Assembly: GCA_020063625.1 (NCBI GenBank)
Contig: JAICDD010000015.1
Location: forward strand, 1-64,000
DNA from: Fusobacteriales bacterium
GTDB lineage: Bacteria > Fusobacteriota > Fusobacteriia > Fusobacteriales > Fusobacteriaceae
Direction: 5' to 3'
DNA length: 64,000 nucleotides
Shown: piece after piece, positions 1 through 64,000 of the stretch
Layout: every line of letters begins with the position of its first letter
Position numbering within the stretch: the stretch's first letter is position 1
The notes under the pieces: model-generated
What the model was told of the DNA's origin: nothing
The model's database searches: none
The model's input: only the letters and a program-made list of their open reading frames with translations
Translations under genes and position numbers: made by a program

Positions 1-36
1 AAATCCGCGTTTTTCCGCGGCTAACTTTAATTATTC
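1..36. repeat. Dispersed repeat, CCGCGG-containing end module
   Basis: A copy of a short intergenic module reading CCGCGTTTTTCCGCGGCTAA on the plus strand. It recurs near 3741-3774, 8227-8250 and 8630-8665 with small changes. The outer edge (TTAATTATT on the plus strand) overlaps the end of the RNase M5 frame, so the last codons and the stop of that gene lie inside the repeat. The copy is cut by the window edge. Confidence 0.8.
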
Positions 37-584
37 TTTTTCTCTGTATCAATTTCATTAATAGATTTTTCAAATTCTTCTCTACTAATACCAAAACTAT
101 TTAATCTATTTAAAAATTGTTTTGCATTACAATATCCTATACGAAGAATTTTTCCTAATTTATCTCTTCTATCTTTTGAATCAACTCTACCAGATAAACC
201 ATTATTAATAATATCATCAATTGTAAATATATTTTCATCTGTTTTAGTTTTAAATTTAGCATTTTTAAGTGCTGTAATAATAGCTTCTGGAGAGGCATTT
301 TCTACGCCAATATTATCATCTTTTCTTCCTTCTTTTCTAGTAATATAAGCATGTTTTGCATTTGGTACTTTCTTTTCTATTACTTTACGTATTTTTTCAC
401 CAGCATAATCTGGGTCAGTAAGGATTATTATTCCTTTTTTTTCACTGGCTTTGACTATTTTATCAAGACTATTATTTTTATGTACAGAATATCCGTGTAC
501 TGCAATAACTTCTGCGTTTACAGCTCTTTTTACAGCGGATATATCATCTTTACCTTCTACTACTATAATATCATCTATATCTAT
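27..584 (-). CDS. rnmV: Ribonuclease M5 with non-canonical start
   Basis: RNase M5 matures the 5S rRNA precursor; the family has an N-terminal TOPRIM domain. The translated frame begins IDIDDIIVVEGKDD, matching the glutamate-containing first TOPRIM motif, and continues with IIILTDPDYAGEKIRK (the DxD motif) and IGVENASPEAI. From the ATA at 584 it is 185 residues, close to the roughly 186 usual for the family, and alignment from memory with the Bacillus enzyme puts the start exactly there. The frame contains no ATG, GTG or TTG upstream of the conserved core, and no methionine at all; the nearest upstream in-frame stop lies only about eight codons before the ATA. No Shine-Dalgarno sequence is visible. 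The last two asparagine codons and the stop come from the adjoining repeat. It may use a rare ATA start or be silenced by a start-codon mutation. Confidence 0.85.
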   Translation of the reverse strand: MDIDDIIVVEGKDDISAVKRAVNAEVIAVHGYSVHKNNSLDKIVKASEKKGIIILTDPDYAGEKIRKVIEKKVPNAKHAYITRKEGRKDDNIGVENASPEAIITALKNAKFKTKTDENIFTIDDIINNGLSGRVDSKDRRDKLGKILRIGYCNAKQFLNRLNSFGISREEFEKSINEIDTEKKNN

Positions 585-607
585 TTTTGTTGTACTGAAT
601 TTTAAAA

Positions 608-636
608 ATTATATCATAACTTATATAAATTATCAA
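608..636 (-). promoter_or_regulatory. Sigma-70-type promoter for rnmV
   Basis: On the minus strand TTGATA (636-631) and TATAAT (613-608) are separated by exactly 17 bases, with a TG two bases before the -10 box (extended -10). Transcription should start near 600-602, leaving only about 17 nucleotides before the presumed ATA start of rnmV. The -35 box overlaps the stop codon of the upstream gene. Confidence 0.75.
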
Positions 637-1268
637 ACATAAAAATATATAGTTAAATAATGAAATATACTACCAAGTACTACAAAAATATGCCAAACAG
701 CATGATGATATTTAAATAATCTAAAAGCAAAAAAAATAGTACCAAGTGTATAAAAGATACCGCCAATTGCTAAAAGAACAAAACCATTTACAGATAAAAC
801 AGGAAGTAATGGTTTTATAGCAAAAATTATCATCCATCCCATAATTATATATATAATAGTTGCAACTCCCACATACTTGTCAATCCAAATACTTTTAAAG
901 ATAATTCCAACAACTACAAAAAACCATTGTATCCCAAATATCCACCAACCTAATGGACCACGAAGTAAAGTGAGACAAAATGGAGTATAAGTACCAGCTA
1001 TTAAAAAGTAAATAGAAATGTGGTCAAATTTTTCAAAAACTTTTTTAGCTTTTCCTGGTGGGAAAGCATGATAAATTGAAGACATAGTATATAAATTGAT
1101 TAAAGTTATTCCAAAAATAATAAAACTAACAATATGCCAAATATCACCACTTTTATTAGCTTTTAATATTAAAAAAACAAATCCGATTATTGAAGCAAAA
1201 GAACCAATTGCATGTGTTACTGAATGAGATATTTCTTCTTCTTTTGCAAAATTATTAATTATTTTCAT
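633..1268 (-). CDS. Hemolysin III / PAQR-family membrane protein
   Basis: A 211-residue integral membrane protein of the hemolysin III (PAQR, YqfA/TrhA-like) family. The N-terminal part has the family signature EISHSVTHAIGS with its conserved histidines, followed by about seven hydrophobic segments. SSIYHAF follows the second helix, and a final HHAVWHIFVVLGSIFHY block carries the C-terminal histidines of the proposed metal-binding site. The length is normal. Bacterial members are linked to membrane homeostasis rather than proven hemolysis, so the substrate or reaction is not predicted. The start overlaps the 3' end of holA by 14 bases, implying translational coupling. Confidence 0.9.
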   Translation of the reverse strand: MKIINNFAKEEEISHSVTHAIGSFASIIGFVFLILKANKSGDIWHIVSFIIFGITLINLYTMSSIYHAFPPGKAKKVFEKFDHISIYFLIAGTYTPFCLTLLRGPLGWWIFGIQWFFVVVGIIFKSIWIDKYVGVATIIYIIMGWMIIFAIKPLLPVLSVNGFVLLAIGGIFYTLGTIFFAFRLFKYHHAVWHIFVVLGSIFHYLTIYFYV

Positions 1269-2196
1269 ATTTTAATACCACCTTTTTAATTAAAATTTCT
1301 ATTGCAATATCATCTTTTATTAAACCATTTTTTATATTTGCTTCAGTGATTAAAACTTCTTTTAAAATTTCTTTTATACTTGTTATAGTGTATTTATTTA
1401 TATATTGCAACTTTTTAAATACAGCATAAGGATGAGAATTATTAAAAAGATGCTTATTATGTTCATAATTGTCTTTAAATTTATTATAGTTATTAGTACT
1501 CATTACTTTTCCTTCATTAATTAATAAAGTTAGTTTTAAAATTGTTTGAAACTCTTTTGCTAAAGTGTATAGAATAAGCATATGAGATTTATCTTTGTTA
1601 ATCATTTTATACACTTCATTAGGATTTCCAAGTAAAAGATTTTCAATAGCCTCAAAACTATTATATTCTTCATTTATAGATATAATATTTTTAGCTTTTT
1701 CAAGATTAAACTCCTCATCATAAAAATAATTTTTAAGTTTTTCAATTTCATTTTTAATTTTATGAATATCATGACCAATCATTTCCGTAAGTTGAAAAGC
1801 TTCATTTGTTTTTATTTTCAACTCGTTTTTTATATAATTAATATAAAACTCTTTTTCATTTTTAGTTTCTCCAATTATTACTTTTGCAAAAGCTTCACAA
1901 CTTTTTATTTGTTTTGCAGTGAGTTTTTTATTTATTAAAATTATTACTATTTTATTTAAAATATTAAAATTTGAAATAGTTTTTATAAAATCAGATAATT
2001 TAGAGAGTTTTTCAGCTCTTTTTAGGACAATAGTTTCATTATTTCCAAACATACTATTTGTAGATATTTTTTGTAAAAAAATTTCAAATTCGTCTTTTTG
2101 AGTAGCATCAAAAGTAGTAATAGGATAATTATGTTTTTTAATTAATTCATTGTATTCTAATTCAATAGAATAATCTCCAGTTAAAATGTAAAACAT
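1255..2196 (-). CDS. holA: DNA polymerase III delta subunit
   Basis: The delta subunit opens the beta sliding clamp within the clamp-loader complex. The 313-residue protein has the expected N-terminal start MFYILTGDYSIELEYNELI (clamp-loader AAA+ fold without a functional P-loop). Its middle region contains TEMIGHDIHKIKNEIEKL, the family's conserved G-D-hydrophobic-N-E-L-type block. The C-terminal helical collar has LYTLAKEFQTILKL. A GGAAGGAG-like ribosome site precedes the ATG. It lies 42 bases downstream of the radical SAM gene and overlaps the hemolysin III gene, so the three are probably cotranscribed. Confidence 0.88.
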   Translation of the reverse strand: MFYILTGDYSIELEYNELIKKHNYPITTFDATQKDEFEIFLQKISTNSMFGNNETIVLKRAEKLSKLSDFIKTISNFNILNKIVIILINKKLTAKQIKSCEAFAKVIIGETKNEKEFYINYIKNELKIKTNEAFQLTEMIGHDIHKIKNEIEKLKNYFYDEEFNLEKAKNIISINEEYNSFEAIENLLLGNPNEVYKMINKDKSHMLILYTLAKEFQTILKLTLLINEGKVMSTNNYNKFKDNYEHNKHLFNNSHPYAVFKKLQYINKYTITSIKEILKEVLITEANIKNGLIKDDIAIEILIKKVVLKYENN

Positions 2197-2238
2197 TTTA
2201 CTCCTTCCAAGATAAGATAAATTTTTTAGATAAAAATT

Positions 2239-3240
2239 TTAAAATACTTCATTCCATATATATTTTGGTTCCATTCCAAGATATATATCAAAATTTCCAT
2301 ATTTTTTTATTTGAGAAATTATTTCTTTATAGCTATCAATTCTTATCTTTTTAAAATATCTTTCTTTTCCATCTATTCCGATAATAAATTCATTGTAAAA
2401 TAAATCAGTATTTTTTTCAGATAGCACTTTTTGACGAAGTCCTTTTTTATATCTTAGGCTACCTATACCAATATTTTTAATTTTATTAGTATCAAGATTA
2501 TTAAAAATGTAATCAATCATTTTTTGATATTCAATAGCTCTATTTTCGATGTTAATTATTGGATCAAAACGAAGACCTATATTATAGCCATGATTTTGTA
2601 GTTTTTTTGCCGCTTCTACTCGTTCTTGTAAATTATTTGTTTTTAATTCATATTTTTCAACTACTGTATCAGGGCTAAATGTAAATGAAATTAAAATATT
2701 TTCTTTTGCAGGATGATTTAGTAAATTATTTATATTATTACTTTTAGTTCTTATTTCCAGTATTAAGTCATCTCTTTTAGAAAAATAATTTATTAAATCA
2801 TTTGTAATATTTGTAATATTATCCATAACAAGAGAGTCGTTCATTATACCACAACTTATCATTGTGTTTTTCTTTTTAAAATTATCAAGCTCATAAAACA
2901 TATCTTCTATATTTACATAAAATACAAACGCACCATGATTAAAATAATCTCTTAAATAACAATACAAACAATTAAAAGGGCAATTGTTTTCATATGATAA
3001 ATAATATTCTTCTTTTATACCTTCTAATTGTTTATCAAGGTAATATTCTTTTAAAAATTTACCTTTTTTTACAGTAAATAAATAATATTTTTTTTCTTCT
3101 TCATATGTTAAATTTTTATTTTTAATCATATTAATAAACTCTTCTTCTGAGGATATTATATTATAATTTTTTATTTTTTCTAGTATTTCAAGTCCTTTTT
3201 TATAATTTTTAATATCTTCAGTGATATATATCTTACTCAT
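2239..3240 (-). CDS. Spore photoproduct lyase-like radical SAM protein
   Basis: A 333-residue radical SAM protein of the spore photoproduct lyase family. The iron-sulfur cluster motif is CPFNCLYC (CxxxCxxC spacing) near residue 88. Further family blocks are ILEIRTKS, ISFTFSPDTVVEKYE, NIGLRFDPII and the end block GMEPKYIWNEVF. In spore formers the enzyme repairs the thymine dimer 5-thyminyl-5,6-dihydrothymine in germinating spores. No sporulation genes are seen here, so the substrate in this organism is uncertain and the true role may be different DNA repair or another radical reaction. It is the first gene of the holA transcription unit. Confidence 0.85.
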   Translation of the reverse strand: MSKIYITEDIKNYKKGLEILEKIKNYNIISSEEEFINMIKNKNLTYEEEKKYYLFTVKKGKFLKEYYLDKQLEGIKEEYYLSYENNCPFNCLYCYLRDYFNHGAFVFYVNIEDMFYELDNFKKKNTMISCGIMNDSLVMDNITNITNDLINYFSKRDDLILEIRTKSNNINNLLNHPAKENILISFTFSPDTVVEKYELKTNNLQERVEAAKKLQNHGYNIGLRFDPIINIENRAIEYQKMIDYIFNNLDTNKIKNIGIGSLRYKKGLRQKVLSEKNTDLFYNEFIIGIDGKERYFKKIRIDSYKEIISQIKKYGNFDIYLGMEPKYIWNEVF

Positions 3241-3289
3241 TTTATTCCTTTCTTTAATTAGTTATAAATTATATAAATGAACTTTAATT

Positions 3290-3765
3290 TTAAAATCTCA
3301 GCACGAAGACACAAAGATTTTTTAGAAACCACGGGATTCACACGAGATATCTTGATCACGAATTACACGAATGAACTCGAATTTTTTGTTACACAAAGAG
3401 CACGAAGAAAATCAATAAGGGCCACAAAGGAAGGTTGCCATAGATTTAGAAACCACAGGATATTCACAAGATGCACACAGAATTTTATCTAGAGTTTATC
3501 GGTGTTAATCTCGTGGTTCCTAGTTTTTCTTTATGGTTCTGTTTTTTTATCTTTGTGTTCTTCGTGTAACGCATTTATCAAGAAAATCTAATATCCTTCG
3601 AAAATGCGCTGCAACTATCTTTTTTATCTTGTGTTTATCTGTGCAAATCCTGTGGTTCCCTAGTTTTTCTTTGTGGTTCTTTTTTTTCTCTTTGTGGTAC
3701 TTTGTGTTCTCTTTTCTTTGTGCTAAATTCAATCAGTGAAAATCCGTGTTTTTCCGCGGCTAAAT
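3290..3765. repeat. Cluster of modular dispersed repeats (first cluster)
   Basis: This gap after the radical SAM gene holds no credible gene. It contains short related blocks. GTGGTTCC-ending units on the plus strand (about 3488-3520 and 3632-3660) face inverted copies beginning AAACCAC (3328-3352, 3450-3482). CACAAAG/CACGAAG units occur in both orientations. A 59-base module lies at 3551-3609, and a CCGCGGCTAA end module at 3741-3774. The left half carries the inverted orientation and the right half the direct one. Open frames across it are only translations of the repeat. Confidence 0.85.
3551..3609. repeat. 59-base hairpin module, copy 1
   Basis: This stretch matches 8437-8495 at 57 of 59 positions by eye. 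Its right part is a potential hairpin: CGCATTT at 3570-3576 is complementary to AAATGCG at 3602-3608. It lies inside the first repeat cluster. Confidence 0.85.
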
Positions 3766-3894
3766 TTAATTATTCTCACTGCTCACTTCATCACTATTTT
3801 TTAGTTTTTCCAATATATTTTCTTTTGTATAATTTTCATTATCAAGTTGTATTTCCAGTGCTTTATTAAGAATATTTTTTAAAGTTTTATTGGG
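3766..3894 (-). pseudogene. Out-of-frame C-terminal remnant of the CCA-adding enzyme
   Basis: Immediately past the stop of the DHH-CBS-CCA gene, a different frame reads on for 42 codons. It contains KTLKNILNKALEIQLDN and YTKENILEKL, which resemble the conserved end of this nucleotidyltransferase subfamily (the block where an IL...LL...LDG...TKE pattern is usual). The usual G-x-DL-x(4)-G segment expected between the two parts is absent, so a small out-of-frame deletion is likelier than a single-base error. The last residues (DEVSSENN) come from repeat-like sequence, GTGAGCAGTGAG followed by AATAATTAA. Confidence 0.7.
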
Positions 3895-6316
3895 AAATAT
3901 CTTTTAATTTATTTAAATAAATATCTATTTTATTTTCAATTTCAGGATAAGCATATTTTATCAGATAAATGATTTCTAATGGAATATTTTTTAATAAAAA
4001 ATATATTTCAGAATTTTTATTTAAATATCTTAATTTTTCTGCAATGTTTCTTCGTTCATTAATTCCAATAGAAATTTTTTTAATAAATTTGTTTTTAAAT
4101 CCAAATCTATGAAAAATAGTTTTTAAATCTTTGGTATCGAGCCTTCTAAATAAAGTAATTAATAAAATTTGCCAAGGTTCAATATTATTTTTAATAATTT
4201 CATTTTTATTTTTTAAAACTTTATTAAAAATAGTATAAGTTGAAGAAGTAATATTTATATTTAAATTCAATTTTTCAAAAATATTATATTTTTCAAACAG
4301 TTTTAATGCTTTATTTGGTTTTTTATCTTTTAAAATTTTAATAATTTCATTTTTTAATCTATCAAAACTTATTTTATTTAAAAAACCTTCTTGGATAGCT
4401 TGGATTAAAAATTTTTCAGTATCTTTTTCTAAAGAAAAATCAAATCTTGAAGCAAATCTAATAGCTCTAATTATTCTAGTAGGGTCTTCTATAAAGCTTA
4501 AGTTATGCAATATTTTTATTTTTTTATTAATTAAATCATGATATCCATTATAATAATCAATAAGTTTTCCAAAATTATTATAATCTATTTCAAGAGCCAT
4601 AGCATTTATAGTAAAATCTCTTCGATAAAGGTCTTTATCTATACTACTATATGATACAGTGGGTAATGAAGTTGGATATTCATAATATTCTAAACGACTA
4701 CTAGCCAAATCTATATTTAACCCATTTTCTAAAAATAAAATAGCTGTTTTAAACTTTTCATGAGTTATTATTTTTTTTATATTTAAAACAGTGATTAAAT
4801 CTTTTGAAAATTGTATAGCATCTCCTTCAATAACTATATCAATATCAAAATTTTCTATATTTAATATTAAATCTCTTACAATACCACCTACAAGATATGC
4901 TTTTTCATTTCTAATTTTTGAGATGTTTTCAATAGCAGTGAAAATATCTAATATTTTTTTTGGAAATTTATTTAATAAATTATTATCAATAATAGTAGGA
5001 TTTATTTCTGAAGGTTTTTTTAAGACAAATTTTTGTTCATATAAATTTCTTAAAATATCAGTACGAGTAACAATGCCTATTAATCTATTATTTTCTATAA
5101 TGGGTACTCTTCCAATCTCATTTTCAATAATAATTTTTTTTAATTCTTCAATAGAAGTATTTGGAGAAGCACAAATTATGTTCGAACTCATATATGCTTT
5201 AACAGGGGCATTTGAAAATCCATGATGTATAGCTTTATCAATGTCTCTTCGAGAAATAATTCCAATTGGAATATCATTATCAACAACGGGAATCCCACTA
5301 TAACCAAAATATATCATTGTTTTATGTACATCTTTTATTTTAGTATCAGGTTTTATATATTTTACAGGAGTACTCATTATATATTTAGCTATTTTATTTT
5401 CAGGAATATAATTAAAAATCTCATTTTTTAAATTTAGAAAAACTTCATTAATATCAATATCTCTTAAAAATGCAGAAGCAGCTTCAGGATGTCCACCACC
5501 ATTAAATTTATTTAAAATTTTATTTAATTTAATTGACTTTGAGGTACTTCTAGCTATTATTGAAATATTATTACTATAAGAATAAAGTAAAAAGCAAGCA
5601 TCACAGTCTTTTATATCCATTATCTTATTAGCAATAATATCAAGATTTTTATGAAATTTGCTACCTACAATTTTAGTAATAAAAATTTTATGAGAATAGT
5701 GATTAATTGTCTCACCTAAGTTTAAAAAATTTAAAAATATTTCTAGTTCATTAGTTTTTAAATTTTTATTAACAAACTCTAATACCATTTCAAGATTTGC
5801 TCCAAATTCTAATAATTTTGAAGCAAAATACATGTCTTTAGATGTTGTATTTTTAAAGGTGAAATTACCAGTATCTTCATATATCCCCATAAGTGCAATT
5901 GTTGCTTCATAGTCAGATAGATTTAAATTTTTTTCAAAAATGTATTTTAAAATATTTGATGAATTAGAACCAATAATATTTTTAAAAATTTTTCCTTTTT
6001 TAATATCATTTTCATTTGAAGAATGATGGTCATAAATTATTATTTCTACATTCTCTTTATGTATAATGTTTTTAAAATTTCCAATTCTATTTATATTTGA
6101 TGTATCTACTATTATTAATTTTGTAATTTTTTCTAAATCAATATCACTAATTCTTTGGATATTTAATATATCTTGATATAGATTAGCAACCTCTTTTACA
6201 TTTTTTGAAATATTTCCAGAAAATACAAGTTTTGCATTTGGATATAATTTTTTAGCAAGAATCATAGACGCAAAACCATCTAAATCAAGATGAATATGAC
6301 TTGTAATAATTTCCAT
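3887..6316 (-). CDS. DHH-CBS-CCA tRNA nucleotidyltransferase, truncated at C-terminus
   Basis: A three-part protein of 809 residues. Residues about 1-300 form a DHH/DHHA1 phosphoesterase domain (HLDLDGFAS, IIVDTS, IIIYDHH, and GGGHPEAASAF in DHHA1). Residues about 310-430 hold two CBS domains. The rest is a class II CCA-adding/poly(A) polymerase head with AYLVGGIVRDLIL (GGxxRD), DFTINAMAL and DPTRIIRAIRF, plus the carboxylate pair in FDIDIVIEGD. Proteins of this architecture add or repair the tRNA 3' CCA end; the DHH part may be a nuclease and the CBS pair may bind nucleotides. The frame stops early relative to the family, and matching sequence continues out of frame beyond the stop. A GAAGGAG ribosome site supports the start. 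The Nudix gene ends 3 bases upstream, so it is probably cotranscribed. Confidence 0.9.
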   Translation of the reverse strand: MEIITSHIHLDLDGFASMILAKKLYPNAKLVFSGNISKNVKEVANLYQDILNIQRISDIDLEKITKLIIVDTSNINRIGNFKNIIHKENVEIIIYDHHSSNENDIKKGKIFKNIIGSNSSNILKYIFEKNLNLSDYEATIALMGIYEDTGNFTFKNTTSKDMYFASKLLEFGANLEMVLEFVNKNLKTNELEIFLNFLNLGETINHYSHKIFITKIVGSKFHKNLDIIANKIMDIKDCDACFLLYSYSNNISIIARSTSKSIKLNKILNKFNGGGHPEAASAFLRDIDINEVFLNLKNEIFNYIPENKIAKYIMSTPVKYIKPDTKIKDVHKTMIYFGYSGIPVVDNDIPIGIISRRDIDKAIHHGFSNAPVKAYMSSNIICASPNTSIEELKKIIIENEIGRVPIIENNRLIGIVTRTDILRNLYEQKFVLKKPSEINPTIIDNNLLNKFPKKILDIFTAIENISKIRNEKAYLVGGIVRDLILNIENFDIDIVIEGDAIQFSKDLITVLNIKKIITHEKFKTAILFLENGLNIDLASSRLEYYEYPTSLPTVSYSSIDKDLYRRDFTINAMALEIDYNNFGKLIDYYNGYHDLINKKIKILHNLSFIEDPTRIIRAIRFASRFDFSLEKDTEKFLIQAIQEGFLNKISFDRLKNEIIKILKDKKPNKALKLFEKYNIFEKLNLNINITSSTYTIFNKVLKNKNEIIKNNIEPWQILLITLFRRLDTKDLKTIFHRFGFKNKFIKKISIGINERRNIAEKLRYLNKNSEIYFLLKNIPLEIIYLIKYAYPEIENKIDIYLNKLKDISQ

Positions 6317-6319
6317 AAA

Positions 6320-6925
6320 CTACTCCTTCTTACTTTCAATAAAATCTTTGATAATATGAGCAGTTATTCCCCATATAGCTCCATGAGAAGTTTTATAAAC
6401 ATAAATATTTTTCCGCACTCTTTTCCAAGGTTTATGATAAAATTTTGGAAATTTTAATTCAATACTTGGCAAAAGCCATATTTTTTTATTATTCTTTTTT
6501 ATATATGGAGAATGTATAGTTTGCAAAGAGTATTTTTCAATATTTTTTTTGAAATAATCAATTTCGATTAAAAATAGATATTCTACTTCATCTTTTTGAT
6601 GATTTAATTCATCAATAGAATTTATATATAAATTAGCACTAAAGCATTCTATATAAAGTTTTGAATCAATAAATGTGCCAAAATATTCAGTGTTTTTAAT
6701 ATTTTCTTTTTTTATCCCAATCTCTTCAATAGTTTCTCTTATAGCTGTATCTTTAAAATTATTATCTAAACTTTCATCATATTGACCTCCAGGAAATGAT
6801 ATCTCACTTCCTTGCCTTATATTTTTAGCTCTTTTTTGGAATAAAAAATATTTTTTGTCATTAATTGTAACAATAGGAATAAGTATAGCAGCTTTAAAAT
6901 ATTCTTCAAAACCAATTATTCTCAT
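6320..6925 (-). CDS. Nudix hydrolase, CoA pyrophosphatase (NudL)-like
   Basis: A 201-residue Nudix-fold protein. FLFQKRAKNIRQGSEISFPG followed by GQYDES matches the pattern of CoA pyrophosphatases (a leading R...L/IR...G/HxGE-x-FPGG-x-x-D block). The core REtIEEIGI supplies the glutamates of the Nudix box. The expected reaction is hydrolysis of CoA or its oxidised or acylated derivatives to 3',5'-ADP and phosphopantetheine, but other dinucleotide pyrophosphate substrates cannot be excluded. The ATG overlaps the TGA of the upstream alaX-like gene by four bases (ATGA), and the CCA gene starts 3 bases after its end, so the three form a tightly coupled unit. Confidence 0.8.
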   Translation of the reverse strand: MRIIGFEEYFKAAILIPIVTINDKKYFLFQKRAKNIRQGSEISFPGGQYDESLDNNFKDTAIRETIEEIGIKKENIKNTEYFGTFIDSKLYIECFSANLYINSIDELNHQKDEVEYLFLIEIDYFKKNIEKYSLQTIHSPYIKKNNKKIWLLPSIELKFPKFYHKPWKRVRKNIYVYKTSHGAIWGITAHIIKDFIESKKE

Positions 6926-8025
6926 ATAAGCTCCTTTAATGTATTTAAAATATAATTAATATTTAGTTCATTAGATGAAAAATTTATTCTATTGCTATTT
7001 CCGCCACCTTTTAGAGTATATTTAGATTTTATTGTATCAAATAATAATTTACAATTAAAATTGTCAGAAAATAGGGTAAAATTATTATTTTCATATGATA
7101 TTAAAATATAATTATTTAAACTGTATTTTTTGATAAAAGGGCTAATATTATTAACAGATTTATCAATAATTATTAAATTAAAGTTATTTAATAATATTTT
7201 TTTATTTAATTCATTAGATATTTTTAATTCTATAATTTCATTTTTTAAACTATTATTCTCAGATTTTAAAGATTTTATATTATTTTTTAAATCTTCAATT
7301 TTATTATTAATTTCAAAAGATTGACTACTTAATTGATTATTAGCTGTTTTTACGATGTTTATTAAATTATTAAAATATTTAAAAGCTCGATCACCAGCTA
7401 AAAAATATACTCTTGTTTTTCCACCTTTTATCTTTTCAAAATTTATTATTTTAAAAATTTTTATTTCACTTGTATTATTTACATGATATCCTCCACAAGG
7501 GACAATATCATAATCACCTATTTTTATTAATCTAATATTATCTTTTATATCAACTTTTAATTTTGTCCTTGTTTCATAATTTTTCAAATTTTCTATATTA
7601 GTAATAATTTCAGTTATTTCTAAATGCTTTGATATAATTTCATTTACTTTGTTCTCTAAAATGTTTAATTCAGTTTCATTTACAACTTTAGGTATATCAA
7701 GATATGAATATTCTTCACCCATAGTAACACTATCTATATATAAATTTAATTCCTTTAATATAGTACTAGCAAAAAGATGTTCTGCACTGTGTTGAATAGA
7801 TATATCTTTTTTCCAATTAATATCTTCAATAAAGTCATGTTCTCCAATGCTTAAAGGTTTATCAATTAAAATATAATCTTTTGTTGTTGAAATAATATTA
7901 GCATCACCGATTTTTCCTCTATCCCCTAATTGTCCACCTTTTCCATCTGGATAGAGTGGATTATTTTCCAGTTCTACCTTATAAAAATCTTTTTCTTTAT
8001 TTATACTTAAAATATTTAATTTCAT
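6922..8025 (-). CDS. Alanyl-tRNA editing protein (AlaX-like) with DHHA1 tail
   Basis: A free-standing homologue of the alanyl-tRNA synthetase editing domain, which removes serine or glycine wrongly attached to tRNA-Ala. The metal site is seen as HSAEHLFAS (HxxxH) near residue 90 and CGGYHVNNT (CxxxH) near residue 180. LYPDGKGGQLGDRG is the N-terminal glycine-rich block. A coiled-coil stretch at about residues 230-270 precedes a DHHA1-like tail with LKGGGNSNRI. The ATG at 8025 is chosen because GGAGG lies 9 bases upstream; an earlier TTG at 8040 would sit inside that ribosome site. The protein is then 367 residues. It heads the alaX-nudix-CCA operon, grouping tRNA-end maintenance with charging quality control. 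Confidence 0.88.
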   Translation of the reverse strand: MKLNILSINKEKDFYKVELENNPLYPDGKGGQLGDRGKIGDANIISTTKDYILIDKPLSIGEHDFIEDINWKKDISIQHSAEHLFASTILKELNLYIDSVTMGEEYSYLDIPKVVNETELNILENKVNEIISKHLEITEIITNIENLKNYETRTKLKVDIKDNIRLIKIGDYDIVPCGGYHVNNTSEIKIFKIINFEKIKGGKTRVYFLAGDRAFKYFNNLINIVKTANNQLSSQSFEINNKIEDLKNNIKSLKSENNSLKNEIIELKISNELNKKILLNNFNLIIIDKSVNNISPFIKKYSLNNYILISYENNNFTLFSDNFNCKLLFDTIKSKYTLKGGGNSNRINFSSNELNINYILNTLKELI

Positions 8026-8310
8026 ATATATTACCTCCAATTTTTTTAGTTACACAAAGAGCACGAGAAAACCACTAAGAACCACTAAGAAGTTTTGAAA
8101 CCACTAGATACACACGGGATGTTCACCAAATAAATTAATTTTTTCTCCTGTGTTTATCAGTGTCAATCTCGTGGTTCCAATTCTTTTATCTTTGCGATAC
8201 TTTGTGTTCTCTTTTCTTCGTGCTAAATTAAATCCGTGTTTTTCCGTGGCTAAATTCTAATTTTTCCATTACTTACTTTTCACTAATTTATCATTGTCAA
8301 TTTTTTTTAT

Positions 8311-8368
8311 TTCGCCTTTGGCGACTTACTTTTTTAAAGACAAAAAAGTAAGCAAAAAGTCTTTGCGC
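8311..8368. repeat. Three-hairpin element
   Basis: Three adjacent inverted repeats: CGCC-TTT-GGCG at 8313-8323, CTTACTTTTTT (8325-8335) with AAAAAAGTAAG (8342-8352), and GCAAA (8352-8356) with TTTGC (8362-8366). The block has a higher GC patch than its surroundings and only one copy in the window. It resembles a kind of dispersed palindromic element seen in other genomes, but the family name cannot be given from sequence alone. Confidence 0.6.
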
Positions 8369-8436
8369 TAGTTTCTACGGATATTGATTTTCTATAACTC
8401 ATTCGCGCGTTTTATCTCTTCTTACTATTTTTTTCT

Positions 8437-8495
8437 CTTTGTGTTCTTCGTGTAACGCATTTATCAAGAAAATCTAATATCCTCTGAAAATGCGC
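8437..8495. repeat. 59-base hairpin module, copy 2
   Basis: Matches 3551-3609 with two substitutions in 59 positions, in the same orientation. The inner CGCATTT and AAATGCG arms are conserved. Confidence 0.85.
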
Positions 8496-8841
8496 CTTTT
8501 TATTTAATTCTTAATTTTTCTCTCATTAATCTCTTTTAGTCTATATTTTATTCTGTGTTCATCTGTGGCAATCCTGTGGTTCCAGTTTTCCTATCTTTGT
8601 GTTACTTTGTGCCCTCTTTTCTTTGTGCTGAAAAATTCGCGTTTTCCCGCGGCTAATTTTAATTATCAATTTTTTTATCTTGTACTCATCTGTGTGTATT
8701 TGGTGGTTCCAATTATCTTTTAAATTCTTCTCACTCTTTACTTCTCACTATTTTCCCATTGTCAATTATTAATTTCTTTTATTCTTTAATATAATAACAT
8801 TTTAATGTATATTTTGTATAGAATATTTTAAATAAGCTTTC

Positions 8842-8870
8842 TTGCAAGGAGATAAAAAATAATGTATAAT
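8842..8870 (+). promoter_or_regulatory. Sigma-70-type promoter for the ktrB operon
   Basis: TTGCAA (8842-8847) and TATAAT (8865-8870) are 17 bases apart, with TG two bases before the -10 box. Transcription would start near 8876, giving a short leader of about 25 bases with the ribosome site AAGGGAG at 8884-8890. Confidence 0.75.
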
Positions 8871-8900
8871 AATGACAGATTTCAAGGGAGTGATAACTAA

Positions 8901-10247
8901 ATGTACAGGAAAAAAATCAATAAAATAAAATCCTCTATGACACCATCTGAAATACTTATATTATCTTTTGTAGTAATAATAACAATAGGAACTATACTTC
9001 TTAGTTTACCAATTGCAAAACTAGATAAATCAGCAGGCGTATTTACTGCTCTTTTTACAGCTACATCAGCCGTATCTGTTACAGGATTATCTGTGGTAGA
9101 TGTAAGCAAAACATATACGTATTTTGGAAAAACAGTTATACTAATACTTATTCAGCTTGGTGGATTAGGGATAATGACTTTTTCATCAATATTAGCATTA
9201 TTAATAGGTAGAAAAATTAGTTATGAAGAGAAAAAAATATTAAAAGAAGATTTAAATCAAGAAGCACTTGGAGGAATAATTAGATTTGTAAGAAAAATCA
9301 TCTATATTGTTCTTTCAATAGAAACTATTGGAGCAATTTTTCTGTTTTTTTCTTTTATAAAAATTATGCCATTAAAAAGAGCAATATATTTTTCTATATT
9401 TCATTCAGTATCTGCTTTTTGTAATGCAGGATTTTCATTATTTAGTACAGGTTTAGAAGGATTTTATGGAGATGTAAATATAAACTTAGTTATTTCATTT
9501 TTAATAATTTCTGGTGGAATAGGTTTTGCTGTAATTGATTCATTAATTCAATATGTAAAAACTAGAAAAGCAAAATTTAATTTAACTTCAAAATTAGCTC
9601 TAATAATAACAGGAATTTTAATAATAACAGGGGCTATCACTTTTTTTATTTTTGAAAGAAAAAATAATCTTACAATTGGGAATATGAGCTTATTTAATAA
9701 AATTTTAGCATCATTTTTTCAAAGTGTAACAACAAGAACAGCAGGATTTAATACTGTATCTATGGCAGATTTAAAACCAGCAACGATTTTTATGATGCTT
9801 ATATTTATGATGATAGGAGCTTCTCCAGGTTCTACAGGTGGAGGAATAAAAACTACAACTTTTGGAGTTTTAGTTTTTTATACTATAGGAATAGTAAAAG
9901 GTCAAAAAGATATAAATATATCAAATAGAAGAATATCGTGGGAAATTTTAAATAGAGCACTTGTAATATTTGCTATATCAATTACGTATGTTTTATTTAT
10001 AATATTTCTTATTTTAATGATAGAAGAAAAAGATTTTATGAAAATTATTTTTGAAGTTGTTTCAGCATTTGGTACGGTAGGATTATCTATGGGAATAACA
10101 GCTGATTTATCTCTAGCTTCAAAAATACTTATAACTATAACTATGCTTATAGGTAGAGTAGGACCTCTTACATTTGCATTAGCACTTGGAGAGAGAGCTA
10201 AAAAAATAAATTATAGATATCCAAAAGAAAATATTTTAGTAGGATAG
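8901..10247 (+). CDS. ktrB: Potassium uptake channel subunit KtrB/TrkH
   Basis: A 448-residue polytopic membrane protein of the TrkH/KtrB family, the ion-conducting subunit of a K+ (often Na+-dependent) uptake system. Four pore-loop repeats are visible with their filter glycines: TSAVSVTGLSVV near residue 58, SAFCNAGFSL near 175, TTRTAGFNTV near 280 and SAFGTVGLSMG near 393. The length matches KtrB rather than the longer enteric TrkH. The neighbouring single-RCK KtrA subunit, 16 bases downstream, supports assignment to the Ktr type. It is the first gene after a strong promoter. Confidence 0.9.
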   Translation: MYRKKINKIKSSMTPSEILILSFVVIITIGTILLSLPIAKLDKSAGVFTALFTATSAVSVTGLSVVDVSKTYTYFGKTVILILIQLGGLGIMTFSSILALLIGRKISYEEKKILKEDLNQEALGGIIRFVRKIIYIVLSIETIGAIFLFFSFIKIMPLKRAIYFSIFHSVSAFCNAGFSLFSTGLEGFYGDVNINLVISFLIISGGIGFAVIDSLIQYVKTRKAKFNLTSKLALIITGILIITGAITFFIFERKNNLTIGNMSLFNKILASFFQSVTTRTAGFNTVSMADLKPATIFMMLIFMMIGASPGSTGGGIKTTTFGVLVFYTIGIVKGQKDINISNRRISWEILNRALVIFAISITYVLFIIFLILMIEEKDFMKIIFEVVSAFGTVGLSMGITADLSLASKILITITMLIGRVGPLTFALALGERAKKINYRYPKENILVG

Positions 10248-10263
10248 ATTTAGGGGAGGAATA

Positions 10264-10923
10264 ATGAAACAATACTTAGTAGTAGGATTAGGAAGATTTG
10301 GTAGCAGTATTGCAGAAACTTTATATAAAGCAGATGAAAGTGTTTTAGCACTTGATATAGATGAAGAAATAGTTCAAGAAGCAATAAATAATGATATAGT
10401 AGATAATGCTGTAGAGATAGACGCAACTGATGAAAAAAGTCTTCAAGATTTAGGAATAAATAACTTTGATGTAGCATTTGTTTGTGTAGGGACAAATATA
10501 CAAGCAAGTATTCTTATCACACTTACATTAAAAGAGATGGGAATAAAAAGAGTTATATGTAAAGCTGTAACAAAAGCACATGGAAAAGTTTTAAAGAAAA
10601 TAGGGGCAGATGAAGTTGTCTTTCCTGAAATTTACATGGGGAAAAGAGTTGCATTAGCAGAAATGGAAACAAATATAATAGAGCATATGAAATTTTCTGA
10701 AGAATTTTTAATTATAGAAATAAAAGCACCTGCTAGTTTTGTAAATAAAAGCTTAATAGAGCTTGATTTAAGAAAAGATTATAATGCAAATATTATAGCA
10801 ATTAGAAGAGAAAGAGGAGATGCAGTTCTTAGTCCAAATGCAACAACTAAAATATTTGAAGGAGATACTTTAATTATTGCAACAGATGGAAGAACAGCTA
10901 AAAAATTAGAAGGACTAAAATAA
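10264..10923 (+). CDS. ktrA: Potassium uptake regulatory subunit KtrA (RCK)
   Basis: A cytoplasmic gating subunit that binds nucleotide and controls the KtrB channel. The Rossmann motif GLGRFGSSIA is at residue 8, with an acidic residue after the second strand (ALDIDEE) that binds ribose. The C-terminal RCK_C part (about 135-219) includes FVNKSLIELDL and FEGDTLIIA. At 219 residues it has a single RCK unit, as in KtrA, not the tandem form of TrkA. A GGGGAGG ribosome site precedes the ATG. Confidence 0.92.
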   Translation: MKQYLVVGLGRFGSSIAETLYKADESVLALDIDEEIVQEAINNDIVDNAVEIDATDEKSLQDLGINNFDVAFVCVGTNIQASILITLTLKEMGIKRVICKAVTKAHGKVLKKIGADEVVFPEIYMGKRVALAEMETNIIEHMKFSEEFLIIEIKAPASFVNKSLIELDLRKDYNANIIAIRRERGDAVLSPNATTKIFEGDTLIIATDGRTAKKLEGLK

Positions 10924-10948
10924 GATAGTAAAATGATTAGGAGGAAAA

Positions 10949-12835
10949 ATGTTTAATGAAAATTTTGATGTAATTGTAGTTGGAGCTGGACATGCTGGGT
11001 GTGAAGCAGCTTTAGCAGCTGCAAGAATGGGAATGAAAACAGCTATGTTTACAATTACACTTGATAATATAGGAGTAATGTCATGTAATCCATCAATTGG
11101 AGGACCAGCAAAAAGTCATTTAGTTAAAGAGATAGATGCCCTTGGTGGAGAAATGGGAAGAAATTCTGATAAAACTTTTGTTCAAATGAGAGTTTTAAAC
11201 ACAAGAAAAGGACCAGCAGTTAGAGCTTTACGTGCGCAAAATGATAAAAAAGCGTATCATAAAGAGATGAAAAAAACTATTGAAAATACAGAAAATTTAT
11301 CAGCAATTCAAGGACTTGTAACAGAACTTATTGTTGAAAATAATGAGGTAAAAGGAGTAAAGACTAAAGAGGGACTTACATATTATACAAAAGCAGTAGT
11401 TTTAGCAACGGGAACATTTTTAAGAGGGCTTATTCATATAGGAGAAAATAGATTTAAAGGTGGAAGAATGGGAGAGTTATCAGCTGAAGAACTTTCAAGT
11501 TCGTTAGAAGCTTGTGGATTAAAATTAGGAAGATTTAAAACAGGAACACCACCTAGAGTAGATGCAAGAACTATTCATTTTGATAAAATAGAAGAGCAAC
11601 CAGGAGATACTAATCAAGGATTAAAATTTTCCAGAAAAACAACAGTTGAAGAAGCTAATTCTAGAAAACAGATTCCATGCCATATTACATATACAAATAC
11701 CAAAGTTCATGATATTATATTAAGTAATAAGCATAGATCTCCTATGTTTAATGGTACTATAGAAGGGGTTGGACCTAGATATTGTCCATCTATTGAAGAT
11801 AAAGTATTTAGATATCAAGACAAAGAGAGACATCATCTGTTTTTAGAAAGAGAAGGATATGATACAAACGAAATATATATAAGTGGATTTTCTTCTAGTT
11901 TACCTGCTGATTTGCAATATGAGATGTTAAATAAATTACCAGGACTAGAAGATGCAAAAATAATGAGATATGCTTATGCAATAGAGTATGACTATGTTGA
12001 TCCTGAAGAATTAAAATACTCATTAGAAACAAAAAAAGTCAGTGGATTATTTTTAGCAGGACAAATAAATGGAACTTCTGGATATGAAGAAGCGGCAGCA
12101 CAAGGACTTATAGCTGGGATTAATGCAGCGCAAAAAATAAAAGGTGAAGAACCAGTTATTTTAGATAGAGCAGATTCATATATAGGGACATTAATAGATG
12201 ATTTAGTAACAAAAGGAACTAATGAACCATATAGAATGTTTACAGCACGTTCTGAATATAGACTTTATTTGAGAGAAGATAATGCAGATTTAAGACTTTC
12301 TCATATAGGTCATAAGGTTGGACTTTTATCAGATGAAGAATATAATGTGGTAGAAACAAAACGAAAGAATATAGAAAAGATAACTGAAAAATTAAAATCA
12401 ACTGTAGTAGGAAGTTCAAATAAAAGAGTAGTTGAGATACTAGAAAAAAGAGGTGAAAAATCATTAAAAAGTGGGATAACATTAGATGAATTCTTAAAAA
12501 GGCCGGCTATAAAATATAGTGATGTTGAATATGTAGCAGAAATTATGGATATTGATTTTGATTTTTCTGATTTTGATGAGGATACAAAATATCAAGTAGA
12601 AGTTCAAACAAAATATGAAGGATATATTCAAAAACAACTTAAAATGATAGAAAAACATAAGCAACTTGAAAATAAATTAATACCAGAAGATTTTGATTAT
12701 GATAATATAAAAGGAATAACATTAGAAGCAAAACAAAAATTGAAAGAAAAAAGACCTTTAAACATTGGACAAGCTTCTAGAATATCAGGAATAACTCCTG
12801 CAGATATATCAGTATTATTAATGTATATTAAATAA
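10949..12835 (+). CDS. mnmG: tRNA uridine-5-carboxymethylaminomethyl(34) synthesis enzyme MnmG
   Basis: MnmG (GidA), with MnmE, installs the 5-carboxymethylaminomethyl group on wobble uridine 34 of several tRNAs, using FAD and a methylene-folate donor. The FAD-binding motif [17 protein letters not shown] is at about residues 12-28. Family blocks [32 protein letters not shown] and [19 protein letters not shown] follow in order. The C-terminal helical domain ([18 protein letters not shown]) recruits tRNA and MnmE. The length of 628 residues is normal. An AGGAGG site precedes the ATG. mnmE is not in this window. Confidence 0.97.
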
Positions 12836-12879
12836 TACTTAATTTAAAAAGAAAAAAGACTTTAAATTAGAGGAGAAAT

Positions 12880-13587
12880 ATGAGAGAATATCTAATAAAA
12901 GGAATAGAAAAAATTGGGATAGATATTTCAGAAAAAGCTATTGATAAGTTATTGAAATATTTTCAAATTTTAAAAGATTACAATTCACATACAAATCTTA
13001 CAGCTATAAGAGATGATAAAGGAATAATAGAAAAACATTTTCTAGATTCTTTATTAGTTCAAAAAAATATTTTAAAATATATAGAAGGTAATGAAAAAGC
13101 AATTGATATAGGTACTGGTGCCGGTTTTCCCGGCATGGTACTTGCTATTATCAATCCAAATATCCAATTTACATTATTAGATTCTGTTGGGAAAAAAACA
13201 AAATTTTTAGAGCTTGTAAAAAATGAACTTTTTTTAGAAAATGTGGAGATAATAAATGATAGAGCCGAAAATTATATTAATGGAAATAGAGAAAAATATG
13301 ATTTTGGATTTTGTAGAGGTGTTTCAAGATTAAATGTTATATTAGAATATGAAATTCCATTTTTAAAAGTTAATGGAAGATTTTTTCCACAAAAATTAGA
13401 ATATGAAAAAGAGTTAGAAGAAGCTAAAAATGCTTTAAAAATTTTAGAATGTGAATATATAGAAGTATTTCAAGAAGAATTACCTTTTTCAAAAGATAAA
13501 AGAGCAATATTAAATATTTTAAAAAAAGCTAAAAATGATGAAAACTATCCAAGAAAGAATGGTAAACCATTAAAAAAACCATTATAA
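12880..13587 (+). CDS. rsmG: 16S rRNA (guanine(527)-N7)-methyltransferase
   Basis: RsmG (GidB) uses S-adenosylmethionine to methylate G527 in the 530 loop of 16S rRNA. The SAM-binding motif AIDIGTGAGFPGMVLAI is near residue 75. HTNLTAIRD and the FCRGVSRL block (R-G/A-V/F) are characteristic. At 235 residues it is normal. It follows mnmG by 44 bases, the common gidA-gidB pairing. AGAGGAG precedes the ATG. Confidence 0.95.
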   Translation: MREYLIKGIEKIGIDISEKAIDKLLKYFQILKDYNSHTNLTAIRDDKGIIEKHFLDSLLVQKNILKYIEGNEKAIDIGTGAGFPGMVLAIINPNIQFTLLDSVGKKTKFLELVKNELFLENVEIINDRAENYINGNREKYDFGFCRGVSRLNVILEYEIPFLKVNGRFFPQKLEYEKELEEAKNALKILECEYIEVFQEELPFSKDKRAILNILKKAKNDENYPRKNGKPLKKPL

Positions 13588-13603
13588 TTAAGGAGAATGT
13601 ATT

Positions 13604-14467
13604 ATGAGTAATACTACTGATATTAAAAAGATTATAGATAAGTTAGATAATTTGCCTACGCTTCCAATAATTATTCAACAAATATTAGCATTATTAGATA
13701 ATCCAAATAGTACAGCAAAAGATATAAATGAAGTGATAAAAAGTGACCAATCTTTAACTATTCAAACATTAAAATTAGTTAACTCTTCATATTATGGATT
13801 TCCTAGAAAAATAGGAACAGTAACAGAGGCTATAGTTGTATTAGGATTTGATACAGTTAGAAGTTTAGTATTAAGTGCTAGTGTTTGTAAGATGTATGAA
13901 GGTGGAAGTGGGCCTTTTAATAGAGAAAATTTATGGGTTCATACTTTAGCTGTTGCATTTGCTGCAAGGATAATTTCTAAAACTATAAAATATCCACAAG
14001 AAGAGATAGCTTTTGTTTCAGGGTTACTTCATGATATAGCAAAAGTTTTTGAAGATCAACTTTTTCATGATGAATTTATCGAAGCTCTTACAAAAGCTAA
14101 AAATGAAGGTAGAAATTTACATGAAGTAGAACAAGAAATATTAGGATATGACCATACAAAAATAGGTAAAAGATTATCAAATAAATGGAATTTACCTAAA
14201 AGTATAACAACAGTTATAGCATATCACCACACTCCAGAATTAGTTATTAATAGTGAAGATGGAATGTTGCCATGTATAGTAAGTGTAGCAGATGCACTTG
14301 TAAGACTTAGAAAAATAGGTGATAGTGGAAATAATGCAAAACCAAGTTTAAGTAAAAAAGTTTTAGATGCTTTAAAACTAAAAAAAGAAGATCTACCAGT
14401 AATAATTAGAAAATTAGAAGCAGAGTTAGAAAAAGCAGAAACATTCTTAGAACTTAATAAATCCTAA
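13604..14467 (+). CDS. HDOD domain signalling protein
   Basis: A 287-residue protein consisting of an HDOD domain. The LDNLPTLPIIIQQILALL start, LKLVNSSYYGFPRKIGTVTEAI and GFDTVRSLVLSAS are the family core. Unlike many HDOD proteins it retains HD-like residues: WVHTLAVAF, GLLHDIAK, and HH in IAYHHTPE. Phosphohydrolase activity is therefore possible but unproven. Such proteins usually act in signalling, motility or stress control. A short coiled-coil tail ends the protein. The spacing of 16 bases after rsmG and AGGAG before the ATG imply cotranscription. Confidence 0.9.
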   Translation: MSNTTDIKKIIDKLDNLPTLPIIIQQILALLDNPNSTAKDINEVIKSDQSLTIQTLKLVNSSYYGFPRKIGTVTEAIVVLGFDTVRSLVLSASVCKMYEGGSGPFNRENLWVHTLAVAFAARIISKTIKYPQEEIAFVSGLLHDIAKVFEDQLFHDEFIEALTKAKNEGRNLHEVEQEILGYDHTKIGKRLSNKWNLPKSITTVIAYHHTPELVINSEDGMLPCIVSVADALVRLRKIGDSGNNAKPSLSKKVLDALKLKKEDLPVIIRKLEAELEKAETFLELNKS

Positions 14468-14485
14468 ATATTAAGGAGATTAATT

Positions 14486-16252
14486 ATGATAAAAAAAGTT
14501 TTTTTATTAATAATATTTACTGTTTTAAATATCAATATTTTTTCATATAATTATAAAATAATAGGAGATCCTTATATTTCTAAAAAAGGAAATATAGGAA
14601 TTGCAAATGTAATAAATAATTATAATGATGAATTTTTTATATCTGATTATATGCTAGGTAAAATAGCTTTATTTGATAAAAATGGTAAATTATTAAAAGA
14701 ATATAAAAATATAAAAAAACCTATATTTTTTACTGTTGATGATGATTTCATCTATGTAAGTGAAAGCAGTAATAATGAAATATTAAAAGTTGATATTAAA
14801 ACAGGAGATAAAAAAACTTTTTTAAAAACTGGAATGATGGAAAAAGAAGTACTTCATCCAGGAGAATTATTAGTAGATGATAATAATCTATATGTTTTAG
14901 ATGAATATAATTATAGGGTGCAAATAATTAATAAAGAAACAGGAGAATATATAGCTCAAATTTTACTTGAGAAATTTAGATATGATTATAAACCGTATTC
15001 ATTTTTAAATTATTCAATGCAAATTATGGATAATAAATTATATGTATTAAATAATTATACTAAAAAAATTTATGTTTATAATATGAATTATAAACAAGTT
15101 AATGAAATAAATCTTGTAAATATGAAAAATCCAGTTAAATTATATAAAATAAACAAAAAATTATTTATTTATGATGCTACAGAAAATATTTTAGTAGATA
15201 TAGATAATAATATAATAAAATTAAATATAGAAACAAAATATAATTTGTCTGGAATAAACCATTTTGATACTAAAGAAAAAAATATTTATATACTAAATCA
15301 TAATAATGTTTATAAATTTAATATAGAAAACAGTAGTTTTGAATTATTGTTTAAGCTATTAAACATAAGAGAAAATGAATATATAAAACCAGTAGATATT
15401 GATGTGGATAATGATAATAATTTATATATTTTAGATGAAGAGCTTGAAAAAATTTTAATTTATAACAAATACAATGAGTTAAAAAATGTAATAAAAAATG
15501 TAGGAGAAAAACCACAGAGTATCTGTGTAGATAAAAATAATAATATAGTAATTACATTTCCTTTTGAAAATAGAATAAAAAAAGTATCGCAAACTGGAAA
15601 ATTGATAGCAGAATACGGTAACTATAATTTATTTAAAACAAATGAGATGTATTATTATGAAAAAGAGATACAAGAAAGCTATGACCCTACTAAAATTGAT
15701 AAAAATATTTATAGCTTAATAGTGGATTTAGATAAAGAGGGTAACTATTATTTAGCAAACAGTAGTTTAATGAACATAACTGTATTAAATCCATTTTTTG
15801 AAAAAATAGCAGAGTACGGACATAAAGCTAGTATAATTTCTGTTTTTAGAAATAAAAAAGAAAAAAATAGTTTTGGATGGGATGAAAAAAATAAAAATAA
15901 CTTAACTGATATATTTGTTGATAATGATACAGTATATGTATTAGATAAATATTATAAAAGAATAAATGTAATAAAAAATAATAAAATAGAAAAAAGCTTT
16001 GAAGATGAATTTTCTGATAATGGATTAAACTCTATTTATGTAGATAAAGAATTTATTTATGTTGTAGATTCATATAATTTTAGAATAAGAAAATATGATA
16101 AAGAGTTTAAATTTGTAGAAGATATAAGTTTTTTAAAAGAAGGATTAATTCCTTTAAGAATAAAAGGAAAATACGTAATATTTAAAAAATATATTGAAGA
16201 TTTTGATGCACAATATATAGTACTTGATATTCAAAGTGCATTAGATAAATAA
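14486..16252 (+). CDS. Exported NHL-type beta-propeller protein, function unknown
   Basis: A 588-residue protein with an N-terminal signal peptide (MIKKVFLLIIFTVLNINIFS, cleavage near 20). It is built of many short repeats of NHL/SMP-30-like type: a Asp-x-x-Asn-x-hydrophobic-Tyr-Val-Leu-Asp pattern recurs (LLVDDNNLYVLDEYNYRVQI, IDVDNDNNLYILDEE, IFVDNDTVYVLDKYYKRINV, IYVDKEFIYVVDSYNFRIRK). It should fold as a propeller in the periplasm or at the surface. No catalytic residues are recognised. Its place directly before tamB and bamA, with 19 bases between genes, suggests a link to envelope assembly, but this is only context. Confidence 0.7.
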   Translation: MIKKVFLLIIFTVLNINIFSYNYKIIGDPYISKKGNIGIANVINNYNDEFFISDYMLGKIALFDKNGKLLKEYKNIKKPIFFTVDDDFIYVSESSNNEILKVDIKTGDKKTFLKTGMMEKEVLHPGELLVDDNNLYVLDEYNYRVQIINKETGEYIAQILLEKFRYDYKPYSFLNYSMQIMDNKLYVLNNYTKKIYVYNMNYKQVNEINLVNMKNPVKLYKINKKLFIYDATENILVDIDNNIIKLNIETKYNLSGINHFDTKEKNIYILNHNNVYKFNIENSSFELLFKLLNIRENEYIKPVDIDVDNDNNLYILDEELEKILIYNKYNELKNVIKNVGEKPQSICVDKNNNIVITFPFENRIKKVSQTGKLIAEYGNYNLFKTNEMYYYEKEIQESYDPTKIDKNIYSLIVDLDKEGNYYLANSSLMNITVLNPFFEKIAEYGHKASIISVFRNKKEKNSFGWDEKNKNNLTDIFVDNDTVYVLDKYYKRINVIKNNKIEKSFEDEFSDNGLNSIYVDKEFIYVVDSYNFRIRKYDKEFKFVEDISFLKEGLIPLRIKGKYVIFKKYIEDFDAQYIVLDIQSALDK

Positions 16253-16271
16253 ATGATGTTGGTGAAATTTA

Positions 16272-19200
16272 ATGAATAAATTTATAAAAAAACATATTAA
16301 ATTATTTGATTTTATAGGAATAGTTATCCTTATAAGTATATTTGTTTTTTTATTTATGTTTATAAGAATGAATTTTACTGAATTAATCAAATTAGGGCTT
16401 AGACAAGGTTTAGGATATAATATTGATATCCAAAGTGTAACATTTAGAAATTATAATGAGATTTTATTTGAAAATTTAAAACTGTATGACAAAGAAAATA
16501 ATGAATTAATAGTTGAAGATAAAGAGGTTCATTTATATATTGATTATAAAAAGTTTTTAACTTCTCCTATTAAAAGTATTTATTTTAAAAAACCAAATAT
16601 GTATATAAAAATAAAAAATAAAAAAAAGGTAAACATTGTTAGTGCAGTTTTAATATCAAACAATAATAAAAATAAAATTATATCTAAAAATAAAAAAAGT
16701 TTAATTCAAAAAATTATAGTAGAAAATGCAAATATTAATTTAAAAGATTATTCATATAAAGATTTAATAGAAAAAAATATAACAACTGTTAATGGAGAAA
16801 TGAAGTATTACTCCTTAAATGAATATGTAGTAGATTTAAAAGGTTATGATAAAGAAAAAAAAGATGCTTTTATTAATTATAAATTTATAAAAAACAAAGA
16901 TGGAATTAAAAATGTTTTTGAATTAAAAAATTTCAAATTAACTAAAGAGCTTATACAGTATAGTTTACTAGATAATTATTTAACAGCTAATAGTGGAAAT
17001 GTTGATATGAATTTAGAAATTACAAATGATAATAAACTTTATGGAAACTTAGTATTAAGTAGCGATAAAGTAAATTATATTAGCAACTCTCAAAATTTAG
17101 AAATTAATAATATTAAAAGTGAATTATTTTTTTTAGATAATGATATAAAAGGATATGCTTATGGAAAATTTAAAGATAATGAAATAGAAGTCTTAATTAA
17201 TAAAGAAAATGATAACTCAAAAATTAAAATTATTTCTAAAAATTTAAATATAAAAGATATTATTACAGAAGCAAATTTTAAATACAAAGATAATATGAGT
17301 GAAATAGAAGGGATATTATCATATATTTCTTTAGATATTTATACTAGTGGAACTGAATTAAAAAATATTAATGCATATATTCAAAGTAAAAAAATAAATT
17401 ATTTAGAAAATAGTGCAGAAAATATAAAAGGAACAGTGTTTTATAATAATGGAATTTTTGGAATAAAAAATTTAAGTGCAGTTGTAAATTTAGTTGAGAA
17501 TGGAGAAAATAGTAAATTAGATATTGATCTAAATAGTGATTATTTATCAGAAAAATTAATAAAAACAAATTATTATATAGGGAAATTAGATTCTAAAGTA
17601 GATTTTGAAAATCTATATGGTGAAATTAATTATGATATAGAAAATAAAGAGATAAAAGTAAATAATAATACAAAAAATTTTAATTTTAAATTTTTAATTA
17701 ATAAAGATAAATTTTTATTAGATTTAAATAGTGATAATTATAAAATAATTTTTTTAAATAATATTACATTTAATTTAAAAGGAAATATTTTTTTAGACTT
17801 TGATTATCAAAAAAGAAAAATAAATAAAATAACATCTGATATAATAATAAAAAATAATTTATATTTTGATAATTTAAAATTAAAAATAAAAGAAAATAAA
17901 TTAATAGATAAATATGAAGTAGAAACATTAGATATAATAAAAAATAATAGCTTTGTTAAAGTTAGTGGTTATTTAAAAGATGATAAATATGACCTTTATG
18001 TAAAAGATTCAAAGTTAAACTCAAAAGATATATATTTTTTAAAAAAATATCCAAAATTAAAAATAGATTCAATTATTAGAGGAAGAGTAGAAGGAGATTT
18101 TTATAAATTAACTTTAAAAGGAGATTTTTTTGGAGATATAGAATATATTGCAAAGTTAAAAGATATAAAAACAAAATTTGAATTAGAATATGATAACAAA
18201 TTAAAACTTAAAACTAAGTCATCTTTAAGTTTTTTTAATTATGATAGTATTAGTTTAAATGAATTAAGAGTTGATTTAGATTATAGAGATGAAAAATTAT
18301 ATATAAATAATATAGAGAATAGATATCTAAAATTAAAAGGTAATTATAATATATTAAATGATAATATAAATCTCGAATACAAGGTTAGTGATTATTTATT
18401 AAATAATATAGAAGAATTAAAACAATATAATATTATTGGAAAAAGTATAAATTTAACAGGTAAACTTCAAATTAAAGATAAAGTTGAATTTAAAGTAAAG
18501 ATTAATAATACACAACTATTATATGCAAATAATTATAATATACTGTTAAATGGTGAAATTGAATTAAAAGATGATATTTTATTATTAAATGATATATCTG
18601 TTAATAAAAATAAAATTAATGGTAAAATAAATTTAATTAATGAAAATATAGATGTTAAAATAAATATTTATGAAAATAATATAGATGCAATATTAAGAAA
18701 TAATGATTTAAAAGCAAAAATAATAGGCGAAAGTTATATAGTAGGAGATTTTAATAATATTAAATTAATAAATAAAATAAATTTAAAAAATCTCTATTAT
18801 AAAGGATATAGTATACCAGATATATCAACAGAATTTAGTTATTTAGCAAAAAAAGATAAAAAATATATAGGGAATATAGATTTCAATAAATTAAACTTTA
18901 TTCAAAATAATTATACTTTACTGAGTTTAATAGGAAATATAAATTTTGATACAGGAGATGTAAATATAAATTCTATTCAAAATAATATAGAATTTGAAAA
19001 GTTAAATGATATATTTGTAGAAAATCAAATTAAAGGAAGATTAGACACAGAATTTAAAATTAAAGGAAATATTTATAAAAAATTTGAGTATATATTAAAA
19101 TTAGAAAGTCAAAAACTTGAATATAAAAGGATAAATGTTGATACTATATTAATAGATATAACAGGAGATAATGAAAAACTTTCTTTAAATAAAGCGATAA

Positions 19201-20672
19201 TAGAATATAATAATAATATATTAAGTGGAATTGGAAATTATAATTATAGCAATTCAAAATATGAATTTAAGCTTGAAGGAAATAATATAGATATAAGCTT
19301 TTTAAATATTTTAAATATATCTAAATTAAAAGAAATAGGTGGAATAGCAAATATATCTTTAAAATTTACAAATGATAATCAAACTGGTAATTTAGATATA
19401 ACAGATTTTTTTGTAAAAGATACAGATGAATTGATTGATTTAAAAAATATTACTATAGAAAGTGAATTCAAAGAGAATAAAATTGTTATAAAAAGTATAA
19501 AAGGATTATTAAATAATGGAGAAATATTTATTAATGGAGAATTAGATTTTCCGATATTTACTTTAAAAAATAATAAATATGAAATAAAGTTTAATAAATA
19601 TAATTTGTCTTATATATTAGAAAAAATATCAATTTATGATAAAAAAAGATTTAATCTAATAGTAGATTTATCTGGAAATATAGATGAAAATAAAATAAAT
19701 TCAACTTTAGATATTTTAGGAGGTAATATATATAATTTAAGTTTTTCCGATGAAAAAGTAACATTATCTGAAGCTAGATTAGAAAAATTTTTAAATTCAA
19801 TAGATGTAGATATAGCAATAAATATTAAAAATACAGTGACAACAAATATAGAAAAAATATCAGTAATAAGTGATTTAGAAGCAGATTTAGAGGGAGGGGG
19901 AATATTAAGTATAAAAAATGGAAATATTAATTTTATAGGGACAATAACTAGTGAAAATGGAGCAGTATCATTTAATGACAATTTATTTAAATTAACTGAT
20001 GCAATAATAGTTTTTGATAATCCAAATAGTTATTTACCTAATATTGATATTGACCCAAGTATTACTATAAATGCAGAAACGACAGTTTCTACTGAAAATA
20101 TATATGTATCATTAAATGGAAGATATAGTGATTTAAAAGTAAATATGACATCTAGTTCTGGATTAAATGAAATAGAAATAACATCACTTCTGTTATTTAA
20201 AACTACTTTATCTGATTCAGATGCAAGTGAAGTTGTAAAAGATATTTTAAATAAACAGTTTGAAGGACAGCTATTTAATCCATTATCTAATGAATTAGAA
20301 AGAATATTTAATATAAACAAAATAAAGATAAGTTCACCTGTTTTTTCAAAAGATGAAGAGAATGGAAACTATAAATTTACAAATGATATTATACTGGGAG
20401 CAAATATAGAACTTAGCAACCCGATATATAAAGATATCTTATCTTGGAATTTATACACAGAATTTTCACAAGATGAAGTTGGAAAAATAAGTGATTATGA
20501 TTTATGGTTAAACTATAAATTTAATGATAATGTTTCATGGAAAACAGGGATAAAAAAACGTTCACCAGGGTCATTAGATGATGATAGAATTAGTTCACAT
20601 ATTGATTTAGATTTCAAATATAAAGTTGATTCTTTTTTTACATTTATCAAATTTTTAAAAAAAAGCAACTAA
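16272..20672 (+). CDS. tamB: TamB/AsmA-like translocation and assembly protein
   Basis: A 1466-residue envelope-spanning protein. A single N-terminal membrane anchor (about residues 13-36) is followed by a very long beta-rich, low-complexity periplasmic part and a DUF490/TamB C-terminal domain (about 1120-1466). That domain shows GNINFIGTITSENGAVSFND, NIDIDPSITINAET and the EITSLLLF block. TamB proteins bridge the inner membrane to a BamA-family barrel and move phospholipid or help insert outer-membrane proteins. The next gene, bamA, starts 15 bases downstream, the usual partnership. The central region is strongly enriched in Lys, Asn, Ile and Asp, reflecting the AT-rich genome. The ribosome site (TTGGTGA) is weak. 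Confidence 0.9.
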   Translation: MNKFIKKHIKLFDFIGIVILISIFVFLFMFIRMNFTELIKLGLRQGLGYNIDIQSVTFRNYNEILFENLKLYDKENNELIVEDKEVHLYIDYKKFLTSPIKSIYFKKPNMYIKIKNKKKVNIVSAVLISNNNKNKIISKNKKSLIQKIIVENANINLKDYSYKDLIEKNITTVNGEMKYYSLNEYVVDLKGYDKEKKDAFINYKFIKNKDGIKNVFELKNFKLTKELIQYSLLDNYLTANSGNVDMNLEITNDNKLYGNLVLSSDKVNYISNSQNLEINNIKSELFFLDNDIKGYAYGKFKDNEIEVLINKENDNSKIKIISKNLNIKDIITEANFKYKDNMSEIEGILSYISLDIYTSGTELKNINAYIQSKKINYLENSAENIKGTVFYNNGIFGIKNLSAVVNLVENGENSKLDIDLNSDYLSEKLIKTNYYIGKLDSKVDFENLYGEINYDIENKEIKVNNNTKNFNFKFLINKDKFLLDLNSDNYKIIFLNNITFNLKGNIFLDFDYQKRKINKITSDIIIKNNLYFDNLKLKIKENKLIDKYEVETLDIIKNNSFVKVSGYLKDDKYDLYVKDSKLNSKDIYFLKKYPKLKIDSIIRGRVEGDFYKLTLKGDFFGDIEYIAKLKDIKTKFELEYDNKLKLKTKSSLSFFNYDSISLNELRVDLDYRDEKLYINNIENRYLKLKGNYNILNDNINLEYKVSDYLLNNIEELKQYNIIGKSINLTGKLQIKDKVEFKVKINNTQLLYANNYNILLNGEIELKDDILLLNDISVNKNKINGKINLINENIDVKINIYENNIDAILRNNDLKAKIIGESYIVGDFNNIKLINKINLKNLYYKGYSIPDISTEFSYLAKKDKKYIGNIDFNKLNFIQNNYTLLSLIGNINFDTGDVNINSIQNNIEFEKLNDIFVENQIKGRLDTEFKIKGNIYKKFEYILKLESQKLEYKRINVDTILIDITGDNEKLSLNKAIIEYNNNILSGIGNYNYSNSKYEFKLEGNNIDISFLNILNISKLKEIGGIANISLKFTNDNQTGNLDITDFFVKDTDELIDLKNITIESEFKENKIVIKSIKGLLNNGEIFINGELDFPIFTLKNNKYEIKFNKYNLSYILEKISIYDKKRFNLIVDLSGNIDENKINSTLDILGGNIYNLSFSDEKVTLSEARLEKFLNSIDVDIAINIKNTVTTNIEKISVISDLEADLEGGGILSIKNGNINFIGTITSENGAVSFNDNLFKLTDAIIVFDNPNSYLPNIDIDPSITINAETTVSTENIYVSLNGRYSDLKVNMTSSSGLNEIEITSLLLFKTTLSDSDASEVVKDILNKQFEGQLFNPLSNELERIFNINKIKISSPVFSKDEENGNYKFTNDIILGANIELSNPIYKDILSWNLYTEFSQDEVGKISDYDLWLNYKFNDNVSWKTGIKKRSPGSLDDDRISSHIDLDFKYKVDSFFTFIKFLKKSN

Positions 20673-20687
20673 GATGGAGGCAAACAA

Positions 20688-22727
20688 GTGATTAAAAAGA
20701 GTTTTATATTTTTATTGTTTATTTTAAGTATTACAGTTAGTTATGCAACAGAAGTTAAAATTGGAAAAATATTTGTAAAAAATAATGAAGAAATTCCAAC
20801 AGAAGTAATTTTAAATAAAATGAGTTTAAAAGAGGGAGAAATATTTTCAACAGAGCAAATGGTAGCAGACTATGTTAAATTAAAAAATGAAAAATATATA
20901 GAGGATTTAAAAATATTTCCACAAATTGAAAAGGGAGAAATAAATGTTGTAGTTGATGTAAAAGAAAGTGAAAATTCTATTGCATATTTAAAAGAAGAAG
21001 GGATAGTACCAATATCTGAATTAGAAAAAATTGATAAATCACTAATAATAAAAAGTATAGAAGTTTTTGGAAATATAAATGTTTCAAAAGAAGAGATAAT
21101 AAAAAATATCCCTGTTAAAATAGGTGGATTCTTTTCAAAAACTAAAATACTAGAAGGACAAGAAAAAATATTGAAAACAGGATATTTTAGAGAGGTAAAT
21201 CCAGAAGTATTAAAATATAAAGATGGTATATATATAAAATACAAAGTATTAGAAAATCCAGTAATAACAGGAATAAAAGTTATAGGAAATACACTTTTTA
21301 CTCAAGAAGAGCTAACAAAAGATTTTATAACAAAACCTGGAGAAATATATAATATAAATAATCTAAAAAAAGATAGAGATAGTTTATTAAAAAAATATTA
21401 TGATAAAGGTTATTCTTTAGCAAATTTAGTAGATATGAGACTAGATGAAAATTTTAATTTAACAATTCAAGTTTCAGAAGGAATTGTTAGAGAGATACAG
21501 TTTAGAAAAATTGTTAGAAAAGAAGATGGAATGAGAAGAAAACCAAATGATATAAAATTAAGAACAAAAGATTTTGTACTTCGAAGAGAAGTAGAGTTAG
21601 AAGTAGGAAAACCTTTTGAAAGATCAAAATTTGAAAAAACAGCTAGTAACTTATTTAGATTAGGATTATTTAAAAACGTTACACAAGAGTTTAAAGATAT
21701 AGAAGGAGATCCAGATGGAAAAATAGTTGTATTTTTATTAGATGAAAATAAAAGTGCAACATACACAGGTTCAATCTCATATGGATCTGCAACAGGGCTT
21801 TTAGGAAGTGTAAGCCTAGAAAATAAAAATTTTAAGGGAAATAATCAAACAGCAGCACTTAGTTATGAACAAGGAACAAGTACTAAAACATATAATTTAA
21901 GTTTTTCAGATCCATGGGTAAAAGGAACAGAAAGATTATCTTATGGTTGGAGTATTTATAAGAAAAACTATACAGATACAAGTAGTACAGATGCTTATTA
22001 TGTAGATAAATTAGGAGGAAGTGTAAGTTTAGGTAAAGGACTTTCTCAAAAAGTCCGTATAAACGGGACATTAAAATATGAACAAATAGAAGAAAGTAAT
22101 GAAGATAAAGAAGTACAATCTGATTATGATATAATTACTTTAACTCCATCATTAACATATGATACAAGAAATAATATATATGATGCAACAAAAGGAGATT
22201 ATGCAAGAATTTCATTACAAATAGGTAAAATACTAGGTAGTGAAGAATTTGCACAAACAGAATTAGAACTTAGAAAATACACATTAGCACTTTCTGAAAA
22301 AAATAGTATGGCATATAGACTTATGACAGGAGTGGCTTCATCAAATATTAAAGAAGGATTAAAATTTAATGTTGGTGGAGGAAGTAGCGTAAGAGGATAT
22401 GATTATGGTGATTTCCAAGGAGTTTACCAATTATATGGTAATATAGAAAATAGAACAAAATTAGATGATAATTTCCAATTTGTACTTTTCTATGATTTTG
22501 GAAGAGCATGGGAAAATCAAACATCATTTAATCAAGCACTAGCTAATGGAGAGTATAGTTCATCAAGTGATTATGTAAAATTTTTACATGATATAAAACA
22601 CTCTTATGGATTTGGTGTAAGAATTCAAACGCCACTTGGACCATTAAGATTTGATTATGGTTGGCCAATTGGAGATAATGATGTAAAAGGTGGACAATTT
22701 TATTTTAATATAGGACAAATGTTCTAA
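20688..22727 (+). CDS. bamA: Outer membrane protein assembly factor BamA
   Basis: A 679-residue Omp85-family barrel that folds and inserts outer-membrane proteins. A signal peptide (about residues 1-20) is followed by several POTRA domains to about residue 350, with a typical block VITGIKVIGNTLFTQEEL. A 16-strand barrel follows, with the lid-loop motif GGGSSVRGYDYG near residue 560 and FGVRIQTPLGPLRFDYGWPI near the end; the last residues (FYFNIGQMF) end in Phe as a beta-signal should. The start is GTG at 20688 with GATGGAGG upstream. Some POTRA units may be missing compared with five-POTRA homologues. Confidence 0.95.
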   Translation: MIKKSFIFLLFILSITVSYATEVKIGKIFVKNNEEIPTEVILNKMSLKEGEIFSTEQMVADYVKLKNEKYIEDLKIFPQIEKGEINVVVDVKESENSIAYLKEEGIVPISELEKIDKSLIIKSIEVFGNINVSKEEIIKNIPVKIGGFFSKTKILEGQEKILKTGYFREVNPEVLKYKDGIYIKYKVLENPVITGIKVIGNTLFTQEELTKDFITKPGEIYNINNLKKDRDSLLKKYYDKGYSLANLVDMRLDENFNLTIQVSEGIVREIQFRKIVRKEDGMRRKPNDIKLRTKDFVLRREVELEVGKPFERSKFEKTASNLFRLGLFKNVTQEFKDIEGDPDGKIVVFLLDENKSATYTGSISYGSATGLLGSVSLENKNFKGNNQTAALSYEQGTSTKTYNLSFSDPWVKGTERLSYGWSIYKKNYTDTSSTDAYYVDKLGGSVSLGKGLSQKVRINGTLKYEQIEESNEDKEVQSDYDIITLTPSLTYDTRNNIYDATKGDYARISLQIGKILGSEEFAQTELELRKYTLALSEKNSMAYRLMTGVASSNIKEGLKFNVGGGSSVRGYDYGDFQGVYQLYGNIENRTKLDDNFQFVLFYDFGRAWENQTSFNQALANGEYSSSSDYVKFLHDIKHSYGFGVRIQTPLGPLRFDYGWPIGDNDVKGGQFYFNIGQMF

Positions 22728-22766
22728 AATATAAAAAACGTAAAATTATACTAAAATAAGGAGGAT

Positions 22767-23258
22767 ATGATGAAAAAATTAGTTTTATTAGTTATGATGG
22801 TTGTATTAGGAATGAGTGCTTTTGCACAAAATATTGGAGTAGTTAATTATCAAAAAGTTGTGTCAAATTATAAAGGGTATAAAGATGCAATTAATTATCT
22901 AGAACAAGAAAAATCTAGATTACAAGGAGATATTGATAAAAGAGTAGCAGAATATCAAAAACTTGAAGAAAAAGTAAGAAATAATAAAAATGCTACTGAT
23001 GAAGAAAAACAAAATTTACAAAGAGAATTAAATTCTTTAAATCAATATGTAGAAACAATGAAACAAATTTTATCTAAAACTGAATATGAACAAATGAATA
23101 CAGTAAAATCTGATATAAATGTTGTTATTCAAGAAGTAGCAAAAGAGAAAAAATTAGATGTAGTATTAGATAGTCAAGTGGTAATAACAGGAGGACTAGA
23201 TATTAGTGATATTGTAATAGAGAGATTAGCTAACACAGAAAAAATATCACTAGATTAA
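22767..23258 (+). CDS. skp: Periplasmic chaperone Skp/OmpH
   Basis: A 163-residue OmpH-like chaperone that holds unfolded outer-membrane proteins for BamA. Signal peptide at about residues 1-21 (MMKKLVLLVMMVVLGMSAFA). The mature protein starts QNIGVVNYQKVVSNY, followed by a long charged coiled coil (about 45-125) and a C-terminal strand part (KKLDVVLDSQVVITGG) as in Skp. Two adjacent ATG codons (22767 and 22770) are possible starts; GGAGG at 22760-22764 favours the second slightly. It lies between bamA and lpxD, the conserved order in many two-membrane bacteria. Confidence 0.92.
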   Translation: MMKKLVLLVMMVVLGMSAFAQNIGVVNYQKVVSNYKGYKDAINYLEQEKSRLQGDIDKRVAEYQKLEEKVRNNKNATDEEKQNLQRELNSLNQYVETMKQILSKTEYEQMNTVKSDINVVIQEVAKEKKLDVVLDSQVVITGGLDISDIVIERLANTEKISLD

Positions 23259-23271
23259 TTTGGAGGATAAA

Positions 23272-24276
23272 ATGTATTCAATAAAAAGGTTGTCTGAAAT
23301 AATAAATGGAGAAATTTATGGAGATGAGAATATTAATGTAAATAGAATAGCTCCATTTGAAAGTGCAACAAATGAAGAATTAACATTTGCAGCAGATAAA
23401 AAATATTTATCAAAATTAAATGAAACAAAAGCAAAAGTTGTAATAATTCCAGATATATCTAGAGAATTATTACCTAAAGATAAGACTTATATTATTGTAA
23501 ATGATAGTCCTAGAATATTAATGCCTAAAATATTAGATTTTTTTAAGCCATTAACAAAAAAGATAGAAGAAATTATTGAAAAAGATGCTAAAATATCTAA
23601 TAATGTTAAAATTGCTCCAAATACTTATATCGGTCATAATGTAGAAATAGGAGAAAATACTATTATTTATCCCAATGTAACTATATTAGAAGGAGTAAAA
23701 ATAGGGAAAAATTGTACTATTTATCCAAATGTAGTAATAAGAGAATTTTGTGAAATAGGAAATGATGTAATCCTACAACCAGGTTGTGTAATTGGTTCTG
23801 ATGGATTTGGATATGTAAAAGTAAATAATAAAAATACTAAGATAGACCAAATAGGAAGAGTAATTATAGAAGATAGAGTAGAAGTAGGAGCAAACTCTAC
23901 TATTGATAGAGGAGCTATTGGCGATACAATAATAAAAGAAGGAACTAAATTAGATAATTTAGTTCATATAGCACATAATGTAGTAATAGGAAAAGAAAGT
24001 ATAATTGTTGCTCAAGTAGGGATAGCTGGAAGCACAGAAATAGGAGAGAATGTTACTTTAGCTGGACAAGTAGGAGTAGCAGGACATATAAAAGTAGGAA
24101 ATAATGTTGTAGCTGCTGCTAAAACAGCAATAACAGGAAATATTAAGGATAATTCAAAAGTTTCAGGTTATCCAGCTATTGATTATAATGATGATTTAAA
24201 AGCAAAAGTAGTTTTTAAAAGATTGCCAGAACTTTTAAAAAGAGTAAAAGCTTTAGAGAAGCTAATTAATAAATAG
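23272..24276 (+). CDS. lpxD: UDP-3-O-(R-3-hydroxyacyl)glucosamine N-acyltransferase
   Basis: LpxD adds the second 3-hydroxyacyl chain, from acyl-ACP, to the UDP-glucosamine intermediate of lipid A. The N-terminal uridine-binding domain (about 1-95) includes LTFAADKKYL. A left-handed beta-helix of hexapeptide repeats follows, with the catalytic histidine in LVHIAHNVVIG and the block DGFGYVKV. The ATG at 23272 is used because GGAGG lies just upstream; an earlier TTG at 23260 overlaps that ribosome site. The protein is 334 residues. It starts 13 bases after skp. Confidence 0.95.
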   Translation: MYSIKRLSEIINGEIYGDENINVNRIAPFESATNEELTFAADKKYLSKLNETKAKVVIIPDISRELLPKDKTYIIVNDSPRILMPKILDFFKPLTKKIEEIIEKDAKISNNVKIAPNTYIGHNVEIGENTIIYPNVTILEGVKIGKNCTIYPNVVIREFCEIGNDVILQPGCVIGSDGFGYVKVNNKNTKIDQIGRVIIEDRVEVGANSTIDRGAIGDTIIKEGTKLDNLVHIAHNVVIGKESIIVAQVGIAGSTEIGENVTLAGQVGVAGHIKVGNNVVAAAKTAITGNIKDNSKVSGYPAIDYNDDLKAKVVFKRLPELLKRVKALEKLINK

Positions 24277-24287
24277 GAGGAATAATT

Positions 24288-25016
24288 TTGAAAAAATTTA
24301 TTTCAATAATATTTACATTAATGTCAATAGCAATATATGCAACACCTGCAACTACAGGTGTAACAGGAACAATAGATTTTCCATCTGCATATATTTTAAG
24401 AGAAAAAAATTATACAATAAGTGGAAATGTAGATAATAATCAATCAAGAAAAAATGATACTCTTTCAGCAGATGCTGTATTTGAAATAGGTTATTTACCA
24501 CAAATAGAAACAGGTTTTAAACTTTCTACAAATAATAGTGAGCTTGATCAAACTTTTATTCAAAGTAATATCAAATTTCAAATAGTAAAAGAAGAAGATA
24601 ACCCAGCAATAGCGATAGGATATGTTGAATATGATGAATATGAAGCTATGGCTGATCAAGAAAAAGAGGATGGTAAAAATCTTACAGAAGCATATGTATA
24701 TTTAGTAATGTCAAAAAGAATAAAATCAGTTGAAAATAAAGTATTAGACCTTTCATTAGGATTCAAGTATGGAACTACAGTAGAAAAAAGAGGAGTAACA
24801 GATTATTTTTTAACACTAGAAGCTCCAGTATATAAAAAGGTAAAATTATTAGGAGAATTATATACTTATGAAAAAGATTCTAATGAAAAAATATTTACAG
24901 GAAATATTGGTGGAGAGTTTTTAACAAGAGATACTTTAAGAACAAAAGTATTTTGGCGTTTAAGAAATAATAGTTTTGGAGTAGCAGTAACATATATAGG
25001 ACTTATAAATAAATAA
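24288..25016 (+). CDS. Putative small outer-membrane beta-barrel protein
   Basis: A 242-residue exported protein that I do not assign to a named family. A signal peptide is clear (MKKFISIIFTLMSIAIYA). The mature start TPATTGVTGTIDFPSAYIL resembles the TG-x-TG-x-I-x-x-P-S-A opening seen in some outer-membrane lipopolysaccharide or exopolysaccharide-associated barrels. Alternating hydrophobic strands follow to a C-terminal AVTYIGLINK. The start is TTG at 24288 with GGAGG at 24276-24280. It is the last gene of the bam-lpxD run, followed by a strong terminator, so a role in the outer membrane is likely. Confidence 0.65.
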   Translation: MKKFISIIFTLMSIAIYATPATTGVTGTIDFPSAYILREKNYTISGNVDNNQSRKNDTLSADAVFEIGYLPQIETGFKLSTNNSELDQTFIQSNIKFQIVKEEDNPAIAIGYVEYDEYEAMADQEKEDGKNLTEAYVYLVMSKRIKSVENKVLDLSLGFKYGTTVEKRGVTDYFLTLEAPVYKKVKLLGELYTYEKDSNEKIFTGNIGGEFLTRDTLRTKVFWRLRNNSFGVAVTYIGLINK

Positions 25017-25049
25017 GCTAAATGGAAATTACTAAAAATAAATTGATTT

Positions 25050-25084
25050 AAACGAGTTCTTATTTTAAAGAACTCGTTTTTAAA
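25050..25084 (+). terminator. Intrinsic terminator, AAACGAGTTCTT family
   Basis: Arms AAACGAGTTCTT (25050-25061) and AAGAACTCGTTT (25068-25079) pair over 12 bases around a six-base loop, followed by T residues. The same arms recur at three other operon ends in the window. Confidence 0.9.
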
Positions 25085-25143
25085 TTATTTATTAAAATAA
25101 ACTTTTAGTTTTTATAGAGAGTTAGGTTAAATAAGGAGGGCAA

Positions 25144-25950
25144 ATGAAATTAAATAAAATACAAGGAATAATACTACTAATAATTTTATTTTCAATTAAC
25201 TTTGGAATAACATATTCAAATTCAAATAAAAATGAAGTAATAGAAATTTTATTAAAAACAGAAAATGATATAATACTTTTAAAAGATAATAAAGTTAAAC
25301 CTGTAAATTATATAATAGATAATTTTTATAATAATAATTTAGATGTAAATAGAAAAAAGTTAAATTTTATTTCTATTCTTTTACCAGAAATATTGATTGT
25401 AAAAAAAGATATAGAAAATCAAAAAAAATATTTAAAAAAATTAAAAAATAAGAAAATACTTTTTAAGAGAGAAAAAGAATACATAGAAAAGTTAAAAATA
25501 AAATATAGAAGTGAGAGTATTGACGAGATATTAGAAAAAATGGTTATACCACCAATATCAATAGTTTTAGCCCAAGGAATAATAGAAAGTGGATGGGGAA
25601 CATCAAGATTTTTTGCAGAAGGAAATAATGTTTTTGGAGCATGGACATATAGAGAAGATCTGCCTAGAATTAAATCATTAAAAGGGGTAAGAGGAGAAAA
25701 AAGAGTATATTTAAGAAAATTTAATAGTATAAGAGAGAGTATTGAAAACTATTTTTATAATATTTCTGTTGGAAGTGGATATGAAAAATTTAGAGAAAAA
25801 ATTAATCAAAATAAAGATAAATTTGAAATAATAGAAGAATTAAAAAATTATTCTGAAGAGAGAGAAGAATATGTAAAAAAAATAAAAAATATAATAAAAT
25901 ATAATAAATTGGAAAAATATGAAGAATATGAGCTAATAAATTATAACTAA
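25144..25950 (+). CDS. Exported glucosaminidase-domain (Bax-like) peptidoglycan hydrolase
   Basis: A 268-residue protein with an N-terminal signal or anchor (about residues 6-27). A lysine-rich helical region (about 75-130) is followed by a glucosaminidase-type domain: PPISIVLAQGIIESGWGTSR with the probable catalytic Glu, then NNVFGAWTY and a C-terminal helical part. This matches the Bax/GH73-related family that cleaves the peptidoglycan glycan strand. It is set apart by its own ribosome site AAGGAGG. The flagellar operon starts two genes later and its FlgJ lacks a hydrolase domain, so this enzyme could open the wall for the rod; that is inference. Confidence 0.85.
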   Translation: MKLNKIQGIILLIILFSINFGITYSNSNKNEVIEILLKTENDIILLKDNKVKPVNYIIDNFYNNNLDVNRKKLNFISILLPEILIVKKDIENQKKYLKKLKNKKILFKREKEYIEKLKIKYRSESIDEILEKMVIPPISIVLAQGIIESGWGTSRFFAEGNNVFGAWTYREDLPRIKSLKGVRGEKRVYLRKFNSIRESIENYFYNISVGSGYEKFREKINQNKDKFEIIEELKNYSEEREEYVKKIKNIIKYNKLEKYEEYELINYN

Positions 25951-26023
25951 ATTAATAAGATATGTCGATATATATAATATAATTGCTAGAGAAGGTATTT
26001 TATGATAAAATATCTTGTGTTAC

Positions 26024-26047
26024 AAGAGAAGGAAACTTCTCTTTTTT
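26024..26047 (+). terminator. Intrinsic terminator after the glucosaminidase gene
   Basis: AAGAGAAG (26024-26031), a GAAA tetraloop, CTTCTCTT (26036-26043) and a T run. A second copy of the left arm, AGAGAAGG, occurs at 25988-25995, followed by another hairpin (GGTATTTTAT with ATAAAATATC, 25994-26014). Confidence 0.8.
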
Positions 26048-26067
26048 AATAAATTAAGGAGTATAAA

Positions 26068-26568
26068 ATGTATACATATTTAGAAGGATATTCTGAAAAA
26101 CTTAAAATTCAAATTAAAGAACTGTTTGATAATAATCTTATAGAAAAATATTTTTTTAATAAATATAAAAAAAAACATAATATAACAAATGATAAACTTT
26201 TATATGAATATGTAGATGAATTAAGAAAAAAACATTTAAAAAAAACAAAACCTTTAAATAAAGTAAAATATGATAGCAAGATAAAATTTGAAAAACAAGC
26301 ATTAGGACTAAATATATTTAATTATAGAATACATGGAAATAAAATAAAAACAGATAATGAAATAAAAATTTCTACAGTTTTTAAAAATGTACCTGAAGAA
26401 TTTTTAAAATTTGTTGTAATACATGAGTTAGCACATTTAAAAGAAAAAGAGCATAATAAAGAGTTTTATAAATTATGTACACATATAGATAAAAATTATT
26501 TTCAATATGAATTAGATATGAGAATATATTTAACATATGTAAAATTAAATAATAAATACTTATGGTAA
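26068..26568 (+). CDS. YgjP-like zinc metallopeptidase family protein
   Basis: A 166-residue protein whose C-terminal half carries FVVIHELAHLKEKEHNKEFY, the HExxH plus downstream His pattern (HELxHxxxxxHxxxF) of the YgjP/DUF45 (SprT-like) metal-dependent hydrolases. The N-terminal half is highly basic and helical. It is shorter than many YgjP proteins (about 230 residues), lacking part of the N-terminal region. The substrate is unknown; nucleic-acid-linked or protein substrates have been suggested for relatives. AAGGAG precedes the ATG. The flagellar operon promoter lies directly downstream. Confidence 0.82.
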   Translation: MYTYLEGYSEKLKIQIKELFDNNLIEKYFFNKYKKKHNITNDKLLYEYVDELRKKHLKKTKPLNKVKYDSKIKFEKQALGLNIFNYRIHGNKIKTDNEIKISTVFKNVPEEFLKFVVIHELAHLKEKEHNKEFYKLCTHIDKNYFQYELDMRIYLTYVKLNNKYLW

Positions 26569-26571
26569 GAA

Positions 26572-26600
26572 TTGAATTATGAGATTATATATGATAAAAT
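26572..26600 (+). promoter_or_regulatory. Promoter for the flagellar operon
   Basis: TTGAAT (26572-26577), 17 bases, then TAAAAT (26595-26600) with TG two bases before. This is a housekeeping-type promoter; no sigma-54 or sigma-28 flagellar element was recognised. The leader of about 30 bases has the ribosome site TGGGGG. Confidence 0.6.
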
Positions 26601-26635
26601 AAAAAGTAATAAGTATAAAAATGGGGGTATAAAAT

Positions 26636-27487
26636 ATGTTGAGAGGAATATATACTTCAGCATCAGGAATGACAACACAAGCAAAAAAACAAGATACAAT
26701 AGCAGATAATTTAGCAAATATAAATACAACAGGATATAAAAAAAGCACTACTGTAATGGAACAAGGAAAAGAGTTTGACATTTATAGAAAAGAGAAAGTT
26801 GAAGCAAGAGTGCCTGAGAGAGAAGAGGTAAAATTAAGAAAAATAGGAAAATTAGGAACAGGAGTTAAAATAAAAGAAAATTATATAAATTTTGAACAAG
26901 GAGAACTAAAAGTAACAGAAAGTAATTTAGATTTTGCAATAAAAGGAAAAGGATTATTCGCAGTTGAAACAGATAGAGGAATTAGATTTAGTAGAATGGG
27001 GAATTTTAGTATAAATTCAGAAGGTTATTTAGTAAATCATGAAGGAGATAAAATTCTTGCATATAATGAAGCTGGGAAATTAGGATATATTAAACCATTA
27101 AAAGATTTTAAAATAAAGAAAAATGGAGAAATAATAAATGGAGACATTGTATCAGATGTAGCTATAAATAATCTTGATGTAGAGTATAAATTGCCGATGG
27201 AAGAAGCAAAAACTACAGGAAATGCACTATATATAGCTGAATTTAATGACACTAGAGATTTAGTAAAAGAAGGAAGTAGTTATTATTTAGCAGATATATC
27301 TAAATCTAAATTTTCATCTAAAAGTGATGTTTATCAAGGATATTTAGAAATGTCAAATGTAAATACAGTAAAAGAGATGGTTGAATTAATTAATGTACAA
27401 AGATCATATGAAACAAATCAAAAAGTATTAACTGCTCAAGATGAAACACTTGATAAAGTGGTAAATAATATTGGAAAATGGACTTAA
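26636..27487 (+). CDS. flgG: Flagellar basal-body rod protein FlgG/FlgF family
   Basis: A 283-residue rod/hook protein. The N-terminal rod motif is SASGMTTQAKKQDTIADNLA and NINTTGYKKS. The central block LDFAIKGKGLFAV and RMGNFSINSEGYLV is typical of FlgF/FlgG. The C-terminal SNVNTVKEMVELINVQRSYE is the second helix of the coiled coil. It is the only rod protein in this operon; position directly before flgH-flgI-flgJ favours FlgG (distal rod), but FlgF cannot be ruled out by reading alone. There is no signal peptide, as expected for export by the flagellar type III system. Confidence 0.85.
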   Translation: MLRGIYTSASGMTTQAKKQDTIADNLANINTTGYKKSTTVMEQGKEFDIYRKEKVEARVPEREEVKLRKIGKLGTGVKIKENYINFEQGELKVTESNLDFAIKGKGLFAVETDRGIRFSRMGNFSINSEGYLVNHEGDKILAYNEAGKLGYIKPLKDFKIKKNGEIINGDIVSDVAINNLDVEYKLPMEEAKTTGNALYIAEFNDTRDLVKEGSSYYLADISKSKFSSKSDVYQGYLEMSNVNTVKEMVELINVQRSYETNQKVLTAQDETLDKVVNNIGKWT

Positions 27488-27499
27488 TGAGGTGAAAAA

Positions 27500-28378
27500 A
27501 TGAAAATAGATAAAATTATTGTATTACTTTTAATTACATTAGTAGTTAGTTGTACAAATATTAGTCCAATTGTAAATACAGCAGCAACAGTAGAAGGACT
27601 AAATAAAAATAGTGAAACAGCAGAGTATCCAACAGAAAAAGCTAGTAGAATAGCTGAAATGCCAGATATAAGTGTATTTTTTCCAGAAGATGAAAATGCA
27701 AATCAAGAAGAAACAAATTCATTATGGAATATAGAGCAAAATTCTCTTTATAGTGATGGAAGGGCAAATAAAAAAGGAGATATTTTATTTATTTTAATAA
27801 ATGAAGAAGCAACAGCAAAACTTACATATAGTAATGCTAAAACAGGTTTTACTAATTATAGACCTGTAGATGATAAAATAGCAAAAGAAACAGCACCAAC
27901 ATCTCAGTCAACTAATCCACGAGATAAAAATATAGCTCAAGATAAAATAGCAAAAGAAACAACAAATACAACTACTCCAAAACCAGAATCAAACTCTTTT
28001 GATGGAACAGGAGATCAAAGTAGAGGAGCATCATATACAGGAAAAATAGCAGCAAGAGTAGAAGATGTAGATAAATATGGAAATTTATTTATAAGAGGGA
28101 CTAAAACAACACTTTTAAATAACGAAATAGTTACATTAGAAATTACAGGATATATTAGACCAAATGATATAGAAATAGATAATACAATTGATTCAAAATA
28201 TATAGAAAATATGGAATTTAGTTATAATGGGGCTATGTATGTAGGAGAACCTAAAATTACAAATATAGGTGATAATAAACAATATATAGAAGAGCAAAAT
28301 ACTATAGAAGAAAATAAAAAGACAGATAATAAAACTAATACAACAACTAAAAGAAAAAAATTCTTAGGAATTTTTTAA
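27500..28378 (+). CDS. flgH: Flagellar L-ring lipoprotein FlgH
   Basis: FlgH forms the outer-membrane bushing around the flagellar rod. The lipobox LVVSC puts the lipidated cysteine near residue 18. SLWNIEQNSLYSDGRANKKGD and ILFILINEEATAKL are the conserved N-terminal block; YTGKIAARVEDVDKYGNLFI, GTKTTLLNNE and TGYIRPNDI follow. A polar Thr/Pro/Ser/Asn-rich insert (about residues 115-175) holds two DKIAKET copies and looks disordered. The C-terminal extension is also hydrophilic. The length of 292 exceeds the usual 220-240, owing to the insert and tail. It shows that the flagellum crosses a true outer membrane. Confidence 0.92.
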   Translation: MKIDKIIVLLLITLVVSCTNISPIVNTAATVEGLNKNSETAEYPTEKASRIAEMPDISVFFPEDENANQEETNSLWNIEQNSLYSDGRANKKGDILFILINEEATAKLTYSNAKTGFTNYRPVDDKIAKETAPTSQSTNPRDKNIAQDKIAKETTNTTTPKPESNSFDGTGDQSRGASYTGKIAARVEDVDKYGNLFIRGTKTTLLNNEIVTLEITGYIRPNDIEIDNTIDSKYIENMEFSYNGAMYVGEPKITNIGDNKQYIEEQNTIEENKKTDNKTNTTTKRKKFLGIF

Positions 28379-28409
28379 AAAATAAAGTATAGCCTTTTTA
28401 GGAGGAATA

Positions 28410-29408
28410 ATGAAAAGAAAAATAATTTTAATGTTGTTTTTAATAATAAATATTATAGCTTTTTCTGAACCAAAACAGAGAATAAAAGAGATAGCAAGAA
28501 TAGAAGGTGTTAGAAAAAATCATTTAGTTGGAATGGGACTTGTTGTAGGACTAAATGGTACAGGAGATAGTGCAAAAAATTTAACACCACAATTACTAAA
28601 ATCATTATATAGATATTTTGGAACAGAATTAGGACAAGCACAGGTAGATTCTAAAAATGTTGCAGCAGTAATGGTTACAGCAGAGCTGCCATCTTTTAAA
28701 AAAGTAGGAGATACAATAGATGTAACAGTATCATCTATTAATGGAGCTAAAAGTTTAGAAGGAGGAATACTTCTTCAAACACAACTTGTAGCAGGAAATA
28801 AAGTGTATGCATTAGCACAAGGAGCACTATCAAGAGTAGTAGGGAAAAATATAACTAATAGCGTAAATGGATATATTCCTAGTGGAGCTACAGTAGAAAG
28901 AGAAGTAGAAGTTAAACTAATTAATAATAATAAATTATCACTTGTTTTAAATAATCCAGATTTTACTACTGCCTCTAGAGTAGCAGAAGTTATAAATAAA
29001 AGATTTAATTATGATACAGCAAAAGCTATAGATGCATCTAAGATAGAGATAAAACAAACATATGTATTTGAAGATGATATAGTAAGTTTTATTTCAGCTA
29101 TTGAAAATTTAGAAGTAGAAACAGATAGAAAATCTAAAATTGTAATTTATGAAAAAAGTGGTACAATTATATTAGGTAATGAAATAAGAGTATCACCAGT
29201 AGCTATATCACATGGAGATTTATCTATTTCAATAGGTAATACTACAGGAAATACTGAAAAAGGAAATGCTTTATATTTTAATGGTTCTACAGTAAAAGAT
29301 GTAGTAGATATGCTTAATTCAATAGGTGCTACTCCAAATGATATAATTTCTATTTTACAAGCTTTAAAAGCATCAGGAGCAATTGAAGCAGAAATTGATG
29401 TAAGGTAG
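28410..29408 (+). CDS. flgI: Flagellar P-ring protein FlgI
   Basis: FlgI makes the periplasmic ring around the rod within peptidoglycan. A signal peptide (MKRKIILMLFLIINIIAFS) is followed by the highly conserved RIKEIARIEGVRKNHLVGMG and LVVGLNGTGDS. Later blocks VAAVMVTAELPSFKKVGDTI, TVSSINGAKSLEGGILLQT and NGSTVKDVVDMLNSIGATPN are all present. The 332 residues are slightly shorter than usual. AGGAGG precedes the ATG. Confidence 0.95.
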   Translation: MKRKIILMLFLIINIIAFSEPKQRIKEIARIEGVRKNHLVGMGLVVGLNGTGDSAKNLTPQLLKSLYRYFGTELGQAQVDSKNVAAVMVTAELPSFKKVGDTIDVTVSSINGAKSLEGGILLQTQLVAGNKVYALAQGALSRVVGKNITNSVNGYIPSGATVEREVEVKLINNNKLSLVLNNPDFTTASRVAEVINKRFNYDTAKAIDASKIEIKQTYVFEDDIVSFISAIENLEVETDRKSKIVIYEKSGTIILGNEIRVSPVAISHGDLSISIGNTTGNTEKGNALYFNGSTVKDVVDMLNSIGATPNDIISILQALKASGAIEAEIDVR

Positions 29409-29416
29409 GTGGGAAA

Positions 29417-29728
29417 ATGATTAATAAAGCTAATTATTTAAAATATTTAAATCCTATACAAACACCTGAAAAAAATTTAACAAAAGATGAGAAAGCATTA
29501 AAAGAAGCTAGTGAAGAATTTGAAGCATTATTTGTAAAAATTTTATTAGATTCAATGGATAAAACTGTTGATAGAAGTAATAATATGTTTTATGCAGGGA
29601 ATTCAGAAGAGATATTTAAATCAATGCTTAATACTGAATATTCTAAACAAATGGCTAAAAACTCTGATTTTGGTATTGCTAAAAATATATATGAACAATT
29701 ATCTAAGAATGTAAATAATAAAAAATAA
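29417..29728 (+). CDS. flgJ: Flagellar rod-binding protein FlgJ, rod-binding domain only
   Basis: A 103-residue protein with only the N-terminal rod-binding domain of FlgJ: EASEEFEALFVKILLDSM followed by MFYAGNSEEIFKSMLNTEYS, ending in KNIYEQLSKN. This domain caps the growing rod. The C-terminal glucosaminidase domain of enteric FlgJ is absent, as in many non-enteric bacteria. The gene begins 8 bases after flgI. The Bax-like hydrolase at 25144 is a candidate to supply the missing activity. Confidence 0.9.
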   Translation: MINKANYLKYLNPIQTPEKNLTKDEKALKEASEEFEALFVKILLDSMDKTVDRSNNMFYAGNSEEIFKSMLNTEYSKQMAKNSDFGIAKNIYEQLSKNVNNKK

Positions 29729-29738
29729 GAGGATGATT

Positions 29739-31151
29739 ATGAAAAAACTATATAAATATATACTTTTATTTTTAATAAATATAACTATTTTTTCAAATGA
29801 ATATATAAATTATGAAAATATAATATTAGGAAGTATAGGTAATATAAAAACAGTATTAAAAGATGAAAAAATAGAAGATATTTCAATTAAAATAATATCT
29901 AGAATAAAAGATGAAAATTCAAATGATAATATGTTATTATTTCAAATGATAGATAATAATATATTTGTAGCAGAGGGTATGAGTGGGGCACCAGTTTATA
30001 TTAATAATAAATTAATTGGTAGTGTAGCTTATGCACTCAAAGATGATAGAAGATATGGATTAATAAAACCAGTAAATTATTTTGATGATTATCCACAAAA
30101 AGAATTATCATCAGAAATATTACCTGGGACTTCTATTTCTATCTCCCCGACAAGAGGAGATATTTTTTTAGATAACATAGGAACAATAACTTATGTTGAT
30201 AAATTAAACAATGTATATATTTATTCACATGGATTAAATGAAACTGGAAATATCAAATATTATTTAAATAAATCAAATATTGATTTTATTTATAATGATA
30301 TTAATAATTCATTTAAAATAGGTCATAGTATAAAAACAATAGGAGAAATTACAAGAGATACTAAAATAGGATTTAAAGGCAAAATAAAACAAGAACTTTC
30401 TGAATATAAATTTTTAATTAATTTAAATGAAAAAGATGGTGAAAATAAGAGAAAAATACAGTATAATATTATAAAAAATGAGAATACATTAAAAAAATAT
30501 TTAGAAGAATCATTATTAGTAGCACTACAAAAAAATGTAGAAAAAAGAGAGTATAAAACAGTAAAATATAGATATAAAATATTTAATAAGAATGGGTATA
30601 AAATATTTGAAGAAAATAATATATTAATTGCTGAAAATGGTATTATTAATGGATTATCAAATACTTTATCAAATAGTATTTTAAATGTAGTAGATAATAA
30701 ATTTAAATATATTGATTTTGATAAAATAGAGATAAACATAGATTTTTATGATGATAGTAAAATAATGTATTTAAATGAAATAAAATTAGATAAAGAAATA
30801 TTTGTGTTGGGTGAGAAAATAAATATTAAGTTAGGGTACTTAATTCATCAGGTTGGGAATGTAGAAAAAGTAATAGAGTTTGAAATACCTAATAATATAA
30901 AAATAGGAAAACTTACTCTTGAAGCGTTGGTTAATGAAGGTAAAAATAATGAACAAGCAAAAAATATAGTTGAATATCTATATAATTTAGAAAATAATAT
31001 ACAAAATAATCAACTTTTAATTCAATTAAAAAACGAAAGTGGAGAAGTAGTATTTATGAAAAAATACAGTTTTGATTATTATATTATTTCTAATAATAGT
31101 TATTCTAAACGCATAATAATAGATAGTTTTGAAGCTAGCACAAGTAATTAA
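29739..31151 (+). CDS. SpoIVB/S55-family-like serine protease, exported
   Basis: A 468-residue exported protein. It has a hydrophobic N-terminal signal (about residues 5-20). The motif VAEGMSGAPVYINNKLIGSV carries the serine of the S55 (SpoIVB) family's GMSGSP block, and ARRYGLIKP-like sequence (DRRYGLIKPVNYF) follows as in non-spore S55 proteins. IYSHGLNETG is a candidate for the histidine element. The C-terminal 250 residues are beta-rich and unassigned. Whether it is an active protease is uncertain. The ATG at 29739 is preferred because AAGAGG abuts an earlier ATG at 29733. It sits inside the flagellar operon, right after flgJ. Confidence 0.7.
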   Translation: MKKLYKYILLFLINITIFSNEYINYENIILGSIGNIKTVLKDEKIEDISIKIISRIKDENSNDNMLLFQMIDNNIFVAEGMSGAPVYINNKLIGSVAYALKDDRRYGLIKPVNYFDDYPQKELSSEILPGTSISISPTRGDIFLDNIGTITYVDKLNNVYIYSHGLNETGNIKYYLNKSNIDFIYNDINNSFKIGHSIKTIGEITRDTKIGFKGKIKQELSEYKFLINLNEKDGENKRKIQYNIIKNENTLKKYLEESLLVALQKNVEKREYKTVKYRYKIFNKNGYKIFEENNILIAENGIINGLSNTLSNSILNVVDNKFKYIDFDKIEINIDFYDDSKIMYLNEIKLDKEIFVLGEKINIKLGYLIHQVGNVEKVIEFEIPNNIKIGKLTLEALVNEGKNNEQAKNIVEYLYNLENNIQNNQLLIQLKNESGEVVFMKKYSFDYYIISNNSYSKRIIIDSFEASTSN

Positions 31152-31178
31152 AATTCATTAGCAAGCGAGGGGATAGGC

Positions 31179-32906
31179 TTGAAAAAATATGTTGTAAAAG
31201 GAAAAAATATAGATGAAATCTTAGAAAAAATATCTTCACATTTTAATGTTTCAAAAGATAAAGTTAATTATGAAATTTTAAAAGAAAGTGAAAAGGAAGT
31301 AGAACTGAAAGTTTGGGTTGTACAAACTGAAGATATAAAACATTCTGAGATTTTAATTAAACCTGATGGAATATTTTTAAAAGTTTTAAAAAGTGATGAA
31401 GATGTTAAATTATTAGAAAAATATGTTATATTAGAAGTTCAAAAAAAAGAAATAAAAGATTATGATTTAAAGAAAATAAAATATGCTACTTTAAATCAAG
31501 GACAATTTGTAAAAATAGCAGAGGATGATAAAGAGTATTATATTGATGCTGAAGTACATATAGAGATATTAAATCCATTAGAAGCAACTATTGAGATACT
31601 TCCTCCTAAAAGAGGAAATATGCCTGAACTTAGTCATATTTTAGAATTAATAAAACAAAAAGAGATAGTTTTTGGAGTAAGAAAAAATGCTATAAAAACT
31701 ATGCTAGAAAATAAAATATTTGAAAAAAGAGTAGTTTTAGCTAAAGGTAGAGCACCTGTTGAAGGTAAAAATGCTAGACTTATATATCATTATGATAGAG
31801 AAAATAAATTAAAAGTAGATAAAAATAATAATGTTGATTTTAAAAATTTAAATTGGATAAAAAATGTAAAAAAAGATGATATTATTGTTGAAAAACTTTC
31901 TATGGTACCTGGAAAAGAGGGAATTAATATTTTTGGGAAACCAATTCCAGTAAAAGCAGTAAAAGATATAAAACTTCCTAAAGGTAAAAATACATATATT
32001 TCAAAAGATGGAATGAAATTATGTGCAAGTATAGATGGACAAATAATTGAAGAAACAAATAAAATTAGTGTAATGCCTATACTTACAATAAATGGAAATG
32101 TTGATTATTCTACAGGAAATATTGAATTTATAGGGACAGTTCTTATACAAGGAAATGTATTAACAGGCTTTAGTGTAAAAGCAAGTGAAGATATTATAGT
32201 AGAAGGACTGGTAGAAGATGCAGTATTAGAAGCTGAAAGAGATATTATAGTTCAAAAAGGGATTATAGCAAATGAAGAAGGAGAAGGATATATAAAAGTA
32301 GGAAGAAACCTTCGAAGTAGATATATCCAAAATATGAAAGTAAAATGTTTTGGGAAAATAATAGTAGATGATTATATTTTATTATCTGATGTAGAAGCTA
32401 AAGAAGAAATAGAAGTTATTTCTGGAAAAGGAAGAATAATAGGGGGGAAAGTAAAATCTCAAAAAGGGATAACTTCAAATATTGCTGGTGGGAAATTTGA
32501 AACACATACATATTTAGAAATTGGTGTTTTTTCAGAAGTATATAATAGAGAAAAAGAATTTGATAAAAAACTTCTTGAATTAGAAGCTAAAAAAGATAGA
32601 TTAGAATTTAGAAAAAAAGAGTTTATGCAAAAAAGTCCAGTAGTAAGAGCAGCACTTAGAACAAAAGAGAAAGAATTAAGAACACAATTAAAAGAGCTAA
32701 AAAAAGAGTATAATGAATTATTAAAAAATAAAGAAAATTTAATTCAAGAATATAGTGATTTAGGAAATGCAAAAATACAAATTTTACAGACATTAAATCC
32801 AGGTGTTTTAGTAAAATTAGGGAAGCATATTTATTTAAATAAAGAAAAAAAATTGCATACAGTATTTTCTATTGATAGAGAAACAGGAGAACTAGTTATA
32901 GAATAG
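31179..32906 (+). CDS. fapA: FapA / DUF342 family polymer-like protein
   Basis: A 575-residue DUF342 (FapA) protein. The N-terminal domain (about 1-60) is a small alpha/beta fold resembling the Jag-N/KH-associated domain (VKGKNIDEILEKISSHFNVS). DUF342 blocks follow: ATIEILPPKRG, AKGRAPVEGKNARLIY and VPGKEGINIFGKPIPV. A right-handed beta-helix-like region (NGNVDYSTGNIEFIGTVLIQ, SVKASEDIIVEGLVEDA) leads to a C-terminal coiled coil (about 460-525). Relatives influence cell envelope signalling, sporulation or motility. The start is TTG at 31179 with GAGGGG upstream. It is cotranscribed with the flagellar genes. Confidence 0.88.
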   Translation: MKKYVVKGKNIDEILEKISSHFNVSKDKVNYEILKESEKEVELKVWVVQTEDIKHSEILIKPDGIFLKVLKSDEDVKLLEKYVILEVQKKEIKDYDLKKIKYATLNQGQFVKIAEDDKEYYIDAEVHIEILNPLEATIEILPPKRGNMPELSHILELIKQKEIVFGVRKNAIKTMLENKIFEKRVVLAKGRAPVEGKNARLIYHYDRENKLKVDKNNNVDFKNLNWIKNVKKDDIIVEKLSMVPGKEGINIFGKPIPVKAVKDIKLPKGKNTYISKDGMKLCASIDGQIIEETNKISVMPILTINGNVDYSTGNIEFIGTVLIQGNVLTGFSVKASEDIIVEGLVEDAVLEAERDIIVQKGIIANEEGEGYIKVGRNLRSRYIQNMKVKCFGKIIVDDYILLSDVEAKEEIEVISGKGRIIGGKVKSQKGITSNIAGGKFETHTYLEIGVFSEVYNREKEFDKKLLELEAKKDRLEFRKKEFMQKSPVVRAALRTKEKELRTQLKELKKEYNELLKNKENLIQEYSDLGNAKIQILQTLNPGVLVKLGKHIYLNKEKKLHTVFSIDRETGELVIE

Positions 32907-32914
32907 GAGATTTT

Positions 32915-35233
<2,319 letters not shown>

Positions 35234-35239
35234 AAAGAA

Positions 35240-35268
35240 TTGATTTTATTGTTAAAATCTGGTACAAT
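35240..35268 (+). promoter_or_regulatory. Sigma-70-type promoter for fba
   Basis: TTGATT (35240-35245), 17 bases, TACAAT (35263-35268). The leader to the fba ATG is about 40 bases and contains the ribosome site AGGAGG at 35300-35305. Confidence 0.65.
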
Positions 35269-35312
35269 ATTAGAGTGAAAGTGTATTAAATTTATATCTA
35301 GGAGGCTTTTGT

Positions 35313-36290
35313 ATGAAATATAATTATAAAGAGTTAGGTCTTTCTAACACAAAAGAAATGTTTAAACATGCAAATGAAAATGGTTATTCAGTTCCAGCTT
35401 TTAATTTTAACAATATGGAACAAATGGAAGCAATAATCGAAGCGTGTACAGAAATGGGTTCACCAGTTATATTACAAGTATCAGCTGGAGCTAGAAAATA
35501 TATAGGAAAAGAAATAGTTCCTTTCTTAGCACAAGCTGCAGTAGCATATGCTAGATCAAAAGGATCAGATATACCAGTAGCATTACATTTAGATCATGGA
35601 CCAAATTTAGAAACAGTTAAAGATTGTATAGATTATGGATTCTCTTCTGTAATGATAGATGGTTCTCATCATTCATTTGAAGAAAATATAAAAATATCAA
35701 AAGAAGTTGCGGATTATGCACATCAACATGATGTAACAGTAGAAGCAGAATTAGGAATATTAGCAGGAGTAGAAGACGATGTAGTAGCAGAAGAAACTAT
35801 ATTTACTCAACCTGATGAAGTTGAAGAATTTGTTTCTAAAACAGGAGTAGATTCATTAGCAATCGCTATAGGAACTTCACATGGAGCTTACAAATTTAAA
35901 CCTGGAGATAACCCTCAAATAAGATTAGATATCTTAAGAGAAATAGAAAAAAGAATTCCAGGATTCCCAATTGTATTACATGGTTCATCATCAGTTCCAG
36001 CTAAATTTGTTCAATTAATAAATGAAAATGGTGGAAAAATAGCTGATGCAATAGGTATCCCAGATGAACAATTAAGAGATGCATCTAAATCTGCAGTAGC
36101 AAAAATAAATGTTGATACAGATGGAAGATTAGCATTTACTGCTGGAATCAGAGAAGTTTTTGCTAAAAACCCTTCTGAATTTGACCCTAGAAAATATTTA
36201 GGACTAGCAAAACAATATATGAAAGATTATTATAAAGAAAAAATCCAAAATGTATTTGGATCTGAAGGAGCTTATAAAAAAGGAGAATAA
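35313..36290 (+). CDS. fba: Class II fructose-1,6-bisphosphate aldolase
   Basis: This glycolytic zinc enzyme splits fructose-1,6-bisphosphate to glyceraldehyde-3-phosphate and dihydroxyacetone phosphate. Zinc and substrate motifs are visible: VALHLDHGPN, SVMIDGSHHSFEENI, IAIGTSHGAYKFKPG and VLHGSSSVP. At 325 residues it belongs to the longer class IIA/B type seen in anaerobes. Codon choice is visibly richer in C-ending codons than the neighbours, consistent with high expression. It has its own promoter and appears monocistronic; the next promoter begins 3 bases after its stop. Confidence 0.96.
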   Translation: MKYNYKELGLSNTKEMFKHANENGYSVPAFNFNNMEQMEAIIEACTEMGSPVILQVSAGARKYIGKEIVPFLAQAAVAYARSKGSDIPVALHLDHGPNLETVKDCIDYGFSSVMIDGSHHSFEENIKISKEVADYAHQHDVTVEAELGILAGVEDDVVAEETIFTQPDEVEEFVSKTGVDSLAIAIGTSHGAYKFKPGDNPQIRLDILREIEKRIPGFPIVLHGSSSVPAKFVQLINENGGKIADAIGIPDEQLRDASKSAVAKINVDTDGRLAFTAGIREVFAKNPSEFDPRKYLGLAKQYMKDYYKEKIQNVFGSEGAYKKGE

Positions 36291-36293
36291 TCC

Positions 36294-36322
36294 TTGACAA
36301 AAATATAAAAAGTAGATATAAT
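36294..36322 (+). promoter_or_regulatory. Perfect consensus sigma-70 promoter before pyrG
   Basis: TTGACA (36294-36299), exactly 17 bases, TATAAT (36317-36322): both hexamers match consensus fully. The predicted start is near 36329 at an A/T-rich site, not at a GGG run. The transcript passes through a structured leader before the pyrG ribosome site at about 36434-36439. Confidence 0.85.
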
Positions 36323-36344
36323 AATTTTATTAAAATTAAATATA

Positions 36345-36390
36345 TTTGAGGTGGGAGTCTAAAACCCACCTCAAAAAAAAAACTTTAGAC
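36345..36390 (+). ncRNA. Putative H-type pseudoknot in the pyrG leader
   Basis: Stem 1 pairs TTTGAGGTGGG (36345-36355) with CCCACCTCAAA (36365-36375). Its nine-base loop contains GTCTAAA (36357-36363), the exact complement of TTTAGAC (36384-36390). The loops are one base (36356), one base (36364) and an A-rich linker, the proportions of a classical H-type pseudoknot. The second stem shares AGAC (36387-36390) with the left arm of the following terminator, so the two structures exclude each other. This looks like a transcription attenuator for pyrG or a short stand-alone RNA. I recognise no known riboswitch class. Confidence 0.6.
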
Positions 36391-36414
36391 GAATTTTTTT
36401 TTCGTCTTTTTTTT
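36387..36414 (+). terminator. Intrinsic terminator in the pyrG leader
   Basis: AGACGAA (36387-36393) pairs with TTCGTCT (36401-36407) around a loop of seven T, followed by a further T run to 36414. It lies 30 bases before the pyrG ATG and downstream of a consensus promoter, so read-through must be possible for pyrG expression. Confidence 0.8.
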
Positions 36415-36434
36415 ATTGTAAATTTAACTTTTAA

Positions 36435-38039
<1,605 letters not shown>

Positions 38040-38045
38040 AATACT

Positions 38046-38086
38046 GGAAGACCAAAGAGTTAACTTTTTGGTCTCCCTTTTTTTTA
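38046..38086 (+). terminator. Intrinsic terminator after pyrG
   Basis: AGACCAAA (38049-38056) pairs with TTTGGTCT (38067-38074), extended by GAG/CTT-type pairs inside, then CCC and a run of eight T. Its sequence resembles the rdgB terminator at 54231-54263. Confidence 0.88.
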
Positions 38087-38165
38087 CTGGAAAAATTATT
38101 TAAAAATTGATAAAATATATTATCAATAAAATAATAATTTAATATTTCTAAAATAAGGAGAGAAA

Positions 38166-38852
38166 ATGTTGGTAAAATTAGAAAAAGCTATTATATTTGA
38201 TGAAAATTACAAAAATATAGAATTTAAAAATCCAATTGAGAATAGCTATGAAGAGTTAAAAGAAAAATGGGAAGAAAAAGATAATAATTTTAATAAAATT
38301 GATTGGAAATTAGAGTTTGGAGTATATGATAAAAATAATAATAGAATAGGCGAGTTCTATTTAGATACAGAAAATGAAATTATAGCAAATATTGACTTAG
38401 ATGGGTATTTTAATGGTGAAAGTTTAGAAATAGAGGATGGAATAGAATTAAAACTTATAAAAAAAGATTCAGGATTATTAGAAGCTATGTTTTATTCTGA
38501 ACTTGTTAGAAATGAAGTTTTAGATGAAAGTTATCAAGACTTACTATATGTAAATCTTTTTCCAGAATGGTTAAATGGGTTATTAATTGAAAATTCAAGT
38601 GAAAATGAAGTTTTAAAAAAGTTTAAATCTTATTTTTTACCGATATTTGAAAAATATAATATAATAAAAGTACTTGATTTGATTAAAGATGAATATGAAA
38701 TAATTTCTTATAATGATGAAGTAAAAGAAGAGTTTAAAGAATTTTTAAATAAAATATTAAAAAAATATGAATTTATATTACATCAAGTAGAGTATGAAGG
38801 AGATACAGAAGAACTATTTGATATATATTATGAATGGAAAGAAAGAATATAG
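38166..38852 (+). CDS. Unknown acidic cytoplasmic protein
   Basis: A 228-residue protein that I do not recognise. It has no signal peptide or membrane segment and is rich in Glu, Asp and Lys. The N-terminal half is predicted beta-rich (DWKLEFGVYDKNNNRIGEFY is strand-turn-strand), the C-terminal half helical. GGAGAG precedes the ATG. It lies between the pyrG terminator and thyA, which starts 10 bases downstream, so it is probably cotranscribed with thymidylate synthase. A small inverted repeat (TTGATAA with TTATCAA, near 38107-38126) lies upstream. Confidence 0.65.
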   Translation: MLVKLEKAIIFDENYKNIEFKNPIENSYEELKEKWEEKDNNFNKIDWKLEFGVYDKNNNRIGEFYLDTENEIIANIDLDGYFNGESLEIEDGIELKLIKKDSGLLEAMFYSELVRNEVLDESYQDLLYVNLFPEWLNGLLIENSSENEVLKKFKSYFLPIFEKYNIIKVLDLIKDEYEIISYNDEVKEEFKEFLNKILKKYEFILHQVEYEGDTEELFDIYYEWKERI

Positions 38853-38862
38853 GGGGAAATAA

Positions 38863-39735
38863 ATGAAACAATATTTAGACATGGTTAAATATGTATTAGA
38901 AAATGGAGTAAGAAAAAAGAATAGGACTGGAGTAGATACAATAAGTACTTTTAGTTACTTTTATAAAGTAGATTTAGCAAAAGGATATCCATTATTAACA
39001 ACAAAAAAAGTATATTTTAATTCTATGCTAAAAGAATTATTTTGGTATTTAAGTGGAGATGAACATATAAGAGAATTAAGAAAACATACTAAAATATGGG
39101 ACGCATGGGCTGATGAAGAAGGAAGATTAGAAACAGCTTATGGAAGATTTTGGAGAAAATATCCTGTACCACAAGATACTCATCTTGATGGAGAAGTATG
39201 GGTTGATGAAAATAATAAATGGGTAACAAAGCATGAAGATGGAAGTTTAACATTTGACCAGATTCAATATATTATAGATACATTAAAAGAGCTTAAAACG
39301 AATCCTGAAGCGTCTAATGGAAGAAGATTAATAGTTTTAGCATGGCACCCTGCAAACGCAACTATAAGCAAATTACCACCTTGTCATTACACTTTTGCAT
39401 TTAATGTACAAGGAAATAAATTAAATTGTCACTTAACTCAAAGAAGTGGAGATGTAGCATTAGGAATTCCGTTTAATTTAGCTTGTTATTCATTATTAAC
39501 TATGATGATAGCAAAAGAGTGTGGTTATGAAGCTGGAGAATTTGCTCATACAATAATAGATTGTCATATATATGAAAATCATATTGAAGGTTTAAAAGAA
39601 CAATTAAAAAGAACACCTAAAGAGTTACCACAAATAAAAATAGCAGATAAACCTTTTAATGAATTAACACCAGAAGATATAGAATTGATAAATTATAATC
39701 ATGACCCTTTAATAAAATTTGAAGTAGCAGTATAA
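38863..39735 (+). CDS. thyA: Thymidylate synthase
   Basis: ThyA methylates dUMP to dTMP with methylenetetrahydrofolate. RTGVDTISTF is the phosphate-binding block, KELFWYLSGDEHIRELR follows, and LPPCHYTFAF holds the catalytic cysteine. QRSGDVALGIPFNLACYSLL binds substrate and FAHTIIDCHIYENHIE lies near the end. The 290 residues include the larger insertion (about 85-130) found in many Firmicute-type enzymes. GGGGG precedes the ATG. No dihydrofolate reductase gene is adjacent. Confidence 0.96.
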   Translation: MKQYLDMVKYVLENGVRKKNRTGVDTISTFSYFYKVDLAKGYPLLTTKKVYFNSMLKELFWYLSGDEHIRELRKHTKIWDAWADEEGRLETAYGRFWRKYPVPQDTHLDGEVWVDENNKWVTKHEDGSLTFDQIQYIIDTLKELKTNPEASNGRRLIVLAWHPANATISKLPPCHYTFAFNVQGNKLNCHLTQRSGDVALGIPFNLACYSLLTMMIAKECGYEAGEFAHTIIDCHIYENHIEGLKEQLKRTPKELPQIKIADKPFNELTPEDIELINYNHDPLIKFEVAV

Positions 39736-39760
39736 AAAATAAATATTTATTAACTAAAAT

Positions 39761-39799
39761 TCAAAAACGAGTTCTAAATTTTAAAGAACTCGTTTTTGA
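39761..39799. terminator. Bidirectional terminator between thyA and the HD-GYP gene
   Basis: TCAAAAACGAGTTCT (39761-39775) and AGAACTCGTTTTTGA (39785-39799) form a perfect 15-base stem, with a T run on each strand. It serves the convergent thyA and HD-GYP genes and belongs to the AAACGAGTTCTT family. Confidence 0.9.
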
Positions 39800-39813
39800 T
39801 TATATAATAAAAT

Positions 39814-41493
39814 TTAGTTTTCTGTTTTTTTAGTTAAGTATTTTTCACTATATGCTTCTATAAAGACTTCTACTAATTTTGGTTCAAATTGATTTTTACA
39901 TTTTCTCATCTCTTCAAAAGCTTCTTCAGGAGTCATATTATTATTTCTGTAAATTCTTTTTGATGTCATAGCATCAAAAGAATCTGCAATCATTAATATT
40001 TTTGAAAGTAAAGGAATCTCTTTTGAAGTTATACTTTTTGGATAACCAGTTCCATCTAGTTTTTCATGATGATATAAAAGGATAGTTGCAGCATTTTTTA
40101 AAAATTCTATATCTTTTAATATATCATATCCTATTTGAGGATGTTTTTTAATTTCATTATATTCTTCATCTGTAAATCTACCAGGTTTATTTAAAATATT
40201 ATCTTTTATACCTATTTTTCCTATATCATGGAGAATTGCAGCAAATTTAAGATCAGTTTTAAATTTTTCAGGAATTTTTAATTTATCAGCTATCATTAAA
40301 GAGTATTCCATTACTCTTTTTTCTAAATATCCTTTTTCACTTTTTTCAAGAGTAGCTTCTATTAATGAATTAGATATCTCTTTTTCATTTATTACAGTTC
40401 TTAATTTATATACCATTTCATTAATCGCTTCAGAAATTACTTTAATCTCATTATTATTAGCTTTTATATCTATTTTTGTATTTAAATCTCCTATTTTTAT
40501 TTGCTCAATAGCTTCTAGTAATTTAGTCATAGGATACAAAATTTCTTTTTTATATTTATAATAAATTAATAATAAAATAAACACAAATATAATTACAATA
40601 ATAGATATTTTTAAAAATAAAATCATAGCTTTTTTATTGATTAATTCATTACTATATTTTAATTCTAAAATTATATTTAAAGATTTTCCTAAATTTCCTT
40701 TAATACTATATGGAATATAAATATAGACTTCTCTAAAATTATTCTTTTTTATTTCATATTTATTGAACTTTCCATTTTTAAAAGTAGTTTTTATATTTTC
40801 ATATCTTATTTTATCAGATTTTATTGATTTTTTTGTTATATAATTTACTCCAAATTGATTATAAATATTTATTTCTTTTATTTCAGGAAATAATTCTTTG
40901 TTATAATTAGATAAATTATATATAGAATCTTTATTTAAAATATTATTATAATATTCCATATCTATACTAGCTTCAAATATATATTTTTTATCATGTGAAG
41001 GAAGATAGGCATATTTTAATATTTTTTTATTTTTTAAGCTTTGATTTATTCTATCAGATACATATTTTTCGTTTAATAATATTTTTTCTAAACTTTTTTT
41101 AAAAGTAGTGTATTTATTAAAATCTAATCCTATATCAGATTTATTTGTAGATTCTATTACTTTGTAATTATTATCAATTACATATAACTCTATAAACGTT
41201 TCTTTAAATTTCTCTAGTTCTATTTTTCCAGTATTTTCATAATTTTCTTTGATTTTTTCTAGTTTAGATTTAAGTAAAATATCGCTTTTTTCCTCTAATA
41301 AAAAATAAATTTTATTTATTGTTTCTAATTTTTCTGATAAATTTTTTGCAAAATTAAACATTTTTTTATCTAAATTTTCATTTTCAATTTTTTTAAATGA
41401 TTCATAAGAATATAAGATAAAAATAAAAAGGCTTATAATTATAGAAATAATAGTATATTGAAATAAGTCTTTTATTGTACTTTTTATTTTCAT
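39814..41493 (-). CDS. Membrane sensor HD-GYP phosphodiesterase
   Basis: A 559-residue signalling protein. Two membrane helices (about residues 14-30 and 290-310) flank an extracytoplasmic sensor part. A HAMP linker (about 310-365, LLEAIEQIKIGDLNTKID) joins to a complete HD-GYP domain: FAAILHDIGKIGIKDNIL, KKHPQIGYDIL, YHHEKLDGTGYP and ADSFDAMTS. All metal ligands and the GYP signature are present, so cyclic di-GMP hydrolysis is likely. It may link to motility, given the flagellar genes nearby. GGAGG precedes the ATG. Confidence 0.92.
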   Translation of the reverse strand: MKIKSTIKDLFQYTIISIIISLFIFILYSYESFKKIENENLDKKMFNFAKNLSEKLETINKIYFLLEEKSDILLKSKLEKIKENYENTGKIELEKFKETFIELYVIDNNYKVIESTNKSDIGLDFNKYTTFKKSLEKILLNEKYVSDRINQSLKNKKILKYAYLPSHDKKYIFEASIDMEYYNNILNKDSIYNLSNYNKELFPEIKEINIYNQFGVNYITKKSIKSDKIRYENIKTTFKNGKFNKYEIKKNNFREVYIYIPYSIKGNLGKSLNIILELKYSNELINKKAMILFLKISIIVIIFVFILLLIYYKYKKEILYPMTKLLEAIEQIKIGDLNTKIDIKANNNEIKVISEAINEMVYKLRTVINEKEISNSLIEATLEKSEKGYLEKRVMEYSLMIADKLKIPEKFKTDLKFAAILHDIGKIGIKDNILNKPGRFTDEEYNEIKKHPQIGYDILKDIEFLKNAATILLYHHEKLDGTGYPKSITSKEIPLLSKILMIADSFDAMTSKRIYRNNNMTPEEAFEEMRKCKNQFEPKLVEVFIEAYSEKYLTKKTEN

Positions 41494-41514
41494 ATAACCT
41501 CCTATATTTTGTAT

Positions 41515-41543
41515 AGTATAATATAAAATTTATATTTTTTCAA
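41515..41543 (-). promoter_or_regulatory. Promoter for the HD-GYP gene
   Basis: On the minus strand TTGAAA (41543-41538), 17 bases, TATACT (41520-41515). It lies just downstream of the MATE terminator, making the HD-GYP gene a separate unit. Confidence 0.6.
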
Positions 41544-41544
41544 T

Positions 41545-41566
41545 AAAAAAGAGGGATTACCCCTCT
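41545..41566 (-). terminator. Terminator after the MATE gene
   Basis: On the minus strand AGAGGG, a five-base loop and CCCTCT are followed by six T. The left arm overlaps the last codons and stop of the MATE gene. Confidence 0.8.
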
Positions 41567-42912
41567 GTTATAAATACTTTTTTCTTTATGATAAAATCAA
41601 TATAAAACCATATAATAGCAACTGTTCCTTTTATGATACTACTTATTGAGATACTCCACCATACTCCATTAAGCCCTAAATTTAAACTATATGCTAGATA
41701 AAGTGCCATAGGTATACGAAGTCCTGTGAAAACGATACTTATTATTGCTGGAGGCATAGTTTTAGATACACCGTTAAATAATCCCATTGTAGTTATTTCA
41801 AGACACATAAATACTTGAGAAATTGCTAATATTTTTAAATAATCTGAACCAAGTAATATTGCTTTTTTATCATTTGGAATAAAAAACTTAAATATTTCAT
41901 TTCTAAAAATATAAAATAATAGAGTAGCAATTATTCCTATAATTACTGTTATACTTAAAGCACTATAATATCCTTTGATTATTCTTTCTTTATTTTTATT
42001 TCCATAATTTTGAGCTGTAAATGTACTAAGAGCTGTAGATATTCCTCCTGCAGTCATCCATGATAAAGACTCTATTTGAGCTCCTACTTTTTGTACGGCA
42101 ATTGCTACTGCTCTCCAATTAGATATAATTTTAGCTATATTCATAGATATTGTAGCAAAAAACATATTTTGAAAAGCTACAGGCATTCCAATTTTTATTA
42201 TATTTTTAATTATTTTAATATCTATTTTATTAAAGAATTTAAAATTTTCAAATGGATAATTTTTAATTTTAATTATAAATAATAAGAAAACTATAGCTTG
42301 AGAAATAATTGTTGCAAAAGCTGCTCCTATTGCATTAAATTTAAATACAAATATAAATAAAGGATCTAATATTATGTTTAATATAAGTCCAACAGTATTA
42401 TAAACAAAAGGAGTATGACTGTCTCCATATCCTGTTATTATACTAGAGAATATTTGAATTAAATATCCAGGGACAAAAAATATTCCAACAATAAAAAGAT
42501 AATTTTTTGCTACATTTAGTGTATTTCCTGTTAGATTAAAAAAACTAAGGATATTGTGTCTAAACATAATAATAAAAATAGAATATATAAATATAAGAAA
42601 AGTATTTAATATTACTCCGTTTTCGCTTACGTCTTTTGCTTTTTTATAATTTTCTGCTCCGACGTGTTGTCCGACTAAGACTTCTACACCAGTTTTACTA
42701 ATAAGAGTTACTGAAAATCCAAACCACATAAAAAATCCAGCTGTACCTACTGCAGCCACAGCATTACTACTTAATCTTCCAAGCCATATCATATCTGTTA
42801 AATTATATGCCATTTGTAAAAATGATGTTCCCATTATTGGTAGCGCTAACTTTAATAATGCTAAATATATATTTCCACTAGTTAAATTTACTTTTTTACT
42901 CAATTCTATCAC
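41557..42912 (-). CDS. MATE family efflux transporter
   Basis: A 451-residue protein with twelve hydrophobic segments, typical of MATE cation-antiport drug or metabolite exporters (DinF/NorM superfamily). The N-terminal half has ALPIMGTSFLQMAYNLTDMI and GRLSSNAVAAVG; the second half repeats the pattern with IGMPVAFQNMFFATISMNI. ISTALSTFTAQNYGNKNKER is a further family block. Substrate cannot be predicted. It has its own promoter and terminator. Confidence 0.92.
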   Translation of the reverse strand: MIELSKKVNLTSGNIYLALLKLALPIMGTSFLQMAYNLTDMIWLGRLSSNAVAAVGTAGFFMWFGFSVTLISKTGVEVLVGQHVGAENYKKAKDVSENGVILNTFLIFIYSIFIIMFRHNILSFFNLTGNTLNVAKNYLFIVGIFFVPGYLIQIFSSIITGYGDSHTPFVYNTVGLILNIILDPLFIFVFKFNAIGAAFATIISQAIVFLLFIIKIKNYPFENFKFFNKIDIKIIKNIIKIGMPVAFQNMFFATISMNIAKIISNWRAVAIAVQKVGAQIESLSWMTAGGISTALSTFTAQNYGNKNKERIIKGYYSALSITVIIGIIATLLFYIFRNEIFKFFIPNDKKAILLGSDYLKILAISQVFMCLEITTMGLFNGVSKTMPPAIISIVFTGLRIPMALYLAYSLNLGLNGVWWSISISSIIKGTVAIIWFYIDFIIKKKVFITEG

Positions 42913-42932
42913 CTCTTTTAGTCATGAGATAT

Positions 42933-42961
42933 ATTTTAATATTATTATGATAATTTGTCAA
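42933..42961 (-). promoter_or_regulatory. Promoter for the MATE gene
   Basis: On the minus strand TTGACA (42961-42956), 17 bases, TAAAAT (42938-42933). The -35 box is a perfect match. Confidence 0.7.
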
Positions 42962-43050
42962 TTAAAATAATTGATAATATATTAAGATATAAAATGTAAT
43001 TATATAAATTAAAATCCAAATAATAAAAAAGTTAATATCTATTAAAGAAA

Positions 43051-43085
43051 TCAAAAACGAGTCCTTTAAAATCAAGAACTCGTTT
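43051..43085 (-). terminator. Terminator of the lpxK-bioC operon
   Basis: On the minus strand AAACGAGTTCTT (43085-43074) pairs with AAGGACTCGTTT (43066-43055), with one G-U pair, followed by TTTTTGA. A member of the AAACGAGTTCTT family. Confidence 0.85.
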
Positions 43086-43098
43086 AATTAATTTATTT

Positions 43099-43848
43099 TT
43101 ATGATTTGATTTCACCATATAATATATCATTTGTAACTTTTATTTCTTTAAATAATTCAAGGTATTTTTCTTCAACATTTCTTAATATATTTCTAGTTAA
43201 TGGTTTTCTCGATTGTAGAGCACTATTTGCACCTATTTTTTTAATACTTTTTAAAAACTCTAATAAATTTTTATAATTTTCTATGTAATGTTCATTTTTT
43301 AGTATATTAATATCTTTTCTTTTTTCAAAATATTCTAGTTTTATAAAGTCTTGGGAGAATACAAAATCTTTATTGTATTTATAAAATGCTTCTCTTAATT
43401 CATAGTATGTTTTATCTATAAAAGTAGCAAAAATAATTTTACCATTTTTATTTAATAAAGTCTTATAATAATCTAAAGTTTCATCTAGATTATTAAACCA
43501 TTGAAATACTGCATTTGATAGAATTAAATCATAATTATTGTTTTTAAAAAGATGTTTTTCAGCATCACAAATTATATAGTTATTTATGCTATCTTTGTAT
43601 TTTGATTTAACTATATTTATCATATCACTAGATATATCTACTACATCTAAATTTAAATTTTCATATTTTTCAAAAAGATATTGAGTAAATATTCCAGTAC
43701 CACATCCTATTTCTAATATTTTAGGATTTTTAATATCTGGTAAAAATGTAGATAACTCTTTTGCCATTAATTTTTGTATTTTTGCATAAGAATCATAAGT
43801 GTTTGCATTTTTTGAAAAATTATTTTGCACATATTTTTTATTTATCAA
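43099..43848 (-). CDS. bioC: Malonyl-ACP O-methyltransferase BioC
   Basis: BioC methylates malonyl-ACP to disguise it for pimelate synthesis in the biotin pathway. The 249-residue protein has FSKNANTYDSYAKIQKLMA at the N-terminus, the SAM motif ILEIGCGTGIFTQYL, and LILSNAVFQWFNNLDETL, all usual in BioC. LLEFLKSIKKIGANSA near the end is a family block. The start is TTG at 43848 with GGAG eight bases upstream; it overlaps the alpha/beta-hydrolase gene by 11 bases. The pairing with a hydrolase supports the BioC-BioH type route. Other bio genes are not in the window. Confidence 0.85.
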   Translation of the reverse strand: MINKKYVQNNFSKNANTYDSYAKIQKLMAKELSTFLPDIKNPKILEIGCGTGIFTQYLFEKYENLNLDVVDISSDMINIVKSKYKDSINNYIICDAEKHLFKNNNYDLILSNAVFQWFNNLDETLDYYKTLLNKNGKIIFATFIDKTYYELREAFYKYNKDFVFSQDFIKLEYFEKRKDINILKNEHYIENYKNLLEFLKSIKKIGANSALQSRKPLTRNILRNVEEKYLELFKEIKVTNDILYGEIKS

Positions 43849-44473
43849 TTATAAAACTCCTTACTATTTTATAAATATCAGTTTCAAAAAAAATAGCATG
43901 ACCACAATTATTTAATTCTATTTTTTTAGCATTTATAAAATTATTAAATACTTTTATAGATGATTCTTTAAAAATTATTTTATCATTATTTGAAAATATT
44001 ATTAATGCATTAGTGTCATATTTTTTTTCTTTTAAATTTGTATTCTTTAGATATTCTAATTCTTTTATAAGTTTTTGTTCTTCAAAATTTTTTATTTTAT
44101 CAAAATATCTATTAATAAAATTTTCATAATTCTCTTTATAAAAAAAACAATTTTTAAAAAATTGTTTTAAAGTTAATTCTTTATTTTTTAATATATTTTT
44201 TTGCATTTTTTCTAAAATTAGCTTAGAAAAGTTTTCTGTAAAATTAAATGTAGGTGATATTAGCATTATTTTATTTGGTTTGATTAAATTAATGGTTTCA
44301 ATAGCTAATAAAGTACCTAAAGACCATCCTAAAAATATTATATTTTTATATTGTGATATATTATTTAGATTTAAGTCATTATAAAATATATAATCATAGT
44401 CTTTAGGAATAAATTCTAAATACATCTCTTTAACACTTGCAAATCCTGGAAAAATAATCATTAAATTTTTCAT
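43838..44473 (-). CDS. BioH/BioG-type alpha/beta hydrolase
   Basis: A 211-residue alpha/beta hydrolase. The nucleophile is in IFLGWSLGTLLAIE (GxSxG), the acid is probably the Asp of FSNNDKI, and the His is in NCGHAIFFET. Overlap with bioC makes it the likely pimeloyl-ACP methyl ester esterase, which removes the methyl group added by BioC. At this length it could be the BioG rather than the BioH subgroup; reading alone does not decide. It follows the cupin gene with 8 bases between. Confidence 0.75.
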   Translation of the reverse strand: MKNLMIIFPGFASVKEMYLEFIPKDYDYIFYNDLNLNNISQYKNIIFLGWSLGTLLAIETINLIKPNKIMLISPTFNFTENFSKLILEKMQKNILKNKELTLKQFFKNCFFYKENYENFINRYFDKIKNFEEQKLIKELEYLKNTNLKEKKYDTNALIIFSNNDKIIFKESSIKVFNNFINAKKIELNNCGHAIFFETDIYKIVRSFIIDK

Positions 44474-44481
44474 AGTAACCT

Positions 44482-44829
44482 CTATTTTTTTATGATAAAA
44501 GCAATAAATTTAAGATTAGTATCACCTATATTTTTTATACTATGTTTTTCTTGATGTTTAGTATAGACAAGGTCACCTGCAGATACTTCTTTTTCTTCAC
44601 CATTATCATTTATAATTCCTTTACCATCTAGAATATAGTAAATCTCTTCATCATCTACATGTTCATGATAACCTACTTCTGACCCTACTTCAAGTTCATT
44701 TATATAAAAACCTTTTAAATTATTTTCTAATTGCAGATTATCTAAATATCTATATCCCTTTATTTTCCCTTTTCCTTCTCGTGGTCTTATTGTTTCAATT
44801 AATGTAGTATTATCGAATTTTACTAACAT
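44482..44829 (-). CDS. Cupin domain protein
   Basis: A 115-residue single-domain cupin. Cupin motif 1 is GYHEHVDDEEIYYILDGKG, with the two His and the Glu that bind metal; motif 2 is GDLVYTKHQEKHSIKN with the last His. Ligand and reaction are unknown; many small cupins bind sugars or act as isomerases. AAGGGGG precedes the ATG. It lies 9 bases after nadD and before the bio genes. Confidence 0.85.
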   Translation of the reverse strand: MLVKFDNTTLIETIRPREGKGKIKGYRYLDNLQLENNLKGFYINELEVGSEVGYHEHVDDEEIYYILDGKGIINDNGEEKEVSAGDLVYTKHQEKHSIKNIGDTNLKFIAFIIKK

Positions 44830-44838
44830 TTTTCCCCC

Positions 44839-45345
44839 TTAATAATATAATTTATTTTTTTCTATATATTTTCTTACTTCGTCAGTTAGATAATATTTTA
44901 TACTTTTTCCCATTTTTATACGAGTTCTAATATCCGAAGCACTTATCTCTATGATAGGACTTTTTAAAACTATAAATTTTACATTTTTTATCATCTCGTC
45001 ATAATCTTTCCATTTATGAAGATAAGCAGCAGAATCTTCTCCTATTATTTCATACAATTCATCTTTTAAATAAATTTTTTTTAATTCCTTATAAGTGTCA
45101 TAAGTATATGAAATTTTATTTTTTTCTATTTCACATAACTCAAAATATTTATTATTTTTTATACTTAATTTTATCATATTAACTCTATGTTCATAATCTA
45201 TTAAATTATTTTCTCTATGTGAAGGAATTCCTACAGGGACAAATAATATTTTGTCAAAATTTAATTCTTCTTTTATATATTCAGCTAAAAAAATATGTCC
45301 AAAATGTATAGGATTAAAACTTCCTCCATATATTCCTATTTTCAT
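44839..45345 (-). CDS. nadD: Nicotinate-nucleotide adenylyltransferase, short form
   Basis: NadD makes nicotinic acid adenine dinucleotide from nicotinate mononucleotide and ATP. The nucleotidyl-transfer motif is GGSFNPIHFGHIFLAEYI (GxxxPxHxGH). FVPVGIPSHR and the ISASDIRTRI block (the ISSTxIR signature) are present, as is LYEIIGEDSAAYLHKW. At 168 residues it is shorter than the usual 190-215: the segment expected between FIVLK and SPIIEISASDIR is almost gone. Whether the enzyme is active is uncertain. The ribosome site is GGTGG, rather far from the ATG. Confidence 0.88.
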   Translation of the reverse strand: MKIGIYGGSFNPIHFGHIFLAEYIKEELNFDKILFVPVGIPSHRENNLIDYEHRVNMIKLSIKNNKYFELCEIEKNKISYTYDTYKELKKIYLKDELYEIIGEDSAAYLHKWKDYDEMIKNVKFIVLKSPIIEISASDIRTRIKMGKSIKYYLTDEVRKYIEKNKLYY

Positions 45346-45363
45346 AATTTAAGTACCACCATT

Positions 45364-45444
45364 CTATAATTCTATTGATGCCATTATTTCTAATATTTCC
45401 TCTTTTGATTCAGAAGTAATAATATCTTCTCTTATAGTTTTTTC
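45364..45444 (-). pseudogene. Out-of-frame C-terminal remnant of PTS EIIA
   Basis: Just before the EIIA stop, in the -1 frame, 26 codons read EKTIREDIITSESKEEILEI and continue to MASIEL and a stop. This is the expected C-terminal helix region (KxxRExIxxAKSxEEIxxII pattern) of EIIA. The crossing point is a run of six A in the AGAGAAAAAACT segment. The length before the join is also about nine residues shorter than in relatives, so a small deletion is the simplest explanation. Confidence 0.65.
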
Positions 45445-45791
45445 TCTAATTTTAAGTATTCAGTATTTTTAGTTGTAGGAGCACCTACCATTATTATTAC
45501 TTTTGCTGGTTCTCCATCAGGAGTATTAAAATCAATAGGTGTTTTTAATAATGCTACACTCATAACGATATCTTCTAATTCTTCACATCTAGCATGAGGA
45601 ACTACTATTTGTTTCCCAATTCCAGTTGTTCCAGCTTCTTCTCTTTTAAGTATATTTTCTAAAAATTTATCTTTATCTTTTATTTTATTACTATTTTCAT
45701 ACATTACATCTACCATTTTTTTTATAATTTGTAATTTATCTGTTTTATTATCTTCAAATAAAATAAGTTTTGAATTTAAATAATTTATCAT
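45432..45791 (-). CDS. PTS EIIA domain protein (fructose/nitrogen type), C-terminally frameshifted
   Basis: A 119-residue EIIA of the PTS-IIA-2 family (fructose, mannitol or PtsN type), which receives phosphate on a histidine. The active-site block is GIGKQIVVPHARCEELEDIV with His near 66. VIIMVGAPTTKNTEYLKL is the next conserved block. The frame ends soon after, and the normal C-terminal helix is found out of frame at 45364-45444. No other PTS genes are adjacent, so a regulatory PtsN-like role is plausible if the protein is functional. AGGAGG precedes the ATG. Confidence 0.82.
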   Translation of the reverse strand: MINYLNSKLILFEDNKTDKLQIIKKMVDVMYENSNKIKDKDKFLENILKREEAGTTGIGKQIVVPHARCEELEDIVMSVALLKTPIDFNTPDGEPAKVIIMVGAPTTKNTEYLKLEKKL

Positions 45792-45800
45792 TATTACCTC

Positions 45801-47384
45801 CTAATTTAAAGCTATGTTAATAGCATCCCTATTTCCTAAATTATCTATTAAGTTTTTTGTTTCTAAATTATAATAAAATATTATTTTATTATTCTCTAAG
45901 ATATAAAGTGTTTTATCTTTAAATATATATTCCTTATTATCTTTTTTTACTTTATTATTATTTCCTAATAATAAACTGCTTAATATATAAATATCATTTA
46001 AATTTTTAATATATTCTGTACTAAAATTATTTGGAAAACCATATTTAAATTGTGCCTTTAAAAAATATTCTAAATAAATATTATAAAATTTTTCATCTAT
46101 ATTTTTTGTTTTTAATAAATTGTTATATTGTAATTCAAAATATTTTGATATTTTTTTAAAATCATTTGAATTATCTCTATATTCAAACCAATTATTATAA
46201 TTTCCTAATCTTTCCACTAATACATCTGTAAAAATTGAAGTACCATTTTCGATATTATCTAATTTTTCAGTAATTAAATCTTTTCTATTATATATTTCGC
46301 TATAATTTAATGGAATTATAGTATTAATATTTTCTAAGTTTTGAAGCATTTTTTCTATATCAGCTTCATTAGTTTCATCTAAAATAAATTTTGAAGAATA
46401 ATTTAAAACAAAATTTTTATCATTATTCATTTTAGCAATTTTATTTATATAATTTGATATCTCGAAAAATACATCATCTTTTTTATAAAATAGATATTCT
46501 TCAAGTTTTACAATAAAGTCTTTATCATCATTTAATATAAATAAATCATTAAACTCTCTAACTATATACTCATTATATTTATTGCTACTATTTTTTATAA
46601 TTTTATCTTCTAATATTATTAATTTAATTCCATTCTCTTTTAAATTATTAGTTAATTTATTATCCCATATTCCACCATTAAGATAAAAAACTTTTGGTTT
46701 GTTTTTAAATAATTTTTCTTTTAATTCAATATCTTTTTTTATTTGTAAGTTTATTGTTTCATCGTTAAGAGCATTTAATATAGCACCAGAATAACTACTA
46801 GCTACTATTTCTATTTTATTTATTTCTATTAATTTATTTATTCTTTCTATTATATCTTTTCTTTCTTTTGATATATAATCTAATAATATTCCATTAATAT
46901 TAAGATTATATTTAAAATTAGTATTTTCTATATAAGATAGTATTTTTTCTATTTTGTTTATATTTGCATCTCTATTTTTAGGATTATCTTCTATTATATT
47001 TAATAATACAGTTGTTTTTAATGGAGTAATATGATCATTATTAAGATATGTTCTTATTCCTAATGCAAAAAATAACAGTATTAAAGAAATTAGAGCTAAA
47101 GATTTTATAATTTTTTCTATATTAACTCTTTTTTTATCTAATTCTTTTCCTGTTAAATCAGTCATTGCAAACTCTAATCTAGCAATTTTTTTCTCTATTT
47201 CACTTAATTCCTCTTCATCTTCTATATTTTCTTGTAAAAACAGCATATATTTCATAGCTTCTTTATAACGTCTATTTACTTGTGCTTCATCAGCTAATTT
47301 AAAGAAGTAATCTTTTAAATCTATACCACAATGGTTACATTTTAAATCTGTAATTTCTGAATTACAATTTGTACATTTCACCAT
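45801..47384 (-). CDS. Membrane-anchored zinc ribbon / GH57-like protein
   Basis: A protein of about 527 residues with an unusual layout. The N-terminus is a zinc ribbon (CTNC and CNHC pairs within the first 22 residues). A helical charged region is followed by one membrane helix (about 93-112, LALISLILLFFALGI). The rest resembles a glycoside hydrolase family 57-type barrel: IEIVASSYSGAILNALND, QIKKDIELKEKLF, FYLNGGIWDNKLTNNLKENG and IKLIILEDK line up with the GH57 order of blocks. The conserved catalytic Glu of the family cannot be clearly placed, so enzymatic activity is uncertain. The ATG at 47384 is preferred because AAAAGG would abut the GTG at 47390. It starts 2 bases after the upstream gene's stop. 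Confidence 0.65.
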   Translation of the reverse strand: MVKCTNCNSEITDLKCNHCGIDLKDYFFKLADEAQVNRRYKEAMKYMLFLQENIEDEEELSEIEKKIARLEFAMTDLTGKELDKKRVNIEKIIKSLALISLILLFFALGIRTYLNNDHITPLKTTVLLNIIEDNPKNRDANINKIEKILSYIENTNFKYNLNINGILLDYISKERKDIIERINKLIEINKIEIVASSYSGAILNALNDETINLQIKKDIELKEKLFKNKPKVFYLNGGIWDNKLTNNLKENGIKLIILEDKIIKNSSNKYNEYIVREFNDLFILNDDKDFIVKLEEYLFYKKDDVFFEISNYINKIAKMNNDKNFVLNYSSKFILDETNEADIEKMLQNLENINTIIPLNYSEIYNRKDLITEKLDNIENGTSIFTDVLVERLGNYNNWFEYRDNSNDFKKISKYFELQYNNLLKTKNIDEKFYNIYLEYFLKAQFKYGFPNNFSTEYIKNLNDIYILSSLLLGNNNKVKKDNKEYIFKDKTLYILENNKIIFYYNLETKNLIDNLGNRDAINIALN

Positions 47385-47386
47385 AA

Positions 47387-48214
47387 TCACCCTTTTATAA
47401 TATTTAGAAATTTCTCCATAATTATTTCTATATTCTCTATATCAGTTTTTTCTTTTAAATTATCAATTTTATTTGAAATTATATAATAATATCTATTTTT
47501 ATTATCTATATTTAAATTTTTTAAAAGAATATAGTATGCTAATATATTTAATCCTTCAAAAGAATTTAATTTATCATAATTTTCAGAAATTTTATGTTCA
47601 ATATTAATTTCATTATTAATTATATCTTTTTTTGAATTTTCATACTCATAAAAATCAGACTCTCTATTTACTAAATAGTAAATAAAAGGATATAATATAT
47701 AATCAATATCATTTTTATGCTCAATATATTTTGTTAGTTCTAAAAAAGATATAAAAAATAAAGCTTTTTCTGAATAAATATCATTCATTAATATATATTT
47801 TGTAATTAATTCTATAAATAAATTTTTATCTTTTAAGTATAATTCTTTGCTATATTTTATTGCAATATTAAAATCTCTATTATAGAAAATCTTAAAAAGA
47901 TTTTTACTTAATTTATCTTTTGAAAGATTACTTAATCTATCTATTTTTTTGAATTTTATTCTATTTTTTTTATCCAAAAAATCAAATAAATATTTACTAG
48001 ATATATCATTTAAAAAAGCTAAATATAGATATATTTTATTAAATCCATATTTTGTTATATCACCATTATTATCTATTTTAAAATAAGTTCTTTTATTAGT
48101 ATAAGGAGCAATTTTTATTAAAAAATTTAATATTCCATTATTATATTCTTTTTCAAAATTTTCATAATCTTTTTCTCTTAAAATATCTAAAAAATCTTTA
48201 TTTTCTATACACAT
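47387..48214 (-). CDS. Unknown protein, cotranscribed with lpxK
   Basis: A 275-residue, mostly helical, Lys/Asn/Ile/Asp/Tyr-rich protein with no signal peptide, membrane segment or motif that I recognise. The periodic helices (for example DFNIAIKYSKELYLKDKNLF) hint at a helical-repeat scaffold. It overlaps the end of lpxK by 10 bases and is followed after 2 bases by the zinc ribbon/GH57-like gene, so the three are translationally coupled. GGAGG precedes the ATG. Confidence 0.6.
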   Translation of the reverse strand: MCIENKDFLDILREKDYENFEKEYNNGILNFLIKIAPYTNKRTYFKIDNNGDITKYGFNKIYLYLAFLNDISSKYLFDFLDKKNRIKFKKIDRLSNLSKDKLSKNLFKIFYNRDFNIAIKYSKELYLKDKNLFIELITKYILMNDIYSEKALFFISFLELTKYIEHKNDIDYILYPFIYYLVNRESDFYEYENSKKDIINNEINIEHKISENYDKLNSFEGLNILAYYILLKNLNIDNKNRYYYIISNKIDNLKEKTDIENIEIIMEKFLNIIKG

Positions 48215-49185
48215 AAATTATCCTCCAAAATTGTAAACTCTATTTTTAGCACTAATAAATTGTCAGGAGTTTTATCTAAATCTAATTTGATAAAATCTTT
48301 TTCTGTTGTTATTATATAATCAAACTCTTTTTTTTGTTTTAATATTTCATTATAATCCTTTTCTTTTAAAGTATAATGGTCTGGAAAAGTTTTTATTTTA
48401 ATTTCTTTTGGATTTAAATCTTTTAAGCTTTTATAAAAAGGAGTAGGGTTTCCTAATCCTGAAAAAACAAATATTTTTTTATTATTTATAATATTTAAAT
48501 CTTGTTTATTTTTAGTTTTATTATAAAAATATAAATTTTTATACGCAGAAATTGTTATATTTTTTTTATATTTTTTTAGCTCATTTATTAAAGTTTCTAA
48601 TTCTTTTTGTGATACTTGTTCTGATTTTGTTATAATAATTTCATCAGCTCTATTTATATTTTTTATACTTTCTCTTAATCTTCCATAAGGTAATAAATAT
48701 TTATTTCCAAAAGGATTTGTAGCATCAATAACTAATAAATCTTTATTTCGAAATAATTTTCTATGTTGAAATCCATCATCTAATATAATTGTATCAACAT
48801 CAAAAATATCTTTAGCTAATTTACAAGCACTATATCTATCTTTACCTACAACTACAGGAATAGATAGATTTTTAGCATGTAAGTATGCTTCATCACCACT
48901 TTGTTTTTCTGTAACAAATAATTTTTCACCATCACTTACAACTAAAGGGTCTATTTCTCTTTTTCCTTTATATCCTCTTAATACTATAGCTACTTTTTTA
49001 TTTTCTTTAATAAATCTATTTGCTAAATATTGTACTGTTGGTGTTTTTCCAGTTCCTCCAACAGTTAAATTACCTACACATATAATATTTAAATCATCTA
49101 TTTTTTTTTGTTTTAATATACCTTTATCGTATAAAAAATTTCTTATTGTTGTTATTAGTAAAAATAAATATGATAGTAATTTCAT
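48205..49185 (-). CDS. lpxK: Tetraacyldisaccharide 4'-kinase
   Basis: LpxK phosphorylates the 4' position of the lipid A disaccharide at the inner membrane. The P-loop block is NLTVGGTGKTPTVQYLANRF; AIVLRGYKG and SGDEAYLHAKNLSIPVVVGK follow. The metal/nucleotide block TIILDDGFQHRKLFRNKDLL includes the conserved DDGFQHR. FSGLGNPTPFYKSL and FPDHYTL lie in the C-terminal half. The 326 residues are normal. It is the first gene of an eight-gene operon to bioC. Confidence 0.95.
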   Translation of the reverse strand: MKLLSYLFLLITTIRNFLYDKGILKQKKIDDLNIICVGNLTVGGTGKTPTVQYLANRFIKENKKVAIVLRGYKGKREIDPLVVSDGEKLFVTEKQSGDEAYLHAKNLSIPVVVGKDRYSACKLAKDIFDVDTIILDDGFQHRKLFRNKDLLVIDATNPFGNKYLLPYGRLRESIKNINRADEIIITKSEQVSQKELETLINELKKYKKNITISAYKNLYFYNKTKNKQDLNIINNKKIFVFSGLGNPTPFYKSLKDLNPKEIKIKTFPDHYTLKEKDYNEILKQKKEFDYIITTEKDFIKLDLDKTPDNLLVLKIEFTILEDNLCV

Positions 49186-49221
49186 TTTTCCTCTTTCTAA
49201 TTTTTCTTTTAAATATTTATT

Positions 49222-49250
49222 ATTTTATCATATATACTCTTTATTTTAAA
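49222..49250 (-). promoter_or_regulatory. Promoter for the lpxK operon
   Basis: On the minus strand TTTAAA (49250-49245), 17 bases, TAAAAT (49227-49222), with TG two bases before. The -35 box is weak; the extended -10 supports it. Confidence 0.5.
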
Positions 49251-49273
49251 GATTATTTTAAAAATATCCAATT

Positions 49274-49305
49274 TAAAAAAATCAAGGAGATAGAGTTATC
49301 TCCTT
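49274..49305 (-). terminator. Terminator after smc
   Basis: On the minus strand AAGGAGATA (49305-49297), a four-base loop, TATCTCCTT (49292-49284), then GATTTTTTT. It separates the hslU-smc unit from lpxK. Confidence 0.85.
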
Positions 49306-49316
49306 ATTTTATTATA

Positions 49317-52300
49317 TTACATAGATACACTAAGTATTTTAGATTCACCTACTTTTTTATCCATTGTAACACCATAAAGAATATCAGACTCTTTCATTGT
49401 TTGTTTGTTATGAGTAATCAGTATAAATTGTGACTTATCTGTAAAATCTTTTAGTTTTTTAAGTAATCTTTTAGTATTAGTATCATCAAGAGCAGCTTCA
49501 ATTTCATCAAAAAATGTAAATGGGCTTGGTTTATACATAAAAATAGCCATTATTAATGCAACAGCAACCATTGATTTTTCCCCACCTGATAATAAAGTTA
49601 ATGTTTGTGATTTTTTATTAGCAAACTTAACAATAAGCTCAACACCACTCTCTAACAAATTTTCTTTATCAGTTAACTCTAATTTTCCAATAGAGTTATT
49701 AAGGATTTCTTTACACATATATCCAAAATTTTTATTTATAGATTTATATGCATTTAAAAAATTATTGATAATATTATTTTCAATCTCTTCTATAATGTTT
49801 TTTAATTTTTCTTTACTGCTTAAAAGGTCATTTTTTTGTTCTAATAGAAAATCATATCTTTTTTTAACTTCATCATATTCTTTTATTGCTAAAAGATTTA
49901 CATTTCCCATAGATTTTAACTCTACTTCTAATTTATATATATCTTTTTTAATCTCTTTTGTGTCTTTTTTATATTCTATATATTCTATATCTTTTAATTC
50001 TTTTAATTTTTCTTTTACATTTTCTATATAGCTTTCAACTTTAGTTTTTCTATCTACTAAATTCATTTTATCATTTTCTAATTTAAATAATTCTTTTTCA
50101 TAATTTTTAATAGATATTATAAGATTTTTTTCTTTTTTTTCTAAATTTTCAAGTTCTTTTCTATGTTTTTCTAATTTTTCTTCATCAACTACTAGATTAG
50201 CAGCATTTTCTTCAAGCTTTTTATGTAAATCAATTAATCTATTTTTTAAATCTTCGTAATTTAATTTTAAATTATTTATTTTACTTCTTTTTTCTTCTAA
50301 ATCTAGTTGATTTTCTTTTATTTCAAGCTCAAGCTTTTCTAATACATTTTTATCTTGACGTACTCGTTCTTTCTTACTATATATCTCTATTTGTTTATCT
50401 GAATTTTCTATTTCATATTTTTCTATTTCTTCACTTAAACTATTTATTTCTTTTTTTAAATTTTCTATTTCAAGATTTATATTAGCTAGATTTGCTTCTA
50501 CAATTTTTATTTTTTCATTAGAAATTTCTTTTAAATTTTTAAACTCTTTTAAATTTTCATTTAAATCATCTATTTCATATTTTAATATAGATACACTTTT
50601 TTCAAGTTTAATTTTTTCTACTTCATATTCATTTTTTTCAAGTTTAATTTTTTCAGCATCCTCTTTTAAATTTTCTTTTTGTGTATCATATTCTTTTATT
50701 TTTTCCATTAGTGTGTTTATATGAGCAAGCTTATTATTTAATTCAGTTGATTTAGTATCAATAATTATATTGTTTTTTTCTATTAAATTTTCTAATTTTT
50801 TTATCTCTTTTCTTCTTTCAAATATAAGTGAACTATTAGATTTTAAATTCATTCCTCCACTTATTCTTCCACTTGAAGATAAGTATTCTCCATCTAAAGT
50901 TACTATATTAAAATTTAGATTTTGAGTTTTTAATATTTTTAATCCATTATCAATATTATCTACAACTAATATTCTAGAAAGTGTATATTTTATTGCTTTT
51001 TCAATTTTATTATCATATTTTACTAAGTTACTTGCTATTCCAATAACACCTTCTAGATTAGTATTAAAATTATATTCTTTAAATTTTAATATATCTAAAG
51101 GTAAAAATGAAGCTCTACCTATTCTATTTTCTTTTAAAAATTTAACACATTTTTTAGCTACATCACTATCTTTTACAACAACATCTTGAAAGCTACCACC
51201 TAATGCAGCTTCTATTGCTTTTTGATATTTTTCATCTACTTCAATAAGAGATATTAAAGGTCCATAAACACCATTAAAATTTTGATTTGTTATCTCCTTT
51301 ACTCCTCGTATAAAGCCATCATTATTATTTTCTAATTTTTTTAGATTTTCATATTTAGAGATATAATTATTATTTAAAAAAACAATTTCTTCTTTTTCTT
51401 TTGATAATATCTCTTTTTCTTTTAATTGTTTTTCTAATTCTTCTTTTGTTTTATTTTTATTTTCTACACACTCTTCAAATAAAATTTTTAAATTTTTTAT
51501 TTTTTCTTCTAATTCAAATGTTTTCTTATTTAAGATAGCTAGTTCATTATTATTTTTATTATATTCTTCTTTTAGTTCATTTATTCTGTTTTCAATTGAC
51601 TTAATCTTCTTTTCACTTGTTTCTATATCATTTTGAAATTTTATTTTTTCAACTTCAAAATTCATACTTTTTTCTTTTAAAGAATTTAAACTTAATTCTT
51701 TATTTTTTAAAATATTTCTTTTATTATTTAACTCTTCTTCATATTCTTTATTTATTTCTAGTTTTTCTATTATCTCTTTTTCGAGTTTATTAATAGATTC
51801 TTTTAATTTTACTTTTTCATCTTCCAATCTATTAATTTTTTCTATTAATTTTTTTTCTATTACTTCATTTTCTTCTATCTCTTTATTATAATTGCTTTTT
51901 CTTTCACTAAAAAGAGTTATTTGATTTTTTATATCTCCAATATATTTTCTTAGATTTTTATTTTCATTACTATTTTTTTCAATAATATTATTGATTTCTT
52001 GTCTGTAATTATTTATATTTTCTAATTCACTCTCTTCTTTTTTAAAAAGTTTATCAGTTTTATTAATATTATTTTCAATTTCTTTTAATTTTTGAGTATA
52101 CTCTTTATATTGTGTTTCAAGTTCATTTTTTTCATTTATATATATATTTTTTTTATATTTATCAAGCTCATTTTTTAATTCTAAATATTTTTTAGCTTTT
52201 TGTGATTGAGATTCAAGTGTTTTATAGTTTTTAAAAAGCTCTGCTTCAACATATCCTATTTTTTCAATTTCATCATTTACTTTTTCAAGTTTTTTTTCTG

Positions 52301-52823
52301 CTTCATCTTTTCTAAGTTTTATTTTTTTTACTCCAGCAGCTTCTTCTATAATATCTCTTATCTCTTTTGTAGATGAAGATATAATTCTTTCAACTTTTCC
52401 TTGGCCTATTACAGAGTAAGCAGATTTCCCTACTCCAGTATCTAAAAAAAGTTCTGAAATATCTTTTAATCTAACTTTGTTTCCATTAATTCTATATTCG
52501 TTTTTTCCATCTTTAAAAAGTTTTCTACTTACTTTAACTATATCTTCATCAACTTTTAATTGTCTATCGGTATTATCAATTCCAAGTACTACTTCTGCAA
52601 AATTTTTACTTTTGTTAGCGCTATGAAATATAACATCACTACTTTCTTTGGCACGTATAGATTTATATGATTGTTCTCCAAGTACCCACAAAATAGCATC
52701 TAATATATTAGATTTACCACTACCATTAGGCCCTACTATTGATGTAATACCTTTTATAAATTCTATTTCTATTTTTTCAGCAAATGATTTAAATCCATTT
52801 ATTTCTAAGCTTCTTAAGTACAT
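49317..52823 (-). CDS. smc: Chromosome segregation ATPase SMC
   Basis: A 1168-residue condensin ATPase. The N-terminal Walker A is IVGPNGSGKSNILDAILWVL near residue 30, and SAYSVIGQGKVERI is the Q-loop region. Two long coiled coils (about 165-500 and 660-1000) flank the hinge (about 510-650, GPLISLIEVDEKYQKAIEAA and SSSGRISGGMNL). The C-terminal signature is TLLSGGEKSMVAVALIMAIF and Walker B FTFFDEIEAALDDTN. It compacts and segregates chromosomes with ScpA/ScpB, which are not in this window. hslU ends 10 bases upstream, so the two are cotranscribed. Confidence 0.97.
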   Translation of the reverse strand: MYLRSLEINGFKSFAEKIEIEFIKGITSIVGPNGSGKSNILDAILWVLGEQSYKSIRAKESSDVIFHSANKSKNFAEVVLGIDNTDRQLKVDEDIVKVSRKLFKDGKNEYRINGNKVRLKDISELFLDTGVGKSAYSVIGQGKVERIISSSTKEIRDIIEEAAGVKKIKLRKDEAEKKLEKVNDEIEKIGYVEAELFKNYKTLESQSQKAKKYLELKNELDKYKKNIYINEKNELETQYKEYTQKLKEIENNINKTDKLFKKEESELENINNYRQEINNIIEKNSNENKNLRKYIGDIKNQITLFSERKSNYNKEIEENEVIEKKLIEKINRLEDEKVKLKESINKLEKEIIEKLEINKEYEEELNNKRNILKNKELSLNSLKEKSMNFEVEKIKFQNDIETSEKKIKSIENRINELKEEYNKNNNELAILNKKTFELEEKIKNLKILFEECVENKNKTKEELEKQLKEKEILSKEKEEIVFLNNNYISKYENLKKLENNNDGFIRGVKEITNQNFNGVYGPLISLIEVDEKYQKAIEAALGGSFQDVVVKDSDVAKKCVKFLKENRIGRASFLPLDILKFKEYNFNTNLEGVIGIASNLVKYDNKIEKAIKYTLSRILVVDNIDNGLKILKTQNLNFNIVTLDGEYLSSSGRISGGMNLKSNSSLIFERRKEIKKLENLIEKNNIIIDTKSTELNNKLAHINTLMEKIKEYDTQKENLKEDAEKIKLEKNEYEVEKIKLEKSVSILKYEIDDLNENLKEFKNLKEISNEKIKIVEANLANINLEIENLKKEINSLSEEIEKYEIENSDKQIEIYSKKERVRQDKNVLEKLELEIKENQLDLEEKRSKINNLKLNYEDLKNRLIDLHKKLEENAANLVVDEEKLEKHRKELENLEKKEKNLIISIKNYEKELFKLENDKMNLVDRKTKVESYIENVKEKLKELKDIEYIEYKKDTKEIKKDIYKLEVELKSMGNVNLLAIKEYDEVKKRYDFLLEQKNDLLSSKEKLKNIIEEIENNIINNFLNAYKSINKNFGYMCKEILNNSIGKLELTDKENLLESGVELIVKFANKKSQTLTLLSGGEKSMVAVALIMAIFMYKPSPFTFFDEIEAALDDTNTKRLLKKLKDFTDKSQFILITHNKQTMKESDILYGVTMDKKVGESKILSVSM

Positions 52824-52833
52824 AATCTCTCCA

Positions 52834-54141
52834 TTATAATATATAATTATTTAGATTTTCTTTATCTGATTTTATATCAAAAACTTTTTCAATATCTTTT
52901 CTATTTAATTTTATTTTTTTCTCTGTTTCAAAAGGAGCTTCAAACATAATATCTTTTAATACAGTTTCTAATACTGTATGCAGTCTTCTTGCACCGATAT
53001 TTTCTATCTTAGTATTTAAATCTATTGATATTTCTGCTATTGCTTCTATTGCTGTTTTAGTAAATTCAAGCTCTACACCATCAATTTTTAATAATTCTTT
53101 ATATTGTTTTAATAAATTATTATCTACTTTAGTAAGTATTTCAATAAAATCTTTTTTAGTTAAGCTTTTTAACTCTACTTTTACAGGGAATCTCCCTTGT
53201 AATTCAGGCATAAGGTCACTAGGACTTGATTGTGAAAAAGCACCTGCTGCTATAAATAATATATGATCAGTTTTTACTGGTCCAAATTTTGTGATAACAG
53301 TAGTACCTTCTACAATAGGTAATATATCTCTTTGAACCCCTTGTCTTGAGACTTCTCCTCGACTAAATGATTCTCTTTCAGCTATTTTATCTATTTCATC
53401 TATAAATACAATTCCATCTTCCTCAACTTTTTTTAATACTTCAGGAATAAATTCTTCTGTATCTATATTTTCTTCAATTATTTCTTTTAATAAGTACTCT
53501 ATAGCATTTTTTACTTTTAATCTTTTTTTACTGTCTTTTTTTCCAAAAGGTGATATAGAATCAAATAAATTTTTTAATCCTTCATCAGGAGAGCTAGCAT
53601 TTATTTCAATTACAGGTATATCAAATTTTGGTTTTTTCTCTATTTCTATTTCAGTTTCATCATAAATTCCTTTTTTTATATCTTCCACAATTTTAGCTTT
53701 TTCTTCTTCTAAAAGCTCATAAGGTTTTAATTTTTTTGCAATTTTATTATAAATAACAGGAAGATACTCTTCTCTTAATTCTTCCATTTTTCTTTTTTTC
53801 ATATTTTGATAAGTTAAATTTACAAGGTCTTTAATTATTGATTCTACATCTTTTCCGACATATCCTACTTCAGTAAATTTTGTTGCTTCAACTTTTATAA
53901 ATGGAGAATCTGTTACTTTTGCAAGTCTTCTAGCAATTTCAGTTTTCCCTACTCCTGTAGGCCCTATAAGGATTATATTTTTTGGAGTTATTTCTAATTG
54001 TAATTTTTTATCTGCTATTTGTTTTCTTCTATATCTATTTCTAAGAGATATTGCTACATTTTTTTTTGCTTCATCTTGAGAAATTATATATTTATTTAAT
54101 TCTTCTACAATTTTTTTTGGTGTAAATTTATCTTTTAGCAT
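52834..54141 (-). CDS. hslU: ATP-dependent protease ATPase subunit HslU
   Basis: HslU unfolds substrates for the HslV peptidase. Walker A is LIGPTGVGKTEIARRL near residue 54, the pore-loop region follows in TKFTEVGYVGKDVESI, and Walker B is IVFIDEIDKIA near residue 250. QRDILPIVEGTTV and ELQGRFPVKVEL are the sensor regions. The I-domain is somewhat short (435 residues in all). The C-terminal NLNNYIL keeps the hydrophobic tail that inserts into HslV, implying a working HslV elsewhere. hslV is not adjacent here, unlike in many genomes. AGGAGG precedes the ATG. Confidence 0.95.
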   Translation of the reverse strand: MLKDKFTPKKIVEELNKYIISQDEAKKNVAISLRNRYRRKQIADKKLQLEITPKNIILIGPTGVGKTEIARRLAKVTDSPFIKVEATKFTEVGYVGKDVESIIKDLVNLTYQNMKKRKMEELREEYLPVIYNKIAKKLKPYELLEEEKAKIVEDIKKGIYDETEIEIEKKPKFDIPVIEINASSPDEGLKNLFDSISPFGKKDSKKRLKVKNAIEYLLKEIIEENIDTEEFIPEVLKKVEEDGIVFIDEIDKIAERESFSRGEVSRQGVQRDILPIVEGTTVITKFGPVKTDHILFIAAGAFSQSSPSDLMPELQGRFPVKVELKSLTKKDFIEILTKVDNNLLKQYKELLKIDGVELEFTKTAIEAIAEISIDLNTKIENIGARRLHTVLETVLKDIMFEAPFETEKKIKLNRKDIEKVFDIKSDKENLNNYIL

Positions 54142-54189
54142 ATTATTCCTCCTAGTTTTATTTTTTATTTAAAATTATTTATCTTATAA

Positions 54190-54218
54190 ATTATATACTA
54201 TTTTTTACTATTTTACAA
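54190..54218 (-). promoter_or_regulatory. Promoter for hslU-smc
   Basis: On the minus strand TTGTAA (54218-54213), 17 bases, TATAAT (54195-54190). It lies between the rdgB terminator and hslU. Confidence 0.65.
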
Positions 54219-54230
54219 TAAAAGAGAAAA

Positions 54231-54263
54231 GAGAGAGACCGAAAATTCAACTTTTCGGTCTCC
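54231..54263 (-). terminator. Terminator of the uvrD-lpx-rdgB operon
   Basis: On the minus strand GAGACCGAAAA (54262-54252), a six-base loop, TTTTCGGTCTC (54245-54235), then a pyrimidine-rich tail TCTCTTTTCTCTTTT. It resembles the pyrG terminator in core sequence. Confidence 0.82.
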
Positions 54264-54266
54264 CAG

Positions 54267-54857
54267 TTATTTTATAAAATTAATTAAATCATTTTTTAAT
54301 AGTTTTAATGCATTTCCTCTATGACTTATTTTTGATTTTTCCTCTTTTGTTAGCTCTGCAAATGTTTTATTTAGTGGTTTATAATAAAAATGTGGGTCAT
54401 AACCAAAACCATTTTCCCCTCTAGGTATATCAATAATTTCACCATTAACTTCACCAGTATATGATTTAACTGTTCCGTCAGGTTTAGCTATACTTATTAC
54501 ACATACAAATTTTGCATTTCTATTATCTGTATTTTTTAGATTTTCTATTAATTTTTTATTATTTTTTTTATCATCTGAATCTTCACCAGCATATCTAGCA
54601 GAGTATACACCAGGAGCCCAATTTAAAGCTTCTACACAAAGTCCAGAATCATCAGCAATAGTAGTTATATTTAGATATTTAGCTATTTCTAATGCTTTTT
54701 TTTGAGAATTATACTCAAAAGTATCACCATCTTCTATAACTTCAGGTATATCATACCCATCATTTATAGAGATTATTTCTATATTATAATCAGATAATAT
54801 AGACTTTATTTCATCAATTTTCTTTTTATTTTTAGTAGCTAAAAATATTTTTTCCAT
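54267..54857 (-). CDS. rdgB: Non-canonical purine NTP pyrophosphatase (ITPase)
   Basis: A HAM1/RdgB-family enzyme that hydrolyses ITP, dITP and XTP to keep them out of nucleic acids. The 196 residues begin with IFLATKNKKKIDEIKSIL. TIADDSGLCVEALNWAPGVY and SARYAGE, ENGFGYDPHFYY and KSKISHRGNALK are the substrate and metal blocks. Its ATG overlaps the stop of rph by one base. Last gene of the lipid A operon. Confidence 0.95.
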   Translation of the reverse strand: MEKIFLATKNKKKIDEIKSILSDYNIEIISINDGYDIPEVIEDGDTFEYNSQKKALEIAKYLNITTIADDSGLCVEALNWAPGVYSARYAGEDSDDKKNNKKLIENLKNTDNRNAKFVCVISIAKPDGTVKSYTGEVNGEIIDIPRGENGFGYDPHFYYKPLNKTFAELTKEEKSKISHRGNALKLLKNDLINFIK

Positions 54858-55582
54858 TAAAATGCCTCTTCTATATATTTTTTTTGTAATTCAAATATTT
54901 GTTTTAAACCTTCTTCTGCTACATCAAGCATTTTATTAAGTTCTTGTCTAGTAAATGTAGCTTCTTCTCCAGTCCCTTGAACTTCTATTAATTCACCTTT
55001 ATCATTCATTATTACATTCATATCTACTTCAGCAGTACTATCTTCTGTATATTTAAGGTCTAGCAATACTTCACCGTTATTTATACCTACACTTATAGCA
55101 GCTATTTGTGCTTTTAAAGGATTTTCTTTTAATTTTTTTTCTTTTAAAAGTTTTTTGATAGCAATTTCTAAAGCAATATAAGCTCCTGTAATAGAAGTAG
55201 TTCTTGTTCCACCATCAGCTTGGATTACATCACAATCTAAAATAATAGTTCTTTCACCTAATTTTTCTAAATCAATACATGCTCTAAGAGCTCTTCCTAT
55301 TAATCTTTGAATTTCCATTGTTCTACCAGATAATTTTCCTTTAACAGACTCTCTTATATTTCTATCTTGAGTAGCTCTAGGTAACATTGAGTATTCAGCT
55401 GTTATCCATCCTGTTCCTTTTCCTCTTAAAAATGGAGGAACATTATCATTAACTGTAGCATTACAGATTACTTTTGTTTCTCCAAATTCAATAAGTACAG
55501 AACCTTCAGCATGTTTTATAAAATTAGGTGTAACTTTTATTTCTCTTAATTGATTTAATGTTCTTCCATCATCTCTTTTCAC
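54857..55582 (-). CDS. rph: Ribonuclease PH
   Basis: RNase PH is a phosphate-dependent 3' to 5' exoribonuclease that trims tRNA precursors. The 241-residue protein opens [54 protein letters not shown] and [20 protein letters not shown] are the active-site blocks, and [20 protein letters not shown] lies near the end. It lies between lpxB and rdgB; rph-rdgB is a common pairing. Confidence 0.96.
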
Positions 55583-55596
55583 AAAAAGACCCCTCT

Positions 55597-56661
55597 CTAA
55601 TTATTAATTATATATTGCGCATATTGTTTAACTATATTATTACCGCCCAATTTACTTCTTATTTCATTAATTTTTTCATTTATTTTATTACTATTATTCT
55701 CTATATATTTAATTTTTTCTATTATTTTCTCCACATTAAAGTTATTTTGTAATAATTCTGGATAAACTTCTTCATTTAAAGTAAGATTTGGCAATGATAC
55801 ATAATTTAAATCAATAAATAATCTTACTATTATTTCATTAATAATTGATGTTTTATATACAACTATTCCAGGGAGTCCTAATAATGCTAGTTCTAAAACT
55901 ACAGTTCCAGAAGTAGCAATAGCATATTTTGATTTTTTTATACAATTATCAAGTTTTTCATAACTTATTTCTAAATTATCATACTTTGATAAATCATTTT
56001 TTATGTATTCTAAACTTTTTTTATTAGCTAATTTTAATATGAATTTTTCATTTTTTAATCTATCAACTACTTTTAATAAAGTAGGCAATATTTTAGTTAT
56101 TTCTTGCTTTCTACTTCCAGGTAGTAATAAAATTTTATCTCCTTTTTTGTCTATTTTATTATATTTTTCAATAAAAGGATTTCCGTAATATTTTACATCA
56201 ATATTTTTAGTTTTATAAAATTCTACTTCCCAAGGGAAAATAACAAGAAGTTTATCAGCTAATTTAAGTTTTTCGACTCTTTTTTCTCCCCATATCCAAA
56301 CTTTAGGTGGAATATAATAATAAACTTTTATACTATCATCTACTTGCTTTAATTTTTCTAAAAACTTTATATTAAATCCACCATAATCTACTAAAATAAC
56401 TTTTTTTATATTATTTTCTAAAATAAAATTTATAAAAAAGTCTAATTTATCTTTTAAATATTTATATTTCATTGCTGCTTCTTTAAATCCCATAACAGCA
56501 ATTTCATCTATATGTTGAAGTAAGTGAACACCTACTTTTTTTGAGTTATCTCCTGCCATTCCATAAAATTTAGCATCTTTATCTTCATTTTTTATCTCAT
56601 TTAACAAATATGATAAGTGAACATCACCTGATAACTCACCAGTAGATACAAAATATTTCAC
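55597..56661 (-). CDS. lpxB: Lipid A disaccharide synthase
   Basis: LpxB, a GT19 glycosyltransferase, joins lipid X to UDP-2,3-diacylglucosamine. The protein starts [48 protein letters not shown] and [14 protein letters not shown] are conserved, as is [30 protein letters not shown] matches the donor-binding part. At 354 residues it is slightly short but complete. It starts 8 bases after lpxI. Confidence 0.95.
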
Positions 56662-56669
56662 ACTTCCTC

Positions 56670-57473
56670 CTATCTTTTTATAGCTTTAATAAATAAATTA
56701 TTTTCATTTGCTAAAGCTATAGATTCCTCTTGTTCAAAAAATAGCATTTTATCAGCTTCTATTATTATACCTTTTGCTTTTATTTCCACAGCTTTCTTTA
56801 TAGTGTCTAAACCTATTACAGGTGTATCAGCTCTTAAATCTTGATTAGGTCTTGCTAATTTTACAATTATACATCCCTCTCCTGCATATTCATAAGCTCT
56901 TTTAATTGTATTATCAGTTCCTTCTATTCCTTCTAATGTTACAATTGTTTTATCTTTTGCAACAACAGTTTGTCCAGCGTCAATAGAAGTTAATGCTTTT
57001 GCTCCTTCTATTCCAATTTTTATAGTTTCTAAATCATTAGCATCTATATTAGTTTTTGTATATGTTTTTTCTTCAGTAATTAGTTCTTCTAACATATAGT
57101 TTTGCGGTAAAATGTCAATTCCATTATTTTGAAGAATTCCTATTATTCCCATTAAAAGTGTTTCATCTTTTTGATCTGGAAGATTTGAAAGAAGTCCTGC
57201 AAAAGTTTCATCAAATTTTATATCTTTAAATATAGTATTTTTTTCAACTTTTCCTATCATCATTAAATTAGAGATTTTATTAATAATAAGATAAGAAATT
57301 ATTTTTCCTAATTCTCCTATATTTACTTTTATAAAATTTTTATGATTTTTTATATCACTATTTATTTCATCAAAAAGTCCAATTGGAAAAACCTCTATTC
57401 CATTTTTTTCAGCTTGTTTTATAAAATAACTAGGCAGTTCTCCTTTTCCCGCTATTAATCCTATCTTTTGCAT
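56670..57473 (-). CDS. lpxI: UDP-2,3-diacylglucosamine pyrophosphatase LpxI
   Basis: LpxI (DUF1009) cleaves UDP-2,3-diacylglucosamine to lipid X and UMP; it replaces LpxH in some lineages. The 267-residue protein has GLIAGKGELPSYFIKQAEKN at the start and a VNIGELGKIISYL block. The C-terminal half has AGQTVVAKDKTIVTLEGIEG and KLARPNQDLRADTPVIGLDT, with the acidic residue needed for catalysis. Its use here, between lpxA and lpxB, tells that this organism has the LpxI form of the pathway. It begins directly after lpxA. Confidence 0.93.
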   Translation of the reverse strand: MQKIGLIAGKGELPSYFIKQAEKNGIEVFPIGLFDEINSDIKNHKNFIKVNIGELGKIISYLIINKISNLMMIGKVEKNTIFKDIKFDETFAGLLSNLPDQKDETLLMGIIGILQNNGIDILPQNYMLEELITEEKTYTKTNIDANDLETIKIGIEGAKALTSIDAGQTVVAKDKTIVTLEGIEGTDNTIKRAYEYAGEGCIIVKLARPNQDLRADTPVIGLDTIKKAVEIKAKGIIIEADKMLFFEQEESIALANENNLFIKAIKR

Positions 57474-58241
57474 TTATCTAGTCAGCCCCCTATCAAAGCT
57501 TTTTATAGTTTTTATCATATGCATAATATTTTTATCCTCTTTAAATTCTGCTTCTAATTCATTTAAAGCATCTTCTAATTTCATTTTTGACATAAATATT
57601 TTTTTATATGCAGCTTTTATATTTCTTATATCCTCTTTTGAAAACCCTCTTCTTTTAAGTCCTAATAAATTTAATCCTCTAGTTCTAGCATCATTTCCTT
57701 CAACAGTAACAAATGGAGCTACATCTTGTACTATTCTAGTTGCACCACCAATCATTGCAGATTCTCCAATTTTACAAAATTGATGAACACCTGTAAGTCC
57801 TCCAACAACTGCAAAATCTTCTACTTCTACATGACCTGCAAGTGTTGCACAATTTGCAAATATACAGTTATTTCCTATTACTACATCATGAGCAACGTGC
57901 ACATATGCCATAAGTAAATTATTACTTCCAATTACTGTTTTGTTTGATGCGATTGTTCCTTTATTAATAGTACAAAACTCTCTAATCTTATTATTATCAC
58001 CAATAATAAGCTCAGTATCTTCACCATTATATTTTAAATCTTGTGGATCTTGTCCAATAGAAGCATAAGGATAAATAATATTATTTTCACCTATTGTTGT
58101 TCTACCTTCTATTACTACATGTGATTTAATAATAGTATTTTTACCTATTTTTACATCTTTTCCAATAAAAGAATAAGCTCCTATTTCAACACCTTCTCCA
58201 ATTACTGCTCCCTCTTCTATAATAGCAGTTTCATGAATCAT
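57474..58241 (-). CDS. lpxA: UDP-N-acetylglucosamine O-acyltransferase
   Basis: LpxA performs the first acylation of lipid A synthesis, moving a 3-hydroxyacyl chain from ACP to UDP-GlcNAc. It is a 255-residue hexapeptide-repeat beta-helix. The catalytic His is in MAYVHVAHDVVIGNNC, followed by NCATLAGHVEVEDFAVVGGL and GVHQFCKIGESAMIGGATRI. The C-terminal helices include NLLGLKRRGFSKEDIRNIK. fabZ ends 15 bases upstream. Confidence 0.97.
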   Translation of the reverse strand: MIHETAIIEEGAVIGEGVEIGAYSFIGKDVKIGKNTIIKSHVVIEGRTTIGENNIIYPYASIGQDPQDLKYNGEDTELIIGDNNKIREFCTINKGTIASNKTVIGSNNLLMAYVHVAHDVVIGNNCIFANCATLAGHVEVEDFAVVGGLTGVHQFCKIGESAMIGGATRIVQDVAPFVTVEGNDARTRGLNLLGLKRRGFSKEDIRNIKAAYKKIFMSKMKLEDALNELEAEFKEDKNIMHMIKTIKSFDRGLTR

Positions 58242-58256
58242 AATACTCCTCCTAAT

Positions 58257-58682
58257 TTATTTATCCATAATTGAGAACATAAGTTCTGCTTGAGCTACAA
58301 TCTCTCCATCAACTAGAGCTTTTCCTGTAGCTTTTAAGATTTTTCCTTTTAATTTGTCTACTACTACATCATAGATTAATTTATCTCCTGGTTTTACAGG
58401 TTTTCTAAATTTAACATTGTTTATAGCCATAAAATATGGTACTTTATCCTCCCCCTCAGGCATTGTACATACTCCTAAAGCTTGAGCCATTCCTTCTACA
58501 ATTAATACTCCTGGCATTATTGGGTGCCCTGGGAAGTGACCATTAAAGAAATCTTCGTTTATAGTTATATTTTTATAAGCAACAACTCTTTTATTTGGTT
58601 CTAACTCTTCAATTCTATCTACTAATAAAAATGGGTATCTGTGTGGTATTCTTTTCATTATTTCCATAACATCTAATTTCAT
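58257..58682 (-). CDS. fabZ: 3-hydroxyacyl-[acyl-carrier-protein] dehydratase FabZ
   Basis: FabZ dehydrates 3-hydroxyacyl-ACP in fatty acid synthesis and competes with LpxA for the same substrate. The 141-residue hot-dog protein has RIPHRYPFLLVDRI and the active-site block FFNGHFPGHPIMPGVLIVEG with its His and, further on, the Glu. The conserved NNVKFRKPVKPGD follows. It is placed between lpxC and lpxA, a common arrangement that balances membrane and lipid A synthesis. Confidence 0.97.
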   Translation of the reverse strand: MKLDVMEIMKRIPHRYPFLLVDRIEELEPNKRVVAYKNITINEDFFNGHFPGHPIMPGVLIVEGMAQALGVCTMPEGEDKVPYFMAINNVKFRKPVKPGDKLIYDVVVDKLKGKILKATGKALVDGEIVAQAELMFSIMDK

Positions 58683-58718
58683 ATTAACATTCCTCCATAT
58701 TAAAAATTTTCTTATAAT

Positions 58719-59552
58719 TTATAAAAAGTTTTTTACTAACTCTCTTGCAAAATCAATATTTATTGCATGACCTGCTTTTACTGCTACAATATGACCTTTT
58801 ATAGGTCTATTTAATACTTTTAAATCTCCAATTAAATCTAAAATTTTATGTCTAACAAATTCATCTTGATAACGAAGTCCTCCAGGATTTAATATACCAT
58901 CTTTTTTTATTACGATAGCATTATCTAGACTTCCTCCAAGTGCTAAGTTATTTGCCTTTAAATATTCTATTTCATAGTCAAAACAAAATGTTCTTGCTCC
59001 TGAAATTTCATTTATATAATTTTCTTCATTTACTTCTATTTCAAGTAATTGTGATTTTAAATATGAATGATTATAATTTACAGAATAAGTAATTTTATAC
59101 CCGTCATATGGAAGTCCAATTACATGTTTATCACCATGTGTTACAAAGACAGGTTTTTTTATAACTAACTCTTCTATCTCTTCATCATATTCTTTTATAT
59201 TTTCTTTTATTAATTCTATAAATTTTCTAGAGCTTCCATCTATTATAGGTAATTCATTTCCATCTACTTCTACAATAATATCAGTTATACCTAATACATA
59301 TAGAGAGGATAAAAAATGTTCTATTGTATAAATAGAGGCTTTATATTCATTAATTAAGTTTGTTCCTCTAGTTAAATCAAATACATTATTTATATCTAAA
59401 ACTATTCTATTTTCTCCATCTTTTAAGTCTTTTCGATAAAAAACTATTCCAGCATTAACCGGAGCTGGTTTAAGTCTTAAAATGATATCTCTACCTTTAT
59501 GTAACCCTATCCCTTTATATTTTAGATTTTTCGATATCGTTTTTCTTTTCAT
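58719..59552 (-). CDS. lpxC: UDP-3-O-acyl-N-acetylglucosamine deacetylase
   Basis: LpxC is the zinc deacetylase of the committed step of lipid A synthesis. Zinc ligands are visible: YTIEHFLSSLYVLGI near residue 77 and RHKILDLIGDL near residue 230; the general-acid His is in VKAGHAINIDFA. ELPIIDGSS is the substrate block. The 277-residue length is normal for non-fused enzymes. It follows uvrD by 24 bases and shares its promoter. Confidence 0.97.
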   Translation of the reverse strand: MKRKTISKNLKYKGIGLHKGRDIILRLKPAPVNAGIVFYRKDLKDGENRIVLDINNVFDLTRGTNLINEYKASIYTIEHFLSSLYVLGITDIIVEVDGNELPIIDGSSRKFIELIKENIKEYDEEIEELVIKKPVFVTHGDKHVIGLPYDGYKITYSVNYNHSYLKSQLLEIEVNEENYINEISGARTFCFDYEIEYLKANNLALGGSLDNAIVIKKDGILNPGGLRYQDEFVRHKILDLIGDLKVLNRPIKGHIVAVKAGHAINIDFARELVKNFL

Positions 59553-59576
59553 AAAAATAATCCTTCCTAAATAACA

Positions 59577-61715
59577 CTATATCTTTTTTAGTACTTTTTC
59601 AGCTACGGCAATGGCTATTTTTTTCTCTTCATATCCAAATTTAATTACAAGTCTTTTGTTTTCTTCAATATCTTTAATTATTCCATTTCCAAATTTATTA
59701 TGATATATTTTATCGCCAATATTAAATAAACCTTTATTTTTTATTGAAAATGGATTAAAATTTTCTATTTTTTTAGTTTTTTCTTGTTTTATAACAGGTT
59801 TTTCCTCTTTTTTATTAATATAATTTAACAAATTCATTGGAATTTCTTCTAAAAATCTTGATTTATCTCTAAAGCTATCAATTCGACCATATATATTTCT
59901 TTCATTTGCATATGTGATTACAAGCTTTTCTTCTGCTCTAGTTATTGCAACATAGCAAAGTCTTCTTTCCTCTTCTAATTCTTTATCGTCAAATTCTACT
60001 TTTTTTCCTGGGAAAATATCTTCTTCCATTCCAACTAAATAAACTATTGGGAATTCAAGACCTTTAGAGTTATGAATAGTCATAAGTTTTATATAATCTT
60101 GATTTTCTTCTAAATTATCAGTTGTACTTACAAGTGATATATTTTCTAAATATTCACCAAGTTGTAAACCACTTTCTCTATTTTCTTGTTCAATTATAGA
60201 GTTTTTAAGCTCTAATACATTTTCTACTCTTCCATCTTCATCTAAGCTATCTAAATATCTTGTTTTTTCAATCATTTCATCAAATATTTCTGAAACTGAT
60301 AAAAATTCTTTTTCTTCTATAAGTGTTTTAAAAAAGTTATACAAATCAATTATAGCATTTTTAGTATTACTTCTTACTCCACTAATTTCATTTATATATC
60401 TTAATGTATCAAACAAACTTATCTCTTTTTCATTTTGTATTTCTATTAATTTTTCTATTGTTCTTGCACCAATTTTTCTATTTGGAACATTTATTATTCT
60501 AAGTAAACTTACATCATCATTTGGATTATTTATTACATTTAAATATGCTAATACATCTTTTATCTCTTTTCTTTGATAAAATTGCATTCCACCAAATATT
60601 TTATAAGGTAAGTTATGTTTTAAAAATACTTCTTCAAATATACGAGATTGTGCATTTGTACGATATAAAATAGTAAAATCTCTATAATTTCTACCTTTAT
60701 CTACATTTTGAATAATATTATGAGCTACAAAATATGCTTCATCTATACCATTTTTAGCTTCATAAACTGTTATTAAATCTCTGCTTTTTTTATCAGTCCA
60801 TAGTTTTTTGCCTTTAGAAGTAGTATTGTTTTTAATTACAGAGTTTGCAGCTTCTAATATAATTTCTGTAGAACGGTAGTTTCTTTCAAGTTTTATTACT
60901 TTTGCATCTTTATAATCTTTTTCAAAATTTAAAATATTATTAATATTTGCTCCTCTAAAACCATATATACTTTGATCTTCATCACCAACAACACATAGAT
61001 TTCTGTGTTTTGAAGCAATTTTTGTAACAATTTGGTATTGAATATCATTTGTATCTTGGTATTCATCTACCATAATATATTTATATCTATTTTGTAATTT
61101 TTCTTTGATTTCTTCAATATCTAAAAGTTTATTTGTATAAATTAAAAGGTCTGAAAAATCCATACTATTATTTTTAATAAGTTCTTTTTGATATCTTTTG
61201 TAAACTTCAGCAATAGTTTTATAATCATGAAAAAACACTCTTTTTTCTTCAAATTCTTCAGGTGTTATTCCATCCTCTTTTGCTTTACTTATTATTGATA
61301 CAATTTTATTAGGAGTAACATTTATTTCTCTTCCTATTTCTTTTAATATTCTTTTTACAATGGAAACTTGGTCATCACTATCATAAATACCAAAATTTGA
61401 ATCATAGCCTATATGTTTTGCATACATTCTAAGAAGTCTTACTCCAAAAGAGTGAAATGTAGAAATCATTACTTTTTCTCCGTCAACACCTACTAGTGTT
61501 TCTACTCTTTCTTTCATCTCTTTTGCAGCTTTATTGGTAAATGTTACTGCTAGTATAAAATAAGGCTCAATATTTTTTTCTTTTATCATATGAGCTATTC
61601 TATATGTTAACGTTCTTGTTTTTCCACTTCCAGCACCAGCTAAAATTAATAGAGGACCTTCTATTATTTCTGCTGCTTTTCTTTGATTTTCATTTAAATT
61701 ATCAAGTATACTCAT
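59577..61715 (-). CDS. uvrD: UvrD/PcrA-type superfamily 1 DNA helicase
   Basis: A 712-residue 3' to 5' DNA helicase for repair and conflict resolution. Motif I is LLILAGAGSGKTRTLTYRIA; VTFTNKAAKEMKERV is motif Ia; VDEYQDTNDIQYQIV is motif II and VVGDEDQSIYGFRGANI motif III. LERNYRSTEIIL, TIHNSKGLEFPIVYLVGMEE and YVAITRAEEKLVI are motifs IV to VI. The C-terminal Tudor-like part (GDKIYHNKFGNGIIKDIEEN) binds RNA polymerase in PcrA/UvrD. It heads the lipid A operon, which is an unusual but known neighbour arrangement. Confidence 0.94.
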   Translation of the reverse strand: MSILDNLNENQRKAAEIIEGPLLILAGAGSGKTRTLTYRIAHMIKEKNIEPYFILAVTFTNKAAKEMKERVETLVGVDGEKVMISTFHSFGVRLLRMYAKHIGYDSNFGIYDSDDQVSIVKRILKEIGREINVTPNKIVSIISKAKEDGITPEEFEEKRVFFHDYKTIAEVYKRYQKELIKNNSMDFSDLLIYTNKLLDIEEIKEKLQNRYKYIMVDEYQDTNDIQYQIVTKIASKHRNLCVVGDEDQSIYGFRGANINNILNFEKDYKDAKVIKLERNYRSTEIILEAANSVIKNNTTSKGKKLWTDKKSRDLITVYEAKNGIDEAYFVAHNIIQNVDKGRNYRDFTILYRTNAQSRIFEEVFLKHNLPYKIFGGMQFYQRKEIKDVLAYLNVINNPNDDVSLLRIINVPNRKIGARTIEKLIEIQNEKEISLFDTLRYINEISGVRSNTKNAIIDLYNFFKTLIEEKEFLSVSEIFDEMIEKTRYLDSLDEDGRVENVLELKNSIIEQENRESGLQLGEYLENISLVSTTDNLEENQDYIKLMTIHNSKGLEFPIVYLVGMEEDIFPGKKVEFDDKELEEERRLCYVAITRAEEKLVITYANERNIYGRIDSFRDKSRFLEEIPMNLLNYINKKEEKPVIKQEKTKKIENFNPFSIKNKGLFNIGDKIYHNKFGNGIIKDIEENKRLVIKFGYEEKKIAIAVAEKVLKKI

Positions 61716-61745
61716 TTTCTCTCCTACAAAAAATACTTTTGGCTT

Positions 61746-61774
61746 ATTATATCATAATTTACTTACTATTTCAA
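61746..61774 (-). promoter_or_regulatory. Promoter for the uvrD-lpx operon
   Basis: On the minus strand TTGAAA (61774-61769), 17 bases, TATAAT (61751-61746), with TG two bases before the -10 box. It probably drives all eight genes to rdgB, since no other terminator is seen between them. Confidence 0.75.
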
Positions 61775-61873
61775 GAAATGTAAAAGCTAGTATAGTTTTA
61801 TTTTTTTAATAATTAAATTTTTAACTTAAATTAGTTTTATATAAACTAACTATGAAAATTCATAAAAAATTGT

Positions 61874-61901
61874 TTGAATATTTTAAAGTTTATGATAAAA
61901 T
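61874..61901 (+). promoter_or_regulatory. Probable promoter for thrC
   Basis: TTGAAT (61874-61879) and TAAAAT (61896-61901) are 16 bases apart, with an extended TG before the -10 box. The leader of roughly 65 bases holds no recognisable T-box or threonine attenuator peptide. A small palindrome (TTAGTTT with AAACTAA) lies upstream at 61834-61852. Confidence 0.5.
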
Positions 61902-61970
61902 ACCTAAAAAAGTATTTAAAATTTATAATCATTGTATAAAATTTTTAGACAAAGTTTGGGGGAAATGTAT

Positions 61971-63464
61971 ATGAAAATGTATTATAGTACTAGAGATGTA
62001 AATGAAAAAGTATCTTTTTCTGAGGGAGTATTAAAAGGTTTATCAGCAAATGGAGGACTTTTTGTTCCTGAAAAATTTGAAAAAATAGATATTTTTAATG
62101 AAAAATATTTAAATGCTGATTACAAATCATTAGCATTTGATGTGCTATCAAAATATTTAAATGATTTTACTGAAGAAGAAATAAAATGGTGTATAGATGA
62201 AGCATATAATGAGAAATTTGAAACAGATGAAATAGTAAGTATAAAAGATATAGAAAATGTATCTTTTTTAGAGTTATATAGAGGACCGACTTTAGCATTT
62301 AAAGATATGGCATTATCAATTTTACCTAAATTTATGAAAGTATCTAAAGAAAAAAATAATGAAGATAAAGAGATAGTAATATTAACTGCAACAAGTGGAG
62401 ACACAGGAAAAGCAGCACTTGAAGGATTTGCAAATAACGAAGGAATAAAAATTATTGTATTTTTCCCTACTGATGGTGTTAGTGAAGTACAAAAAGCTCA
62501 AATGGTTACTCAAACAGGAGATAACACATTTGTTGTAGCAATAAATGGAAATTTTGATGATGCACAAAGTGGAGTAAAAGAGATTTTTAATGATGTTGAA
62601 TTTAATAAACTTTTAGATAAAAATGGATATGTATTTTCAAGTGCTAATTCAATAAACATAGGTAGATTAGTGCCTCAAATTATTTATTATTTTTATGGAT
62701 ATTTTAATTTAATAAAAAATAAAAAGATAAAAGCTGGAGATAAGATAAATGTAGTGGTTCCTACAGGAAATTTTGGAAATATATTAGCTTCATATTATGC
62801 ATTTAAAATGGGATTACCTGTAAATAAATTTATATGTGCAAGTAATATAAATAATGTACTTACAGACTTTTTAAATACTGGAATTTATGATATAAATAGA
62901 AAATTTAATACTACTATATCGCCATCAATGGATATTTTAATCTCAAGCAACCTTGAAAGATTTATAGAATCATTAACTGATAAAGATGATAAACTTATTA
63001 GTGAATTAATGAATTCACTAAAAACTAATGGTAAATATGAGTTGCCAAATGAATTAAAAGAAAAATTAAATAAATTTTATGGTGGATATGCTGATGATAA
63101 AGCTACAAAAACTACAATTAAATCTGTTTTTGATAAATATTCATATGTAATAGATACTCATACTGCTGTTGCATATAAAGTATATGAAGATTATATAAAA
63201 GAAACAAATGATATAGATACAAAAACTCTTATAGCTTCTACTGCTAGTCCTTTTAAATTTACAAGAGCTGTATTAGAATCTATAGTTGATAAAAAACTTG
63301 ATGATAAATCTGATTTCGAATTAATAGAAGAGCTTGCGAAAACTACAAATTTAGAAATTCCAAAAGCAGTATTTGAATTAGATAAAAAAGAGGTATTACA
63401 TAAAACAGTAATTGATTCTGATAAGATGAAAGATGCAATTTCTAGTTTTTTAAAAATCAAATAA
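61971..63464 (+). CDS. thrC: Threonine synthase
   Basis: ThrC converts O-phosphohomoserine to threonine with pyridoxal phosphate. YYSTRD and FSEGVLKGLSANGGLFVPE form the N-terminal block, and GPTLAFKDMALSILPKFM holds the PLP lysine. ILTATSGDTGKAALEGFAN and NSINIGRLVPQIIYYFY follow, and NFGNILASYYAFKMGLPVNK supplies the phosphate cup. The ATG at 61971 is chosen from several in-frame starts because it lies 8 bases after GGGGG. The protein is then 497 residues, the longer (ThrC class with extra C-terminal part) form. It is monocistronic between its own promoter and terminator. Confidence 0.95.
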   Translation: MKMYYSTRDVNEKVSFSEGVLKGLSANGGLFVPEKFEKIDIFNEKYLNADYKSLAFDVLSKYLNDFTEEEIKWCIDEAYNEKFETDEIVSIKDIENVSFLELYRGPTLAFKDMALSILPKFMKVSKEKNNEDKEIVILTATSGDTGKAALEGFANNEGIKIIVFFPTDGVSEVQKAQMVTQTGDNTFVVAINGNFDDAQSGVKEIFNDVEFNKLLDKNGYVFSSANSINIGRLVPQIIYYFYGYFNLIKNKKIKAGDKINVVVPTGNFGNILASYYAFKMGLPVNKFICASNINNVLTDFLNTGIYDINRKFNTTISPSMDILISSNLERFIESLTDKDDKLISELMNSLKTNGKYELPNELKEKLNKFYGGYADDKATKTTIKSVFDKYSYVIDTHTAVAYKVYEDYIKETNDIDTKTLIASTASPFKFTRAVLESIVDKKLDDKSDFELIEELAKTTNLEIPKAVFELDKKEVLHKTVIDSDKMKDAISSFLKIK

Positions 63465-63473
63465 TTTTCAGTT

Positions 63474-63509
63474 AAACGAGTTCTGTATTTTAAAGAGCTC
63501 GTTTTTAAA
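63474..63509 (+). terminator. Terminator after thrC
   Basis: AAACGAGTTCT (63474-63484) pairs with AGAGCTCGTTT (63494-63504) with one G-U pair, followed by a T run. A member of the AAACGAGTTCTT family. Confidence 0.88.
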
Positions 63510-63532
63510 TTAGTTAATAAATTTAGATAAAA

Positions 63533-63566
63533 AAAAGCACAAACTAAGAATAAAGTTTGTGCTTTT
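63533..63566 (-). terminator. Terminator after metK
   Basis: AAAAGCACAAACT (63533-63545) pairs with AGTTTGTGCTTTT (63554-63566), 13 bases without mismatch. On the minus strand it is followed by a T run, so it ends the metK transcript. Confidence 0.85.
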
Positions 63567-63572
63567 AAATAT

Positions 63573-64000
63573 TTATTTGAACTCTTCAACAGCTTTTTTA
63601 AGTTCTTCAACTTTATTAGTTTTTTCCCATGGTAAATCTAAATCTGTTCTACCAAAGTGTCCATAAGCAGCTACTTGTCTATATAAAGGTCTTCTTAAAT
63701 CTAAGTCTTGAATTATAGCTCCAGGTCTTAAATCAAATACTTTTTTAACAGCTTCAACAATTATCTCATCTGCTACTTTTCCAGTTTCAAATGTATTTAT
63801 AGCTATTGAAGTAGGTTTAGCTACACCTATTGCATATGATAATTGGATTTCACATTTATCTGCAAGTTCTGCAGCAACTATATTTTTAGCAACCCATCTT
63901 GCAGCATAAGCGGCACTTCTATCTACTTTTGTAGGGTCTTTTCCAGAGAAAGCTCCTCCTCCATGTCTACCCATTCCACCATAAGTATCAACAATTATTT
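63573..64000 (-). CDS. metK: S-adenosylmethionine synthase, C-terminal part (cut by window edge)
   Basis: MetK makes S-adenosylmethionine from methionine and ATP. Only the last 142 residues or so are in the window. They begin within [20 protein letters not shown], the conserved glycine- and basic-rich block. [20 protein letters not shown] and [14 protein letters not shown] follow, then [20 protein letters not shown] near the C-terminus. The start is beyond position 64000. It runs convergently to thrC. Confidence 0.97.

Follow-up and report, generated by a model that had tools for sequence, protein, structure and literature searches.

The class II tRNA nucleotidyltransferase gene examined here, from a member of the Fusobacteriales, carries an out-of-frame deletion near its 3′ end, with a net loss of 44 bases, that is absent from all 14 full-length relatives compared. 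The best explanation, which we regard as reasonably likely, is that a DHH-CBS class II enzyme lost its C-terminal tail through a deletion specific to its lineage, that the loss was tolerated, and that the protein probably has a weakened or altered activity. We regard it as an ordinary truncation specific to one lineage, with some interest for the question of how tRNA repair enzymes lose their tails. An earlier note on the same DNA was right in its observation and its mechanism and overstated the consequence.

The window is the whole stretch of 64,000 nucleotides that was analysed, and its genome is called G000. The set searched comprised 61 genomes (G000 and 60 relatives), in which G001 is the only other genome of the genus; 14 other full-length long-form genes were present, with open frames of 856–880 codons. 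A remote locus from the contig scan (L032, 27% identity over query residues 138–281 only) was set aside. The features of the window are as follows:

3887..6316, minus strand: truncated tRNA nucleotidyltransferase gene, 809 aa (domain profiles; 85% identity to the G001 protein over 807 residues)
3887..3889, minus strand: premature stop TAA, after two new residues S and Q (sequence)
3880..3895, minus strand: deletion scar, 16 bases versus 60 in 14/14 relatives (anchor-to-anchor spacing)
3769..3894, minus strand: remnant of the old 3′ end, 42 stop-free codons in the +1 frame with their own stop at 3766–3768 (60% identity to G001 over 30 codons)
3277..3787, borders approximate, no strand assigned: cluster of CACAAAGA/ACCACGGGATT-type repeats adjoining the 3′ end of the gene (G001 has 175 bases between the genes)

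Identity and Domain Structure of the Truncated Gene

The window protein contains DHH and DHHA1 domains, two CBS stretches, a PolyA_pol head and a PolyA_pol_RNAbd region, and its class II tRNA nucleotidyltransferase module begins at about residue 441. It passes the Pfam cut-offs for PF01743 (92.0 bits, cut-off 23) and PF12627 (32.2 bits, cut-off 22); by its head and RNA-binding neck, the gene is a class II tRNA nucleotidyltransferase, while its body and tail are incomplete, being 51 C-terminal residues short of the G001 form. The head motifs VGGIVRD, DID, RRDFTINA and EDPTR are all present, and their catalytic roles in this protein are presumed. The nearest NCBIfam family is the A-adding tRNA nucleotidyltransferase NF041569, aligned over profile positions 1–827 of 880 with an E-value of 2.3e-164. 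The cut-off of this family is 1440 bits, and the window protein (549) and the intact G001 protein (579) both score below it; since G001 is intact and still falls short, truncation is not the reason for the low score of the window protein. The CCA-adding identity given in the earlier note is thus not established, as the nearest family is A-adding and its cut-off is reached by neither protein; whether the enzyme adds A or CCA is more than its sequence alone can say.

Deletion and Remnant of the 3′ End

From the Ile807 codon to the KNIL anchor there are 20 codons in 14/14 relatives and 16 bases in the window. After this point, the window protein reads SQ and then stops, and the last 51 residues of its closest relative, the 858 aa protein of G001, are gone. 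Meanwhile, the +1 frame of the remnant reads PNKTLKNILNKALEIQLDNENYTKENILEKLKNSDEVSSENN; the same tail stands in frame in G001 (KNIIKHALELQLDNENYTIKEILKEL), and 13 more distant relatives have an equivalent tail in frame. To a degree beyond chance, the DNA past the stop also matches that of G001 (3814–3881, 84% over 68 bases, E 1.5e-14), and 60% of 30 residues of the remnant are identical to G001 when read in register. These results bear out the earlier note, which had described family-like C-terminal sequence in the +1 frame after the stop, a deletion of some tens of bases with a frame change, and a loss of about 40 to 60 residues; alignment with the orthologues agrees, as none of the 14 full-length relatives stops at the end point of the window protein. 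The segment that it had listed as missing, G-x-DL-x(4)-G, is indeed absent, but the spacing of the motif is x(3): G-x-D-L-x(3)-G is exact in 10/14 relatives, with the D kept in 12/14, and G001 has GKILLKNG at this place, where the D is already lost.

Synteny with G001 is conserved on both flanks of the gene, with 85–91% DNA identity across them. In G001, a 14-base direct repeat with copies 43 bases apart spans the segment that is deleted in the window; this repeat was likely a weak spot for deletion, though its spacing differs by one base from the 44 that were lost. The 16 bases left in the window can be placed equally well on the 5′ or the 3′ side of the G001 segment (9/16 each, counted by eye), so the exact ends of the deletion cannot be fixed.

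About 500 bases of repeats lie between the gene and the next gene downstream, where the whole spacer of G001 measures 175 bases, and the same repeat family is found at 8035–8666 and 1–36 of the window. At least 125 matches were counted in G000 against 1 in G001 among the matches listed (best 40 of 201 and best 40 of 60 candidates, respectively); 7/41 genomes match the repeat, outside G000 mostly through a core of about 45 bases (best 15 or fewer candidates per genome). The family is a large expansion in one species. Similarity of the repeat copies to the window ends at 3771–3787 in seven of the eight copies compared and at 3809 in the eighth. Because the repeat similarity covers the stop of the +1 frame and similarity to G001 resumes only at 3814, the insertion seems to have replaced the last few codons of the gene as well. 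The earlier note had set the deletion beside a recombining repeat cluster; the cluster does adjoin the gene, but the similarity of 7/8 copies stops about 90–110 bases from the scar, and nothing ties the cluster and the deletion to each other.

Age and Constraint of the Remnant

Between the window and G001, dN/dS is 0.83 for 31 tail codons and 0.14 for the body (Fisher p = 0.002). This tail ratio is the highest of nine pairs compared (one further pair gave no value), and the tail evolves significantly faster than the body in 2/8 other pairs, which are not independent of one another. When the remnant is read off frame (one frame), dN/dS is 0.30; as this is lower than the in-frame ratio, the remnant shows no constraint in its own frame when the window species is compared with G001, a state that would also be expected from an older deletion. 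The high tail ratio might suggest decay of the remnant, but the polarised changes do not support this reading. Polarised against the 13 other relatives, the 13 tail differences show the commoner residue in the window at 8 and in G001 at 5, which is not significant (binomial p = 0.58); over the body, the commoner residue is kept by the window at 34 positions and by G001 at 63, with 24 ties, and the difference between the tail and the nucleotidyltransferase body is not significant either (p = 0.11). The remnant has thus not clearly decayed, and drift has also affected the tail of G001 (GKIL for GxDL). As the remnant has no stop and can still be recognised as family sequence, we lean weakly towards the view that the tail was under weak constraint and that its deletion is recent. 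It was also observed that the window lineage changed more than G001 over the body (63 to 34), which may be genome-wide.

tRNA Genes and the Need for the Enzyme

The assembly of G000 contains 24 detected tRNA genes and that of G001 contains 61. In G000, which is incompletely assembled, CCA directly follows the gene in 24/24; similarly, all 25 distinct tRNA genes read in G001 encode CCA (loci of 15/61 places), as do 33/33 read in G019, another of the relatives (loci of 30/41 places). An essential CCA-synthesising enzyme would be indicated by tRNA genes that lack encoded CCA, and G000 has 0/24 of these, although such genes could be missing from an assembly that is 93.6% complete and holds 24 tRNA genes versus 61. 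Enzymes of this kind are reported to be retained for tRNA repair and quality control in organisms whose tRNA genes already encode CCA, and E. coli strains without cca are in use (PMC11784652). With CCA encoded by 24/24 tRNA genes, the enzyme would be needed for repair only and the loss of its tail would be tolerated; in G000, this loss is probably tolerable and fairly ordinary. The term 'tRNA-essential', which the earlier note applied to the enzyme, does not hold on present data, in view of these tRNA genes and the E. coli strains. The idea of an essential enzyme is corrected accordingly: where tRNA genes encode CCA, the enzyme serves repair and its tail may go.

Second Nucleotidyltransferase

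A second PolyA_pol gene is present in 11/15 genomes with the long form, including G001, whereas G010, G021 and G037 have a full-length long form and no partner. The second enzyme of G001 (L033:2296-3519, contig 11) has about 390 aa from its likely ATG. By eye, its stretch from IEIS to RRDF is short compared with the loop at this place in the window protein. Loss of a head loop has been described for bacterial CC-adding enzymes (PMC7014341), and by its loop loss the second enzyme of G001 looks like the CC-adding type. As a further observation by eye, it seems to lack the HD-like stretch (HPEGDVFTHT...HDIGK) of its counterparts in ten other genomes.

No second enzyme was found in G000, where a search with the G001 partner matched only the window gene itself (33%). 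The deoxynucleoside kinase gene beside the G001 partner has no match in G000; the 20 kb around the partner gave no G000 match above about 200 bases among the matches listed (best 40 of 611 candidates), and the 8 kb around it gave short matches only (best 40 of 701 candidates). DNA as similar as the window flanks, at 85–91% identity, should be picked up by a search of this type. The 20 kb seemingly missing from G000 hold glutamine-synthetase-like and other core-looking genes, named by eye. The assembly thus seems to have a gap of at least 20 kb where the partner would lie; since the whole neighbourhood seems to be missing, this absence says little. The search for a second enzyme that the earlier note had proposed thus yields a single PolyA_pol gene in G000, but in an assembly that is 93.6% complete and from which the neighbourhood is seemingly missing. 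In general, gene absence in G000 is untrustworthy, with at least 20 kb of core-looking sequence seemingly gone and 24 tRNA genes against 61.

Proposed Explanation and Alternatives

The gene encodes a DHH-CBS class II tRNA nucleotidyltransferase, a type of enzyme that adds A (or CCA) at tRNA 3′ ends. In the G000 lineage, the net 44-base deletion removed the G-x-DL segment and shifted the frame, which leaves the protein 51 residues short at its C-terminal end; in related enzymes, the tail of this region touches the tRNA elbow. Tail domains have been reported to measure the distance to the tRNA elbow (PMC4810234). The loss would be tolerated, as all detected tRNA genes encode CCA and the enzyme would serve repair only. 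With all catalytic motifs of the head still in place, some activity, weakened or altered, has probably survived the truncation.

The strongest competitor, which is possible and clearly the less probable reading, accepts the same deletion and departs from the best explanation solely over what became of the protein: the whole gene would be a pseudogene and its product unstable or inactive. It gains from the loss of 51 C-terminal residues, from a remnant that shows no constraint against G001, and from the nucleotidyltransferase part, where polarised changes number 34 in the window lineage and 17 in that of G001 (binomial p = 0.02). The DHH-CBS part leans likewise (29 to 17, p = 0.10), so the damaged half does not stand out by its rate of change; moreover, 807 codons remain open with a dN/dS of 0.14 (mostly history from before the deletion if this was recent), and G019, G028 and G035 retain natural enzymes that are shorter still. 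A different doubt concerns the junction itself: it might be confined to a minority of the population, or a short AT-rich stretch might have been mis-assembled, and most cells would then carry the gene intact. The G000 assembly is a draft of 56 contigs, 93.6% complete, and the only genome of its species; the remnant is still stop-free, and the direct repeat of G001 could plausibly have promoted slippage in vivo or a collapse during assembly. However, collapse over 43 bases alone does not yield the observed length, a loss of 44 bases is not usual as a sequencing error, and the surrounding genes are sound. The comparison covered 32 G001 frames of at least 100 aa whose identity to the window reached 60% (1–39.7 kb). 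Six of them drew a flag: the gene of the tRNA enzyme, an antisense frame (left out of the gene count), two matches starting 13 or 14 residues past the G001 start, one in-frame variable linker, and one stop 5′ of a later start. Thus 30/31 genes compared with G001 are intact, and only the tRNA enzyme gene is broken; sequencing noise is unlikely because none of the 30 other gene pairs has a frameshift or internal stop. An artefact is on the whole unlikely.

It is also conceivable, and improbable, that the loss of the tail altered the specificity of the enzyme from A-adding to CCA-adding and made a CC-adding partner unnecessary. A comparable case is given in PMC7014341, the second gene was found in G001 and not in G000, and the three tail-less enzymes of genus g7 described below also lack a partner. 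Against this, the missing partner is best explained by the assembly gap; the long form is complete and partnerless in G010, G021 and G037, as is the enzyme of G007, so the lone state needs no truncation; and a review doubts that the C-terminal region is a general determinant of specificity. Programmed frameshifting, by which both frames would be joined, can practically be set aside: the 42 codons of the +1 frame are free of stops, but a fusion of both frames would remain about 15 residues short, G-x-DL among them, and the gene is a single open frame in 14/14 relatives. To our knowledge, the TCC-CAA-TAA site resembles no known slippery site, which was also counted against it. We return to the tolerated truncation with probably weakened or altered activity as the preferred explanation.

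Probable Tail Loss Elsewhere and Comparison with Known Systems

Genomes G019, G028 and G035 of genus g7 have one PolyA_pol gene each (L101, L102 and L103), with 326–342 open codons; their reading frames close ahead of the tail region, and nothing tail-like was seen in the three frames of the 300 bases downstream. In G007, also of genus g7, the one enzyme is complete, at 441 codons, and has no partner. Since there are two distinct end points, the tail was probably lost at least twice in this bacterial family. Among the titles listed by narrow literature searches, none concerned tail-less enzymes in this group. Together, the window protein and these three enzymes form a natural set with which to ask what length of tail class II enzymes require and whether A-only specificity depends on it. 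It would be a bold and rather improbable extension that tail loss is a recurrent route in the family, in which an enzyme no longer needed for essential CCA synthesis gives up its ruler for tRNA and, in G000, passes from adding A to also adding CC; if true, the G000 enzyme would be a natural version of an in vitro experiment already reported.

Like the enzymes of G019, G028 and G035, which come from the same bacterial family, the window protein has a class II head and neck and lacks the G-x-DL tail, and no second PolyA_pol gene was found in its incompletely assembled genome; unlike the window protein, these three have no DHH-CBS part in their open frame and end still earlier. Compared with the NF041569 family, the window protein has the same domain order along the profile and stops at position 827 of 880. 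Among solved structures, its best match is the tRNA nucleotidyltransferase 3h37 (E 2e-71, chain residues 11–372), which we take, with 3h38, 3h39, 3h3a and 5hc9, to be the CCA-adding enzyme of Thermotoga maritima; this chain extends to residue 441, that is, 69 residues past the end of the window protein, which aligns at 372. Similarly, the module aligns to residues 4–362 of the 410 of 4wby (also 1vfg and 4wbz; poly A polymerase by its PDB name), presumably the A-adding enzyme of Aquifex aeolicus, whose chain runs 48 residues beyond the end of the window protein.
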